Shown: piece after piece, positions 1 through 59,000 of the stretch
Numbering within the stretch: position 1 is the stretch's first letter
Layout: each line of letters opens with the position of its first letter
Assembly (NCBI GenBank): GCA_030706605.1
Contig: JAUZOE010000023.1
Coordinates: 1 to 59,000, forward strand
DNA: 59,000 nt
Source: Bacteroidota bacterium
GTDB lineage: Bacteria > Bacteroidota > Bacteroidia > Chitinophagales > Chitinophagaceae
Direction of reading: 5' to 3'
Position numbers and translations under genes: made by a program
Notes under the pieces: generated by a model
What the model saw: only the letters and a program-made list of their open reading frames with translations
Database searches by the model: none
Told to the model about the DNA's origin: nothing

Positions 1-3000
1 CTGTTCCGCCAGTAGCTGTGATGGTCACAGTACCTGTTCCGCCATTACATGTGATCGGGCTGGTTACCGTTGCACTGGTAATGCTGATGGCAGCAGGCTG
101 CATAATCGTTAAACTGCCTGCTGTAGCTGAGCAGCTATTTGCATCTGTTACTGTATAATTATAAATTCCTGCCCCAAGACCGGTAAATGAGCCGGTTGCA
201 TTGGTGGAAGGAGACCCCAGGGTACCACCACTTAAAGTATAACTTAAAGGTCCTGTTCCGCCTGCGCCTGTTATAGTCGCCGTTCCGTTGGCAGCACCAT
301 TACAGGTTAGGTCGGTATGGACTTCTGATGCAGTTGGTGCCGGATTAATGGTAACATCCGGGGTAGCATAATTGGTACAACCATTACCATCTGTATAAGT
401 ATATACTATAGTAGAGCTTGAGCCCACTACTGTTGAAGGATTGAAAGTTGCAGTGCCATTACCATTATCGGTAATACCGCCATCTGGAGAACCACCATCA
501 TAAGCAATAAATGATCCGCCGGAACCTGTTGGGATACCGGTAATAGTAACAGCCGGACTATTGGTGCAATATTGAGAAGCCAGGTTACTAATGCTGACCA
601 CCGGCAATGGATTTACGGTTATCGTGAATGAACAAGAGTTGGAACAACCACTACCATTAATATAAGTATAAGTGATGGTATGGGACCCTGCTCCTGCTGT
701 AGCAGGATTGAAAGTGCCCGCACTAACCCCTGTGCCACTATATGTGCCACCTGCAGGTGATCCTCCTGTTAAGGTAAAAGGCGATGCATCTATACATACA
801 GATGAATTGCCCGGACAGGTAACTGTTGGCGCCGGATTTACAGTTACTGAGCCGGGAATATTTGAGGAAACACATCCTGAACTATTGCGCACCGTTAATG
901 TAAAGGGTATCGAAGTGCCGGACGCGCCCGCACTCAGGCTTACTGTAATAGGAGAACCAAGCAATGTGCCATTAGTTACTGTTGTAATACCGGCTCCCGA
1001 AATACTGTATTGATTAGGGCTTCCGGCAGGGCTTGAATAAGGTATGGTAAATGACATGGAACCCGCACAGATAGGACTGATAGTTCCCAACGTAATGGTG
1101 GGTGACGGATTTACCGTTAATGTTTTGGAAGCAGAAGTAGTTCCGCAGGAACCACCGCTGGTAGTAAGTGTTAAGGTAACACTCGCTGGCGCAGATGCTG
1201 AAGCCGTATAAGTTGCAGTACCCGGTGTAGTACCCCCGTTATTGGTAAAAGTTCCGGCTTGTCCACCGGTTAATCCATCTGACCAAACGGCTGCTGTAGC
1301 CCCGCCGCCATAGGAACCTCCCAATGCGACTGTGGTGCCTCCCTTGCAAATCGCAGTAAGTGCACTGCCCACACCAACTGTTGGGGCATTCACTGTTATA
1401 ACCACCGATTTATTGGTCAAAGTTGTACTACAGGTAGAACCTGACGCAAACGTAATTGCAGTAATCGCAACGGTAGAAGTCGGACCTGTTAATCCTGAAA
1501 CAGTGAATGCAGTACTCACGCCACTGGTAAAGGTAACGGTGGTTCCGACACCGCCAGGATTAGCTGGAGTAGTGTACGTAATATTATAGTCTCCATTAGC
1601 TAATGAAGTAGAATGCAAGGTAATGTCGGTAGTGCCGCCTGCACATATTGTAGTAGGAGATGCAGATACCGTAAAATTAGAAACATCTATCCAGGTGAAT
1701 CTTACTCCGCCACCGGCACCATTACCCCCATTTGATCCACGTGCACCGCCGCCGCCACCACCACCTGGAGGAGTGCCATCTCCGGCACCAGTACCGAAAT
1801 ATATGCCACCGGCACCTCCGTTACTAGCATAGCCGAATGGAGTTCCACCATCACCTCCATCATTTCCATTAGCATTCCCACCAGATGTGCCAGCTATAAT
1901 GTAAGGAGCACCTGTACCTGCAGGATTAACACTATTTCCTGATGAACCACCTGCTGCACCATTTGAGCTATTGGAAGTATTGGAACTGCCTCCGGCTGCA
2001 ACAAATAGATTGGTATTTATAGTGGTATTACTTGAACCACCAGAACCTGTGCTGCCACCGCCATTACCTATAGATATAGTGTACTGAGTATTTCCAGTGG
2101 TTGAAAAAGCGTTATCTATTATATAAGCACCACTACCTCCTCCTCCAGCACCTCTTCTGCCACCAAATTGTGAATTTGGTCCGACTCCTCCATCCCCTCC
2201 TGCGCCCCAGGCTTCTACTTTAATACAAGAAACTCCAGCAGGCACAGTGAATGTACCTGAAGAAAGCATGGTATATGGAGAAGCGACAACTATTGGTGCA
2301 GCATGAAGGGTCATCCCTGTCATCGATCCATATGTAGTACCAGATGTTCCATTGTTAAATGTTGTACTAGAATTGTCTGTTATATTTGAAATTGGTATAT
2401 CACGGTTGAATACCGCATTATCTACATCGTAATTTGTTGTCCATTGTTGATCATCACCCAATGCCCAATTAGTTGGAGTATTAATAGAATGGACTGCAAA
2501 AGTTGAAAGATGAACACTACTAATCACCTCCAATGCCTGGTCATTTGTATTTACATTTAATGGCGTACTATAGGCAATACTTCCTATATTAGAGGAACCA
2601 CTATTGTAAGTTTTAAAGTCAGTTATGGGGGAAGTTTGGTTAACCCCATCAAAGACGGCAGCCCATACATCTGTAACCACTGTCGTTCCTCCGCTTACCG
2701 TAACGGATAAGGTAGTATTAGTAGCTAAATCAAGCCCTGCTTCATTTAGGTAATATAATTGAGTGTGTTGTAGTATTGAACCAGTTGCCATATCACCTGC
2801 AACAGATGTTAGTGGCCTAGTACCATAGGTAAGAACCACAGTCCTTGAACCTGCTGAAACTTGTGAAGACGCAATGGCCACTACCAGGATCCGATTAGTG
2901 TTACTTCCGGTAGGTACGGAATAGGCACTGGTCTGCGCACTTGTCGAGGTTCCGTGGTATATGTTGGACCATGCTTTTAATGTCGTAATTTGTCCAAAAC

Positions 3001-3076
3001 TATTTTGGATAAAAAACAAACCCGCCATCAACAATGTAATAGCGAATAATCCGGATTTACGTAAATATGTCTTCAT
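1..3076 (-). CDS. Giant secreted glycine-rich / SprB-repeat protein, C-terminus beyond left edge
   Basis: The reading frame is open from the ATG at 3076 to the left edge, more than 1020 codons, so the 3' end is missing. The first 29 residues are a clear signal peptide (MKTYLRK, a hydrophobic core, then a short SFGQ end). An N-terminal domain of about 240 residues is followed by a VPAGV-S-IKVEAWG motif and a glycine/serine/asparagine-rich stretch at about residues 280-445 (nt 1740-2230). Many Ig-like repeats with TVNP linkers follow. Near the left edge come units of the SprB-repeat type (TCNG-NG-TITGAGGTG), one at about nt 300 and another starting at about nt 55. Such proteins in Bacteroidota are large T9SS-exported surface adhesins; a sorting domain would be expected outside the window. 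The frame stays open to an ATG at 3388, but the signal peptide and a terminator-like hairpin at 3141-3169 favour 3076. Exact function is unknown. Confidence 0.85.
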   Translation of the reverse strand, partial: MKTYLRKSGLFAITLLMAGLFFIQNSFGQITTLKAWSNIYHGTSTSAQTSAYSVPTGSNTNRILVVAIASSQVSAGSRTVVLTYGTRPLTSVAGDMATGSILQHTQLYYLNEAGLDLATNTTLSVTVSGGTTVVTDVWAAVFDGVNQTSPITDFKTYNSGSSNIGSIAYSTPLNVNTNDQALEVISSVHLSTFAVHSINTPTNWALGDDQQWTTNYDVDNAVFNRDIPISNITDNSSTTFNNGTSGTTYGSMTGMTLHAAPIVVASPYTMLSSGTFTVPAGVSCIKVEAWGAGGDGGVGPNSQFGGRRGAGGGGSGAYIIDNAFSTTGNTQYTISIGNGGGSTGSGGSSNTTINTNLFVAAGGSSNTSNSSNGAAGGSSGNSVNPAGTGAPYIIAGTSGGNANGNDGGDGGTPFGYASNGGAGGIYFGTGAGDGTPPGGGGGGGARGSNGGNGAGGGVRFTWIDVSNFTVSASPTTICAGGTTDITLHSTSLANGDYNITYTTPANPGGVGTTVTFTSGVSTAFTVSGLTGPTSTVAITAITFASGSTCSTTLTNKSVVITVNAPTVGVGSALTAICKGGTTVALGGSYGGGATAAVWSDGLTGGQAGTFTNNGGTTPGTATYTASASAPASVTLTLTTSGGSCGTTSASKTLTVNPSPTITLGTISPICAGSMSFTIPYSSPAGSPNQYSISGAGITTVTNGTLLGSPITVSLSAGASGTSIPFTLTVRNSSGCVSSNIPGSVTVNPAPTVTCPGNSSVCIDASPFTLTGGSPAGGTYSGTGVSAGTFNPATAGAGSHTITYTYINGSGCSNSCSFTITVNPLPVVSISNLASQYCTNSPAVTITGIPTGSGGSFIAYDGGSPDGGITDNGNGTATFNPSTVVGSSSTIVYTYTDGNGCTNYATPDVTINPAPTASEVHTDLTCNGAANGTATITGAGGTGPLSYTLSGGTLGSPSTNATGSFTGLGAGIYNYTVTDANSCSATAGSLTIMQPAAISITSATVTSPITCNGGTGTVTITATGGT

Positions 3077-3132
3077 AACAGAATGCTTAAAAAGGTGAAC
3101 AGTAGAGGTTGAATGTTTACCGGGGTTAGGTA

Positions 3133-3169
3133 TAAAAAAAAATGATGCGTCGCTATGCTTCGCATCATT
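3133..3169 (-). terminator. Terminator-like hairpin upstream of the giant surface protein gene
   Basis: On the minus strand a perfect 9-bp stem (AATGATGCG paired with CGCATCATT, loop of 11 nt) is followed directly by a run of T. It lies 65-93 bp upstream of the ATG at 3076. It either ends an upstream minus-strand transcript or acts as an attenuator in the leader of the surface protein gene. The plus strand has no T run after the stem. Confidence 0.5.
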
Positions 3170-4231
3170 GGGTAAAGTAGTAAAGGTATTTGCAGGAGCA
3201 GATGTATGGATACCCCCTGTAATGGGTAAGCAGGCCGTATTGACGGCTTCTCCCGTTAAGGTCACCAGTGCAACGGCCGACTTCTTTGCAGAAAACAAGT
3301 TTACTATAAAAGAAGGCAGCTTTTTAAAAGCACCTGCCACAGCAATAATCATTTTCATAAGAAGCCATTTTGCGTAAAAATTATTCATAAGTCGTTTTTT
3401 AGTATTTGATCTGTTTCTTCGTGCAACTAACTAATAGGCACATACGCTGTTTCAATAACGGGTAGCCCGCAGTGATTGAGTCAGTGTTATATCTGTTTAT
3501 TAATTGTAAATGAGTATGCTGAAAGGCATTACGGTCAACCGGTAAGGGATTGCCGTAATGCATCGCCATATAGTTTTTACTGATTGCCTGCATAAGCCGT
3601 GTAACCGGAAAAATAAGCAGGGACGGGAACCACAAAAGCAGGGTGCACATAATGATGTCCATAAATAAAAAATTAAATTTTTATTACTTAATTAAATACA
3701 ATACAGTGTGGTATGAAGCTTAGCAGTCCATAACAGAAATTGGAAAAATAGTATTGGTTAACCCTGGGAGCTTTTGGCTTAGGATCTTTCAAAGGAGTTA
3801 GACATTCAATCAAACAAATTACCGATAGTGGTAACACTCTCAGACAGGATTATTGTCTAAAAAAATGGATGTTCCGGGTGTTATGATCCATGGTTAGCAT
3901 GAAAAATAAGCCGGAGAAAAAATTTGTTCTGTGGGGGAAAATTTGGTCAAAGGATAATGAAAAACGTGAACCGACTCACAAAATAGGTTAAAGTTTTTAA
4001 TTAACAAAGCATTTTAAAAAAAATTATTTTAATGCGACAATTAATTAATGATTTTTTTGTATAGGGAGTATTCAATACAGCAGTGCCGGTTAACCAATTA
4101 TTATTGTTCATCTCCACATCAAAGTGTGTAAAAACTATTTACATCCGGTTACCTCAATCATATCCGTTCCAGCAGGAAATTGGAATAAGGAACTTAGCGA
4201 AGCGATCTCATGAACACGATTAAAAAAATAA

Positions 4232-4423
4232 AAGATTGGTAAATAATGCAAACGTAACATTGAGCTCATGTGGCTTATGAAGCAACTTGCCACGGATCAT
4301 AATACAATCTCCAATTTCAGAAGAGACAATGAAAAAGCGATCCGCAAAGTGTTTCGGTATATCATTATCATTGCCAAACAATTTGACCTGATTGGAGGAA
4401 AGTCGACAAATCTATGCGTTTGA
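4232..4423 (+). pseudogene. IS1182-type transposase remnant
   Basis: Translation from 4232 gives a fragment reading KRNIELMWL, then LATDHNTISNFRRDN and KAIRKVFR, ending FDLIGGKSTNLCV before a stop at 4421. The order RNIE-MWL, then DH-TI-NFR-DN, then KA--KVFR is the N-terminal signature of IS1182-family transposases. A stop lies just upstream (4229). The last residues jump from GGK to ST-L, which in intact relatives lie some residues apart, so an internal deletion is likely. The catalytic C-terminal part is absent. It is a non-functional relic of an element that once inserted between the surface-protein genes. Confidence 0.72.
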
Positions 4424-4450
4424 AGAATACAATCAGGGTATTTTAATTGC

Positions 4451-4600
4451 CATGGGTTTCAACCCGTGGATGGATAATGAAGTATCTTTAAGGGCTTTAG
4501 CCAAAATCTATTGACTCCGTACAATATAGGGCGTTTTAACTTTTGGCTAAAGCCGGAAAACACTACCACAATTGCCACTAACTTTAGTTAGTGGCAATTG
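4451..4600. repeat. Cluster of three REP/BIME-like hairpins
   Basis: Three imperfect to perfect inverted repeats follow each other. The first is GGGTT-tc-AACCC with partial flanking pairing (about 4451-4469). The second has perfect 14-bp arms GGCTTTAGCCAAAA (4493-4506) and TTTTGGCTAAAGCC (4541-4554). The third has perfect 14-bp arms (4569-4582 and 4587-4600, core GCCACTAAC) around a TTTA loop. Such grouped extragenic palindromes resemble REP/BIME elements mobilised by RAYT (IS200-like Y1) transposases. No RAYT gene is in the window and no second copy was seen, so the assignment rests on structure only. Confidence 0.55.
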
Positions 4601-5118
4601 ACACACTGTATCAAAGACAAAACAGTGAATTATTTAACTTGAAGAACTCACTAATTTACCCCTTGCGAAGTATAGCCAAATATAAGCCTGCGCCCGCTCA
4701 ATACCTTGTTATTTCTTTTGAATTGATTCGCACTGATCTTATTTGGTAAAAGAAGCGTTGATCGCTTTATTGTATCTTAAAAAACCACCGCCTAAGGCGG
4801 TAGTAATGTTCCCGGGGCTTTGCCTGATTTTTTTTACCACAAAGGACACAAAGGGCACGAAGGATTTTTTCTACGAAAAAATAAAAAATATTTGACACAC
4901 TATTCATTAAAGAGGGCATAAACCGATTCTTTCAACCCACCTTCTTCTATACAACTAAGTTGTTTTTAGCGAAACATCGGCGCGCCCATATGGGGAACCT
5001 GGAAGGTGGTTGTTGAGTTTTTGAATAAGAAGATACATGGATATGGCTTTTCCATCCCAATCCACTGCCTCTTCAATAACACCTCTCAAAGGCTATACCT
5101 ACCCCACATCCCCTATTA

Positions 5119-8100
5119 CTAATAGATTGCTTTCAGCACTTTCACACTGCCATCAGGTAGGGCTACCTCAAGCTGGTATATACCCTTTGCCAGGGTAGCG
5201 CCTGGCTGAATCAGTTCGGTACTGTTTCCCCCGGGATGATTGATCTGTTTCTGCAGCATCACCTGTCCCAGTTTATTGAGCAAACGGATAATATACTTTC
5301 CTTCGGGCTGGTTCTCCAGTTGAAGATGTATGATACCATCCGTTACCGGGTTGGGATAAATGGCGATATCCTGTTTCAGGACAGGCACCCATACTTTTAC
5401 TACCGGGCTATATGTGACAGATCCATTGATATCAATACTCTTAATGCGGTAATAATGATAACCCGGTGTGGCATTTTTATCCAGCCAACTGTAAGCCACG
5501 ACTCCCGTATTGTTTGCAGAAAGAATTGCTACCTGGTTAAACGCGCTGCCATTCATTGATTGCTCCACTTCATACTGTTTCATATTGCTTTCATTTTCCA
5601 CTTTCCACGCTACTGTTATATCAGCATTCTTAAGAGTCGCATTTACAGAAACAAATGTTACGGGTAATGGGCCTTCCATTGGTGCAAATACAATACGGAA
5701 ACGATTGGCAGCGAAAGAACCTGCTGCGCTGGTAACACTAAAATTCAGGGTAGTAGATCCTTCCAGGTTCAGCGGCGTTTGTGTATGCAGGTAGGTATCT
5801 TCTATAAATCCTTGGAGGCCCCGGGCTGACAGGTTTTGTGCTGTAAAAACCAATCGATAGGACTGAGCTTTCACCCCGGTAAGATTAAAGAAAACCGTAT
5901 CGGATTTTCCGAGCATCTGTCTTCTTTCCAGGACAAGATATTTTCCGCCGGATTTTACAGACAGGTTTTCAGAACTGTTATACATTTTTTTTGCATCCAT
6001 TCTATCAATAGCATTACTGTAATCACCACTAAACTGCTGCAAGGTACCATCATCAAGAATGGCACTATCGGCATTGACGCTGTATAAATTAGTGCGTAAT
6101 TGGGCTATTCTGCCCGAAGTACCTTGTGGTCTGAAATAGCTGACCGTACTTCCATTTGATTTTGAGGCTTCGGTAAAATTAATACTTCCGGCTGTTGGCA
6201 TCGTCTGTACAAAAAATGCCTGCCCACTTTGGATGAAGTTATTTGGGATAAGAGATGGAATACTCACATAGTCAACTCCGTCAAAAAAATAAGTTTCATA
6301 TTTACCATACCCATAGCCACCTATTGAATTAGGATTCCAAAGATAAAAGAAACCAGAACCCGTTGTCTGAGTTACATTTCTCATATCAATTGCAGAGGCA
6401 TAGGGATTGCCTATAGAAGCAAATGAATTATCACCTGCGAGTGGAATACTTACATCACCGGTAAACAGAGTCCCCTTTGTCCTCAATATAGTATTATTGG
6501 GAGTGGTTACTGTTGTTCCGTTGACACTCCTGTCGCCCCTGACAAAGAGCATATACCCTTTTGAATTATAAATAGAATTCCCGGTATTGGTAATTCCTGT
6601 CCAGCCCAATGAATTTGAAGGATCATAATATTTCATCGAAGGACTCACAGAATACATATCAAACCCGGCCCCGTTGCCTCCCGGCCCCGTTACCTGGGTA
6701 CCATAACCCGTAGATAGTTTAGAACCGCCTTCCATCCAGCTATTAAATACAGATTGGCCTGTTGTGGGCACTGCCAGGAATTCCCAGGTCTTGGCATGCT
6801 GGCCTGAACCAGTCCCTAAATTAATGTAACGTTCTACAATTACTTTCCCGGTAATGGTATTTCCTGCAGCAAGTGCACCTACATTAGCGGTAGCTGTATC
6901 AGATGATTTCAGGGCGATATTATCCCCGGTATTTAATTGTGCTGTGGAGGAACCAAAAGAAAGACTGCCCAAAATATTCAGGGTATCATTTAAGGTGTTT
7001 GCAACATCAACATCATTGCTGATGGTAAGGTTTTTTAGATTCCTGTTTTTAAACATACTCCCTGCAATAGTTTGTGTTGATGTTCCATTCAAAACCAGAG
7101 TGCCATTACCGGCATCGAATGTGCCGTTATTAGTAATGGATCCTGCTATTTGCAGAACACCGGTTCCATTAACCGTTAAGGTTGCTCCTGATAAAATCTG
7201 AAGATTTTTTATAGTAGCCACCGGAGTGTTACTTAACACGGGCTTACGAGTAACTGAAGGAATATATACATCCGGGCAAGTAGTAGAAGGAAGTTGGTTA
7301 TCTGACCAGTTGGAAGCCGTATTCCAGTCGGAACTGGTATTTCCTGTCCATAAATTATGAAATGAAACTACCGCACTTCCCTGAGCACCCCAGCAACCAC
7401 TTGCTTCTGCCCTGAAATAATAGGTCCCCGCATTACTTACCGATTGTGGATTGCCTGGTATAGCGGTGGAAGTTCCATTGGAAGAAGTTCCCTGGAAATA
7501 GATATTTCCACTTCCTCCGGTGCCGGCTGTTAAAGTAGTTGAATTGCTGCATAAAGAAGTGCCCCCACCGGTAACGATTACAGGTGCCGGTATCGGGTTA
7601 ACAGTTATATTTAAGGTTTTTGTCAGAAGAGGATATGAATCACCATGCTTGTAAACTTTACAGGTTATCGTATAGATTTTAACAGAAGTTGAATTCACCG
7701 CCGTAACAGTAGCTGTTTTAGCTGTATTAAAATTCGAATTATTAGCAGGTGATATGCTGCCTCCACTATTAACCGACCAAGAACAATCATAAGAATAGGT
7801 ATTATTAGGAGGCGTTAAAGTGGCCGTTATAGTGGTACCATAACAAACCGGGGAACCAGTTGATGAAGAAAGAGTAAATGCAGGTAAGCCGCCCATGCCA
7901 TTGAATTCCTCAAATGAAAAATCTCCATTATTAGCATGATCACTTTGTACCGCAATAAAGACATTGCCAATATAAAGGCGGGTTGCCCCATTACCATTAC
8001 CTGCAGTAGGTTGAAGACCTCCAGTGGAACCAGCATTATTGATGACAAAACTTATACCACTTGCAAATTTTAAATCGTAATTCCCGGTCCAATAAATCTG

Positions 8101-8352
8101 GCCAGTAGGGCCATTAATAATAACACTGGTAAAATTCAGTAAAGAAACATTCCCCTGTACATTGAGTGTTCCGTTTATTGTCAAAACACCACTTTGGCCT
8201 GCGATTGTACTGGCATCAACAGGGGGGCCTGAAGGAACGGTATAATCGGCTAAGACTTTGCTGGAAAACAGCAAAGTAGTTATTGATAAAATCATTACTT
8301 TTCGCAAAGGAAATAAAGCAGTAAGATCGCAAAACAACCTATTTAATAACAT
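5119..8352 (-). CDS. Secreted modular protein with T9SS C-terminal sorting domain (paralogue A)
   Basis: From the ATG at 8352 the product is 1077 residues. The open frame extends to 8445, but this start places the basic residues just before the hydrophobic core that ends SSKVLA, giving a normal signal peptide. The N-terminal half has beta-sandwich Ig-like repeats and a beta-rich region of the type WNTASNWSDNQLPS. The C-terminal half is a long module shared with the genes at 8827 and 14240 (motifs HAKTWEFLAVPTTGQ, GDRSVNGTT, IGNPYASAIDMRNV, FFVQT, LPVTFVSVNA, WKVENESNM). The last 81 residues are a type A T9SS sorting domain beginning AIYPNPVTDG and ending VKVLKAIY. The product is expected to be exported by T9SS and anchored or released at the cell surface. 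Substrate or ligand is unknown. Confidence 0.88.
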   Translation of the reverse strand: MLLNRLFCDLTALFPLRKVMILSITTLLFSSKVLADYTVPSGPPVDASTIAGQSGVLTINGTLNVQGNVSLLNFTSVIINGPTGQIYWTGNYDLKFASGISFVINNAGSTGGLQPTAGNGNGATRLYIGNVFIAVQSDHANNGDFSFEEFNGMGGLPAFTLSSSTGSPVCYGTTITATLTPPNNTYSYDCSWSVNSGGSISPANNSNFNTAKTATVTAVNSTSVKIYTITCKVYKHGDSYPLLTKTLNITVNPIPAPVIVTGGGTSLCSNSTTLTAGTGGSGNIYFQGTSSNGTSTAIPGNPQSVSNAGTYYFRAEASGCWGAQGSAVVSFHNLWTGNTSSDWNTASNWSDNQLPSTTCPDVYIPSVTRKPVLSNTPVATIKNLQILSGATLTVNGTGVLQIAGSITNNGTFDAGNGTLVLNGTSTQTIAGSMFKNRNLKNLTISNDVDVANTLNDTLNILGSLSFGSSTAQLNTGDNIALKSSDTATANVGALAAGNTITGKVIVERYINLGTGSGQHAKTWEFLAVPTTGQSVFNSWMEGGSKLSTGYGTQVTGPGGNGAGFDMYSVSPSMKYYDPSNSLGWTGITNTGNSIYNSKGYMLFVRGDRSVNGTTVTTPNNTILRTKGTLFTGDVSIPLAGDNSFASIGNPYASAIDMRNVTQTTGSGFFYLWNPNSIGGYGYGKYETYFFDGVDYVSIPSLIPNNFIQSGQAFFVQTMPTAGSINFTEASKSNGSTVSYFRPQGTSGRIAQLRTNLYSVNADSAILDDGTLQQFSGDYSNAIDRMDAKKMYNSSENLSVKSGGKYLVLERRQMLGKSDTVFFNLTGVKAQSYRLVFTAQNLSARGLQGFIEDTYLHTQTPLNLEGSTTLNFSVTSAAGSFAANRFRIVFAPMEGPLPVTFVSVNATLKNADITVAWKVENESNMKQYEVEQSMNGSAFNQVAILSANNTGVVAYSWLDKNATPGYHYYRIKSIDINGSVTYSPVVKVWVPVLKQDIAIYPNPVTDGIIHLQLENQPEGKYIIRLLNKLGQVMLQKQINHPGGNSTELIQPGATLAKGIYQLEVALPDGSVKVLKAIY

Positions 8353-8826
8353 AAATAAAGGCTTTTGCAGAATATTTATCGACAGACTTTTTCTTATAAA
8401 TTTAAGTATGATAAAGTCTTTAATTAAAAAGTATAATTTTTCCATAAAACCATTTTTTCATTGTGTTTGAAAAGTAAATGATTTTGCAAAGGGTAGAAGA
8501 AAAGAATAAAGATGGCTTGAATAATAACAAGCGAATTCTTTATAAAACCCGAATTAAGGAGATATATTCTTAGGAATTTGGATGAGGACAAAAACGCATC
8601 ACAGGAAACTTCCCACGTAATGTAAGGAAATGCCGCAGATACCTTTAATTATTGTAAGAAGAAGATAGCGATCCTTTGGGGAACAACCGCTTCTATACCT
8701 ACAATAAATACAAAGATACTCACTCCAGGTTAATTTCCTAATTTAAAGGAGGACTATTTTTTATACTCAAAAAGTATTGACCTGAATAAAATATCGTAGA
8801 TCACGACACATTTAATATTCATATCA
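8353..8826. other. Intergenic region between T9SS paralogues A and B
   Basis: About 470 bp of AT-rich DNA upstream of paralogue A. It should carry that gene's promoter, but I found no convincing TAnnTTTG element in the right place. No RNA gene, repeat or terminator was recognised. Confidence 0.5.
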
Positions 8827-11800
8827 TCAATACATTACATTCAAATCTTTCACGGTTCCATCCGGCCGAATTATCTCAACCTGGTACATGCCATGCGCCA
8901 GGTTATAATCCCATTGAATAAGTTGAGTGGTGCTTCCCCCCGGATGATTAATTTGTTTCTGAACAATCACTTGTCCGAGTTTATTGAGCAATCGAATTCC
9001 ATATCTTCCCTTAGGTAAATTGGTCATTTGAAGATGGATGACACCATCCGTTATTGGGTTAGGATAAATGGCAATATGCTCTCTCGGGGCAGGTACCCAT
9101 ACTTTCACCACCTGTGTGTATGCAATAGTTCCATTAATGTCAACACTCTTTATGCGGTAATAATGGTAGCCTGGTGTAACATTCTCATCCAGCCAACTGT
9201 AAGCACCGGCGTCTAAATTAGTGGCGGTAACGGTTGCCGCCAGCGTAAAGCGATTGCCATCAATTGATTGTTCTACTTCGTAATGACTCATATTGCTTTC
9301 ATTTTCCACTTTCCATTCTACTGCTATGTCACCATTTTTGAGAGAAGCATTTACAGAAACAAAAGTGACCGGCAATGGCCCTGCAGCCATTGGAGCAAAT
9401 ACGATTCGGAAACGATTGGTTGCATAGGAGCCTGCCGCGTTGGTAACGCTAAAATTCAGGAGGGTAGTTCCTTCCAAATTCAGCGGTGTTTTAGTATGCA
9501 GGTAAGTATCTTCTATAAATCCTTCGAGGCCATAAGATGATAGGCTACTGGCGATAAACTCCATCCGGTAATTTTGTGCTTTAACGCTTGCAAGATTATA
9601 GAACAAGGTGTCTGATTGAATAAGGCCATGACGCCTTTCAACTATTAAATTTTTCCCTCCTGAATGCAGGTATAAATTTTCTGAGCTATTAAAGACTTTC
9701 CTTCCATCCATTCCATCAATAGCATTACTATAATTGTCACTGAACTGATGCAAGGTCCCATCATCGAGATATGTACTTCCATCAGCAAACACACTGTAAA
9801 GTTGAGTCCTTAATTGTGCTATTTTTCCGGGAACGCTCTGCGGTCTGAAGATATTGATTGAGCTGCTATCATCTTTTGACGTTTCATTAAATACCATATT
9901 CCCTGTTCCTCCGGTAGTTTGCACAAAAAAAGCTTCGCCGCTTTGAATATGATTATTCACCTTGTAAGATGGGATATTAGTATAATTGGTTCCGTCATAA
10001 TAATAAGTTTCATAGCCTCCATACCCATATGTGCCTCCAAGGTTGGCATTCCAAACTGTAAAGAATTCATTGACATTACCTTCCCTGTCGGCCATTACTT
10101 TCCTCATATCTATAGCAGAAGCATAAGGATTGCCAATAGATCCGAAAGCATCGGCCCCCACAGGAATCGTTACTTTTCCTGTCAATAAATTTCCTTTGGT
10201 CCGCAATGTAGTGGCATTGGGCGTAGTTGTTGTTTTCCCATCCACACTTCTGTCGCCCCTCACAAAGAGCATATACCCTTTTTGATTGTAAATTGAAATC
10301 CCTGTATTGGCAATTCCCGTCCAGCCCAATGAATTCGATGGATTGTAATATTTCATTGAAGGCGATGGTGATGCAAGATCAAAACCATTCACAGCGCCTC
10401 CGGCTCCTGTTACCTGTGTTCCATAACCCGTAGGTGTGGCACCACCTTCCATCCAGCTTTCTTTTACCGTTTGTCCCATTGTTGGTATGGCTAAAAACTC
10501 CCAGGCTTTCGCATGTTGCCCCCCACCGGTTCCCGTATTAAGGTACCGTTCTACAGTTACCTCACCTGTAATAGTGTTTCCGGCTGCAAGTACACCTACA
10601 TTAGCAGTAGCTGTAGCCGAGGATTTTAGAGTTATATTATCCCCTGTATTTAAGTCTGCAGACGTATTCCCAAAAGACAAGCTTCCTGAAATGTTCAGGG
10701 TATCATTTGGGGTGTTGGCAACATCTACATTATTGCTTATGATGAGATTTTTTATTGTGTTATTCTTACCCGCAATCGTATTGGCGAAGGTATTACCATC
10801 TATATTTTGAGTGCCGATGCTGGTACCGTTCAATTCCAGCGTGCCATTAGTAATGTCAAAAACACCACTATTATATATCGTTCCCCCGATCTGCATAAAG
10901 CCTGTACCATTAATAGTAACACTGGCGCCTGAAGCAATATGCAGATTGATAATAGTAGCTACCGGGCCTGTGCTTAATACCGGCTGATTGAGGGTAGCAG
11001 GGATATACACGTCAGGGCAGGTAGCTGCAGAAGGTACCTGGCCATCCGACCAGTTAGTTGCGGTATTCCAATCAGTAGGACTGGTGATATCTCCACCTAC
11101 CCAGTAATTATGAATCCACACTATACCAATGGAAGAATTAATGCTACCACAACCATTACTTACTACAGCTCTATAGAATGTAGGAACGGTAACACCTGAA
11201 AAGTTTAGGGTAGTAGTGGTGTTGGGTATATTAGTCCATGAAGCGCTGGTGCTGTCGGTTGAAGATTCCCAATATAGAGGACTGTTACTGTTACCTGAAA
11301 GTGAGAGAGAACCGTTGTCTCCGCTACAAATCGATACAGAAGTTATAGTTCCTCCTATGGCGCCCCCGCTAGTTAACGTGACTTCAGTAGTGGCATTTGC
11401 AGAACATCCGTTATTATCAGTAACCGTTACTTTATAGGTTCCTGAAGCATTGATAGTAACAGCAGGAATTGACGGGTTTTGGTCGGATGAATTAAAACTA
11501 TTTGGTCCTGACCAGCTATAAGAAGTTTCTCCATCGGGGCCGGAGGTAAGATTCAATGTAGCACCTGTGCATATAGGTGCATTACTTCCGGCTGTAGCTA
11601 CCGGCAATGGATTTTCCGTAACATCTACACTTCCTGGCATTGGATAGGTGTAACCACAAGCGGATGTGCCAACAACCGTATAATTGCCAATAGCCGTTTG
11701 CAAACCGAAATCAAGAGGATCTCCTGTTCCTGCAACCGGGTCTCCTACCGGCGTTCCATTATTATACAATTGATAGCTGATAGCTTTTGTGGAGCCCGCT

Positions 11801-12501
11801 AACCCTACATGAGTTCCGTCGCTCCCTATACAAAAACCTCCTCCTCCGGTTAAACGAAAAGTATCAGATTTAATACAATAGGTCAGGGATATATCATCGA
11901 TTGATGCAGGCGGGCCATCACCTGTTCCATCATCATTGTTTACCCAGGTGAAGATGAGATAGAATGTTTTACCCGCTAAATCAGGTGCACTCGCGCCTTG
12001 CTGACTATATACTAATTGCGAATTAAACTGAGGAAATCGAATGACTGCACTTGGTCCGGGCAGTGCATCTGCAACAGGTATAGTAGTCTCATCAGTATAT
12101 ACGTTCAATCCGTCAATCACATTTAGTTCATTATCGCTTTGAACATTACCTTGTAAATAAAATGACAAACTTATATTGAATGCTTCCGGGGGAAGGGTCA
12201 CCTGCCGGTAAAAGTGAGAAATGTGAGTAGTAGTATTATCGTAATCGTAATCATAATCATTAGCGCCTGGCGTGGCAGCGATCGAATCCCTGGAAATGTA
12301 AGCACTATTTGGTGGGCTATTATTTGTCGTGGTGCCCACTACCCATTTATTAGCAGAACTATTTACAACCGTCCAGCCATTTGAAGCAAAGGTATTTCCC
12401 GCGTCAAAGCCGCCTACCCCATTAGGATCTATTGCTGTTTGCGCATAACCGCCACAGATGAAACAAAAGCTGCACAATAATAATAAGTAGCATTTCTTCA
12501 T
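8827..12501 (-). CDS. Secreted modular protein with T9SS C-terminal sorting domain (paralogue B)
   Basis: The product has 1224 residues and starts with a textbook signal peptide (MKKCYLLLLCSF, ending GGYAQ). The N-terminal part resembles a jelly-roll or MAM-like domain (SFYLQGNVQSDNELN, then YLIFTWVNNDDGTGDGPP). Ig-like/PKD-like repeats follow (CSANATTEV, SYSWSGPNSF). From about residue 600 the sequence is closely related to paralogues A and C: GDRSVDGKT, IGNPYASAIDMRKV, FFVQT, WKVENESNM. The last 80 residues form a T9SS type A sorting domain starting AIYPNPITDG. Like its paralogues it is probably surface-exposed or released. The N-terminal part differs clearly from A and C, so ligand specificity probably lies there. 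No enzymatic motif was recognised. Confidence 0.88.
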   Translation of the reverse strand: MKKCYLLLLCSFCFICGGYAQTAIDPNGVGGFDAGNTFASNGWTVVNSSANKWVVGTTTNNSPPNSAYISRDSIAATPGANDYDYDYDNTTTHISHFYRQVTLPPEAFNISLSFYLQGNVQSDNELNVIDGLNVYTDETTIPVADALPGPSAVIRFPQFNSQLVYSQQGASAPDLAGKTFYLIFTWVNNDDGTGDGPPASIDDISLTYCIKSDTFRLTGGGGFCIGSDGTHVGLAGSTKAISYQLYNNGTPVGDPVAGTGDPLDFGLQTAIGNYTVVGTSACGYTYPMPGSVDVTENPLPVATAGSNAPICTGATLNLTSGPDGETSYSWSGPNSFNSSDQNPSIPAVTINASGTYKVTVTDNNGCSANATTEVTLTSGGAIGGTITSVSICSGDNGSLSLSGNSNSPLYWESSTDSTSASWTNIPNTTTTLNFSGVTVPTFYRAVVSNGCGSINSSIGIVWIHNYWVGGDITSPTDWNTATNWSDGQVPSAATCPDVYIPATLNQPVLSTGPVATIINLHIASGASVTINGTGFMQIGGTIYNSGVFDITNGTLELNGTSIGTQNIDGNTFANTIAGKNNTIKNLIISNNVDVANTPNDTLNISGSLSFGNTSADLNTGDNITLKSSATATANVGVLAAGNTITGEVTVERYLNTGTGGGQHAKAWEFLAIPTMGQTVKESWMEGGATPTGYGTQVTGAGGAVNGFDLASPSPSMKYYNPSNSLGWTGIANTGISIYNQKGYMLFVRGDRSVDGKTTTTPNATTLRTKGNLLTGKVTIPVGADAFGSIGNPYASAIDMRKVMADREGNVNEFFTVWNANLGGTYGYGGYETYYYDGTNYTNIPSYKVNNHIQSGEAFFVQTTGGTGNMVFNETSKDDSSSINIFRPQSVPGKIAQLRTQLYSVFADGSTYLDDGTLHQFSDNYSNAIDGMDGRKVFNSSENLYLHSGGKNLIVERRHGLIQSDTLFYNLASVKAQNYRMEFIASSLSSYGLEGFIEDTYLHTKTPLNLEGTTLLNFSVTNAAGSYATNRFRIVFAPMAAGPLPVTFVSVNASLKNGDIAVEWKVENESNMSHYEVEQSIDGNRFTLAATVTATNLDAGAYSWLDENVTPGYHYYRIKSVDINGTIAYTQVVKVWVPAPREHIAIYPNPITDGVIHLQMTNLPKGRYGIRLLNKLGQVIVQKQINHPGGSTTQLIQWDYNLAHGMYQVEIIRPDGTVKDLNVMY

Positions 12502-13024
12502 ACACTCTTTCTATTCGCTTTGAGAAATAGTAAATGCCTTTTACAGGATCAATGAAAATATGGTACAGGATATCAAAAATCTAGAATTGATTTTTATCCA
12601 GGATTGGAATTATTCAAATAAAAATGAAAATAAAATGGATAATTATCATTATCCAATAGAAATTAAATTAAGAAGATATTCACAGGAGTTGGAGAAAGGA
12701 TAGCTTTAAACGCAATTAGCAGCACAAGATAATATTAATATATGGATTTTAAAATACTCCAGGCAATTTTTTTTTGACGGAATCAAAAGTCTATTGAGAG
12801 GCATTACTGGCTACTTGTTGTAAAGAACCTGCTTTAACTCAAATACACTTCTGGTAATCAATTTAATATAACTTTTTTCATCGCATTCAGGAAATTAAAA
12901 ATTCATAGTTTTCCACCAGGAATGGATAGGAAAATTTCGAGGGCAATCGTATTCAGTAAACTGTTGGCCAGGAAACAATAGCTATATTATATTAATACAC
13001 CCCCTGCCCTGGTTTTCAATATTT
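12502..13024. other. Intergenic region upstream of paralogue B
   Basis: About 520 bp between paralogue B and the beta-barrel gene, both on the minus strand. It is AT-rich, with a short imperfect palindrome GGATAATTATCATTATCC near 12634. No gene, RNA or clear terminator was recognised. Confidence 0.5.
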
Positions 13025-14005
13025 TTAAAAAAACCTGGGAGAAGCCTGTTGCCTTCTTTGAGATTTGGTAGATGAATTGATTAATTCTCTGCCGAATACA
13101 TAAGCTATTTTAAAGCTAAAGGTAAAGTAAGAATCGTTGTTATGTGGATTGCCGCGTATACCATTTGGGTGCGCCGTTGTCTCATTAGATAAAGCATCAG
13201 TTCTTCCCCTGTTATTTAATATTAGTGCATCAGTGAGTTGCGTACCACTTAAATACTTGCTAAAGACAGCAGGATCAATATACGTGCCATGGACATCATC
13301 TAAATAATCGGTGGATAGCAACCTGGTAATATATTCCATCCGCAGGTTAAATTTAGCTGAAAGTTCATATTTTACACCAATTCCTACCGGAACATTGACC
13401 TGGTTCAGTTTGTACACATGGCTATTGGGATATTCAGCAAAACCTTCTCCTTCAGTATGAAGTGGTTGAAGATCCACCCATTGTGAATTTAATTTTGCCT
13501 GCGGGTTAAAATGAAAAAAACCAATCCCGCCAATGATATAGGGTGAAAAGACGGGTGCATCACCTTCTTCATTTGATAAATTAAAAAAACCAATTGGGTG
13601 AAATTCAGCAGTAACAGAAATTTCATCAATCGGGCTCCTGAAACTTAAATTCCTGTTGTACCTGCCAATACTGCCCCCGTTTAATTTTGCATTTTTTATG
13701 GTGCTGTCATTGGCTTGAACACTACCCATAGTTGCTTCAAGCCTTAACGCAAAAAAATTTTTATAAAAGGCACTGAAAAAGACACTGCCTGACGCCGTAG
13801 TATTCTTAATATTATAATCTTTTACACCCCCTTTCCCCTTTCCAATCCTTCCGCCTACATCGGTCAGGCTATTCATAGACCCTACGGATATGCCGGCTTC
13901 AAAAATCAAAGCATTATTATAATAGGTATCATTATAAAAATATTGAGCTTTCCCCTGCTGCGCAATACAAAACAACATTAGAAAAATTGAAACTTTATAT
14001 TTCAT
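13025..14005 (-). CDS. DUF6089-type outer-membrane beta-barrel protein
   Basis: The 326-residue product begins with a signal peptide (MKYKVSIFLMLFCIAQQGKAQ). It continues with alternating amphipathic beta-strands, such as LIFEAGISVGSMNSLTDVGG, SPYIIGGIGFFHFNP and FNLRMEYITRL, and ends with a strand and a short basic tail. The motif YLDDVHGTYID matches the DDV-GTY signature I associate with DUF6089 outer-membrane proteins of Chitinophagaceae. It is predicted to be a small outer-membrane barrel. It lies alone among the T9SS cargo genes on the same strand, with gaps of 230 bp or more either side, so co-transcription is uncertain. A role in export or surface anchoring of the neighbours is only guilt by association. 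Confidence 0.75.
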   Translation of the reverse strand: MKYKVSIFLMLFCIAQQGKAQYFYNDTYYNNALIFEAGISVGSMNSLTDVGGRIGKGKGGVKDYNIKNTTASGSVFFSAFYKNFFALRLEATMGSVQANDSTIKNAKLNGGSIGRYNRNLSFRSPIDEISVTAEFHPIGFFNLSNEEGDAPVFSPYIIGGIGFFHFNPQAKLNSQWVDLQPLHTEGEGFAEYPNSHVYKLNQVNVPVGIGVKYELSAKFNLRMEYITRLLSTDYLDDVHGTYIDPAVFSKYLSGTQLTDALILNNRGRTDALSNETTAHPNGIRGNPHNNDSYFTFSFKIAYVFGRELINSSTKSQRRQQASPRFF

Positions 14006-14192
14006 TATAAAAATTGTTTTGAAATTCGTTTTGATAATTGTATAAAATACAAAATAACAATTTTTTTTTCTCTTTCAATAATCTGAAACAACTTTCTTTA
14101 ATTTAATAAAAATGTTACTTATCCCCTGTCTTAATGCATATGACTTCAATTTAAATACATTTTAGATATCTCACTACTGAACTGCTTTAATT

Positions 14193-14225
14193 AAAAGACC
14201 CGGCCATGAATAACCTATGGCCGGG
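14193..14225 (-). terminator. Rho-independent terminator of paralogue C
   Basis: Read on the minus strand, a perfect 9-bp GC-rich stem (CCCGGCCAT with ATGGCCGGG, 9-nt loop) is followed by TCTTTTAATT. It begins about 15 bp after the stop codon of the large gene at 14240 and fits a strong intrinsic terminator. Confidence 0.85.
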
Positions 14226-14239
14226 GTAATATCAATGAA

Positions 14240-17200
14240 TTAATAAATAAATTTTACCACTTTTACCTCACCGCCGGGGCTTGTTATTGCTGCCTGGTAA
14301 ATGCCATGAGCCACATCACTGGTCAACTTAAAATTTGAAGTAGAACTTCCTTCACTGTGATTTATATCCTGAGCCTGAACTACCTGCCCCAACTGATTCA
14401 ATATTCTTACCTTATAATTGCCGGAAGCCTGATTGATCAAATGAAGATTGATGACCCCATTAACAACTGGATTGGGGAATATGGAAATTTCCTTGGCCAC
14501 ATTATCAATATTGACTTTTACAATTTGTGTCAGTGCTGTTTTCTGGTTAATATCCACACTCCTGATGCGGTAATAATTGTACCCTGCTACTGCATCTTTA
14601 TCTAACCAGCTATAGCTATTGGCTGTTCCATTAATAGCTGCGATTGTAGCCACCGTCACAAAATGAGACCCATCGGTTGATTTTTCTACTTCATATTGTT
14701 TCATATTGCTTTCGTTTTCCACTTTCCAATTCACTGAAATATCTGAATTCTTTTGGTATGCATTTACAGAAGTAAAGGTTACAGGTAAAGGCCCGGAAGG
14801 TTGTCTGAATATAATATGAAAACGGTCAGGTGCATAAGATGCCGGAGCACCGGTCACTCTAAAGTTGAATTCAGTATTTCCATCAAGATTTAATGTGGTT
14901 AGCTGATGCATGTAATTATCTTCTAAAAAGGCTATGAGTCCGTTAGCAGACAGGTTTTTCGCATCAAATACCAACCGATAATTCTGTGCTTTTAACCTGG
15001 TAAGGCTAAGGAAAATAGTATCCGCAGGATCAATGGTATGCCTTCTCTCTACTATGATATTTTTTCCTGCTGATTTTATAGAAATATTTTCTGAAGCATT
15101 GAATATTTTTCTTTCATCCATTGCATCAATAGCATTAGTATAATCGTCACTGAATTGTTGTAAAGTTCCATCAATGAGAACACTACTGCTGTCAGCATTT
15201 ACACTATTCAAAGTGGTAATTAATTGGGCTTTTTTTCCAGTTACGCCCTGTGGCCTGAAATAGCTTGAATTACTATTGCCTTGTTTTGATGATTCTTTAA
15301 TCAGCACATTTGCCGGAGCAGAACTTGTCTGCACAAAAAATGCCTGGCCACTTTGAATAGAATTATTTACGGTAAACCCCGGAACACTGACATAATTTCC
15401 ATTATACAATACATATGTTTCGTAGGCCCCATATCCATAGTTACCTCCCAAAGAAGGGTTCCAAACGTAGAAGAAATCTGAACCATTAGTTTGAGTTACA
15501 TTCCTCATGTCAATTGCAGAAGCATATGGATTACCAATTGAAGCAAATGAATTATTGCCTGGCAATGAAATCGTTTGGTCGCCAGTTATCAGAGTTCCTT
15601 TTGTACGTAAATTAGTTGGATTAGAGGTAGTAACTGTGGTTCCATTGACACTCCTGTCGCCTCTGATAAAAACCATATACCCTCTTGAATCATAAATAAG
15701 TTGGTTAGTATTGGCAATTCCCTTCCAATTACCTGTAGCATTGTCAAAATATTTCATTGAAGGGCTCACACTATACATATCAAATCCCGATCCGGTACCT
15801 CCTGGCCCTGTTACCTGGATACCATACCCTGTAGACGCCGTACTACCATTTTCCATCCAGCTTTGTTTTACCGTTTGCCCTATGGTAGGAATGGCCAAAA
15901 ACAGCCATTTTTTTCCGTGGAGACCTGAACCTGATCCCATTTTAGTATAGCGTTCGACAGTAACATTTCCTGTAATCTGCCCTAAAGGATTTCCTGATGC
16001 ATCCACGGGAATTACACCAATCCTTGCAGTTCCATACAGGCTGGATTTTAATGTAAGGTGATCATTGGTAGTAAAAACGGAGCCATTCCCTATCGTTACA
16101 GAGCCTTCTGTATTGGCAGCAATACCTCCGCTTATGTCTAAAGTGGTTCCAAGGTAGGCCGATTTACTGTCATTCAATTTCAAGTTTTTTATGACTCCAG
16201 CACCCGGTGTTCCGGTAAAAATAAGAGGAATACTGGTGCCGTTAATGGTAATATTGGAGGTATCTGATCCTGATATGGTACCACTTGAACGAATTAATTG
16301 GTTAATAGTTAACGTATTGGAATTAAGTGCTAAAGGTCCTGTTGTTTGATAATAAATACCAGATATAGAATTATCTGCAGTTAAAGTAACACCTGCACTA
16401 TTGATAATACTTAAATTATTGATTACGGAAGGCAATCCATTTCCGGTAACCTGTGTCACCAAGCCATTATAAGTATAATTAGCCGCGGTATTAAAGCTTC
16501 TTGCACCGGCAACCTGTATATTTCCGGTAGCGCCGGAGGCGGAAATACCTTGTGCGGAACCCAATGAAAGATTACCATTGCTTTGCAGCGTAAATGAGCC
16601 GGAGCCTCCTATTACATTAGCTCCACAGATAAGGCTTGCACCACTGTTTACATTGAAAGGTCCGTTGGCGGTAATTCCTGCCCCCATGGTCAAGGTCGCC
16701 AGGTTTTGCACAGTTGCAGTTCCTGATATTGTGAAAGAGGCCGTTGAATTTTTATTTGCCGTCCCCGAACCTGAGCCATTGGTAAGCGTCAAATTACCAT
16801 ATTGCGGCGCACTATATACTGTTTGCGTGATATTATTTTTACCATTGTATTCCACAGTGCTCGATGCATTGAATGAAGTTGAAAATCCTGATGGGAAGTT
16901 GCTTCCTGTAACGAGGGTTTCGCTTCCTCCATTCTGAACGGAAGAGCTGCCTCCGAGTTGTAATTTGGAAGTATTGTTCATGGTAAAAATGCCGCCATTG
17001 GAATCCCGGTTCCACTGGCTGGTACCCAACCATAACTGAGATGAGCCATTAATGGTAAGATTGCCAAGGATATTTCCAGGAGTAGCCGTGCTTCCGGGGT
17101 CGAAAGAGACAACAGTGGAAGAAGCTGATGAACTGCCAATTTCCACATCGTTGAAGTTTGTAGCATTGGAGGTGGAATTTTTCCAGGAAATCTTCTGAGC

Positions 17201-19867
17201 GACACCATCAAATATGGCAGTTCCCGGCCCATCTGTGATTTCGTTGATTGCCCCGGAAGATCCGATATTGAGGTCACCTCTGAAAATGATCGTGCTGCCG
17301 CTGTTGCCGATAAAATTAGCTGTACGGCCACCGGATGAGCCAATGCTCACATTTCCCTTGAAATCGATAATACCGCTCCTGCTCGTTTGTTCACCAATGC
17401 TGATGCTGGAGCCGGAGGTGATGTTAATAGTAGCATCATCATATACACTAAGCGTATTCCCCCTTGTGGTGAGCGTCGCGTTCCTGTTATTGCTACTGCC
17501 TTGCAGTATAAAAGTCATAGCATGCACATCTGCATCATTCGACAATGTAATGTTAACATTAGTGTTTACTAAAATATATACATCCGTACATTTATCCGGG
17601 ATGGCATGGCCATTATTTCTAAATTGAGTGGAACTGGTAGACCAGTTACGCCAGTTATTAAAATCAGAGTTGTTGTTGTTTACATGATAATCACTACCCG
17701 ATCCCATCCAATAAAAGTCAGTGATGGAATTACAGGTGGTATTAGTATTGGTTATAATTGTTTTATAGGATGGCGTAGAATTGTACAACGGGGAAGTTCC
17801 GCAACTATTTTCGTTAAAGGCGTATACCCAATAATAGTAGTTGGTATTGGAACTGAGACCCGAAGACGTGAAATAATTATCGGTTCCAATATATTCCACA
17901 TAGGTATTGGCACCAAAGGCAGCAGATCCTTGTGTATAGGAAGTGCCATTAACCGGTTTTGGCACCGGGGAAGAAGAAGTACTCCTGATCACGATGTAAA
18001 ATGTAGCATCAGCACTATAGTTGAACCCCCCGATGGCACTTGTAACACCTATGGGTGCAAAATTCAGCCCTGTTGGCGAATTTGCAGGTGCTGTCGATGC
18101 CTGGTTGATGGTGAGAGATACATAATCAGATACCACTGAACCACAGGCATCTGTGATGAGGCAGTTATAATCAGTAGCAGCATTTGCATTAGTGGCGCCT
18201 GTTATGGATAATTTATTTGTTGTGGCCCCAGAAATGTTTCCGCCGTTACTAATGTTGGTGTTTCCATTTCTCCATTGGTAACTCAGCGTAGTACCTGAAG
18301 TAACCGCAACGGAGAAGTCTACGCTTGTGCCGGAACATACCTCCTGAGAAACCGGTTGAGTGCCGATAACCGCGGTAACCTGGAATACAACAGGTACTGC
18401 CACATCATCGCCCCAGCAGCCACCTGCTGCCTTAGCCCTGTAATAATAAGTGCCGGGTGATGTAACGGTTACAGGACCGGAAGTAGTGGTTGAAGTACCT
18501 CCGGCAGTAGTTCCCTGGAAATAAAAAACATCCCCAGTTGCTCCTGAAGGTGTGAGTACCGCACTCGAACAACCAGCATTTACATTAACTGTAAAAGATG
18601 AAGGAAGTGGATTAACCGTAACCGTGGCAGGATAAGCAGTACCCCAGCCGCAATTATTGTATTCCCTGAAATAATAAGTATGGGTACCGGTAGCAGTTAT
18701 TACCTGGGGCGAAACAGCCGAGGTAGAAGTACCATTAGAATTAGTTCCTTCAAAATATATCGTGCCGCCGGAACCACCTGTAGCTGCAAGTGAAGCGCTT
18801 CCGCAATACGTGCCCGCACCAGATACAGAAAGAGGTGTTGTAAGATTGGTTACCACCAGGTTAGCAGAGACAGCAGATGTTCCACCTGAAGTAGTAACTG
18901 TAAAACCGCCGGTTGTCGCTCCTGAAGGAAGCGTTGCAGTAATTTTTGTAGAATTAACAACCGTAGCCGACACTGTTAAACCGTTATAAAAGGTAACAGT
19001 TGCAGGGCTTACAAAGTCATTTCCCGTAATAGTTATGAGATTTCCCACGCAGGCAGGATTAGGTGAAAATCCTGTAACCGTTGGCGCAACAGGGCCAGAT
19101 GTATAGGTAAGGACTACCTGGCCGGATCCTCCATTTCCTCCCCCGCCAAAATTGAAAGCCCCACCACCACCACCACCAGGTACAGAAGCTATGCCGCCAT
19201 CCCCAGAAGAAAAGGGGCCGGCTGGTATACCTGCGTTGCCTCCATTGCCTCCTCTGTAAGTTGAATTGTTCGGAGAGCCTACACCTCCTGTGCCAGCGGT
19301 GCTACCGCTGGCACTATTGCCATTGCCTGTATTACCTGCACCGCCACCGCCTGCTCCTGCATTATTATTGGAAGCATCGCTGCCATTGCCGCCACTAAAT
19401 GCGCCTCCTGCTGCGCCATTGCCGCCATTCCCGGAATTAAAAGTACCAGAAGTACCACCATAACCTCCGTTAGCAGAAATAATATTTCCATTTGGTCCTG
19501 AGACTGTTGTAGTACCACCATTTCCTCCGTCATATATCCCAAAAAAACTCACGCTACCACCTGAGCCGCCAGCACCTCTTGAAATGGTGTATGACTGGCC
19601 CGCAGAAACAGCGAAAGTAGCCGTATTATAAGCGCCGCCGCCGCCGCCGCCGCCAAACCCAAAGGCAGCCCCACCACCACCACCACCACCACCCCATACT
19701 TCCACTTTAACGGAAGTAACGCCAGCAGGGACTGTCCATGGACTACCCGGATTAACTACAACTGTTTGGGCAAATGTCGTTTTGCACTGAAAAAGACTTA
19801 AAAATAAGGCAAGTATAAATACCGAAAAGTTAATACTCTTGCGTAAGACTAAGTAAAAATCCCTCAT
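14240..19867 (-). CDS. Giant glycine-rich secreted protein with T9SS sorting domain (paralogue C)
   Basis: The product has 1875 residues with a signal peptide (basic MRDFYLVLRK, hydrophobic core, ending TTFAQ). Residues 35 to about 265 form a glycine-rich domain opened by VPAGVTSVKVEVWGGGG, the same type as in the protein cut by the left edge. An IPT/TIG-like domain follows (PTVTGFSPNPACVGNLITI, about 268-345). Next come Ig-like repeats (to about 590), an FN3-like segment, and a long repetitive beta-rich section (about 760-1260) with TLTNGSG- and NIQVAG-type strands suggesting a beta-helix. The final 600 residues are the shared module (GDRSVNGTT, IGNPYASAIDMRNV, FFVQT, WKVENESNM) and a T9SS sorting domain starting SIFPNPVVNG. 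It is probably a surface adhesin or matrix protein. A terminator follows the stop codon. Confidence 0.88.
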   Translation of the reverse strand: MRDFYLVLRKSINFSVFILALFLSLFQCKTTFAQTVVVNPGSPWTVPAGVTSVKVEVWGGGGGGGGAAFGFGGGGGGGAYNTATFAVSAGQSYTISRGAGGSGGSVSFFGIYDGGNGGTTTVSGPNGNIISANGGYGGTSGTFNSGNGGNGAAGGAFSGGNGSDASNNNAGAGGGGAGNTGNGNSASGSTAGTGGVGSPNNSTYRGGNGGNAGIPAGPFSSGDGGIASVPGGGGGGAFNFGGGGNGGSGQVVLTYTSGPVAPTVTGFSPNPACVGNLITITGNDFVSPATVTFYNGLTVSATVVNSTKITATLPSGATTGGFTVTTSGGTSAVSANLVVTNLTTPLSVSGAGTYCGSASLAATGGSGGTIYFEGTNSNGTSTSAVSPQVITATGTHTYYFREYNNCGWGTAYPATVTVNPLPSSFTVNVNAGCSSAVLTPSGATGDVFYFQGTTAGGTSTTTSGPVTVTSPGTYYYRAKAAGGCWGDDVAVPVVFQVTAVIGTQPVSQEVCSGTSVDFSVAVTSGTTLSYQWRNGNTNISNGGNISGATTNKLSITGATNANAATDYNCLITDACGSVVSDYVSLTINQASTAPANSPTGLNFAPIGVTSAIGGFNYSADATFYIVIRSTSSSPVPKPVNGTSYTQGSAAFGANTYVEYIGTDNYFTSSGLSSNTNYYYWVYAFNENSCGTSPLYNSTPSYKTIITNTNTTCNSITDFYWMGSGSDYHVNNNNSDFNNWRNWSTSSTQFRNNGHAIPDKCTDVYILVNTNVNITLSNDADVHAMTFILQGSSNNRNATLTTRGNTLSVYDDATINITSGSSISIGEQTSRSGIIDFKGNVSIGSSGGRTANFIGNSGSTIIFRGDLNIGSSGAINEITDGPGTAIFDGVAQKISWKNSTSNATNFNDVEIGSSSASSTVVSFDPGSTATPGNILGNLTINGSSQLWLGTSQWNRDSNGGIFTMNNTSKLQLGGSSSVQNGGSETLVTGSNFPSGFSTSFNASSTVEYNGKNNITQTVYSAPQYGNLTLTNGSGSGTANKNSTASFTISGTATVQNLATLTMGAGITANGPFNVNSGASLICGANVIGGSGSFTLQSNGNLSLGSAQGISASGATGNIQVAGARSFNTAANYTYNGLVTQVTGNGLPSVINNLSIINSAGVTLTADNSISGIYYQTTGPLALNSNTLTINQLIRSSGTISGSDTSNITINGTSIPLIFTGTPGAGVIKNLKLNDSKSAYLGTTLDISGGIAANTEGSVTIGNGSVFTTNDHLTLKSSLYGTARIGVIPVDASGNPLGQITGNVTVERYTKMGSGSGLHGKKWLFLAIPTIGQTVKQSWMENGSTASTGYGIQVTGPGGTGSGFDMYSVSPSMKYFDNATGNWKGIANTNQLIYDSRGYMVFIRGDRSVNGTTVTTSNPTNLRTKGTLITGDQTISLPGNNSFASIGNPYASAIDMRNVTQTNGSDFFYVWNPSLGGNYGYGAYETYVLYNGNYVSVPGFTVNNSIQSGQAFFVQTSSAPANVLIKESSKQGNSNSSYFRPQGVTGKKAQLITTLNSVNADSSSVLIDGTLQQFSDDYTNAIDAMDERKIFNASENISIKSAGKNIIVERRHTIDPADTIFLSLTRLKAQNYRLVFDAKNLSANGLIAFLEDNYMHQLTTLNLDGNTEFNFRVTGAPASYAPDRFHIIFRQPSGPLPVTFTSVNAYQKNSDISVNWKVENESNMKQYEVEKSTDGSHFVTVATIAAINGTANSYSWLDKDAVAGYNYYRIRSVDINQKTALTQIVKVNIDNVAKEISIFPNPVVNGVINLHLINQASGNYKVRILNQLGQVVQAQDINHSEGSSTSNFKLTSDVAHGIYQAAITSPGGEVKVVKFIY

Positions 19868-20272
19868 AAAAACTAATTTTCTTGTGTTAAAAAAGTAATG
19901 AGGTAATTACAAAGGAGGATGGATAAACCTTGGTCTTGATAAATAGAATGAAAGTAGTTTCAGTCTTTAAGAGGATAGGAAATCAATACAAAGATTGAAA
20001 TTAGGTTAACCGGCAGGAACTGGTGTAAGTTTTCGTACGCATAATGTTCCTTAGGGAACACAAAGATAAAAAGTATTTTGAAAATTCAAAGTTTTTCAAA
20101 AATATTTTTCCGATCAGGGCTTCATTTTTATTGATTACCCGTTTTTATCTGGGACTTATTGTTATAAATATTTTCCTTTCAATATCTTTAGCTGCATATA
20201 AACAGTATCAAATACCCCGTTCGGTAAAAATATGGGAATGATTTGTTAAAACAAATTTTCTAAATTGCACGC
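19868..20272. other. Divergent intergenic region between paralogue C and pcm
   Basis: About 405 bp that must hold the promoters of both flanking genes. A 65-codon plus-strand frame at 20044-20241 has no recognisable domain and was not called. No terminator or RNA gene was recognised. Confidence 0.45.
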
Positions 20273-20926
20273 ATGCGACAATTTGAGGATACTTACCGAC
20301 ACAAAGGGCTACGAAAAAAACTGATCAATACCATAAAAGAAAAAGGCATCAGTGATGAGATGGTACTTGAATCCATGATGAACATTCCCCGGCATTATTT
20401 TTTGGACACAGCACTGGAACATATTGCTTACCAGGACAGGGCTTTCCCTATCGGGGAAGGACAAACGATTTCACAACCTTATACCGTTGCCTATCAAACA
20501 CAGCTTATGAATGTGCATCCTTTTGACAGAATCCTGGAAATAGGAACCGGTAGCGCATACCAGGCAACGGTGTTGGCGGAAATGCGCGCTAATGTTTTCA
20601 CCATTGAACGCCAAAAGAAATTATTTGAATTGAATAAAAATTTTATTTTCAAATCGAAATATCCCAATATTAAATTTTTTTACGGAGACGGATTTGAAGG
20701 CTTGCCAACTTATGCGCCATTCGATAAAATTATCATCACAGCGGCAGCTCCGTTTATTCCGCCCAAATTAATTGAACAATTAAAACCCGGAGGGAAAATG
20801 ATCATTCCTCTTGATGAAGAAGGTATTCAAAAAATGATGCGCATTACCAAAAATGAAGATGGCTCTTTAGATGAGGAAACTTTTTCTAATTTTTCTTTTG
20901 TCCCGATGTTAAAAGGAAGAAACTGA
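20273..20926 (+). CDS. pcm: Protein-L-isoaspartate O-methyltransferase
   Basis: This 217-residue SAM-dependent enzyme methylates isoaspartyl residues in damaged proteins so that they can return to aspartate. The family markers are present in order: IPRHYFL, GQTISQPYTVA (substrate loop), the SAM-binding EIGTGSAYQATVLAE, GDGFEGLP, IITAAAP and the C-terminal VPMLKG. Length is normal for the family. The start is supported by the conserved N-terminal helix (LRKKLINTIKEKGI). It is transcribed away from the surface-protein cluster and converges with the glycosyltransferase gene downstream, with only 37 bp between the two stop codons. Confidence 0.95.
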   Translation: MRQFEDTYRHKGLRKKLINTIKEKGISDEMVLESMMNIPRHYFLDTALEHIAYQDRAFPIGEGQTISQPYTVAYQTQLMNVHPFDRILEIGTGSAYQATVLAEMRANVFTIERQKKLFELNKNFIFKSKYPNIKFFYGDGFEGLPTYAPFDKIIITAAAPFIPPKLIEQLKPGGKMIIPLDEEGIQKMMRITKNEDGSLDEETFSNFSFVPMLKGRN

Positions 20927-20963
20927 GATGCTACCAATTGTAATTGATATCACATAACATCCC

Positions 20964-21890
20964 CTACCGTACAAAAACATCTTTTTTCAAAAATCCAGTA
21001 AGCGTGCACCACTGAGCAATTACAATATATTTACCTTTGGCATATTGACCTTTCAACAGAAAGAGCAAGAATAAAACAAGGGAAGCCCCTGCTTTAAATA
21101 TAAATTCAACCAACTTCTTGAATAATACACTCACCCCGCTTTTTTCTGAAATCAATCTTTTCTTTTCTTCATTCCCCGTTTTCAGGAACAGCTTTTTAAA
21201 ATTTTGGATTTGCAACCTGTTACTATCGATATAATGGTACAGCCACACCCCTGGCACATAATAAATTTTATCAGAAATCGCTTTTACCTTATAGAAGATG
21301 TATTTATCATCACTACGAAATTTAAGTTCATTATTAAATCCTCCTGCTTCTTTTAAAATATCCTTTTTATAGGCCATATTGCAACCCGCAGGATATTTCA
21401 TACTTTCCTTAAACAACAGAATATCATTACCATGATCTACCTTTCCTACAAAGCCATTCAAATATTGGCTCATCCATTCCGGTTCATTTCCTTTTTCATA
21501 TTTGGGAATCACTTTACCACCGGCTCCAACAGCATCAGGATGATTGTTAAAAAAAATAGTCATTTCTTCCAGGAAGCGCGGCGAAAGAATAGCATCATCA
21601 TCCACATAAGCAATTACCAGGGCTTCTGCTTCATCAATTCCCCTGTTGCGGGCAAATGACAATCCCTTATTCTTCTCAAAACAATATTTGCAATTAATGG
21701 CAGGATTATCTTTAATGAAATTCGCAGATATAAGGGCCGTATTATCTGTGCTAAAATTATCTACAATGATTACCTGGAAAGCAGAAGTATCAAATGTTTG
21801 CTCTTTTATACTTTCCAGTGCTTCCGGCAAGTATGCCGCGCGATTATAAGTGCATATGACAAGAGATATTTTATAATTATTATTTTCCAT
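20964..21890 (-). CDS. Family 2 glycosyltransferase
   Basis: The 308-residue product has a GT-A fold N-terminus: LVICTYNRAAYLPEALES, the nucleotide-binding region IIVDNFSTDNT and a DXD-type acidic motif AYVDDDAILS that binds the metal and sugar nucleotide. A conserved acceptor-site region (ARNRGIDEA) is present. The C-terminal 60 residues contain a hydrophobic segment (AGASLVLFLLFLL), so the enzyme is probably attached to the cytoplasmic face of the inner membrane. GT2 enzymes of this kind build exopolysaccharide, O-antigen or glycoprotein glycans. There is no linked glycan cluster, so donor and acceptor cannot be named. The gene is monocistronic and has its own promoter. Confidence 0.88.
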   Translation of the reverse strand: MENNNYKISLVICTYNRAAYLPEALESIKEQTFDTSAFQVIIVDNFSTDNTALISANFIKDNPAINCKYCFEKNKGLSFARNRGIDEAEALVIAYVDDDAILSPRFLEEMTIFFNNHPDAVGAGGKVIPKYEKGNEPEWMSQYLNGFVGKVDHGNDILLFKESMKYPAGCNMAYKKDILKEAGGFNNELKFRSDDKYIFYKVKAISDKIYYVPGVWLYHYIDSNRLQIQNFKKLFLKTGNEEKKRLISEKSGVSVLFKKLVEFIFKAGASLVLFLLFLLKGQYAKGKYIVIAQWCTLTGFLKKDVFVR

Positions 21891-21938
21891 CGGGCTAATT
21901 AATCCAATAAATTGATTTTATTTTGACAAGATAATTTT

Positions 21939-21946
21939 CAAATATA
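21939..21946 (-). promoter_or_regulatory. -7 element for the glycosyltransferase gene
   Basis: The minus strand reads TATATTTG, an exact match to the Bacteroidota -7 consensus TAnnTTTG, about 50 bp upstream of the glycosyltransferase ATG. A -33 element is not obvious. Confidence 0.5.
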
Positions 21947-21952
21947 TTTTAA

Positions 21953-22261
21953 TTGATGAAAGTAATTTCTTTTTTTTCAAGGTTTGCCTTTATATGCAAT
22001 ATTGCATTTTTATTATTTGTGTTTTTTAATATAACAGAAGCAAAAAAGCCTGTAAATCATAGCCGGGATACAGTTCAGGCAGTACCTTTTTTTAAAGACC
22101 TCATCATCACTCTTGGATTTTCCGCAATAGTAATAAATTTATTAGTATGCATTGTTTACACCATACTTATTATTGCTGGCAAAAAATCGCATGTTCCAAA
22201 ATGGCTCGCAATACTTAATTTTATTTTCTTGGGGTTTCAATTTTATTTTTTCTTTTTTTGA
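21953..22261 (+). CDS. Small three-helix membrane protein, function unknown
   Basis: The product is 102 residues. Three hydrophobic segments are visible: FAFICNIAFLLFVFFNI near the N-terminus, IITLGFSAIVINLLVCIVY in the middle, and LAILNFIFLGFQFYFFFF at the end. A short polar loop (KKPVNHSRDTVQAV) follows the first. I do not recognise a family. Its stop lies 12 bp before the queuosine-precursor transporter, so the two are probably co-transcribed, and a role in membrane or transport function is possible but unproven. Confidence 0.65.
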   Translation: MMKVISFFSRFAFICNIAFLLFVFFNITEAKKPVNHSRDTVQAVPFFKDLIITLGFSAIVINLLVCIVYTILIIAGKKSHVPKWLAILNFIFLGFQFYFFFF

Positions 22262-22273
22262 TAATTTTTTTTC

Positions 22274-23074
22274 ATGATACATAAAATATTAAATGATAAA
22301 CCAACCAAACTCTTTCTTGGTTTTGCCTGCTTTTTTGTTGCCAACGCTTTAATTGCAGAGGCTATTGGGATGAAACTTTTTTCTATGGAAGCCTTACTGG
22401 GAATGCAACCAGTAAACTTCACCCTGTTTCATCAAAGCGGTTTGGCATTTACGCTTACCTGTGGAGTTTTGCTCTGGCCCTTGGAATTTGTCATTACGGA
22501 TATCATCAATGAGTATTACGGGCCCAAGGCTGTCCGGCGAATTTCCATTACTGCTGTGATTTTAATTGCTTACGCTTTTTTAATGTATTTTATTGCCATC
22601 GCATTACCCCCGGCAAAAGTATGGCTCAGCAGCAGTCACGAACAGGGTGTTGAGAATATTCAAACTTCCTTCAAAGCTATTTTTGGGCAGAATATGAGAA
22701 TTATTGTGGGCAGCATCGTAGCCTTTCTCTTTAGCCAGGCCGTAGATGTTTTTGTTTTTCAAAAAATTAAAAAAGTTACCGGGGATAAACATTTGTGGTT
22801 GAGAGCTACGGGCTCTACCCTGGTATCTCAATTAGTGGACAGCTACATTGTTTTGTTTATTGCTTTCAGTGGTTTATTTTCCTGGCAATTAATATTGGGT
22901 ATAGGTATTATGAATTACCTGTATAAATTTACAATGGCCATCATATTAACACCGGTTATTTACGGAGTTGAAAAAAGAATTGAAAAGTATGTAGGACATG
23001 ATGTGGCTAAAAAAATGAAAAGTGCTGCAATGGGCGATAATACAATATTTGAAAACATTCCAACGGCTGGATAA
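22274..23074 (+). CDS. yhhQ: Queuosine-precursor transporter, YhhQ/VUT family
   Basis: The 266-residue protein has about six to seven hydrophobic segments and the family signatures: FVANALIAEAIG in the first helix, LLWPLEFVITDIINEYYG (helix end and the charged INE-YG motif), DVFVFQKIKK and SQLVDSYIVLFIAF. Family members import queuine or its precursors (preQ0, preQ1) through the inner membrane for tRNA queuosine modification. It follows the small membrane protein gene by 12 bp. Its stop codon (23072-23074) directly abuts the stop codon of the convergent Nudix gene, leaving no room for a terminator. Confidence 0.9.
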   Translation: MIHKILNDKPTKLFLGFACFFVANALIAEAIGMKLFSMEALLGMQPVNFTLFHQSGLAFTLTCGVLLWPLEFVITDIINEYYGPKAVRRISITAVILIAYAFLMYFIAIALPPAKVWLSSSHEQGVENIQTSFKAIFGQNMRIIVGSIVAFLFSQAVDVFVFQKIKKVTGDKHLWLRATGSTLVSQLVDSYIVLFIAFSGLFSWQLILGIGIMNYLYKFTMAIILTPVIYGVEKRIEKYVGHDVAKKMKSAAMGDNTIFENIPTAG

Positions 23075-23533
23075 TCAATATTTTTCTTTAATCATCTTTG
23101 CTACAATTTTATCAAGCGGCAGCGTGACATCTTCATCAGAAAAAGTATTTAGACTGGCAAATCGAAAAGTTTCTATTTCAGATTTTTCCTCATAAATCTT
23201 CAATTGTTCTTCTGTAAAATCAAATTCACGATTAGTGAGTGGGAAAATAATCGGTTCAAGTGGCTTTACAAAATAATAAATAGAAATAATCTGATCCTCC
23301 GGATTAAAGGCACTTTTCAGGAAAAAATCAGTGGTATAAATATGCTCCAGCACTTCAACGTTTAAATTCATTTCTTCCTGAAATTCTCTTGCAAGACATT
23401 CTCTTGTACCCTCGCCCAATTCAAGTCCTCCACCCGGAAATTTCGTGTAATAATATCCACGAATCAATTCATCGCTTAGTAAAATCTGATTGTCTTTATT
23501 GATCAAAATTCCATACACCCTAATTGTAAACAT
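23075..23533 (-). CDS. Nudix hydrolase
   Basis: The 152-residue product has a Nudix box: GGLELGEG, then RECLA, then REFQEEMNL, matching G-x5-E-x7-RE-U-x-EE with N replacing the usual last glycine. Nudix enzymes hydrolyse nucleoside diphosphates linked to another group; the substrate here cannot be told. It is the third gene of a minus-strand operon after a nucleoside phosphorylase and dapF, with a 10-bp gap to dapF. Its 3' end abuts the convergent transporter gene. Confidence 0.88.
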   Translation of the reverse strand: MFTIRVYGILINKDNQILLSDELIRGYYYTKFPGGGLELGEGTRECLAREFQEEMNLNVEVLEHIYTTDFFLKSAFNPEDQIISIYYFVKPLEPIIFPLTNREFDFTEEQLKIYEEKSEIETFRFASLNTFSDEDVTLPLDKIVAKMIKEKY

Positions 23534-23543
23534 ATATCATTTT

Positions 23544-24326
23544 TTAAATTTGAATAGAACCTTCAAATACAAATTCTACAGGGCCGCTCAGCCAGATATT
23601 AATAAATTCAGTATCACTCATTTTTTCAAATTCTACGCTTAGATTTCCTCCCAAAGCTTTTACTTCTACACGATTAAATCCTTTTTCATTATGTGCTGAG
23701 ACAAGGGCAGAAGCAGTAACTCCTGTCCCACAACTTAAAGTTTCATTTTCTACTCCACGTTCATAAGTTCGAACAAAAATTTCATCATCAGAGATGATTT
23801 CAACAAAATCCACATTCACCCCTGTCTCTGCAAATTCTTTGTTGTAACGAATTTTACGTCCTTCAGCTATTACATCAAAGTTGGCAATATCTTTTACATA
23901 TTTTACATAATGAGGCGACCCCGTGTTTAATACATAATAGTCAAGAGAAAATTGCACATTATTTACATCTTGCATTTTTAAGCTAATTTCTTTATTAATG
24001 TCTATTTCGGCTTCGTGTGGCCCATCGGATCCCAGGAATAAGTATTCCTTTTTTTTAATGCCTAACCTGTATGCAAAATTCACAATACATCTTCCCCCAT
24101 TGCCACACATACTGCCGGTATTTCCATCTGAATTGTAATAGACCATTTCAAAATCGTATCCTTTTTTATTATTCAACAACATTAATCCATCGGCACCGAT
24201 GCCAAAATGCCTGTCGCACATTTTTTTTACCTGTTCAGAAGAAATATTATCATAAATATTTTCCCTGTTATCCAATAAAATAAAGTCATTCCCGGTTCCC
24301 TGGTATTTATAAAATGTAATGTCCAT
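23544..24326 (-). CDS. dapF: Diaminopimelate epimerase
   Basis: The enzyme interconverts LL- and meso-diaminopimelate, the last step before meso-DAP enters lysine and peptidoglycan synthesis. The 260-residue product starts MDITFYKYQGTGNDFILLD, the conserved N-terminus. Both catalytic cysteines are present, in MCGNGGRC and SCGTGVTA. The glutamate of the VENETLSCG segment is also visible. The frame extends upstream to a TTG at 24341, but the ATG at 24326 fits the family and lies one base after the stop of the nucleoside phosphorylase gene, which points to translational coupling. Confidence 0.95.
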   Translation of the reverse strand: MDITFYKYQGTGNDFILLDNRENIYDNISSEQVKKMCDRHFGIGADGLMLLNNKKGYDFEMVYYNSDGNTGSMCGNGGRCIVNFAYRLGIKKKEYLFLGSDGPHEAEIDINKEISLKMQDVNNVQFSLDYYVLNTGSPHYVKYVKDIANFDVIAEGRKIRYNKEFAETGVNVDFVEIISDDEIFVRTYERGVENETLSCGTGVTASALVSAHNEKGFNRVEVKALGGNLSVEFEKMSDTEFINIWLSGPVEFVFEGSIQI

Positions 24327-24327
24327 A

Positions 24328-25206
24328 TTAAAGTTTTTCAAAAATTATTTGTAATGATTTTTCAATAAGTTTTCCCACAAGACCCGGGCCATCTTTGCTG
24401 AAATTTTGATGTATCCTGTTAGCCACAACAGCGCTAAGCGAGAGGCAATGATGATGCAATTCTTTGCCAATTCCATATAGTGCGGATGTTTCCATTTCAA
24501 AATTAGCAATACGATGATGCCCAAATTCAAATTTAGTAAGCTGTTCAATTAAATTCGGATTAGCAATACCAAGACGTAAAACCCGACCCTGGGGGCCATA
24601 AAAACCCGGGCAGGTTACTGTTATTCCCTGGTGATAGCCTTCTACAAAATGCCTGATAAGTGAAACTGATGCCCCGGTGATATAAGGATAAGTAATTCCG
24701 TTATGGATTTGAGTTTGCGTAATAAAAGAATGCAACAATTGTTTCTCTTCTTCATTGTTTGTGTGCAGGTAAAAGTTCATTAAATTATCAATCCCAAGGC
24801 CATGCGTACTGGCCACAAAACTATCAACCGGTATATCGGCCTGCAAAGATCCCGAAGTGCCGATGCGAATAATGTTAAGTTGTTTAAGTTCGGGCTTAAT
24901 GGTTCTTTCGGCAAAATCAATATTGGCCAAGGCGTCTATTTCATTCAATACAATATCGATATTATCTGTACCGATACCTGTGCTGATAACGGAAATTCTC
25001 TTATTACCAAGATACCCGGTATGAGTTACAAACTCGCGGTGCTGCCTTTGTATTTCAAGTTTATCAAAATGCTTGCTAACTTTTTTAACTCTGTCAGGGT
25101 CTCCAACTGTTATTATATTGTCTGCAAGTTCTTCCGGTTTTACATCAAGATGATAAATGGCTCCGCGAGAATTTATGATCAATTCCGATTCGGCAATTGG
25201 GTGCAT
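24328..25206 (-). CDS. Nucleoside phosphorylase (purine/uridine phosphorylase family)
   Basis: The 292-residue product carries motifs of the NP-I nucleoside phosphorylase family: VGDPDRV (phosphate binding), STGIGTDN, IRIGTSGSL and NFEMETSALYG (ribose and base site). The closest relatives by motif are uridine phosphorylases, which split uridine with phosphate into uracil and ribose-1-phosphate, but base specificity is not certain. It is the first gene of the operon with dapF and a Nudix hydrolase. A TATTTTTG element on the minus strand lies about 66 bp upstream of its ATG. Confidence 0.9.
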   Translation of the reverse strand: MHPIAESELIINSRGAIYHLDVKPEELADNIITVGDPDRVKKVSKHFDKLEIQRQHREFVTHTGYLGNKRISVISTGIGTDNIDIVLNEIDALANIDFAERTIKPELKQLNIIRIGTSGSLQADIPVDSFVASTHGLGIDNLMNFYLHTNNEEEKQLLHSFITQTQIHNGITYPYITGASVSLIRHFVEGYHQGITVTCPGFYGPQGRVLRLGIANPNLIEQLTKFEFGHHRIANFEMETSALYGIGKELHHHCLSLSAVVANRIHQNFSKDGPGLVGKLIEKSLQIIFEKL

Positions 25207-25271
25207 AAAGGTTTAATATTAAAATACTAAATTGAATAAATGATAATCAATTTTTAAGTCTTCATTTTTAG

Positions 25272-25279
25272 CAAAAATA
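25272..25279 (-). promoter_or_regulatory. -7 element for the phosphorylase-dapF-Nudix operon
   Basis: The minus strand reads TATTTTTG, an exact TAnnTTTG match, 66 bp upstream of the first gene of the operon. Confidence 0.5.
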
Positions 25280-25341
25280 CTTCAATCCAAACTAATCAAA
25301 TTCATCTTGTGAGAATTAAAAAATTCTAATCAAAAATTTCC

Positions 25342-25349
25342 TATTTTTG
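25342..25349 (+). promoter_or_regulatory. -7 element for tRNA-Cys
   Basis: TATTTTTG exactly matches the Bacteroidota -7 consensus and ends 15 bp before the mature 5' end of the tRNA, the expected distance for a short tRNA leader. Confidence 0.6.
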
Positions 25350-25364
25350 TGCGCCTAAAAAAAG

Positions 25365-25435
25365 GGTCCTGTGGCCGAGTGGCTAGGCAAAGCTCTGCAA
25401 AAGCTTCTACAGCGGTTCGAATCCGCTCGGGACCT
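25365..25435 (+). tRNA. tRNA-Cys (anticodon GCA)
   Basis: A complete cloverleaf can be drawn. The acceptor stem is GGTCCTG paired with CGGGACC (one G-U pair). The D arm is GCC...GGC. The anticodon stem AAGCT/AGCTT encloses the loop CTGCAAA, giving anticodon GCA. The T arm is AGCGG-TTCGAAT-CCGCT. The discriminator base is U, as expected for cysteine tRNA. CCA is not encoded. A promoter element lies upstream and a terminator hairpin just downstream. Confidence 0.97.
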
Positions 25436-25438
25436 CTT

Positions 25439-25475
25439 AAGAAGGGATTATCTATTGATAATCCCTTCTTAATTT
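25439..25475 (+). terminator. tRNA-Cys terminator
   Basis: A perfect 14-bp stem (AAGAAGGGATTATC and its complement, TATT loop, 25439-25470) is followed by AATTTTCT. It starts four bases after the tRNA. Confidence 0.85.
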
Positions 25476-25758
25476 TCTCCTATCCACAGTGCTTATGATT
25501 GGATTTCAAATGTTTAATAGGATTCCCTTTTATCTATATGTGTCATTATTTCCCGCCTATTGCTATTTTAAAAGGCTTCCAAAATAGTGGAAATCTGGCA
25601 GCATTCAACTTTAACCCGTATTTTAAAAGGCAAAAAGAATAGGCTGTTAAATTTCGAACTCTTCTACAAAAATAATCTGAATAAATAATCTTATAAATTT
25701 CTTACAAAAATCAAGACTCGATAAAATCAGATTTCAACCAATTATTTTTTTAAATAAA

Positions 25759-25792
25759 TGATACCAATCAAGCATTTGAATGATGCCAATCA
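25759..25792 (+). promoter_or_regulatory. Tandem FNR/CRP-type operator pair upstream of usp and the N-ATPase
   Basis: Two exact TGAT-N4-ATCA palindromes lie at 25759-25770 (spacer ACCA) and 25781-25792 (spacer GCCA). Their centres are 22 bp apart, about two helical turns. The flanking bases are also repeated (CATTTGAATGAT / CATTTAG). The half-site is that of FNR-like members of the CRP/FNR family (TTGAT-N4-ATCAA). A TAAATTCG element at 25816-25823, one mismatch from the Bacteroidota -7 consensus, would put the transcript start near 25828 and the proximal box near -41.5. The regulator itself is not in the window. Confidence 0.65.
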
Positions 25793-25815
25793 GCATTTAG
25801 TTGCATGATTACAAA

Positions 25816-25823
25816 TAAATTCG
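25816..25823 (+). promoter_or_regulatory. Candidate -7 element of the usp / N-ATPase cluster
   Basis: TAAATTCG matches TAnnTTTG at all but one position. It lies 21 bp upstream of the usp ATG and at the right distance from the proximal FNR-type box for activation from about -41.5. Confidence 0.4.
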
Positions 25824-25844
25824 TTAGTGAATAAATAGTCTTTC

Positions 25845-28122
<2,278 letters not shown>

Positions 28123-28130
28123 TAATCTTG

Positions 28131-28165
28131 ACCCCCTCTCCCGAGAAAGAGGGGTTGGGATGAGG
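28131..28165. repeat. Palindromic repeat inserted at the atpD-atpC junction
   Basis: A GC-rich segment with 7-bp arms CCCCTCT (28133-28139) and AGAGGGG (28148-28154), followed by TTGGGATGAGG, lies just after the atpD stop. Elements of the form CCCCTCTCC...AGAGGGG-TGGG-TGAGG are familiar dispersed repeats in Bacteroidota genomes. It is read in frame as DPLSRERGVGMRP if atpC is started at 28112, a sequence unlike the rest of the protein. No second copy is in the window. Confidence 0.65.
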
Positions 28166-28195
28166 CCAAAAAACAAGATGATGCAAGACACGTTA

Positions 28196-28582
28196 ATGAA
28201 TCTGAAAATATTACTTCCCTTTAAAGTGTTTGCAGAAATAAAAAATGTAAAAAGAATTGTTGTTGAAACAAGTGCCGGCTCATTTGGGCTTTTACCGCAA
28301 AGGCTTGATTGTACCGCATCATTGGTGCCTGGCATTTTTTTATATGAAACCCAAAGTGAAGGTGTGAAGTATATAGCATTAGATGAAGGCATCATGATAA
28401 AGGCTGGCCCGGAGGTGCTTGTGTCAGTAAGAAATGCAATTGGAGATGCACCGCTTGGAAAGCTTCGTTCTTTGGTTGAAGAAGAAATGATGCAGCTGGA
28501 TGAAAGAGAAATAAATACCCGTTCTGCTATGGCGAAATTAGAAAGCGGCTTTATACGTAACATTCAAAAATTAAGAAGATAG
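28196..28582 (+). CDS. atpC: N-type ATPase F1 epsilon subunit
   Basis: The product from the ATG at 28196 is 128 residues, beginning MNLKILLPFKVF, the usual N-terminus of N-ATPase epsilon subunits. A beta-sandwich domain follows (VETSAGSFGLLPQRLDCTASLVPG), with a C-terminal helical hairpin. Epsilon forms the central stalk with gamma and regulates ATP hydrolysis. The frame is open upstream to an ATG at 28112 that overlaps atpD, and further ATGs lie at 28160, 28178 and 28181. The extra N-terminal stretch is encoded largely by the inserted repeat at 28131-28165 and does not look like family sequence, so I favour a start after the repeat. The reader should treat the exact start as open. Confidence 0.85.
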   Translation: MNLKILLPFKVFAEIKNVKRIVVETSAGSFGLLPQRLDCTASLVPGIFLYETQSEGVKYIALDEGIMIKAGPEVLVSVRNAIGDAPLGKLRSLVEEEMMQLDEREINTRSAMAKLESGFIRNIQKLRR

Positions 28583-28585
28583 TAA

Positions 28586-28909
28586 GTGGAACATGAACGA
28601 CCATATAAAAAAAAATCTTTCAGCAATGAGGTTGGCGAAAAAGAAAAAAGACGGTTACAGGCACAACTTGAAAAAAAAAGTGTGTGGGCAGGTTTGGGTT
28701 TATACGGAATGGTGGGTTGGTCTGTTGTAATACCTACTTTATTGGGTGCGGCATTCGGCCTTTGGCTCGATAGAAAATATAAAGTTAGTTTTTCATGGAC
28801 ACTTAGTTTGTTGATCACGGGGTTAATGATTGGCTGCCTGATTGCGTGGAACTGGATAAATAAAGAAAATAAAGAAATACATAAAAAAAACGAAGATGAA
28901 AATGAATGA
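28586..28909 (+). CDS. atpQ: N-type ATPase subunit AtpQ (AtpI-like)
   Basis: This 107-residue protein has a charged N-terminus (EKEKRRLQAQLEKK) and two membrane helices (GLYGMVGWSVVIPTLLGAAFG and LSLLITGLMIGCLIAWNW) joined by LWLDRKYK. It belongs to the small AtpI-like or gene 1-type proteins (PF09527). In N-ATPase operons this place is held by atpQ. A role in assembly of the c-ring or in divalent cation handling has been proposed for relatives. The start is a GTG three bases after the atpC stop. The end overlaps atpR by 14 bp. Confidence 0.85.
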   Translation: MEHERPYKKKSFSNEVGEKEKRRLQAQLEKKSVWAGLGLYGMVGWSVVIPTLLGAAFGLWLDRKYKVSFSWTLSLLITGLMIGCLIAWNWINKENKEIHKKNEDENE

Positions 28910-29216
28910 AGTTTTAAATATGCTCTCCGCATTAATTGCAGGAGTTATTTTAGGTATTATATTTTTTGGCGGCCTCTGGATAACCACACAAAAAGGATTG
29001 CGTTCAAAAAGACCTGCCCTGGTATTTACCGGGAGCTTTATTATAAGGATGACAATTATACTTGTGGGATTTTATTTTATAGGCCAAAATAGCTGGCAAA
29101 AATTACTCACTTGCCTTGCAGGTTTTTTGGTTGCAAGAGTTGTAATTGTCCGGCTTACGCAAAAAGATAATCATTCGAAAACTACTCTTATAAAGGAGGT
29201 GCCCCATGAGGCTTAG
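28896..29216 (+). CDS. atpR: N-type ATPase subunit AtpR
   Basis: The product is 106 residues with three hydrophobic segments: MLSALIAGVILGIIFFGGLW, then IIRMTIILVGFYFIG, then LLTCLAGFLVARVVIV. AtpR occurs only in N-ATPases. Arginine 51 at the start of the second helix and the arginine in the third (VARVVIV) fit the membrane arginines reported for this subunit, which may interact with the extra carboxylate of the c subunit; that role is inference. The gene overlaps both neighbours (atpQ by 14 bp, atpB by 11 bp), consistent with coupled translation. Confidence 0.88.
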   Translation: MKMNEVLNMLSALIAGVILGIIFFGGLWITTQKGLRSKRPALVFTGSFIIRMTIILVGFYFIGQNSWQKLLTCLAGFLVARVVIVRLTQKDNHSKTTLIKEVPHEA

Positions 29217-29913
29217 TCCCGACCAAAAGATTTTCTGGCAGCATGGGTTTATAAATATAAACCTTACTATAGTTACTACATGGGCGCTGATGATTATCCT
29301 GGTATTGGGCGCAAAGCTCATTAACCGTAAATTAAAATCAGAAATTAAAACTACCCGCTGGCAAAATATCCTGGAGATGCTGGTTATCGGCATGAGAGAC
29401 CAGATAAAAGACGTGGGGTTAAATAAACCTGAAAAGTATATTGGCTTCATTGGTACGATGTTCCTGTTTATTGTTACATCAAACCTTTGTACCATATTTC
29501 CATGGTATGAGCCACCAACAGGTTCACTTTCTACTACAGCAGCGCTCGCTATTTGTGTGTTTATTGCGGTACCCTTTTTTGGAATTGCAGAACGTGGAAT
29601 AAAGGGATACCTGCGATCTTATTTACAGCCCAGTTTTATCATGCTTCCTTTTAATATCATCAGTGAACTTTCACGAACACTCGCATTGGCAGTAAGGTTA
29701 TTTGGCAACATTATGAGTGGTGGATTAATCATAACCATCCTGCTTTCAATTGCGCCTTTCTTTTTCCCGATAGTGATGAGCGCCCTTGGCATGCTAACAG
29801 GAATGGTGCAGGCATACATATTTGCAATACTCGCCACGGTTTATATAACTGCGGCCACACAGGAGGTAAAAAAGAAAAAAATTAAAACTTTAAAAAAGAT
29901 ACAAAATGGATAG
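29206..29913 (+). CDS. atpB: N-type ATPase FO a subunit
   Basis: This 235-residue membrane protein provides the ion half-channels. Five or so hydrophobic segments are visible. The key motif ELSRTLALAVRLFGNIMSGG places the essential stator arginine at residue 164, the counterpart of Arg210 in E. coli. The final helices read FFFPIVMSALGMLTGMVQAYIFAILATVYI, including the usual Q-AYIFA element (written in two parts here: GMLTGMVQAY and IFAILATVYI). It overlaps atpR at the 5' end and atpE at the 3' end. Confidence 0.94.
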   Translation: MRLSPDQKIFWQHGFININLTIVTTWALMIILVLGAKLINRKLKSEIKTTRWQNILEMLVIGMRDQIKDVGLNKPEKYIGFIGTMFLFIVTSNLCTIFPWYEPPTGSLSTTAALAICVFIAVPFFGIAERGIKGYLRSYLQPSFIMLPFNIISELSRTLALAVRLFGNIMSGGLIITILLSIAPFFFPIVMSALGMLTGMVQAYIFAILATVYITAATQEVKKKKIKTLKKIQNG

Positions 29914-30175
29914 TACAACTATTATTGCAGTAGCATCAATTGTTACTGCCGGGCTTACAACAGGCATTGGATGTATGATGCCTGCATTAGGTGAAGGAAA
30001 ATCGATTTCGTCAGCATTAAGTTCAATAGCGCAGCAACCCGATGCTTCCTCTACCATTACACGTACATTATTCGTAGGACTGGCAATGATCGAATCAACA
30101 GCCATCTATTGTTTCGTGGTGTCGATGATCCTCATTTTTGCCAATCCTTTCTGGAATCATTTTATCGCTAAATAA
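29906..30175 (+). CDS. atpE: N-type ATPase FO c subunit (rotor ring)
   Basis: The 89-residue hairpin has two helices. The first carries PALGEG with Glu30, the loop reads IAQQPD, and the second helix carries MIESTAIY with Glu63, Ser64, Thr65 and Tyr68. The E-S-T-x-x-Y set is the usual Na+-coordinating signature of c subunits. The extra carboxylate in the first helix is typical of N-ATPase c subunits. Both point to Na+ as the likely ion, although at least one N-ATPase ring has been described as H+-type, so this needs a direct test. Confidence 0.94.
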   Translation: MDSTTIIAVASIVTAGLTTGIGCMMPALGEGKSISSALSSIAQQPDASSTITRTLFVGLAMIESTAIYCFVVSMILIFANPFWNHFIAK

Positions 30176-30187
30176 TTTTTATAAATT

Positions 30188-30973
30188 ATGCAGATCAACT
30201 GGTTTACAGTTATAGCACAGGTAATTAATTTTCTTATTCTCGTTTGGTTACTAAAGCGGTTTTTATACAAGCCGGTTTTAAACGCTATTGATGAAAGAGA
30301 AAAAAAGATTGCAGATCAACTGAATGACGCGGAGGCAAAAAAAGCAGAAGCTCAAAAAGAGCGGGATGAATTTGAACAAAAAAATGAGGATTTTGATAAA
30401 GAACGTGAAGCAAGGCTGGATAAAGTGCAGGAAGATGCAAAAGCAGAAAAGCAGCGGCTATTTGAAGAAGTAAGGACTGAATCAAACACTTTACGGGCTA
30501 AATATGAGACCGCTTTGAAGCAGGAAGAGCAAAATATAGCTGATACGATTAAGCGCAAAACACAGGACGAGGTTTTTGCAATCGCTTCTAAAGCACTTTC
30601 TGATCTTGCTTCAGCAAGCCTTGAGGAACAATTAATAAAAATGTTTGTTAAGCGGATACAGGATTTAAATGAGGAAGAGAAAAAAAATTTTAGGGAAGCA
30701 TTTAGCAATTCCAATACAACCATAATTATAAAAAGCGCTTTTGAATTACAGGCTTCCTCAAAGGAGAACGTTGAAAAAGCTATTAATGAAATAACAGGAA
30801 AAGAAACCAATTTTCAATATCAACCTGTTCCTGAATTAGTAAGTGGTATTGAAATTGATGCGGAGAATTATAAGCTATCATGGAATATTGAATCTTACCT
30901 GGAAGCCCTAAAAAAGAATATTACTGAACCATTAGTTGAAATGCATAAAGAAAAAGAAAATGCAGCCGTATAA
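30188..30973 (+). CDS. atpF: N-type ATPase FO b subunit with delta-like C-terminus
   Basis: The product has 261 residues, well above the roughly 160 of an ordinary b subunit. It has one N-terminal membrane helix ([17 protein letters not shown]), the conserved [15 protein letters not shown] neck, and a long coiled coil rich in Glu, Lys and Ala. A C-terminal domain of about 90 residues ([15 protein letters not shown] onward, then ITGKE, then LVSGIEI) resembles the C-terminal part of the delta subunit. No separate atpH is present in the operon, as is usual in N-ATPases, and this extension probably replaces it as the peripheral stalk contact. Confidence 0.92.
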
Positions 30974-32513
30974 CCTGGATAAAGTAATCACTGATACATT
31001 TACTGAAATAAGTCGCAGCAGGGAAAATTATATACATGGCTTTCAACCACAGGAAAAAGGATCTGTAAAGAACGTATCTTCCGGTATTGCAAAGGTCATC
31101 GGTTTATCAGGAACCGGTTTTGAAGAACTGCTGAAATTCCCAAACAATTTATACGGCATTGCTTTTAACCTAGATGAAACAGAAATAGGTGTTGTGGTGT
31201 TGGGAAATGATGAGCAATTGCAGTCAGGAGATGTTGTTGAAAGAACCAATCGTGTTACAGATATCCCGGTTGGCAATGGCCTCCTGGGCAGAGTGATCAA
31301 TCCATTGGGTGAACCGATGGATGATAAAGGCCCGATAGCATTTACAGTGCGTTTACCTATTGAGAGACCCGCTCCTCCTATCATGAACCGAGAAGCAGTG
31401 AATGTTCCTTTGCAAACAGGTATTAAAGTAATCGATGCACTGATTCCCATCGGGCGTGGCCAGCGCGAATTGATATTAGGCGATCGCCAAACCGGTAAAA
31501 CATCCATTGCCATTGACACTATTTGTAACCAGCGTGATAAAAATGTATTGTGCGTTTATTGCGCCATTGGCCAGCGTGCCTCTTCTGTAGCTAAAGTAAT
31601 TGCACAACTTACTGAAAAGGGTGCCATGGATTATACAACCGTAGTGGTAACCGAAGGAAATAATCCACCAGGCTTACAATACATTACCCCCTATGCCGCT
31701 ACAAGTATTGCAGAATATTTTATGGAACAGGGCCATGATGTTTTGATTGTTTATGACGATCTAACACATCATGCACGGGCTTATCGTGAGTTATCTCTTT
31801 TATTGCGAAGGCCCCCCGGCAGGGAAGCTTTTCCGGGTGATATCTTTTATATTCATTCACGCCTTCTTGAAAGAGCAACTCATTTAAATCAAGAACATGG
31901 CGGTGGATCACTTACGGCACTGCCGATTATAGAAACAGAAGCGCAGGATATTTCAGCATACATTCCTACCAACCTTATTTCAATTACTGACGGGCAAATA
32001 TATCTTTCACCGAAGCTATTTGAAATGGGCATGTTGCCGGCCGTAGATGTGGGAAAATCAGTTTCACGGGTTGGTGGCAAAGCACAATTACAAGCTTACA
32101 ATAAAGTTGCAGGAAATTTAAAGCTTGCCTATGCGCAGTTTGAAGAGCTGGAAACATTTGCCCGCTTTGGCACACGGCTCGATGAAAATACAAGGAAAAC
32201 AATTGAGCATGGAAAAAGGATAAGAGCATGTTTTAAGCAGTCGGAATTGCACCCGGTTCCTGTCCCTGAACAGGTGACTGTTTTGCTGGCATTAACGAAT
32301 GGTTTGTTTGATACTATACCATTGAATAAAATAACTGAAGCAGAAAATTTAGTTCGCGATGCATCAGTGCACTTACCCCCAGGTCTGTTGGAGCGGATAC
32401 AATCTTCTAAACCTTTAAGCAAAAGTGATGAAGAAACCATTTTATCAGTAACAAAGACGGCGCTTCAATCTCTCATTACTATTTCTGAAAACAAAATTAA
32501 TAACAATGAGTGA
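30960..32513 (+). CDS. atpA: N-type ATPase F1 alpha subunit
   Basis: The regulatory nucleotide-binding subunit, 517 residues from the ATG at 30960 ([14 protein letters not shown]). The frame runs up to 30936, but the earlier methionine only adds lysines from inside atpF; the chosen start overlaps the atpF end by 14 bp. Motifs include [18 protein letters not shown] (P-loop), [34 protein letters not shown] and [15 protein letters not shown]. The last matches the alpha signature with the conserved arginine finger. Length and motifs are normal for F-type alpha. Confidence 0.95.
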
Positions 32514-33393
32514 TACATTGGAAAGTTTGCAAAGGAGAAAACAAAGCGCAGGTGAACTGGCATCGGTTGTGCGCACCATGAAAGCAATGGCTGCTTCCAA
32601 TATCAATCAATATGAAATGGCTGTAAAATCCTTGCAGGATTATTATCGTACCATATCACTTGGCATTAATGCCTGTTTCAGGAATAAAAGATTATTAATA
32701 TCTCCCTCTGGTAAAATAGAAAAAAATAAGATACTAACGGTTGCTATTGTTTTTGGATCAGACCAGGGACTTGTGGGAACCTTCAATGATATACTATCCA
32801 CATTTGTTCAACAAACTTTACAAAATATACCCGGCAAAAAAGAAACCTGGGCTGTTGGTGAAAGAGTGTATTCAAGACTGGAAGACGCGGGACTTTCTCC
32901 CAACAAACTTTTTAATGTTCCCAATTCTGTTACCGCAATTACACCCCTGGTGAATGATATTTTGCTAAATAGTGAAGAATACCGTGAAAGCAATCAACTA
33001 TACAGTCTTTACATTTTTCACAATAGTCCATTAAAAGGTGAAGGCTATCAACAGGAAAGTCAAAGATTATTTCCACTTGATAAAAAATGGGAACAGGAAA
33101 TAACAAAGTTACAATGGCCTGCAAAAAATTTACCACAAGTAATTGGTGGCACAGAGAGTGCTTTACACGCATTGATAAAAGAATATTTGTTTGTTTCCAT
33201 TTATAAAGCCTGTGCCGAATCCTTAGCAAGCGAAAATGCCAGCAGGCTGGCAGCTATGGAGCGCGCTGAACAAAATATTGATGACATCTTGGATGATCTT
33301 AAACAAAATTATAACCGTATCCGGCAAAGCACCATAGACGAAGAATTGTTTGATGTAATTGCCGGCTTTGAAGCATTGAAAGATAGGCAATGA
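32506..33393 (+). CDS. atpG: N-type ATPase F1 gamma subunit
   Basis: The 295-residue product forms the central rotor stalk. The N-terminal helix ([28 protein letters not shown], given here in outline: RRKQ...[10 protein letters not shown]) and the C-terminal helix ([19 protein letters not shown], then [19 protein letters not shown]) are the conserved coiled-coil ends. The middle is divergent, as in other N-ATPase gamma subunits. It overlaps atpA by 8 bp and closes the N-ATPase genes. The next gene, glgP, begins 20 bp later on the same strand with no terminator between. Confidence 0.93.
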
Positions 33394-33412
33394 AAACTTA
33401 AATTTTAAACTC

Positions 33413-35956
33413 ATGAACAACCAGGCATTTAATATAGCCCAGTTATATGGCTCTCTCCCTGAGGATATAGAAGGCCTTGATGATCTTGCTGAACTTGCGC
33501 TCGATATGCGATGGTCATGGAACCATGCTGCAGACGAATTGTGGCAACAACTTGACCCCGATCTCTGGGAACTCACGAATAATCCCTGGATTGTTTTACA
33601 AACGGTCTCCGGTGATAAACTCGGGCAATTGTTAGCTGACAAAGATTTTCGTAAAAAAATGGATGAACTGATCCAATTAAAAGAACATGATGTTGTCAGG
33701 GAAGCATGGTTCCAGAAAAATCACGCAAACTCCCCGCTAACAGGTGTTGCGTATTTCAGTATGGAATTTATGCTTAATGAAGCGCTGCCGATTTATGTCG
33801 GCGGGCTGGGAAATGTAGCAGGTGATCAGCTTAAATCTGCAAGCGATCTTGGCGTGCCAGTTACGGCTGTAGGACTTCTTTACCAACAAGGTTATTTTCA
33901 CCAGCAGATCGATCAATATGGTAATCAGCAGGCACTTTTTCCTTACAACGATCCCGGGCAATTACCGGTCACTCCCTTAAGATTACCCAATGGCGAATGG
34001 CTGCGTATAAAAATAATTTTATCAGGTTACACCGTTTGGTTGCGGACCTGGCAGGTACAGGTAGGACGTATAAAACTGTACCTACTTGATAGTAATGATT
34101 TGGCAAATTTACCCGTTCACCGAGGTATCACAAATGAATTGTATGGAGGCGGACCGGATCTTCGCATTCAACAGGAAATCATCCTCGGAATTGGTGGCTG
34201 GAAATTAATACACGCACTGGATATTCATCCCGAAGTGTGCCATATGAACGAAGGCCACGCAGCCTTTCTCGTATTGGAACGTGCTGCTGATTTTATGAAA
34301 GATAACAATGTTTCTTTCCAACAGGCCCTGGCAGTAACAAGAGCCGGCAACCTGTTTACTACACACACCGCAGTTGCTGCTGGTTTTGATCATTTCGCAC
34401 CTTCGCTAATGTGGCAATTTTTTGGCACTTATTCTAAAGATGAACTTAGAATAGACTTTAATGACCTTCTTGCACTTGGCCGGCAGGATCCCAATAATTA
34501 TTCTGAAAGTTTTAATATGGCTTATCTTGCCATACGGGGAAGCGGAGCAATCAATGGCGTTAGTTCCCTGCATGGTGACGTAAGCAGAAAACTTTTCAGT
34601 CGTCTTTTTCCCCGCTGGCCCAATAATGAGGTACCGGTAGGAGCCGTTACCAATGGTGTCCATATGCCAAGTTGGGATTCTGAAATTGCAGATGCCATCT
34701 GGACACATTCCTGTGGTAAAGACCGTTGGAGAGGAGAGCTTGAAACCCTTGAACAGGATATTTCTTCTATTTCTGATGAGGATTTATGGCAATTCCGAAA
34801 TATTTCAAGAAATGAACTTGTAAGCTTTATTCGTAAAAAATTCGGAAGGCAGGCTACCGTTTCAGGCCGGTCGCCGGAGATCATTGAAATTGCCAAAAAA
34901 GTTTTTAACCCAGGCACTTTAACATTGGGTTTTGCCCGGCGTTTTGTTCCATACAAAAGGCCTAATCTCCTGCTGCATGATAGCGAAAGATTGATTCGTA
35001 TTCTTACCAATCCTTCTCACCCTGTTCAATTAGTCATAGCCGGAAAGGCCCCGCCATATGATGAATCAGGTAAAGCCCTGATTCGCCAATGGGTGCAGTT
35101 TATTCAACAACATAATTTATATAAGCATGTCATTTTTTTAAGTGATTATGATATGCTATTAACAGAGCACCTCGTGCAGGGAGTGGATGTCTGGATCAAT
35201 ACGCCACGAAGGCCATGGGAAGCTTGTGGCACCAGTGGCATGAAGGTTTTGGTGAATGGTGGCATTAACTTGTCGGAGCTGGATGGATGGTGGGCTGAGG
35301 CGTATACAAAAGATATAGGCTGGGCATTGGGTGATGGTCAGGAACATGGAGAGGATCCTGCCTGGGATGATGTAGAAGCCCATGAATTATATGACCTGCT
35401 GGAAAAACAGGTGATACCGGAATTTTATAACCGGAATGAAAGTGGCATACCCACTGCCTGGGTACAAAGAATGCGCAAGAGTATGGCAACATTAACGCCG
35501 CGATTTTCAGCTAACCGGACTGTACGGGAATACGCTGAAAAATATTATTTACCCGCTGCTAACAATTTTTTAAGAAGGGCTGCCAACAAAGGTGCCGACG
35601 GGAAAAAGATCATAGATATACACAATGAGCTCCGTAATAAATGGGGTGGTATACAACTCGAAAAAGTTGTAACAGAAAATATTGAAGACGGATATATTTT
35701 CCAGGTATATGTTCTTTTAAACGGAATTAACCCAGATCATCTTTTGGTAGAGCTTTACGCCGATGAGCTCGCTGGCGGTCTCCCCGAAAAGATAGGAATG
35801 AAATGGGTACCTGCAAATAGTGATCATGGTGAATATTTATATAAGGCAAAGGTTATAACCAGCAGGCCATCAAGTGATTATACTGCACGTATCATTCCAA
35901 ATTACCAGTCTGTCGCTATTCCCCTGGAAGAAAACCTGATTCTATGGCAACGATGA
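33413..35956 (+). CDS. glgP: Alpha-glucan (glycogen) phosphorylase with DUF3417 domain
   Basis: The 847-residue enzyme releases glucose-1-phosphate from glycogen or maltodextrin without spending ATP. The first 110 residues (YGSLPEDIEGL, LDMRWSWNHAADELW) form the DUF3417 domain of the TIGR02094 phosphorylase group. VAYFSMEFMLNEALPIYVGG and HMNEGHAAF are glycogen-phosphorylase-type motifs. GTSGMKVLVNGGINLSELDGWW holds the PLP lysine. It follows atpG by 20 bp and precedes the phosphoketolase gene by 55 bp, so it is probably part of the same transcript. That suggests stored glycogen feeds the phosphoketolase pathway when respiration is limited. Confidence 0.94.
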   Translation: MNNQAFNIAQLYGSLPEDIEGLDDLAELALDMRWSWNHAADELWQQLDPDLWELTNNPWIVLQTVSGDKLGQLLADKDFRKKMDELIQLKEHDVVREAWFQKNHANSPLTGVAYFSMEFMLNEALPIYVGGLGNVAGDQLKSASDLGVPVTAVGLLYQQGYFHQQIDQYGNQQALFPYNDPGQLPVTPLRLPNGEWLRIKIILSGYTVWLRTWQVQVGRIKLYLLDSNDLANLPVHRGITNELYGGGPDLRIQQEIILGIGGWKLIHALDIHPEVCHMNEGHAAFLVLERAADFMKDNNVSFQQALAVTRAGNLFTTHTAVAAGFDHFAPSLMWQFFGTYSKDELRIDFNDLLALGRQDPNNYSESFNMAYLAIRGSGAINGVSSLHGDVSRKLFSRLFPRWPNNEVPVGAVTNGVHMPSWDSEIADAIWTHSCGKDRWRGELETLEQDISSISDEDLWQFRNISRNELVSFIRKKFGRQATVSGRSPEIIEIAKKVFNPGTLTLGFARRFVPYKRPNLLLHDSERLIRILTNPSHPVQLVIAGKAPPYDESGKALIRQWVQFIQQHNLYKHVIFLSDYDMLLTEHLVQGVDVWINTPRRPWEACGTSGMKVLVNGGINLSELDGWWAEAYTKDIGWALGDGQEHGEDPAWDDVEAHELYDLLEKQVIPEFYNRNESGIPTAWVQRMRKSMATLTPRFSANRTVREYAEKYYLPAANNFLRRAANKGADGKKIIDIHNELRNKWGGIQLEKVVTENIEDGYIFQVYVLLNGINPDHLLVELYADELAGGLPEKIGMKWVPANSDHGEYLYKAKVITSRPSSDYTARIIPNYQSVAIPLEENLILWQR

Positions 35957-36010
35957 TAATTAAGATGCTGAATTTAAAAACGAGTACATAACCAAATAAA
36001 ATATTAGAGA

Positions 36011-38395
36011 ATGGAAACACAATCTATAGAAACAAAAAAGGAAGAATTATCCAATGATCTCTTACAAAAAATGAACGCTTACTGGCGCGCCGCCAATTAT
36101 CTTTCTGTTGGCCAGATCTATCTCCATGATAACCCACTGATGAAAGAACCGTTAAAAGTGCAACATATTAAAAATATGTTGTTGGGGCACTGGGGTACTA
36201 CGCCAGGGCAAAATTTTATTTATGTGCATCTTAACCGAATCATAAAAAAATATGACCTGGATATGATCTACATTTCGGGCCCCGGCCATGGTGGCCCGGC
36301 CATTGTGGGTAATGTTTATCTTGAAGGGACTTACAGTGAAGTGTATCCTAATATTAGCCAGGACGAAGATGGGTTAAGAAAACTTTTTACCCAGTTTTCC
36401 TTTCCCGGCGGTATCCCCAGCCACGTTTCTCCCGAGTGTCCAGGCTCTATGCATGAAGGCGGCGAATTAGGCTATTCCCTCAGCCATGCCTTTGGCGCTG
36501 TATTTGATAATCCTGAATTAATTGTAAGCTGCGTAGTTGGAGATGGCGAAGCAGAAACAGGGCCTTTGGCTACTGCGTGGCATTCAAATAAATTTCTCAA
36601 CCCGTTAACGGATGGAGTGGTGCTTCCAATCCTGCATCTTAATGGATATAAGATTGCAAATCCAACCGTGCTTGCGAGAATTGGGCACCAGGAACTTGAT
36701 TATTTATTTAAGGGCTATGGATGGAAGCCTTATATTATTGAAGGGGCCGACCCTGAATATATGCATATCGAAATGGCAAAACTTTTGGATAAAGTAATTG
36801 AAGAGATTAAATCTATCAAAGCAGACGCTGCGAAACATCCCGATGGTGACCGCCCGAGGTGGCCAATGATTATTCTCAAATCACCCAAAGGATGGACAGG
36901 TCCAAAGTTCGTTGATGGGTTGCCGGTAGAAGGCACTTTCAGGGCACACCAGGTTCCTATAACAGATCCTGCCACAAACCCTGAACACCTAAAACAACTG
37001 GAAGAATGGCTCAGAAGTTATAAGCCTGAAGAATTATTTGATAATAAAGGAAAATTAAATCAGGAAATAGCAGCGCTAGCGCCTAAAGGATTGCAACGCA
37101 TGGGTGCCAACCCTCATACAAATGGAGGAGCGGTACTTCATGACCTTCATATGCCTGACTTTAGAAATTATGCCTTTGAATTGAAAACCCGTGGTGAAAC
37201 AGGGCCAGGAGATACCAGGATTTTAGGCACTTTTATCAGGGATGTCATTAAGCTAAACCTTGAAAAAAGAAACTTCCGTCTATTTGGCCCCGATGAAACA
37301 TTATCTAACAGGTTAAATGCCGTGTTTGAAGTCACCAATCGCCAATGGGAAGGGGAAACAATAGATATTGATGAGTTCCTTAAAAAAGATGGACGAGTGA
37401 TGGAAATGTTAAGTGAACATCAATGCGAAGGCTGGCTGGAAGGTTATTTACTAACGGGAAGGCATGGATTATTCAATTGCTATGAAGCCTTTATACACAT
37501 CATTGACTCTATGTTCAACCAACATGCCAAATGGTTAAAAGTAACTTCAGAACTAAACTGGCGCAAAAAAATCCCTTCTTTAAATATTCTGCTTGCCTCT
37601 CACGTTTGGCGGCAGGATCATAACGGCTTTACACACCAGGATCCTGGATTTATTGATCACGTAGTAAATAAAAAAGCCTCTGTTGTGCGTGTGTATCTTC
37701 CTCCTGATGCCAATTGTTTGCTATCAGTAATGGATCATTGCTTAAGAAGCCGGCATTATGTTAATGTTATTGTTGCAGGTAAACATCCTTCTCCCCAATG
37801 GCTGTCGATGGATGAAGCAATTGTTCATTGCACCAAAGGAATCGGCATTTGGGAATGGGCAGGAAATGATAGCGGTACTGAACCGGATGTGGTAATGGCC
37901 TGTGCAGGAGACGTACCCACATTAGAAACTATGGCAGCAGTATCTATCCTGAGAGAAAAACTCCCACAATTAAAAATTCGTGTAGTAAATGTAGTTGACC
38001 TGATGAAGCTACAACCTGAAATTGAACACCCGCATGGTTTGAGTGATAAAGATTTTGATGCGTTGTTCACCGAAAACAAACCGGTGATATTTGCTTTTCA
38101 TGCCTATCCATGGCTCATTCATCGGCTTACCTATCGGCGCACCAATCACCATAACATTCATGTTCGCGGCTATAAGGAAGAAGGAACGATTACTACTCCT
38201 TTTGACATGACAGTGATGAACCAAATGGATCGTTGGGACCTGGTGCAGGACGTTATAGACAGGCTTCCCCAGTTGAATGATAAGGCTGATTATTTAAAGC
38301 AGGAAATGAAAGACAAACTGATCGAACATAAAAATTATATCAGGAAGAACGGGATTGATATGCCTGAAGTGAGAAATTGGGAATGGAAAAGCTAA
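36011..38395 (+). CDS. xfp: Xylulose-5-phosphate / fructose-6-phosphate phosphoketolase
   Basis: The 794-residue thiamine-diphosphate enzyme splits xylulose-5-P (and usually fructose-6-P) with phosphate into acetyl-phosphate plus glyceraldehyde-3-P or erythrose-4-P. Conserved segments are present along the chain: [47 protein letters not shown] (ThDP region), [19 protein letters not shown] and the C-terminal [15 protein letters not shown]. The length is normal. It lies between glgP and gpmA. No acetate kinase gene is present nearby to turn acetyl-phosphate into ATP; that step must be encoded elsewhere. Confidence 0.96.
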
Positions 38396-38658
38396 AACTA
38401 AATAGTGATCACTCATAATCAGAGGGTGACTCTCAATAAATCCTGTAAATGATTTATAAAATTTATGCAAAGCGTTTTTGGGTGAAGAGCATTTGTAAAA
38501 GATTATTGAAGAAGCGCAATCCATTGTGAATAATGCGTTATAAAAAAAGGGAAAGGAATCCGAAACTGTTTCCTGAAACCGAAAATTTTTGTGGAAACAG
38601 GAGCCGTATTTCAATGTTGAAAGCGCGTTAAATTGGCAATCAATATAATTAGAATCTT
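38396..38658 (+). pseudogene. Possible decayed coding sequence between xfp and gpmA
   Basis: One frame across this 263-bp gap reads as protein-like pieces (CKAFLGEEHL, KIIEEAQSIVNNAL, KKGKESETVS, NRKFLWKQEPYFNVESALNW) separated by four in-frame stops. The composition is that of a real, mostly helical protein rather than random AT-rich DNA, so a degenerate gene is likely. I cannot name its family. No promoter, terminator or hairpin was found in the gap. Confidence 0.35.
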
Positions 38659-39264
38659 ATGCCAGACTTATTAATTATCCGTCATGGACAAAGTGTTTAT
38701 AACCTCGAAAATCGTTTTACCGGTTGGATTGATGTGTCTTTGAGTGAGCAAGGTATTAAAGAAGCAGAGCGAGCAGCAGTTAAGTTGAAAGATTATAAAA
38801 TTGATGTGGCTTATGCCTCAAAACTAAGGCGGGCTATAGATACGCTGAACATCATTCTGAATATGCATAAAAATAAGCACATACCCGTTATTGAAAATGA
38901 GGCCCTGAATGAGAGGAATTATGGAAATCTACAAGGGCTAAATAAAGCGGAGGTAGCGAAACAATATGGAGATGAACAAGTGCATATCTGGAGAAGGAGT
39001 TTTGATATTGCTCCGCCCGGAGGCGAAAGCCTCAAGGATACTTCGGCCCGTGTGATGCCTTATTTCCGTTCCTTTATTTTGCCAGAATTGAGAAAAGGTT
39101 TAAATGTATTAATTGTCGCCCATGGCAATAGTCTCCGAGCTATCATTAAAGAGTTAGACAAAATTAGTGATGAAGATATTGCTAACCTGAATATTGATAC
39201 AGGCAAAATATACCTCTATCGCTTTGATGAAAATTTAAAAATAATTTCCCGAAAAATTTTATGA
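38659..39264 (+). CDS. gpmA: 2,3-bisphosphoglycerate-dependent phosphoglycerate mutase
   Basis: The 201-residue product belongs to the histidine phosphatase superfamily and interconverts 3- and 2-phosphoglycerate. Visible motifs are LIIRHGQSVYNLENRFTGW with the catalytic histidine, SLSEQGIKEA, LRRAIDT, NERNYGNLQGLNK and the second histidine in VAHGNSLRAIIKEL. It is shorter than the roughly 230-250 residues of E. coli GpmA, as is common for Bacteroidota. It belongs functionally with glgP and xfp (lower glycolysis), although the 263-bp gap with decayed sequence leaves co-transcription open. Confidence 0.92.
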   Translation: MPDLLIIRHGQSVYNLENRFTGWIDVSLSEQGIKEAERAAVKLKDYKIDVAYASKLRRAIDTLNIILNMHKNKHIPVIENEALNERNYGNLQGLNKAEVAKQYGDEQVHIWRRSFDIAPPGGESLKDTSARVMPYFRSFILPELRKGLNVLIVAHGNSLRAIIKELDKISDEDIANLNIDTGKIYLYRFDENLKIISRKIL

Positions 39265-39310
39265 ACAACCATTAATTATTAACCCGGAAAAATGTTTTAA
39301 ATCGTTACAT

Positions 39311-39334
39311 AAATAATGACAAGTGTCATTATTT
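39311..39334. promoter_or_regulatory. 24-bp palindrome (TGACA-N2-TGTCA core)
   Basis: The arms AAATAATGACA and TGTCATTATTT are perfect complements separated by AG. It ends three bases before an FNR-type box. It could be a dimeric operator. It could also fold as a stem with an AAGT loop followed by TTTTC and act as a weak terminator for gpmA; the sequence does not decide between these. Confidence 0.5.
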
Positions 39335-39337
39335 TCT

Positions 39338-39351
39338 TTGATGACAATCAT
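39338..39351 (+). promoter_or_regulatory. FNR/CRP-type box before the AhpD-like relic
   Basis: TTGAT-gaca-ATCAT matches the FNR consensus TTGAT-N4-ATCAA at nine of ten half-site positions. A -7-like CAAATTTG at 39374-39381 puts the likely transcript start near 39386 and this box close to -41.5, the same geometry as before usp. Confidence 0.6.
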
Positions 39352-39418
39352 TCATTTCTTTTTAGATTTCATACAAATTTGCATTATAAAAAATAAAAAA
39401 AAATTAAACCGAGGTGTC

Positions 39419-39591
39419 ATGAAAACAATAAAAAATTATAAAGAGCATCTTGAGGATATTCAATTACTCATAAGTAATTGCGTGAAACGGTAGCCAAAAG
39501 TAATGAGTGCCTTTGAAGGACTCTAATGAATGCGAGTTTGGAAGATGGCGAACTAAGCAGGAAAAATAAAGAGTTAATATCCCTTGGCATT
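39419..39591 (+). pseudogene. Relic of an AhpD / carboxymuconolactone-decarboxylase-like protein
   Basis: An ATG at 39419 opens MKTIKNYKEHLEDIQLLIS. The homology-like signal then continues in other frames as LRETVAK, KVMSAFEGL and MNASLEDGELSRKNKELISLGI before ending in a stop. The last piece, with KELISLGI, is the conserved core that precedes the catalytic CxxC in AhpD-like proteins. That CxxC part is missing. At least two frameshifts and several stops make this a dead gene. It retains an upstream FNR-type box and -7-like element. Confidence 0.6.
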
Positions 39592-39639
39592 TGAAGTATT
39601 AAGTCAATTTAAAGAAACTAAGTAATCATATATTGAACT

Positions 39640-39647
39640 TACCTTTG
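39640..39647 (+). promoter_or_regulatory. -7 element for the acidic protein gene
   Basis: TACCTTTG is an exact TAnnTTTG match 26 bp upstream of the ATG at 39674. Confidence 0.5.
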
Positions 39648-39673
39648 TTTCTCAATAATCAAAATATAAAAAT

Positions 39674-39946
39674 ATGGACAAGAAAATAAAAAACTTAAAA
39701 GACGATACCGGGGAAGATGAAAAATTCCCTATACCAATTTATAAAAAAGAAGATGATATTTATAGCCAGGAAAAAGAAGAACCTTTTGAGGAAGATGATG
39801 AATTGGGTAATCCGGGAATTAACCTTGATGTGCCGGGATCTGAATTGGATGACGAAGATGAAAAGATTGGTGAAGAAGATGAAGAAAATAATTATTACAG
39901 CCTCGGTGGTGACGAGCATAATGATCTTGAGGAAGACCCCCAGTAA
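39674..39946 (+). CDS. Small highly acidic protein, function unknown
   Basis: The 90-residue product has an extreme excess of Asp and Glu, especially after residue 30 (EEPFEEDDELG, DDEDEKIGEEDEENNYYS, DLEEDPQ). It has no hydrophobic core, signal peptide or cysteine and is probably disordered. The string EENNYYSLGGDEHNDLEE looks like a conserved C-terminal motif seen in small Bacteroidota proteins, which argues that it is real. It has its own promoter element and lies in the FNR-box region, but no function can be given. Confidence 0.7.
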   Translation: MDKKIKNLKDDTGEDEKFPIPIYKKEDDIYSQEKEEPFEEDDELGNPGINLDVPGSELDDEDEKIGEEDEENNYYSLGGDEHNDLEEDPQ

Positions 39947-40102
39947 TGGCAGGCTGAAGTTGATTTTTCTTCCTCTCCTTTTAAACAAAAATTAGTCTAT
40001 GGTTCGTGTCAATAAACTTAACGAAGTTGTGAAAAACCGACAGAATCGCTAAAGCAAAATATTTTGAATTAAATTTTAACCCCGCTTGCACAACCTCCAA
40101 AA

Positions 40103-41383
40103 ATGGAAGAAGAAATACTGCATCTTATCCCCCCGGCGGTTATAAAGTTTCTCCTTGTTGCTTTATTTTCTTTGCTCATCGGTCTGGAGCAGCGGCGGCA
40201 TTATATAAAACAGGAATTTGAAAGCCGCTTTGGTACCGACAGGACATTTACACTGATCGGAATCTTCGGGTTCCTCCTTTATATTATTGCCCCGCAAACT
40301 ATGATACCCTTTTTGGGAGGTGGGCTGGCCATCATTATTTTACTGTCAATTTATTACTATCAGAAAATTGTTGTTAAGAAAAAATTTGGTATCACTTCGA
40401 TTGTCATTGCTCTTATCACTTATTGTCTTGCACCATTAATCTATACACAACCAAATTGGCTGGTACTTTTAATTGTAATATCTGTACTGGTAATAACAGA
40501 ATTGAAAGAAACCCTTTTTCAATTCTCAGAAAAGTTTGGTAATGATGAGTTCATCACACTGGGCAAATTTTTGCTGCTTGCCGGAGTCATTCTTCCTTTA
40601 CTTCCTAACAAAACCATATCCACAACTTTAAATTTTTCTCCTTATAAATTCTGGCTTGCGATTGTTGCAGTATCAGGTATTTCATACTTCAGTTACCTAC
40701 TCAAAAAATTTGTGTTCCCCAATTCAGGGATTGTCCTTACCGGCATATTGGGAGGCATGTACAGCAGTACGGCCACCACCATCATCCTGGCCAGGAAAAG
40801 CAAAGAATTGACCGAGAATAATAAAGTAGTGGCGGCTATCATCCTTGCCACCACCATGATGTATGTAAGGTTGTTCCTGCTGGCTTTATTCTTTAATAAG
40901 AACATCGCTATGCAATTAGCACCATTCTTCGGCATTTTCGTAGTGGTATCCTCAGTATTGGCATTATACTTTTTAAAATTTCAGAGCGGCAAAAAAATGC
41001 AGGCAGACACGAAAACTTTTCAACCCAATAACAACAACCCACTGGAATTTAAAACTGCTCTGCTTTTCGCCACCCTTTTTATTTTCTTTGCTATCATTAC
41101 CAGCATGGTAACGGAAAGCTACGGAACAGGTGGTATTAATTTGCTTTCCTTTGTTGTAGGTGTTACAGACATTGATCCTTTCATCTTAAACCTGTTTCAA
41201 AGCAAATGGAATATTGAAAATACTGTAATTGTAATAGCAGTAATTAACGCTGTCACCAGTAACAATTTACTTAAAATGATATATGGAATTTCGCTTTCAA
41301 GCAAATCCATTCGTCGGCAATTAATTACAAGTTTTAGTATTTTAATTGTGCTTGGCCTGTTAATGTCTTTTGTATTCTATTAG
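40103..41383 (+). CDS. MgtC/SapB-type membrane protein with DUF4010 domain
   Basis: The 426-residue product is an integral membrane protein with about 12 hydrophobic segments. The N-terminal 140 residues follow the MgtC/SapB pattern (LLIGLEQRRHYIKQE, GTDRTFTLIGIFGFL). The rest matches DUF4010, with GGMYSSTATTIILARKSKE and DPFILNLFQSK as visible landmarks. Members are proposed to act in ion homeostasis or membrane stress, without a proven substrate. It stands alone between the acidic gene and an FNR-type box 73 bp after its stop. Confidence 0.85.
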   Translation: MEEEILHLIPPAVIKFLLVALFSLLIGLEQRRHYIKQEFESRFGTDRTFTLIGIFGFLLYIIAPQTMIPFLGGGLAIIILLSIYYYQKIVVKKKFGITSIVIALITYCLAPLIYTQPNWLVLLIVISVLVITELKETLFQFSEKFGNDEFITLGKFLLLAGVILPLLPNKTISTTLNFSPYKFWLAIVAVSGISYFSYLLKKFVFPNSGIVLTGILGGMYSSTATTIILARKSKELTENNKVVAAIILATTMMYVRLFLLALFFNKNIAMQLAPFFGIFVVVSSVLALYFLKFQSGKKMQADTKTFQPNNNNPLEFKTALLFATLFIFFAIITSMVTESYGTGGINLLSFVVGVTDIDPFILNLFQSKWNIENTVIVIAVINAVTSNNLLKMIYGISLSSKSIRRQLITSFSILIVLGLLMSFVFY

Positions 41384-41455
41384 CAATTATAAAAAATAGG
41401 CTAAATTCTTTTGCAAGTAGATAACAATTAAAAAAATACTGAAACAACTGGATAA

Positions 41456-41468
41456 TTGATAAAAATCA
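41456..41468 (+). promoter_or_regulatory. FNR/CRP-type box upstream of a coding relic
   Basis: TTGAT-aaaa-ATCA carries the full left half-site and four bases of the right, the same pattern as the boxes before usp. No clear -7 element was found at the matching distance; the gene it served may be the relic that ends near 41700. Confidence 0.45.
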
Positions 41469-41673
41469 TTAATCAAAAACAACAAAGAAGGCTGGTTGCA
41501 CTTTCAAATGATCATATTATCAAAGCATTAGTATACAACGGTCAATATTTGTCTCTTGTTGCTTAAAACTATTCTGTCTCAAAAACTCAATTCAAAACAA
41601 TTAATTACAGACCATTTCAAATTAAGTGATATTATCAATGAGTGCGATACATTTCAGAAAGCAGCAAGAGAAA

Positions 41674-41719
41674 AAACCTTTGCAGGTTATTCTGACAAAT
41701 GAATAACCTGCAAAGGTTT
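41674..41719. repeat. Perfect 18-bp inverted repeat (hairpin)
   Basis: The arms 41674-41691 and 41702-41719 (core CCTTTGCAGGTTATT) are exact complements around a 10-nt loop. The first arm overlaps the end of the coding relic. It may be a terminator without a T run or a dispersed palindromic element; no other copy was seen. Confidence 0.6.
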
Positions 41720-41959
41720 CAGGTTAGATATACAGCAATCAAATTCATAAAATCTATAAGGCTCCTGGAGAGGCCATAAATCTTATTAAATCGAATAGCA
41801 ATATTTTATTCAATCCATGGTAGCATTAATTAATATTGCACAACCGATCATCGTAAAAAAACGGGAAAATGCATACCTGCAAAATTTAAAATAAACAGAT
41901 ACTAGTTAGAATCTGGAATTCAGTTTTAAGCCGCATAATGCCCATTTCACGCACCTAAT

Positions 41960-42178
41960 TCATTTTTGAGCAATCTCTTTATTCTTTTTTGTAGAAATTC
42001 CAAAAATAGAATATAAGGGACAAAAGCTAATAAAACTGGTAATGATAAATATACCTGCCACAATTAAGAGTATAATGGCGACTGTCCCTGAAATAACATT
42101 TGTAAAATAGAATATTGCAATAGCTATTGCTGCAATTATTCTTACCAACTTATCTAGTATTCCCATGTTTGCTTTCAT
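41960..42178 (-). CDS. DUF2892 (YgaP-like) small membrane protein
   Basis: The 72-residue product begins MKANMGILDKLVRIIAAIAIAI, has two membrane helices, and ends with ISFCPLYSIFGIST. The N-terminal MG-LD-LVR and the C-terminal CPLY-GI-T motifs are the marks of the DUF2892 family, found as the membrane part of YgaP-type rhodaneses or as free-standing proteins. The cysteine of CPLY may be functionally important. The gene is divergent from the flavoprotein gene at 42486 and has an upstream TATCTTTG element. Confidence 0.85.
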   Translation of the reverse strand: MKANMGILDKLVRIIAAIAIAIFYFTNVISGTVAIILLIVAGIFIITSFISFCPLYSIFGISTKKNKEIAQK

Positions 42179-42271
42179 TATTATATTTTTTAGTGAGTAA
42201 TTATTATTTATCTATAAACGAATTTTAAAAAATGTATACTATTGATTATCTTTTATTCGTTTGTTTGAAAA

Positions 42272-42279
42272 CAAAGATA
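42272..42279 (-). promoter_or_regulatory. -7 element for the DUF2892 gene
   Basis: The minus strand reads TATCTTTG, an exact TAnnTTTG match, 94 bp upstream of the DUF2892 ATG. Confidence 0.5.
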
Positions 42280-42383
42280 AAGTAACACCTCTCTCTTTAC
42301 AGCAACTTATGTTACTTAAGAGTAATTTTATTTCCCCCAGAAACTAAATCGTTTCAAGCAATATTTTAAAATACTATTTTGCA

Positions 42384-42395
42384 TGATAAACATCA
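42384..42395 (+). promoter_or_regulatory. FNR/CRP-type box upstream of the PNPOx-like gene
   Basis: TGAT-aaac-ATCA is an exact core match. A weak -7 candidate TAGATTTT at 42438-42445 would place the box near -60, a position also used by CRP/FNR activators. It could instead serve the divergent DUF2892 gene. Confidence 0.5.
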
Positions 42396-42485
42396 TTTTA
42401 CAACCTGTTTCATATCATGGTTTTTATTCACTATTGTTAGATTTTTTTTCATAAATTGGATTCAACTTCATCAAAAAAAGAAACC

Positions 42486-42965
42486 ATGTTTGGAAAATTA
42501 GACGATGAGCAAATCGAAAAAGTAATTTCGGAAAATGTTATTGGGAGACTGGGTTGTTGTGCAGATGGCAAGACCTATATAGTTCCTATAAGCTATGCTT
42601 ATGATGGTGAATTTATTTATGCACGCACTTTTGAAGGCTTAAAAACCACACTGATGAGGAAGAATCCTTATGTTTGTTTTCAGATTGACAGAATGGAAAA
42701 CATGGCAAATTGGGAATCTGTAATCGTCTGGGGAAAATTTGAAGAACTTACCAATCCGGAGGAAAGAAATATAGGTTTGAAGAAATTAATATCGCGTATA
42801 CTTCCAAGAATATCCAGTGATACAGTAAAATTATCAACGGAATGGCCTTTCCCTACAAAGGATTATACCCTTATTACCGGAATCGTTTTTAGAATCCGGA
42901 TTACTGAGAAAACAGGTCGATATGAAAGTGGGTATGCAGAAATCAGAAATCAGAATATTCTTTAA
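42486..42965 (+). CDS. Pyridoxamine 5'-phosphate oxidase-like flavoprotein
   Basis: The 159-residue product from the ATG at 42486 has the split-barrel flavin-binding pattern: IGRLGCCADGKTYIVPISYAY, then FIYARTFEGLKTTLMRKNP, then VCFQIDRMEN and SVIVWGKFEEL. This is the general PNPOx-like (FMN- or F420-type) family rather than true PdxH. Its redox partner or substrate is unknown. The open frame can be extended to a TTG at 42456, but the ATG gives the family-typical start (MFGKLDDEQIEKVI). An FNR-type box lies about 95 bp upstream. Confidence 0.85.
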   Translation: MFGKLDDEQIEKVISENVIGRLGCCADGKTYIVPISYAYDGEFIYARTFEGLKTTLMRKNPYVCFQIDRMENMANWESVIVWGKFEELTNPEERNIGLKKLISRILPRISSDTVKLSTEWPFPTKDYTLITGIVFRIRITEKTGRYESGYAEIRNQNIL

Positions 42966-43349
42966 AATTTTTTATTAGGATGGATAGCAGCAATATCAAT
43001 GCTTCATAATCAAATTTTGAATTTACATTCCTACCTATTCCTACATTCCGGAATGATTATGAAATATTTTAGCAATATAACAACGGTTTCTTCGTTTAAG
43101 TTGTAGAATAGAATAAAGACCTATTCTAATTATTTCACCTGTAAAAACACTATAATATATACATAAAATAATTTACCGCATTTAAATATGTATATTTGCG
43201 CATATTATATACTCCTACTTAGCAGACTGGATAATCTTCCACAAAGGTAAAAGCTCATCAAGTCATAGGTTCTGAGCATATTTGAAAACAAACTTTCAAG
43301 AACCACAACGTTTTCAGGGAAGTTATCATTTACATTAAACTATTTTAAA
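42966..43349. other. Long leader region before the RNA helicase gene
   Basis: About 384 bp. A promoter element at 43191-43198 leaves a predicted 5' leader of about 145 nt before the helicase start. Long leaders are common on cold-inducible RNA helicase genes, but no defined RNA structure was recognised here. Confidence 0.5.
43191..43198 (+). promoter_or_regulatory. -7 element for the helicase gene
   Basis: TATATTTG followed by CGC is an exact TAnnTTTG match about 150 bp upstream of the helicase start. Confidence 0.5.
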
Positions 43350-44591
43350 TTGACATTTAAAGAATTACATTTAGTGGCGCCTATATTAAAGGCGCTCGAA
43401 ACAGAAGGTTATACATCACCTACACCAATCCAGGAACAATCAATACCCCATATTCTTCGGGGAAAGGATTTATTAGGATGCGCACAAACAGGCACGGGTA
43501 AAACAGCAGCCTTTGCTATACCCATCCTTCAGAATTTATTGTTACAACAAAAAGAAGACCCTTATAATAATAACATAAAGTCATTAATCCTCACTCCTAC
43601 CCGTGAGTTAGCTATCCAGATTGATGAAAGCTTCGAAGCTTACGGAAAGCATACAGGAATGCGACATGCAGTGATTTTTGGTGGCGTTTCACAATTTCAC
43701 CAAACGAATGAATTACGACGTGGTGTAGATATTCTGATTGCAACACCCGGAAGATTATTGGATCTTATTAATCAAAAATTTGTGAACCTGCAAAACATAA
43801 AAATGTTTGTGCTTGATGAAGCTGACAGAATGCTAGATATGGGTTTCATTCACGATGTGAAAAAAATTATTGCCAGACTGCCTGAAAAAAGACAGACTTT
43901 ATTTTTCTCTGCAACTATGCCACCGGAAATTACAAAACTTTCCGCTTCTATTTTAACGAATCCTGTAAGAGTAGAAGTAGCAGCAGTTTCGTCTACTGCG
44001 GAAAATGTAGATCAACACATTTTTCTTGTCGAAAAAAATGATAAAAGGCAATTATTAATCCATCTTTTGAAAGATAATGCCATCCAAAACGCACTGGTAT
44101 TTACCAGGACAAAATATGGAGCTGATAAAATTGCAAAAGAATTGTATCGTGCTAATATTAAAGCAGATGCCATTCATGGAAACAAAACACAGGCTGCCAG
44201 GCAAAAGGCTTTGACAAACTTCAAAGAAGGAAAGATTCGTGTGTTGGTAGCTACTGATATTGCTGCCCGCGGAATTGATGTTGATGACCTAAGTCATGTT
44301 ATCAATTTTGAATTACCTAATATACCTGAAACTTATGTCCACAGAATCGGTCGTACAGGACGTGCAGGCAATTCAGGATCAGCATTTTCGTTTTGTGATA
44401 TGGAAGAAAGAGCATTCTTAAGGGATATCCACAAATTAATTGATCAAACGATTCCTGTTGTGGAAGGGCATCCTTTTGCGAGTACTATGCAATTTGTGCA
44501 AACACCTGTTGCACCCAAAAATCCAATGAACCGAAAACCTGCATCACACAGTGGTTTCAGGAGAGCAAGGAGTTGGAGTCAGGGCAGGTAA
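43350..44591 (+). CDS. rhlE: DEAD-box RNA helicase, RhlE type
   Basis: The 413-residue ATP-dependent RNA helicase has all core motifs in order: Q motif (YTSPTPIQEQSIP), motif I AQTGTGKT, PTRELA, TPGRLLDL, DEAD in LDEADRMLDMGF, SAT, then ARGIDV and HRIGRTGRAG. The short basic C-terminal tail (KPASHSGFRRARSWSQGR) ends where RhlE-like proteins vary. The start is a TTG giving MTFKELHL, which fits the family N-terminus; no suitable ATG lies nearby. Likely roles are RNA unwinding in ribosome assembly and mRNA turnover, often raised in cold. A terminator follows. Confidence 0.94.
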   Translation: MTFKELHLVAPILKALETEGYTSPTPIQEQSIPHILRGKDLLGCAQTGTGKTAAFAIPILQNLLLQQKEDPYNNNIKSLILTPTRELAIQIDESFEAYGKHTGMRHAVIFGGVSQFHQTNELRRGVDILIATPGRLLDLINQKFVNLQNIKMFVLDEADRMLDMGFIHDVKKIIARLPEKRQTLFFSATMPPEITKLSASILTNPVRVEVAAVSSTAENVDQHIFLVEKNDKRQLLIHLLKDNAIQNALVFTRTKYGADKIAKELYRANIKADAIHGNKTQAARQKALTNFKEGKIRVLVATDIAARGIDVDDLSHVINFELPNIPETYVHRIGRTGRAGNSGSAFSFCDMEERAFLRDIHKLIDQTIPVVEGHPFASTMQFVQTPVAPKNPMNRKPASHSGFRRARSWSQGR

Positions 44592-44627
44592 TTTTAATTG
44601 ATAATTGCTCCATTTTAAAAAAATATT

Positions 44628-44665
44628 AAAAAATAGCACATCTTTTTTGTGCTATTTTTTTGTTT
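44628..44665 (+). terminator. Terminator after the helicase gene
   Basis: A 12-bp stem (AAAAAATAGCAC with GTGCTATTTTTT, 9-nt loop) is followed by more T. It lies 37 bp after the helicase stop codon. Confidence 0.8.
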
Positions 44666-44726
44666 TAAATATTTTATTTTTATACCAAATTGTAAAATCC
44701 AGGCAATCAAATTAACTCATTAAAAT

Positions 44727-45338
44727 ATGGGAAATAAAATTAAACAGGTAGATGAATACATTTCAAAATCTGCAAATTTTGCCAAACCTATTTTAATTCA
44801 TCTGAGAGAACTGGTTCATACAGGATGTCCAAAGGTTGAAGAAACCATTAAATGGGGATTCCCTAATTTTAGTTATAAAGGAATGATGTGCAGCATGGCA
44901 TCTTTTAAAAATCACTGTTCCTTTGGTTTTTGGAAAGCTGAATTAATGAAAGATGCGGAAACATTAAAAGCCAATAACAAAAATGCAATGGGTCACGCAG
45001 GAAAAATTAAAAAACTTAGCGAACTTCCAACTGACAAAGTAATCATTGGCCTCATAAAGGAAGCCGTGAAACTCAATGAAAATGGAATAAAATTACCTGA
45101 AAGAAAAAAAAATAAAGAAAAGCCTGAAATTATTGTGCCTGAAGCTTTAAAAAAAGAATTAGTAAAATATAAAAGAGCAAGCAACATATTCAACAATTTT
45201 AGTCCATCACATAAGAGAGAATACATCGAATGGATCGACGAAGCCAAAACTGAAGAAACAAGAAACAAAAGGATACTTACTACGATTGAATGGCTGACTG
45301 AAGGAAAAGTACTAAACTGGAAATATATCAGAAAATAA
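44727..45338 (+). CDS. DUF1801 / YdeI-OmpD-associated protein
   Basis: The 203-residue product has an N-terminal DUF1801 domain (VDEYISKSANFAKPILIHLREL, shown in parts: VDEYISKS and PILIHLREL, then VEETIKWGFPNFSYKGMMCS). Its C-terminal segment has the YdeI/OmpD-associated pattern (PEALKKEL, FNNFSPSHKREYIEWIDEAK, then RIL-TIEWL). These proteins are widespread and small, with a fold related to frataxin or iron-binding proteins. The biochemical role is unresolved. The gene converges with the threonine aldolase gene. Confidence 0.85.
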   Translation: MGNKIKQVDEYISKSANFAKPILIHLRELVHTGCPKVEETIKWGFPNFSYKGMMCSMASFKNHCSFGFWKAELMKDAETLKANNKNAMGHAGKIKKLSELPTDKVIIGLIKEAVKLNENGIKLPERKKNKEKPEIIVPEALKKELVKYKRASNIFNNFSPSHKREYIEWIDEAKTEETRNKRILTTIEWLTEGKVLNWKYIRK

Positions 45339-45430
45339 TTGCCAGCCAGATTTTGCTAATCCTGAATAAATTTATTGCAAAGCAAAAAATTTAAAACCTT
45401 AAACCAGTTTATTTTTATATTTCTTGGGTA

Positions 45431-46444
45431 TCATAGCGTTCCTATAACTCTTATCGTTTCTTTTACCATTTCCTCATTTACACCCAGATGAAAAACCATT
45501 CTTATTTGTGTAGAAGAAATAGCCATAACATGTATGTTGTGTTTTTCAAAGGCTTCAGCCAAAGATTTTGCTGTATAACTGTCTTTTACTTCAAAAATGA
45601 GAATATTTGTTTCTACCGGCATCATTTTACCAATAAAATCTTTCTTTAATAATGCGTCTGCGATCTTTTTTGCATGAAGGTGGTCTTCAGCAAGGCGATC
45701 AATATTGTGCTCGATAGCAAAAATCCCTGCGGCCGCCAGGTAGCCTGTTTGTCTCATTCCACCACCAAAAACTTTTCTGATTCTTCTTGCTTTTTGAATA
45801 AATTCTTTTTTGCCCAGCAAAACACTGCCCACTGGAGCCCCCAAACCTTTACTAAGGCAAATGGAGATACTATCAAAAATTTCTCCATACTCTTTTGGCT
45901 TTCCTCCCCTCTCTACAAGAGCATTAAACAAACGGGCACCATCTAAATGTAACTTTAGGTTATTTTTTAGACATACTTCTTTAATTTTTTGAATTTCATT
46001 TAATTCATAACAACTTCCTCCACCTCTGTTACTGGTATTTTCAAGGCATACCAACCGGGTTTGGGCTTTATGAATATCATTTGAATTGATTGCTTCCATT
46101 ACCTGTAAATCAGTAATTCTCCCCCTGTCGCCAACTAAGGTTTTAACCTGGCAACCTGAATTAAATGCGATTCCGCCGCCTTCATAAATATAAACATGGC
46201 TTAAAGTTTCACAAATTACCTCGTCACCTGGTTGAGTATGGCATTTTATCGCTATTTGATTGGTCATGGTGCCACTGGGGCAAAATACTGCTGCGTCCAT
46301 TCCAAACATATCTGCCAACATATTTTCCAATTTATTTGTAGCAGGGTCTTCGTGAAACACATCGTCCCCGACTAAAGTATTGAACATAAAATTCAACATA
46401 GCGGGGGACGGTTTTGTAAAGGTGTCTGACCTAAATTCTATCAT
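45431..46444 (-). CDS. ltaE: Low-specificity L-threonine aldolase
   Basis: The 337-residue PLP enzyme of fold type I cleaves L-threonine or L-allo-threonine into glycine and acetaldehyde. The N-terminus FRSDTFTKPSPAML is typical, with GDDVFHEDPATN and FCPSGTMTNQIAI following. The cofactor-binding segment LHLDGARLFNALVE and the PLP lysine in SICLSKGLGAPVGSVL are clear. Length is normal. It lies divergent from rpoD. Confidence 0.93.
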   Translation of the reverse strand: MIEFRSDTFTKPSPAMLNFMFNTLVGDDVFHEDPATNKLENMLADMFGMDAAVFCPSGTMTNQIAIKCHTQPGDEVICETLSHVYIYEGGGIAFNSGCQVKTLVGDRGRITDLQVMEAINSNDIHKAQTRLVCLENTSNRGGGSCYELNEIQKIKEVCLKNNLKLHLDGARLFNALVERGGKPKEYGEIFDSISICLSKGLGAPVGSVLLGKKEFIQKARRIRKVFGGGMRQTGYLAAAGIFAIEHNIDRLAEDHLHAKKIADALLKKDFIGKMMPVETNILIFEVKDSYTAKSLAEAFEKHNIHVMAISSTQIRMVFHLGVNEEMVKETIRVIGTL

Positions 46445-46749
46445 TTTATAAAAGTAGAGGATTCTTCATTTATTTGTTAATAATGAAAACATTAAATTTA
46501 TTTTTACATTTTCGCTTAAGCGTTTTAACAACAGGTTATTAAAATGCAATTTCAATTTGTTAAAAGCGGGATAATAAACTAAAATATTGAATCACAATAA
46601 TTTTAATAGTCAAAAAGCTATGAAATCCCAATTATGCGTTGTAAATTTGCAAATGTTTTAAAGATTTCGGACTTAACATTTCTTTTGTAACATTTCCCCA
46701 ATCATTACTGTCTTAAAAGTGCTTAATAACTATTTAACAATAAAAAAAC
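46445..46749. other. Divergent region between ltaE and rpoD
   Basis: About 305 bp of AT-rich DNA that must carry both promoters. One -7 element for rpoD is visible at 46642-46649. Nothing else was recognised. Confidence 0.5.
46642..46649 (+). promoter_or_regulatory. -7 element for rpoD
   Basis: TAAATTTG is an exact TAnnTTTG match, 100 bp upstream of the rpoD ATG. Confidence 0.5.
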
Positions 46750-47607
46750 ATGAGGCAACTTAAAATTGCTACACAGATTACCAACCGAGATTCGCAAGCG
46801 GTTGAAAAATATCTGCAGGAAATTTCAAAAATTGGGATGATTACCCCGGAGGAGGAAACTATTTTAGCACAGAAAATTAAAATGGGCGACCAAAGAGCTT
46901 TAGAGCGTCTTACAACAGCCAATCTACGTTTCGTAGTTTCAGTTGCAAAACAGTACCAGCACCAGGGATTATCATTAAGTGATCTAATTAACGAGGGTAA
47001 TCTCGGATTAATTAAAGCGGCACAACGCTTTGATGAAACTAAAGGTTTCAAATTTATTTCGTACGCTGTGTGGTGGATTCGCCAATCTATACTACAGGCG
47101 TTGGCAGAGCAGGGCAGATTAGTCCGCTTGCCACAAAACAAAATTGGCACTTATAATAAAGCTAATAAAGCTTATATGGCTTTTGAACAGGAACATGAAA
47201 GAGAACCTTCTACTGAAGAACTCTCTGAAATTCTTGAAATGAGTGAAACAGAAATTAATAATATTTTCCAAAGTAATACCCGCCATACATCATTAGATGC
47301 ACCTGTACATGAGGCAGAAGATGTAGCAATGGGAGATCTTTTAAAAGGACCTGGGGAAACTGATGAAGATGTAATGCATGATTCATTGAAAGATGAAATT
47401 CGCCGTGTTTTAAAATCACTTAGTCCACGCGAAGCAGAAATTGTAAATGCCTATTTTGGGCTTGATGGTGAAAATGGTGTAACCATTGAACAAATTGGTC
47501 AAAAATACGATCTGACAAAAGAACGCATTCGCCAGATTAAGGAAAGAGCTATCAAGCGTTTGCAGAAAGCAAGATACAGCAGTGCATTAAAAGCCTATTT
47601 AGGATAA
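46750..47607 (+). CDS. rpoD: Housekeeping sigma-70 factor
   Basis: The 285-residue protein is the short Bacteroidota primary sigma factor, without region 1.1. Region 1.2 begins VEKYLQEISKIGMITPEEE. Region 2 shows LRFVVSVAKQYQHQGLSLSDLINEGNLG (core binding; read in parts) and FKFISYAVWWIRQSILQAL (-7 melting and recognition). Region 3 follows. Region 4.2 is VTIEQIGQKYDLTKERIRQIKERAI. It should direct transcription from the TAnnTTTG promoters seen throughout the window. A terminator lies 31 bp after the stop. Confidence 0.95.
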   Translation: MRQLKIATQITNRDSQAVEKYLQEISKIGMITPEEETILAQKIKMGDQRALERLTTANLRFVVSVAKQYQHQGLSLSDLINEGNLGLIKAAQRFDETKGFKFISYAVWWIRQSILQALAEQGRLVRLPQNKIGTYNKANKAYMAFEQEHEREPSTEELSEILEMSETEINNIFQSNTRHTSLDAPVHEAEDVAMGDLLKGPGETDEDVMHDSLKDEIRRVLKSLSPREAEIVNAYFGLDGENGVTIEQIGQKYDLTKERIRQIKERAIKRLQKARYSSALKAYLG

Positions 47608-47956
47608 AATAAAATCATTTAAGCTTTTCTAAAAAATTAAAGAGCTGTCCGATAGTCGCGACAGCTCTTTTTATGCCTTCTATATTTTTACTCTAATAGT
47701 TGCAGCATCAAAGTCGATAAATATTACCATAAAGGGCTAGAGGAAATAAACTTTTATTCAGAAGATTAAGAAAACAAATTTCCTCTACAAAATTTATCAG
47801 AAAATTATTACAATCATTTTAACAGATATTCAAACAAACGAGAAGTAGCAATTTTTTAAAAAAATCCATATAAAAAACAGAAAAAATTTGAATACCCTTC
47901 GCTAAATTATCTGAAAAAGATACAATATTGATTTCAGTACCCTAAAACTGGTCACA
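47608..47956. other. Convergent intergenic region between rpoD and the sensor kinase
   Basis: About 350 bp holding the rpoD terminator at the left. The rest is very AT-rich with no gene, repeat or second terminator recognised. Confidence 0.5.
47639..47673 (+). terminator. rpoD terminator
   Basis: A perfect 11-bp stem (AAAGAGCTGTC with GACAGCTCTTT, 10-nt loop) is followed by TTAT. It lies about 30 bp after the rpoD stop codon. Confidence 0.85.
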
Positions 47957-50900
47957 TCAGGATACAGCACAAACCGGAACAGCCACTTTAAGCGTACAGC
48001 CCTTTCCGGGCGCGGAAACTACATTCATATTTCCCGAATAAAACATTACCCTGTTATTAATATTTTTCAGGCCGATACCGCTTACTTTTTCCAAAACATC
48101 AAACCCTACGCCATTATCATTTATAGATAAAACGAGGTTATTATTTTCCTTTTTAAGACGGATTATAACATTGGTCGCGTTGGCATATTTGAAAATATTG
48201 TTAAGTTGTTCCTGTACAATGCGATAAAACATGAGCTCTACGTTTTTGTCAATATCCTGGGTTTTATACTTTTCATCAACCGACAATTGTACCTTTAATT
48301 TATTAATTAATTTTGCATCATTGACCAGTCCCTCCAATGCTTCTTCCAGGCCTATGTTTCCTAGTGATGGCGCTACTAATGAATGGGACAATTTGCGTAA
48401 TTCATCCATTGCCAGGTTTACATAATCATAGCTTTTACCCAACAGATCTTCTTCTGGTAAATCCCTTGAAGACTTTAACATACCAAGATATATTTTTACG
48501 GTAGCTAGTATCTGGTTAATATTATCATGAAGTTCCTTTCCTAATTCATTTTTTTCTTTTTCCTGGGACTCAATGGCAACACCCATTATCAATTGTTGCT
48601 GTTTTAATCTTTGTTCAGACAATTCTTTTTCAAGAATTTTTTTATCTGTTAAATCGGTCATAGCGCCAATCATTCGCGAAGGGTTACCCTGTTCATCAAA
48701 CAGTACAAATGCACGATCGTAAACATCTCTATATGAGCCATCAGCTGCACGAAGGCGATATTCATCCTGACAATATTCAAGTTTATTTTCAAGGCAATTT
48801 TTTATGTTCATTATGAATTTCTCTTTATCATCAGGATGGATATTCTCTAACAACCAGTCATGATTATTTTTTACCTGTTTTTTTGAATAACCATATAAAT
48901 TAATGAACATATCATTGCGGGTTACGATATTAGTATTCAAATCCCATTCCCATATAACATCCTTTGTAGCTTTACTCACAATTTCGTAGCGAAGCAAGCT
49001 TTCTTTCAGATTTTCTTCTGTTTTTCTTCGTTCTGTAACATCTCGGGTCACGCCTAAAAGTGAAATAATTTGTCCTTCATCATTTAATAAGGGGACCGTA
49101 TGCATTTCCAACCAACGTCTAGTACCCTTCAACCCTGTTATTTCAAATTCCATTTCACCCGGCATCCCTTCAAATACATTTTCGATCAATTTATTAAATT
49201 GTTCTCTGTAAATGCTATCCACTATTCCGAGTACTGATTTCCCTTTTACTTGCTGGAGGCTGTCTGCTTCTATCATAGTAAGTCCTGCAGGGTTCATGTC
49301 TTGTAAAGTTCCATTTCTATCCAATAACTTTACACATTCCGGCTCCGCGTGTATAATGGTACGAAGATAATTTTCACTTTTTGCGAGTGCTTTTTCTACT
49401 CTTTTTCTTTCGGTGAGGTCATGAATTGATCCTATCAGGCGTAAACAATTACCCGCGTCATCAAAAATAGGAACAATACTTACTTCGCCAATAAGTTTAC
49501 CGGCTGGATAATCAGAAGTTTCTTCCCAACGAACAATTTCTTTAGTACGAATGGCTTCTTTGTAATTCTGGATTACACTATCCAATAATTCTTTAGGAAT
49601 GACATCAAAAACATTTTTACCAACTACCTGGCTATAATCGAGACCAGTGGTTTTTACAAATGCAGGGTTTACCGAAGAATACCGAAAATTTTCATCTTCT
49701 TCGACATCTAAAACAAAAATAATATCTGCAACAGAATTAAATATTGACCGCAGTTGATTTTCCTTTATAGTTAATTCTTCTGTTCGGTCTTTTACTTTCT
49801 GCTCCAGTTCACGGTTCAATTGTTTTATTTCATCTTCCAATATTTTTCGTTCAGTAATATCTGAACGAATAGCAACAAATTGATACGGCTTGCCATGCTC
49901 GTCCATAAAAGGCACAATTGTCGTATCCAGCCAGAAAGAAGTTCCGTCCTTGGCTTTATTTTTCATTTCGCCTTTCCATACTTCTCCATTATGTATGGTC
50001 ACCCATAGATCACGCATAAATTCAGTAGTGTGATAACCGGAATTAATAATACGATGATCCTGCCCTATCAATTCCTCCCGTGTGTATTGAGTAATTTTAC
50101 AAAAATTATCATTTACCTGCCTGATAATTCCATTCTTATCGGTAATTACCAGGATGGATGATTCATCCAATGCATACCTGTAATCAGATGTATCTTTTAA
50201 ACTATTGTTAAGCGCTTCTTCGATCTTATTCCTTTTTCGGGAATTATTATAAATCATTCTAAGAGCTATTAATAATAGCAAGAAAGCAATAACCTGGAAT
50301 AGTGTAAAAAGTTTTGATGAGTTTTGAATACTTAATTCACTAATCAATTTGTTTTTGGCAACACGATAATTTTCTTCCTGCTCCATTTCATTTACTAAAG
50401 AATGAACATTCTTTAGTAAAAGTTTTTCCCTGCTTCCCAGCATTTCTTTTCTTGCCGATTCAAAACCTTCCTCTCTTCGAATTGCTACTAATTCATTTTG
50501 AAATTTGATATAAGATTTAAGATACCTCCCAAGAGAATCTATTCTTTGATTCAGGTCAGCATTATTTCTTGACAACTTACTGAGCCGTGCAATTACAAGA
50601 TCTGTTTTTGCTGAAAGAGGAGCTATAAAAGAAGAATCATTTTCACTGCCAGTTATAATATAATTCATTACCCCACTTTGTATTTCATCAGATATGGAAT
50701 TTAATTGTTCCATGAGAAAAACAACCTGGTGAGTCTGCTCCTCACTTTTATATGTTTCGGCAGCCTTTTCATTGTTCTTATTAACGGCAAAAAACAGGCA
50801 ACTGCGAAACAGAATGAGCGCCACAAAGAAAATGGTTATTTTTTTTACAAAAGATAACTGGAGAAACCCAAGTTCTTGTCTGAAAAAAATACTTATAGAT

Positions 50901-51514
50901 AATATAGTAAATAACAATGCCGCTTCCATAGAAGTGGGAACACTCAACTGAATCGCTTTTAAAAAGCTAATACCAAAAAGATTATTTAGTACTACTAATA
51001 TAGTCCCGGGAATCATTACAACCAGCATGGAATATATGATCCAATTATATTTTCTCCTGCCAAGCATTAGGAAAATAAGACCCAATAGTGTAAAATTCAA
51101 GGATCCAATCAGGCTCATCTGATCAGAAAAATAAGAATTATGAATGCCGGATGTTTTACCCCACATGAGTTCATCGATTCCTAAATGCCAATTTAAAATA
51201 TATTGAGAGAAGGAAAGTAAACCGACAATCAAAATAACCCATGAACAAATGATCCTAATCATTTTGGGTTGCAACCTGTTCGTGTTCTTAACTTCCAACA
51301 GGTAAAGATTTAATCCGCTAAGTATAAAACAAAGAGCAGTGTCGAACCGCATGATGACGCCTGAAAAAGGGAATATCCTTTTTAGGAGAAAAAGATTAAA
51401 AGTCCAATCAACCAATGCAATACTGCCTGCAATAATAATTATAAAACTTGCAGTCCTGCTAATAAGAAGAGACGTACCCTTCAGGTTTTTCATTGTTTTC
51501 ATTGGTTTAGCCAA
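47957..51514 (-). CDS. Membrane-bound multi-PAS sensor histidine kinase (HisKA_3 type)
   Basis: The 1185-residue protein begins with about seven hydrophobic segments (to about residue 245), then a periplasmic helical domain resembling CHASE3 (QTHQVVFLMEQLNSISDEIQ), then another membrane helix. Four PAS domains follow, starting near ESSILVITDKNGIIRQVND, FNSVADIIFVLDVEED, HAEPECVKLLDRNG and ATKDVIWEWDLNTN, each with PAC-type ends such as GSIHDLTERK. The transmitter has ELGKELHDNINQILATVKI, with the phosphorylated histidine, and the ATPase box DNGVGFDVLE with GIGLKNINNR. NarL-type kinases of this group pair with LuxR-type regulators, but no regulator gene is adjacent. The signal is unknown; the PAS domains could sense redox state or small ligands. 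Confidence 0.9.
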   Translation of the reverse strand: MAKPMKTMKNLKGTSLLISRTASFIIIIAGSIALVDWTFNLFLLKRIFPFSGVIMRFDTALCFILSGLNLYLLEVKNTNRLQPKMIRIICSWVILIVGLLSFSQYILNWHLGIDELMWGKTSGIHNSYFSDQMSLIGSLNFTLLGLIFLMLGRRKYNWIIYSMLVVMIPGTILVVLNNLFGISFLKAIQLSVPTSMEAALLFTILSISIFFRQELGFLQLSFVKKITIFFVALILFRSCLFFAVNKNNEKAAETYKSEEQTHQVVFLMEQLNSISDEIQSGVMNYIITGSENDSSFIAPLSAKTDLVIARLSKLSRNNADLNQRIDSLGRYLKSYIKFQNELVAIRREEGFESARKEMLGSREKLLLKNVHSLVNEMEQEENYRVAKNKLISELSIQNSSKLFTLFQVIAFLLLLIALRMIYNNSRKRNKIEEALNNSLKDTSDYRYALDESSILVITDKNGIIRQVNDNFCKITQYTREELIGQDHRIINSGYHTTEFMRDLWVTIHNGEVWKGEMKNKAKDGTSFWLDTTIVPFMDEHGKPYQFVAIRSDITERKILEDEIKQLNRELEQKVKDRTEELTIKENQLRSIFNSVADIIFVLDVEEDENFRYSSVNPAFVKTTGLDYSQVVGKNVFDVIPKELLDSVIQNYKEAIRTKEIVRWEETSDYPAGKLIGEVSIVPIFDDAGNCLRLIGSIHDLTERKRVEKALAKSENYLRTIIHAEPECVKLLDRNGTLQDMNPAGLTMIEADSLQQVKGKSVLGIVDSIYREQFNKLIENVFEGMPGEMEFEITGLKGTRRWLEMHTVPLLNDEGQIISLLGVTRDVTERRKTEENLKESLLRYEIVSKATKDVIWEWDLNTNIVTRNDMFINLYGYSKKQVKNNHDWLLENIHPDDKEKFIMNIKNCLENKLEYCQDEYRLRAADGSYRDVYDRAFVLFDEQGNPSRMIGAMTDLTDKKILEKELSEQRLKQQQLIMGVAIESQEKEKNELGKELHDNINQILATVKIYLGMLKSSRDLPEEDLLGKSYDYVNLAMDELRKLSHSLVAPSLGNIGLEEALEGLVNDAKLINKLKVQLSVDEKYKTQDIDKNVELMFYRIVQEQLNNIFKYANATNVIIRLKKENNNLVLSINDNGVGFDVLEKVSGIGLKNINNRVMFYSGNMNVVSAPGKGCTLKVAVPVCAVS

Positions 51515-51721
51515 ATTTGAAAGGATTGAATCATCGCTAAGAAAATTGACTTATTAAAAATAGAATCATCGGATTTTCAACTAAAAAAAATAATCTTGAA
51601 TAATGCACATCAGAAATTTTTTCCTGGCACTTTCTTATCAACCATTAAAGTAAATTTTATTATATTTTTTTGCGAAAAAACAGACATTAAATGGGAGAGA
51701 CAGGTGCAGGTAACACATTAG

Positions 51722-52048
51722 TTATACCCCTACATCAACGGTGTCATAAACCACTACTTTTTTCCACAAGTGTGCACAGTCTTCGATGAATTTTAAATGT
51801 ATAGGATCTGTCTGATAGATATCCTGATCTTCTTTATTTTGAAATAATAATAACCACGAAACAGAATAAGAACTGTCAATCACTTCTCGATTTGTATCTG
51901 CAGGTGCACCGATATGATAATCTTTAATAGTATGTGCCAAAGAAAGTTTTTTTAAACCTCCAATAAGCAAATTACGGTCTTCATTGCTATCAGAATTCCT
52001 TAGCCAAAAAAATACATGGTGAATAAATCCATTTTTTTCTACGATCAT
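51722..52048 (-). CDS. Dabb (stress-responsive alpha/beta-barrel) domain protein
   Basis: The 108-residue protein has the single-domain Dabb pattern: an N-terminal strand FIHHVFFWLRNSD, a KKLSLAHTIKDYHIGAPA segment, YSVSWLLLFQNKEDQDIYQ, and the C-terminal HLKFIEDCAHLWKKVVVYDT. Relatives are dimeric and include plant stress proteins and some enzymes, but the function of bacterial single-domain members is mostly unknown. It is monocistronic. Confidence 0.85.
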   Translation of the reverse strand: MIVEKNGFIHHVFFWLRNSDSNEDRNLLIGGLKKLSLAHTIKDYHIGAPADTNREVIDSSYSVSWLLLFQNKEDQDIYQTDPIHLKFIEDCAHLWKKVVVYDTVDVGV

Positions 52049-52492
52049 AATCAGGGAATTGTTTTATTTGAGTAATTAAAATTAAAGAATTATTTTTTAA
52101 ATCTATTTCCTGTTTTATAACTTGATAAATTGGGGATACCAAACTAGCCTATTTACGTGAACTACCTTTTCAGACTTACAAACTTTATCTATATTATTAC
52201 CCTGCTAAACTCAGAAAATAAAAAAAATTAATAACGATTACGAATCATGCTTTAAAATTAAAATGCGACTCATTCACTCCCATTAATTAATAAAGACACG
52301 GACAGCACATTAAGGTTATTTTATGCATTTAACGCCTTAATGACAAAAATATTTTAAACAGTAAATTAATGCGTTCAAAAGTAACAAAACGTGCACAAGA
52401 CAACACGTATAATATGCTTTATCGATTATGTTTCTTTAACAAGAGGTTATATTTGTGTTTCAAAAAAAGACATTTAGCTTCGCTTAATTTTT
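52049..52492. other. Intergenic region upstream of the secreted protein gene
   Basis: About 440 bp, AT-rich, between divergent genes. A -7 element lies at 52448-52455. An 89-codon frame at 52369-52638 overlaps the downstream gene in another frame and was rejected. Confidence 0.5.
52448..52455 (+). promoter_or_regulatory. -7 element for the secreted protein gene
   Basis: TATATTTG is an exact TAnnTTTG match ending 37 bp upstream of the ATG at 52493. Confidence 0.55.
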
Positions 52493-53200
52493 ATGCACAG
52501 ATTACTATTGACGCTGGCACTATTTTTTTCTTTGCAAAAAATCTCTTTTGCGCAGGACACATTACCAAAAATTACCGTAACACAGCTCGGAAAAAAAGTG
52601 TTAATTTCATGGACAAATCCTTACACAACTGCCACTAACATTAATATTCAAAGATCGGCAGATAGTATGAAAAATTTTAAGACTATTGGAAGTGTACTCA
52701 ATGTAAATGCAAACACCAATGGCTTCGCCGATACTAAAGAGTTTATTCCATCGCAATATTATCGTTTGTTTATTTCATTTGAAGGAGGTACTTACCTGTT
52801 TACTCAATCCCAAAAACCTGTCCTCGATACATCAAAATCTGAAGTATTGGAAAAAGTACAGGAAAAAGTTATACCGGTACCGGTGCCCGTACAAACATGG
52901 TTTATCCCGTCTAAACATGTATATACCGGCAAGGATAACAATGTAATTATCTCATTACCTGATGCTGAACATAAAAAATATTCTATTAAATTCTATGAAG
53001 AAAACGGCACTTTTCTTTTTGAATTAAAGAATATCCCTGAAAGTTTTCTCACACTTGATAAAGTCAATTTTATTCATTCCGGTCTTTTCGATTTTGAACT
53101 ATATGACAACCGGATCATCATTGAAAAGCATAAATTTTACATTCCAAAAGATGGACAACCTATGCCTGTACTGGACGTGAATGGCCATGAGATTAATTAA
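52493..53200 (+). CDS. Secreted protein with an FN3-like domain, function unknown
   Basis: The 235-residue product starts with a signal peptide (MHRLLLTLALFFSLQKISFAQ). Residues about 25-110 read as a fibronectin-III-like or beta-sandwich domain (KITVTQLGKKVLISWTNP, then NINIQRSADSMKNFKTIG, then QYYRLFISFEGGTYLF). A proline/valine linker (VIPVPVPVQTW) leads to a second beta-rich part ending KFYIPKDGQPMPVLD. No cysteine, lipobox or T9SS domain is present. It is probably periplasmic or outer-membrane associated. I cannot name a family. Confidence 0.75.
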   Translation: MHRLLLTLALFFSLQKISFAQDTLPKITVTQLGKKVLISWTNPYTTATNINIQRSADSMKNFKTIGSVLNVNANTNGFADTKEFIPSQYYRLFISFEGGTYLFTQSQKPVLDTSKSEVLEKVQEKVIPVPVPVQTWFIPSKHVYTGKDNNVIISLPDAEHKKYSIKFYEENGTFLFELKNIPESFLTLDKVNFIHSGLFDFELYDNRIIIEKHKFYIPKDGQPMPVLDVNGHEIN

Positions 53201-53307
53201 TTAATTAAGCCCTTCATTACCGAGGCAAAACCCATATGATCCTGATCAACAAAATAATAACATTGAGTTTAATTTCCCTGAATAATTTCCAAGTCATCAA
53301 TTGCCAA

Positions 53308-54939
53308 TTATTCCATTACTTTCTCTATCACTTCTCCTACATTTCCACTCGGCATCTGTATGTTTAGAAGTGCCGCTATAGTCGGCGCTATATCAGACAT
53401 ATAAGTTTTTTGGGTTGTTTTACCAGGTTTAATATTAGTACCAAACCATATTAATGGAATGTGCGCATCATAAGGATTCCAGGCACCATGTGTAGTACCG
53501 GAACTCCCCTCAGAAATATATCCCGGGTTAGAAATAAACCCAATCTGCCCACTGCGTTTTGGATTATATCCATTGATCAGCATACATTTTATAGGTGAGG
53601 GTATTGTAGCTGTCGCTAAATCCTTAGTAGCAAATGCGTATTCCACAACTGGTTGCCGATTCAAAAAATCAATTATTTGTTGGTTTACCGTATTTATATC
53701 TTTACCTGCTTTTTTTAAAGCCTCGTCATTCACATAAACCTGGCTATTTTGGATTTTTATAATCACATTTTTTAATCCGGTTTCTTCTTCAATTTCCTGT
53801 TTTAATTTTTGAGACAATTCTTCCGAACTATAATTTCCGCCCGGAATATTATGTTCTTCCATGAATCCCGGAACATGCTCTACGCCATGATCTGCGGTTA
53901 GAAACAATACATAGTTTCCTTTGCCGACTGTTACATCCAGGTAATTTAAAAAATCAGCAATATCCTTATCAAGATTCAGATAAGTATCTTCAGCTTCAAC
54001 TGAGTTAGGTCCAAAGGCATGACCAACGTAATCAGTTGTAGAAATACTTATGGTAAGCATATCGGTAAAATTATCTACTCCTAATTTTTCATTTTTAACC
54101 GCTTGTTTAGCCATATCAAAAGTATAGGCCATGGAAGCAGGAGTATATTTGAATGCAGAATATCTACCTTTAGTTATCTGTGAAAGATGATGTGGAAATG
54201 TAACAGTTTTATCACCTGAAATATGGTCTTCATATTTTTCATCATCAGAAGTACTCTGCACATATTTATTAATTGGCAATAAAGTATTCCAGTCTTTTGA
54301 CATCGCAATATCAGGGAATCCTTTTTCATTTTGCTTTACCACCCAATCAGGTAATTGGTTTTGATAATAAGAGCTACTGATCCATTTGCCTTCTTTACCA
54401 TCAAACCAATATGCTGCATTAGCAGAATGACCAGCAGGCAATATTGAAGCCCGGTCCTTTAATGATATACCGATTACTTTGCTTCTAAAATTAGTACTTA
54501 GACGAAGCTCGTCCCCGATAGTAGTAACCAAAAGATTACGAGGGCTCATTTTACCCTCATCAGATTCGCTTCCGATTGTATTTACAGTAGAATCATCAGT
54601 ACAATAAACATTTTTTTTAGTGTTACTGTCATACCAATCATTAGCAACTATTCCATGAATTGATGGAATGCTTCCCGTATAAATACAAGTATGTCCCGGA
54701 CCGGTATAAGTAGGCACAAAAGGAATTAAAGTATGATCGCAACTAAAGCCATCATTAATTAATCTTTTAAAACCACCAGAACCATACAAATCATTATAAC
54801 GATATAAATAATCCCAACGCATTTGATCAATGACAAGTCCTATAACCAATTTTGGCTTTTGTAATTTTTTGGCCGACTGGGCCAATAGGAAATTAGATAC
54901 AATAATGAAAACAAATAGAAAAGAACTTCTTTTAATCAT
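53308..54939 (-). CDS. pafA: PafA-like alkaline phosphatase, exported
   Basis: From the ATG at 54939 the product has 543 residues with a signal peptide (MIKRSSFLFVFIIVSNFLLAQ). The frame extends 33 codons upstream, but that would bury the signal. The alkaline phosphatase superfamily fold is clear: VIGLVIDQMRWDYLYRY (metal ligand Asp), PTYTGPGHTCIYTGS with the nucleophile threonine, IVANDWYD with the asparagine, ISLKDRASILPAGH with the lysine and arginine of PafA monoesterases, TADHGVEHVPGF, and GTTHGAWNPYD. It likely releases phosphate from organic phosphomonoesters in the periplasm. It is divergent from the SPT-like gene. Confidence 0.88.
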   Translation of the reverse strand: MIKRSSFLFVFIIVSNFLLAQSAKKLQKPKLVIGLVIDQMRWDYLYRYNDLYGSGGFKRLINDGFSCDHTLIPFVPTYTGPGHTCIYTGSIPSIHGIVANDWYDSNTKKNVYCTDDSTVNTIGSESDEGKMSPRNLLVTTIGDELRLSTNFRSKVIGISLKDRASILPAGHSANAAYWFDGKEGKWISSSYYQNQLPDWVVKQNEKGFPDIAMSKDWNTLLPINKYVQSTSDDEKYEDHISGDKTVTFPHHLSQITKGRYSAFKYTPASMAYTFDMAKQAVKNEKLGVDNFTDMLTISISTTDYVGHAFGPNSVEAEDTYLNLDKDIADFLNYLDVTVGKGNYVLFLTADHGVEHVPGFMEEHNIPGGNYSSEELSQKLKQEIEEETGLKNVIIKIQNSQVYVNDEALKKAGKDINTVNQQIIDFLNRQPVVEYAFATKDLATATIPSPIKCMLINGYNPKRSGQIGFISNPGYISEGSSGTTHGAWNPYDAHIPLIWFGTNIKPGKTTQKTYMSDIAPTIAALLNIQMPSGNVGEVIEKVME

Positions 54940-55058
54940 ATTTTTTAGGTAAAGATAAGTGGGACATGTAAATAAGAATGATGAATTTTTAGTTAATAAA
55001 TTTAGGTTAAAATGAGAATAAATGAAAAAGAACATCAAAGCATATTAAAGATTGTATA

Positions 55059-55066
55059 CAAATTTA
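55059..55066 (-). promoter_or_regulatory. -7 element for the pafA-like gene
   Basis: The minus strand reads TAAATTTG, an exact TAnnTTTG match, about 120 bp upstream of the chosen ATG. It lies only 22 bp from the start of the opposite-strand -7 element of the SPT-like gene. Confidence 0.45.
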
Positions 55067-55080
55067 TAGCCTCTATATTG

Positions 55081-55088
55081 TACTTTTG
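55081..55088 (+). promoter_or_regulatory. -7 element for the SPT-like gene
   Basis: TACTTTTG followed by CGC is an exact TAnnTTTG match, 30 bp upstream of the ATG at 55119. Confidence 0.55.
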
Positions 55089-55118
55089 CGCACATTAATA
55101 ATATTTAAATAGCAATAA

Positions 55119-56396
55119 ATGGTAGACCTTTTTGAAAAAATGACAAAAGATGCGGGTCCGATAGGTACTCACCTCAAAAGAGCACATGGATATTTTTCAT
55201 TTCCCAAACTGGAAGGAGAATTAGGTAGCCGCATGAAGTTCAGAGGCAAAGAAAAAATTGTCTGGAGTCTTAATAATTACTTGGGCCTGGTAAATCATCC
55301 GGAGACGAGAAAGGCAGATGCAGAAGCAGCTGCGAAATGGGGAATGGGCAACCCAATGGGATCAAGAATGATGAGTGGCAATACTGCGATGCATGAAGAA
55401 CTGGAAAAAATTCTTGCAGCATTTGTAAGCAGGGAAGATGCTATGTTGCTGAATTTCGGGTACCAGGGAATCATGAGTTGTATAGATTCATTGGTAACAC
55501 GTCGTGATGTTATTGTGTATGATGCTGAAGCACATGCCTGTATTGTTGATGGTGTTCGCCTACATATTGGATTTAGTTACACGTATAAACATAATGATGT
55601 AGAAGATTGCGAAAAGCAATTGCAACGCGCTGTTAAGATGGCCGATAAAAACGGAGGCGGAATTTTGGTGATAACAGAAGGAGTATTTGGCATGAGTGGT
55701 AACCAGGGAAAGATAAAAGAAATAGCTGCGTTAAAGAAAAAATATAATTTTCGTTTATTGATTGATGATGCTCACGGTTTCGGAGCTATGGGCCCCACAG
55801 GCGCGGGCGCAGATGAAGAACAAGGCTGCCAGAATGATGTTGATCTTTACTTTAGCACTTTTGTAAAAAGTATGGGAAGTATTGGCGCTTTTATCAGTGG
55901 TCCAAAGAGCATATTAACCTTTCTAAGATACAATGTACGTTCGCAAATTTATGCTAAAAGCTTGCCTCTTGTAGTTGTTGAAGGCATGATAAAAAGAATG
56001 GAAATGCTTAAGACAATTCCTGAACTGCGTGAAAATTTATGGCATATTGTAAATAAGCTTCAAAATGGATTAAGAGAAAAAGGATTTGATATTGGTACCA
56101 CAAATAGCCAGGTGACACCCGTATTTATGAAAGGAGATTTACCTGAAGCAACAGGCATGGTAATGGATATGCGGGAAAACTATAATATTTTTTGTTCTGT
56201 GGTGGTTTTCCCGGTTATTCCAAAAGGACAAATTATTTTTAGGCTAATTCCTACCGCTGCACATTCTGACGAGGATACTGATATTACTTTAAAAGCCTTT
56301 GAAGAAACTAAAAAGAAATTAGATGCAGGAGCTTACAAGGCAGAAGATATTCCTGATATGGCAGATACCGGGTATGGTCAAAAGGGTGATTTATAA
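55119..56396 (+). CDS. Serine palmitoyltransferase-like alpha-oxoamine synthase
   Basis: The 425-residue PLP enzyme belongs to the alpha-oxoamine synthase family, which joins an amino acid to an acyl-CoA or acyl-ACP with loss of CO2. Landmarks are WSLNNYLGLVNHPE, GSRMMSGNTAMHEELE, DAEAHACIVDGVRL, LLIDDAHGFGAMG and the PLP lysine in FSTFVKSMGSIGAF (short form TFVKSMG). In Bacteroidota such proteins make the long-chain base of sphingolipids (serine + palmitoyl-CoA) or, in some groups, of sulfonolipids (cysteate). The sequence does not tell which amino acid is used. Length and motifs are normal. A strong promoter element lies upstream. Confidence 0.87.
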   Translation: MVDLFEKMTKDAGPIGTHLKRAHGYFSFPKLEGELGSRMKFRGKEKIVWSLNNYLGLVNHPETRKADAEAAAKWGMGNPMGSRMMSGNTAMHEELEKILAAFVSREDAMLLNFGYQGIMSCIDSLVTRRDVIVYDAEAHACIVDGVRLHIGFSYTYKHNDVEDCEKQLQRAVKMADKNGGGILVITEGVFGMSGNQGKIKEIAALKKKYNFRLLIDDAHGFGAMGPTGAGADEEQGCQNDVDLYFSTFVKSMGSIGAFISGPKSILTFLRYNVRSQIYAKSLPLVVVEGMIKRMEMLKTIPELRENLWHIVNKLQNGLREKGFDIGTTNSQVTPVFMKGDLPEATGMVMDMRENYNIFCSVVVFPVIPKGQIIFRLIPTAAHSDEDTDITLKAFEETKKKLDAGAYKAEDIPDMADTGYGQKGDL

Positions 56397-56569
56397 AAGA
56401 GGAACTAAAATCAAAAAATTTCAAAAACTAAAATAATATTTCTAAATAGATTTTTTAAATAGTAACAAATAGCATCGATTACAATATTTCTAGAATACAG
56501 ATATTATTTGAGCAAGTTTTATTCTTATTATTTTTTGTATTCCTTTTACCCTATAGATTGAGACAAACT

Positions 56570-56594
56570 ATTAACTCAATAATATTGAGTTAAT
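56570..56594. promoter_or_regulatory. 25-bp perfect palindrome upstream of the DUF1080 gene
   Basis: ATTAACTCAATA and TATTGAGTTAAT are exact complements around a single A. It lies about 97 bp upstream of the ATG at 56691 and 174 bp after the SPT-like stop. Without a GC-rich stem or T run it fits a dimeric operator better than a terminator. A -7-like TACTTTTA at 56653-56660 follows. Confidence 0.5.
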
Positions 56595-56690
56595 CTAATC
56601 AGAAAATATTATCCAACTCAAAAAAAATTATATAGTTTCATCAGGGAAGTTTTACTTTTAGGAATTATTTATTAAAACAATCAAATTGAT

Positions 56691-57470
56691 ATGAAACAGA
56701 AACTATTTACACTACTTGCATTTGTGGCTATGGGAATTGGAGGTGCTGAAGCACAACAAACTATGAAACCTGAAGATACTGAGTTTTTTGCTCCGGTACC
56801 TAAAGTAGTCACTCCTGGCAAAACCTGTGGAAATGCTCCTTCAGATGCAATTATTTTATTTAATGGCAGTAATTTAAACCAATGGGTTTTGGCAAATGAC
56901 ACAACCAAACAAGCTGACTGGATTGTAAAAAACGGAATCATTACAGTTAACAAAAAATCAGGTAATATCCAAACCAAACAGTCATTCGAAGATTATCAAC
57001 TCCACCTGGAATGGAAAGAGCCAAAAGATATTGAAGGTTCAGGCCAGGGTCGTGGTAATAGTGGATTGTTTCTCGCCTCTTTAGGGAAAGGAGATGCAGG
57101 TTATGAATTACAAATTTTAGATAACTATAATAACCCCACTTATGTAAATGGACAGGCCGGTAGCGTTTATAAACAATATCCCCCATTGGTTAATGCTAAT
57201 TTCCCTCCCGGAGTTTGGCAAACTTATGATGTGATATGGACTGCTCCCCGTTTTAATGAAGATGGATCATTAAAGACTCCTGCACGTGTTACTGCTTTTT
57301 TTAATGGCATTTTAATACAAAATAATGTTGAACTAAAAGGGCCCACCAGGTATGTTGGCATCGCTACTTATGAAGGTGCTGCCCATGGTCCTGCCCCAAT
57401 TAAATTACAGGCGCATGGTGACAAAAGTAAACCTATTAGTTTCAGAAATATTTGGGTAAGACCCCTGTAA
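56691..57470 (+). CDS. Secreted DUF1080 (3-keto-disaccharide hydrolase-like) protein
   Basis: The 259-residue product has a signal peptide (MKQKLFTLLAFVAMGIGGAEAQ) and one DUF1080 domain. The family pattern is clear: IILFNGSNLNQWV, WIVKNGIITVN, TKQSFEDYQLHLEWKEP, GNSGLFL, YELQILDNYNNPTYVNGQAGS, then the C-terminal FRNIWVRPL. DUF1080 is a concanavalin-like beta-sandwich, and some members hydrolyse 3-keto-disaccharides. It probably acts on a sugar in the periplasm. It converges with the OmpA gene across a strong hairpin. Confidence 0.9.
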   Translation: MKQKLFTLLAFVAMGIGGAEAQQTMKPEDTEFFAPVPKVVTPGKTCGNAPSDAIILFNGSNLNQWVLANDTTKQADWIVKNGIITVNKKSGNIQTKQSFEDYQLHLEWKEPKDIEGSGQGRGNSGLFLASLGKGDAGYELQILDNYNNPTYVNGQAGSVYKQYPPLVNANFPPGVWQTYDVIWTAPRFNEDGSLKTPARVTAFFNGILIQNNVELKGPTRYVGIATYEGAAHGPAPIKLQAHGDKSKPISFRNIWVRPL

Positions 57471-57526
57471 TAAAAATTACTGGTTTTAAAGCAAATTCCT
57501 GTGATTTACAGGATAAATGTTTTTAC

Positions 57527-57570
57527 AATAAGAGGCCGTCTCATCATAATTGAGACGGCCTCTTATTTTT
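57527..57570. terminator. Bidirectional terminator between DUF1080 and OmpA genes
   Basis: A perfect 17-bp stem (57527-57543 and 57551-57567, core AGAGGCCGTCTCA, 7-nt loop) is followed by TTT on the plus strand. On the minus strand it is followed by GTAAAAA and so has a weaker tail. It serves two convergent genes. Confidence 0.85.
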
Positions 57571-57613
57571 CCAGTAAAATACCAATTCTTTGTAAGCAAA
57601 TAATTATGCCATG

Positions 57614-58465
57614 TTACCTTTCAAGGAGCTTGTACATTTCTTCCAGGTTAGGTGAAAGGATAATTTCAGTTCTCCTGTTTTTTGCTCTTCCTTCTTTTGT
57701 AGAATTGGATGCTACAGGTTCAAAATAGCTGTGACCTGATGAAGTAACACTTTTTGGATTCACTTTATAATTATTTACAAGAATACGAACTATAGAATTA
57801 GCACGGGCAGTACTTAAATCCCAATTGTCCTGGTATTTCCCCCTAATGGGAATACTATCGGTATGCCCTTCTATATTTATAGATACATCCGGATTGAGAT
57901 TAAGCACTGCAGCAAGCTTAGACAATGCATCCACACCCTTTGGATTCACAACGGCGCTACCTGAAGGGAATAATAAATTTTCTGAAAGACTAACATATAC
58001 TTTTCCATCTTTTTGATATACAGAAAGATCATTGGAATTAAATCCTTTCAATGCCTCAGTCATCTTATTTTTCAAATTCTCTGACTGGGCTTTTTGTTGT
58101 TGTAACAAATCTTGAAGTTGTTGTAATCTTTGTTGCTGCATTAGTAAATCTTTTTGACTTTGTGTCAATTTACTTTGTTGTTCAGCCGTTAGTTTCCCAA
58201 GTTGATTATTCTGATTATTAAGATATGCCATTTTCTGTTCCAGGTCTCCAACACTATCTTTTAAAACTGAAATATGATTTTGGAGTCCTGTAATATTATT
58301 TTGAAGTTCTGTAATATTATTTTGCATATCAGCAACACGGCCAGCCAGGTGAGAACTATCTTCTTGCAAAGAAGCAACTCTCTCCTGGGATTGGGTTAAG
58401 TACCTTTTTGCAACACAACTTGACAGCAGAAATATTCCTGCTATTACTATTAAATATTTTTTCAT
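57614..58465 (-). CDS. OmpA-family outer-membrane lipoprotein with coiled coil
   Basis: From the ATG at 58465 the product has 283 residues. It starts with a lipoprotein signal (MKKYLIVIAGIFLLSSC), with LSSC as the lipobox; the longer frame to 58504 would hide it. Residues about 20-140 form a coiled coil with repeated NNITELQNN/ITGLQNH units and a Gln-rich part (QQQRLQQLQDLLQQQ). The C-terminal OmpA domain (about 155-270) shows VNPKGVDALSKLAAVL, INIEGHTDSIPI, LSTARANSIVRIL and RAKNRRTEIIL, the peptidoglycan-binding motif. It probably links the outer membrane to peptidoglycan. Confidence 0.92.
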   Translation of the reverse strand: MKKYLIVIAGIFLLSSCVAKRYLTQSQERVASLQEDSSHLAGRVADMQNNITELQNNITGLQNHISVLKDSVGDLEQKMAYLNNQNNQLGKLTAEQQSKLTQSQKDLLMQQQRLQQLQDLLQQQKAQSENLKNKMTEALKGFNSNDLSVYQKDGKVYVSLSENLLFPSGSAVVNPKGVDALSKLAAVLNLNPDVSINIEGHTDSIPIRGKYQDNWDLSTARANSIVRILVNNYKVNPKSVTSSGHSYFEPVASNSTKEGRAKNRRTEIILSPNLEEMYKLLER

Positions 58466-58663
58466 ATAAAATGTTTTTCTATTACTTACACATAATTGTG
58501 CCAAAAGTTGTTTATAGAGTATAAATGAAGTAATTAAATATAAGATGTGGATATATTTACGTTATTTGGAAAGATTGATTCCAATTAATTTACCTCAATT
58601 AGAAACTATAATCGGGCGGTTTTTCTGCTTTGGCTTTCGAAGAAAGGGGGATGCTATTATATA

Positions 58664-58699
58664 AAAATAACCGCTTAAGTACCTGCAAGCGGTTATTTT
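58664..58699 (-). terminator. Terminator of the right-edge T9SS gene
   Basis: A 13-bp perfect stem (AAAATAACCGCTT at 58664-58676 and its complement at 58687-58699) with a 10-nt loop. On the minus strand it ends in TTATTTTTAT, 27 bp after the stop codon of the gene starting beyond the right edge. Confidence 0.8.
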
Positions 58700-58725
58700 G
58701 CCTTTTTCAATTATTATATATCCTA

Positions 58726-59000
58726 TTAATTCAGTACCCTTTCAACCTGTTCAGTTCCATCAGGTTTTATGATTTTGATTTGATAAACTCCTTTGGCTGA
58801 ACGGTTATTTAATTCTATCGTTTGGGTAATATTGCCGCCAGCATGGACAATCTTCTTCGATATAATTTCCTGACCTAAGGGATTGATTATTTTTATTTCA
58901 TACAATCCCGCTACCTGGTTATGCATCTGAATATTGATTACTCCGTTTATGATCGGATTTGGGTATACCGTTATCTCTGAGCCGGGATTCCCTGCAAATA
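58726..59000 (-). CDS. C-terminal end of a T9SS-secreted protein (right edge)
   Basis: The frame is open to the right edge; only about 90 codons are inside. The visible part is a complete type A T9SS sorting domain: VYPNPIINGVINIQM, then GLYEIKIINPLGQEI, then SAKGVYQIKIIKPDG, ending VERVLN. It is related in pattern to the sorting domains of the three paralogues at 5-20 kb, but diverged. The cargo part and start lie outside the window. A terminator follows the stop. Confidence 0.85.
   Translation of the reverse strand, partial: FAGNPGSEITVYPNPIINGVINIQMHNQVAGLYEIKIINPLGQEIISKKIVHAGGNITQTIELNNRSAKGVYQIKIIKPDGTEQVERVLN

Follow-up and report, generated by a model that had tools for sequence, protein, structure and literature searches.

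A tandem TGAT-N4-ATCA site upstream of a usp-N-ATPase operon in a Chitinophagaceae genome, its apparent low-oxygen regulon and a candidate receiver-CRP/FNR regulator

In the draft genome of a Chitinophagaceae bacterium (GCA_030706605.1; 4.27 Mb, 71 contigs), a universal stress protein gene (usp) and the N-ATPase operon behind it are preceded by two TGAT-N4-ATCA boxes that almost certainly form a genuine tandem site within a genuine regulon. The window analysed here is one whole contig of this genome (JAUZOE010000023.1, 59,000 nucleotides). In the explanation that we favour, at a probability of roughly two in three, the boxes form a tandem activator site of a low-oxygen regulon, the regulator is a receiver-CRP/FNR fusion protein, and the N-ATPase operon has joined its targets. 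From the boxes, their spacing, the promoter geometry, the regulon membership, the domain make-up of the proteins and the gene neighbourhoods, all read from sequence, we infer binding, activation, a low-oxygen signal, the identity of the regulator and the direction of the ATPase. Two dimers of the CRP/FNR family would occupy the tandem site two helical turns apart on the same face of the DNA. Of these, the dimer on the proximal box (-41.5) would touch RNA polymerase at a TAnnTTTG-dependent promoter, and that on the distal box (-63.5) would stabilise or add to the first. The regulator would be a receiver-cNMP-HTH_Crp fusion, present in a C15 and a C4 copy and phosphorylated by a FixL-like PAS kinase encoded just upstream, so that kinase and fusion would in effect be a FixL-FixJ-FixK chain in which a single protein does duty for both FixJ and FixK.

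The distal box (TGATACCAATCA, 25759-25770) and the proximal box (TGATGCCAATCA, 25781-25792), both listed without strand, are exact TGAT-N4-ATCA palindromes with a centre-to-centre distance of 22 bp (gap 10), as the first-pass annotation of this DNA had reported. A -7 element on the forward strand (TAAATTCG, 25816-25823) starts 23 nt past the proximal box, an offset common to the regulon, and agrees with TAnnTTTG at 5 of its 6 specified positions. In Flavobacterium psychrophilum, TAnnTTTG is placed at -12 to -5 in the available part of PMC9723704, and by this position rule the predicted usp transcription start is 25828 (+ strand), with predicted box centres at about -41.5 and -63.5. The earlier claim that a near-consensus -7 element puts the proximal box near -41.5, the class II position, was borne out, as judged from the -7 position only and with a predicted start. 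The full FNR site is TTGAT-N4-ATCAA. Its TGAT-N4-ATCA core is present exactly in both boxes, the base 5' of TGAT is A in both, and ATCAA occurs in the distal box only. Neither box is therefore a full FNR site, and the assignment to the FNR subgroup holds for the core and fails for the outer bases.

Upstream of the usp promoter, a tRNA-Cys gene (25365-25436, ARAGORN) is followed by a terminator-like hairpin (25437-25472, + strand; 16-pair stem, then a T-rich tail) that would, by its sequence, shield the promoter from upstream reading. Terminator-like sites in the region numbered 18 compared with 13.6 in shuffles, so that any single site is weak evidence; this one had the longest stem. Folding of the predicted usp 5' leader revealed nothing (z +1.43).

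The window contains 7 single TGAT-N4-ATCA boxes; 100 shuffles gave 1.86 on average, and no shuffle had as many as 7. A genome-wide search for exact pairs of boxes, with all gaps of 0-30 allowed, found four, all at gap 10, and the reversed-pattern control gave 0. Pairs with at most one mismatch at gap 10 numbered 13 (control 0), and a relaxed search for TGA-N6-TCA occurring twice at gap 10 returned 20 (reversed control 0). The union of these searches comprised 22 pairs, of which two besides the usp pair lie in the window (at 39317 and, weaker, at 42384).

The 44 sides of the 22 pairs were scanned for TAnnTTTG at offsets 0-91. Exact matches were found at offsets 23 (five), 24 (three) and 84 (one) and nowhere else; the placement of 8 of 9 exact matches at two of 92 offsets has p = 4e-13, assuming that the sides are independent. 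With at most one mismatch, 18 matches lay at offset 23 and 4 at offset 24, the average per offset across the scanned range being 0.80. By this measure 18 of the 22 pairs had a -7 element at 23 or 24, and it was absent there in C39:4678, C7:20006, C16:42384 and C21:15270. An exact box followed by an exact -7 element at 20-27 nt occurred three times in the genome, each time at 23-24 nt and inside a tandem pair. Single-box promoters made of an exact box and an exact -7 element were rejected, this whole-genome search having given tandem sites only, and at that stringency single boxes seem, from the sequence matches, to be unused.

These spacing and offset statistics contradict an origin of the usp boxes in chance or composition, that is, as AT-rich intergenic palindromes without function: exact pairs occur at gap 10 only, with a control of 0, and the -7 offset is fixed. 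The boxes are short, and both lie within an imperfect direct repeat (25757-25798; AATGATRCCAATCA, then GCATTT one base nearer in the second copy) that could stem from local duplication, by which the usp pair may have been born here. We nevertheless regard the chance explanation as close to negligible.

All genes of the downstream operon are on the forward strand. The Usp gene (25845-26663; PF00582, E 4.4e-26) is followed, 13 bp past its stop codon, by the open reading frame of atpD (26677-28122; PF00006), which encodes the N-ATPase beta subunit, and by atpC (28112-28582). Next comes a gene for an AtpI-type small membrane protein (28586-28909; PF09527), which by gene order we take to be atpQ, and then atpR (28896-29216; PF12966, E 1.4e-28), the marker subunit whose match inside the operon identifies it as an N-ATPase operon. 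The genes atpB, atpE, atpF, atpA and atpG (29206-33393), like atpC, were read by eye from open reading frames and gene order. The c subunit (29906-30175) carries the residues P..E and ES-T--Y, presumably the sodium-binding set, and the pump may accordingly be sodium-coupled. The Burkholderia N-ATPase is described as proton-coupled in the available part of PMC5376962.

Nineteen bp past atpG begins the gene for an alpha-glucan (glycogen) phosphorylase (33413-35956; PF00343, PF11897), followed by genes for a phosphoketolase (36011-38395; PF09364/PF09363/PF03894) and a phosphoglycerate-mutase-like histidine phosphatase (38659-39264; PF00300). If respiration failed, glycogen phosphorylase and phosphoketolase would provide ATP, which the N-ATPase would use to sustain the ion gradient. 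The second tandem pair of the window (39317-39350, + strand; 2+0 mismatches) has a -7 element, CAAATTTG, 23 nt later, and no clear target gene was found 3' of it in 39350-39946. That stretch contains a short frame ending at 39493 and, more than 300 bp off, a 90-aa, very acidic open reading frame (39674-39946); the target may be a short or decayed gene, or else the acidic protein. The weaker pair (42384-42417, + strand; 0+1 mismatches) stands before a PNPOx-like gene (PF12900) and is doubtful because its nearest -7-like element is at offset 20, not 23.

Pfam matches were used to identify the genes behind the remaining pairs of the genome. C21 carries a fused CcoN-CcoO of a cbb3 oxidase (COX1+FixO) and a CcoI-type (copper) ATPase, the latter behind a pair without a good -7 element (C21:15270); C17 carries a di-heme cytochrome c peroxidase (CCP_MauG), C4 a PPDK, C67 a second Usp, C28 a BON protein, C39 a cytochrome c, C45 a DUF892 protein and a PAS kinase, and C7 a YceI protein and a heme-type EB_dh protein, the EB_dh pair (C7:20006) again being without a good -7 element. 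Targets in C15 were a cation P-type ATPase, a phospholipase-D-like protein, an L,D-transpeptidase and an erythromycin-esterase-family protein, and a further pair (C15:47062; 2+0 mismatches) precedes a PEP-synthase-like gene beside the kinase-fusion operon described below. The target of the C71 pair had no Pfam match. This gene content is that of a low-oxygen regulon, and low oxygen is the likely signal, an assignment drawn from the content and held with considerable confidence. The proposed members would be the cbb3 oxidase, its copper ATPase, the cytochrome c peroxidase, Usp, PPDK and the cation ATPase, joined by the N-ATPase operon; the rare N-ATPase thus appears to have entered a low-oxygen regulon.

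A stretch of about 19 kb around the kinase-fusion operon (C15:44039-63168) holds 6 of the 22 pairs as well as the weaker 47062 pair, and we consider it a low-oxygen gene island. One of its pairs (C15:44039-44072) is flanked on each side by an exact -7 element at offset 24 and apparently drives two genes that diverge from it, those for a small protein and the L,D-transpeptidase.

The genome has 7 matches to HTH_Crp_2 (PF13545), 6 of them over the cut-off, and 11 to the cNMP domain (PF00027). Two of the proteins are receiver-cNMP-HTH_Crp fusions, encoded at C15:44541-45584 and C4:36147-37199 and 59% identical; in Pfam the C15 copy consists of Response_reg (PF00072), cNMP_binding and HTH_Crp_2. 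Each is encoded behind a PAS-HisKA-HATPase kinase, and FixL was the best PDB match of the PAS domains of both kinases. The receiver domain (PF00072), its phospho-acceptor Asp and the adjoining kinase mark the fusion as a response regulator. Among several candidates the fusion is the best, and we think it the probable regulator. Low-oxygen or redox control of the N-ATPase operon through FNR-type boxes, proposed in the first-pass annotation, was upheld in part: there is a tandem activator-type site before usp and the N-ATPase genes, and the regulon content points to low oxygen, but the regulator is best sought in a receiver-CRP/FNR two-component fusion and not in a classical FNR. The number of CRP/FNR-type matches, the presence of two fusions at 59% identity and a C23 protein with a similar recognition helix (by eye) are also what would be expected if several CRP/FNR proteins shared the tandem sites, N-ATPase expression then integrating phosphorylation with an Fe-S or other signal. 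Such shared occupancy is hypothetical, and we hold it to be quite improbable as compared with control by the fusion.

The tandem architecture was next examined at loci of fusion relatives, fetched by fusion protein with boxes disregarded. The set comprises the best 80 of at least 496 confirmed relatives, including Chitinophaga, Lacibacter, Ferruginibacter, Rufibacter, Pontibacter, Emticicia and many MAGs, and overlaps the 119-genome set used below (L251 is the same stretch as L163 of G090). In these best 80 of at least 496 loci, 70 gap-10 pairs (at most 2 mismatches) were present in 42 loci, compared with 0-13 pairs at each other gap. Of 140 sides, 28 had exact TAnnTTTG at offset 23, compared with an average of 0.11 at offsets outside 22-24; a -7 element stood at 22-24 in 61 of the 70 pairs. 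When contexts that were 70% or more alike were merged in the same best-80 set, 67 pairs remained, 58 of them with a -7 element at 22-24, and 27 of 134 sides had an exact match at 23. A separate count in 33 fetched regions (44 pairs at gap 10 versus 0-5 at other gaps) is biased, the regions having been partly picked for pairs or fusion genes, and our conclusions therefore rest on the 80-locus set and its collapsed version. Behind the pairs of these best 80 of at least 496 loci were, by eye, the same-operon kinase, cco genes, Usp and Hsp20, and pairs just upstream of the fusion gene or kinase were seen by eye in G090, G035, G045, G042 and G015. A steady fall of pair density away from the fusion gene was rejected on account of a second peak at 6-8 kb (fusion gene placed in 64 of the 80 loci).

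An oriented promoter set was assembled from the 70 fusion-locus pairs together with 19 of the 22 pairs in the genome itself; 75 of its 88 promoters had offset 23. In these 75, the base before the distal TGAT was A at a frequency of 0.49, C at 0.31 and T at 0.11, while the proximal ATCA was followed by T at 0.65 and by A at 0.05. A -33 TTG element as a further part of the promoter was discarded, since it lay directly past the proximal box in only 6 of 75.

The fusion protein was recovered by a motif filter from 72 of 82 loci (the 80 and the 2 own), and 66 of the 72 had a kinase-length open reading frame directly upstream on the same strand. Receiver Asp53 and Lys105 were invariant (72/72), but this was largely forced by the motif filter; the recognition-helix Glu and Arg were likewise kept in all 72. 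Position 211, which we take to be that of the cAMP-contact Glu of the GE(L) motif, was Tyr in 61 and His in 11, and control of the fusions in the manner of cAMP-CRP was rejected on the ground of this replacement in 72 of 72. Among the 66 kinases, the aligned position that we take to be that of the FixL proximal heme-His was His in 58, and the presumed distal-Arg position was Arg in 7; at the latter position the two kinases of the genome itself differ, C4 having Arg and C15 Ile. An N-terminal Fe-S cysteine cluster was absent from both own fusions, which begin with the receiver domain and have only Cys 52 (C15) and Cys 18, 51 and 228 (C4).

Among 119 Bacteroidia genomes, own genome included, 38 had at least one pair with a gap of 0-30; the pairs totalled 72, versus 4 for the reversed pattern. 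In the other 118 genomes, 38 of 68 pairs were at gap 10 although 31 gap lengths were allowed, the next commonest being gap 11 with 4 pairs. A full-length fusion was present in 62 of the 119, and 3 more with partial matches (one split by a stop) were counted as without. Gap-10 pairs occurred in 21 of the 62 genomes with a full-length fusion compared with 7 of the 57 without (Fisher p = 0.005), and the other-gap control gave p = 0.064, both without phylogenetic correction; the association across genomes is modest. In a smaller sample of 20 hand-picked genomes, G036, which has no fusion at the threshold used, had 8 relaxed pairs (control 1).

Pairs in genomes without the fusion would also be expected if the promoter logic and low-oxygen regulon were the same, but the binder were an FNR-like protein (C31:19295-19984) with Fe-S oxygen sensing, the fusions controlling other genes or sharing some of the sites. 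This protein has four N-terminal Cys in CNLKSCFLCRNC, kept in the homologues L101 and L102 (protein obtained for 16 of 30 loci), and by eye the Glu and Arg of the recognition helix are both retained in it. Its Fe-S binding is putative, no tandem pair lies near the C31 gene at the thresholds used, and it is the kinase and fusion genes that carry pairs in several genomes. We consider the C31 protein unlikely as the binder and retain the fusion; given the pairs in fusion-free genomes and the existence of this FNR-like protein, more than one regulator may act through tandem sites of this kind.

AtpR matches were obtained in 13 of 393 genomes of the order, 10 of them over the cut-off (own included). 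For comparison of the N-ATPase loci, 13 loci were fetched; 10, in 9 genomes besides our own, were over the AtpR cut-off, one of them (L146) without atpD at hand. The first-pass annotation had made its reading depend on conservation of the boxes in relatives that keep the operon. A pair was found upstream of atpD in 2 of these 10 other loci, G254 (0+0 mismatches) and G376 (0+2 mismatches, about 460 bp before atpD), and 8, including L146, had no pair upstream at up to 3 mismatches. Conservation is thus partial, and the pair is no fixed part of N-ATPase operons. Within the same hand-picked sample, the same-genus genomes G381 and G417, both without an AtpR match, had 21 relaxed pairs (control 0) and 3 relaxed pairs, respectively; the regulon thus occurs without an N-ATPase, and would be older than the place of the N-ATPase in it. 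In G254 (L150) a single pair (5554-5587) separates genes for Usp, a PAS kinase and a receiver-CRP fusion from atpD and is flanked in each direction by a -7 element at offset 23, of which one is exact and the other has 1 mismatch; as an arrangement of sequence this would be the most direct link between candidate regulator, Usp and N-ATPase. Phosphoketolase or glycogen genes adjoin the N-ATPase operons in G376, G311, G231 and G238 (by eye), which suggests a fermentative energy island.

The proposed system would work like FixLJ-FixK and FNR class II promoters, with a site that is not a full FNR site and a likely regulator that is no classical FNR. In the rhizobial FixL/FixJ/FixK2 cascade, FixJ is a separate protein and the targets include cbb3 (fixNOQP-type) oxidase genes. 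Shared with that cascade are a PAS kinase, a receiver domain, a CRP/FNR-type DNA-binding part and cbb3 genes among the targets; here, in contrast, receiver and CRP/FNR parts form one protein without a separate FixJ, the sites are paired at -41.5/-63.5, the FixL distal Arg is mostly absent and the host belongs to the Bacteroidota. FNR/ANR class II promoters have in common with the present ones a box near -41.5, TGAT half-sites and an anaerobic or microaerobic gene set. They differ in that the present sites lack the outer T/A of TTGAT-N4-ATCAA and as a rule include a second box at -63.5, the -7 element is TAnnTTTG and the likely regulator lacks the N-terminal Fe-S cysteine cluster. The DosR/DevR dormancy regulon combines a heme-type kinase and a response regulator with Usp and cation ATPase targets, as is the case here, but DosR is of the NarL type, the present candidate is CRP/FNR, and the boxes are unrelated. 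A further parallel with FNR/ANR control is that in Burkholderia cenocepacia, Usp genes adjoin anr and are induced at low oxygen according to the available part of PMC9104464.

The N-ATPase operons of Burkholderia and cyanobacteria, as far as they are described in the available part of PMC5376962, share with ours the N-ATPase gene set, AtpR and the extra AtpI-type subunit, whereas ours stands behind usp and a tandem-box promoter and is followed by glgP and the phosphoketolase gene. The words 'oxygen', 'anaerobic' and 'hypox' are absent from that paper. In the parts of the open-licence literature searched, no description was found of oxygen control of the N-ATPase or of a receiver-CRP fusion regulon in Bacteroidota.

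We see the chances as evenly balanced for the wider proposal, in which many Bacteroidota would respond to low oxygen through one phosphorylation-controlled CRP/FNR protein that combines FixJ and FixK, with paired dimers on obligatory -41.5/-63.5 sites controlling cbb3 oxidase and, in those that have acquired it, an N-ATPase that keeps the ion gradient on fermentation ATP. If true, a large, poorly charted phylum would have a readable low-oxygen code (boxes 22 bp apart, 23 nt, TAnnTTTG) by which regulons could be read directly off Bacteroidota genomes, the N-ATPase, whose role is unsettled, would be tied to survival when respiration fails, and evolution would have shortened the FixLJ-FixK cascade through fusion of two regulators.

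Two further observations concern the fusion loci. Nearly the same fusion locus and pair were found in L198 and L199, an Azovibrio restrictus MAG and a Bacteroides MAG, so that one of the two bin labels, if not both, is probably wrong. A small protein is encoded convergently to the kinase-fusion operons (C15:44114-44539, C4:37203-37586 and L150:1209-1625). The C15 and L150 copies were scanned and had no Pfam match, similar small proteins were seen by eye behind tandem pairs in several fusion loci, and the protein is a possible candidate partner of the system.
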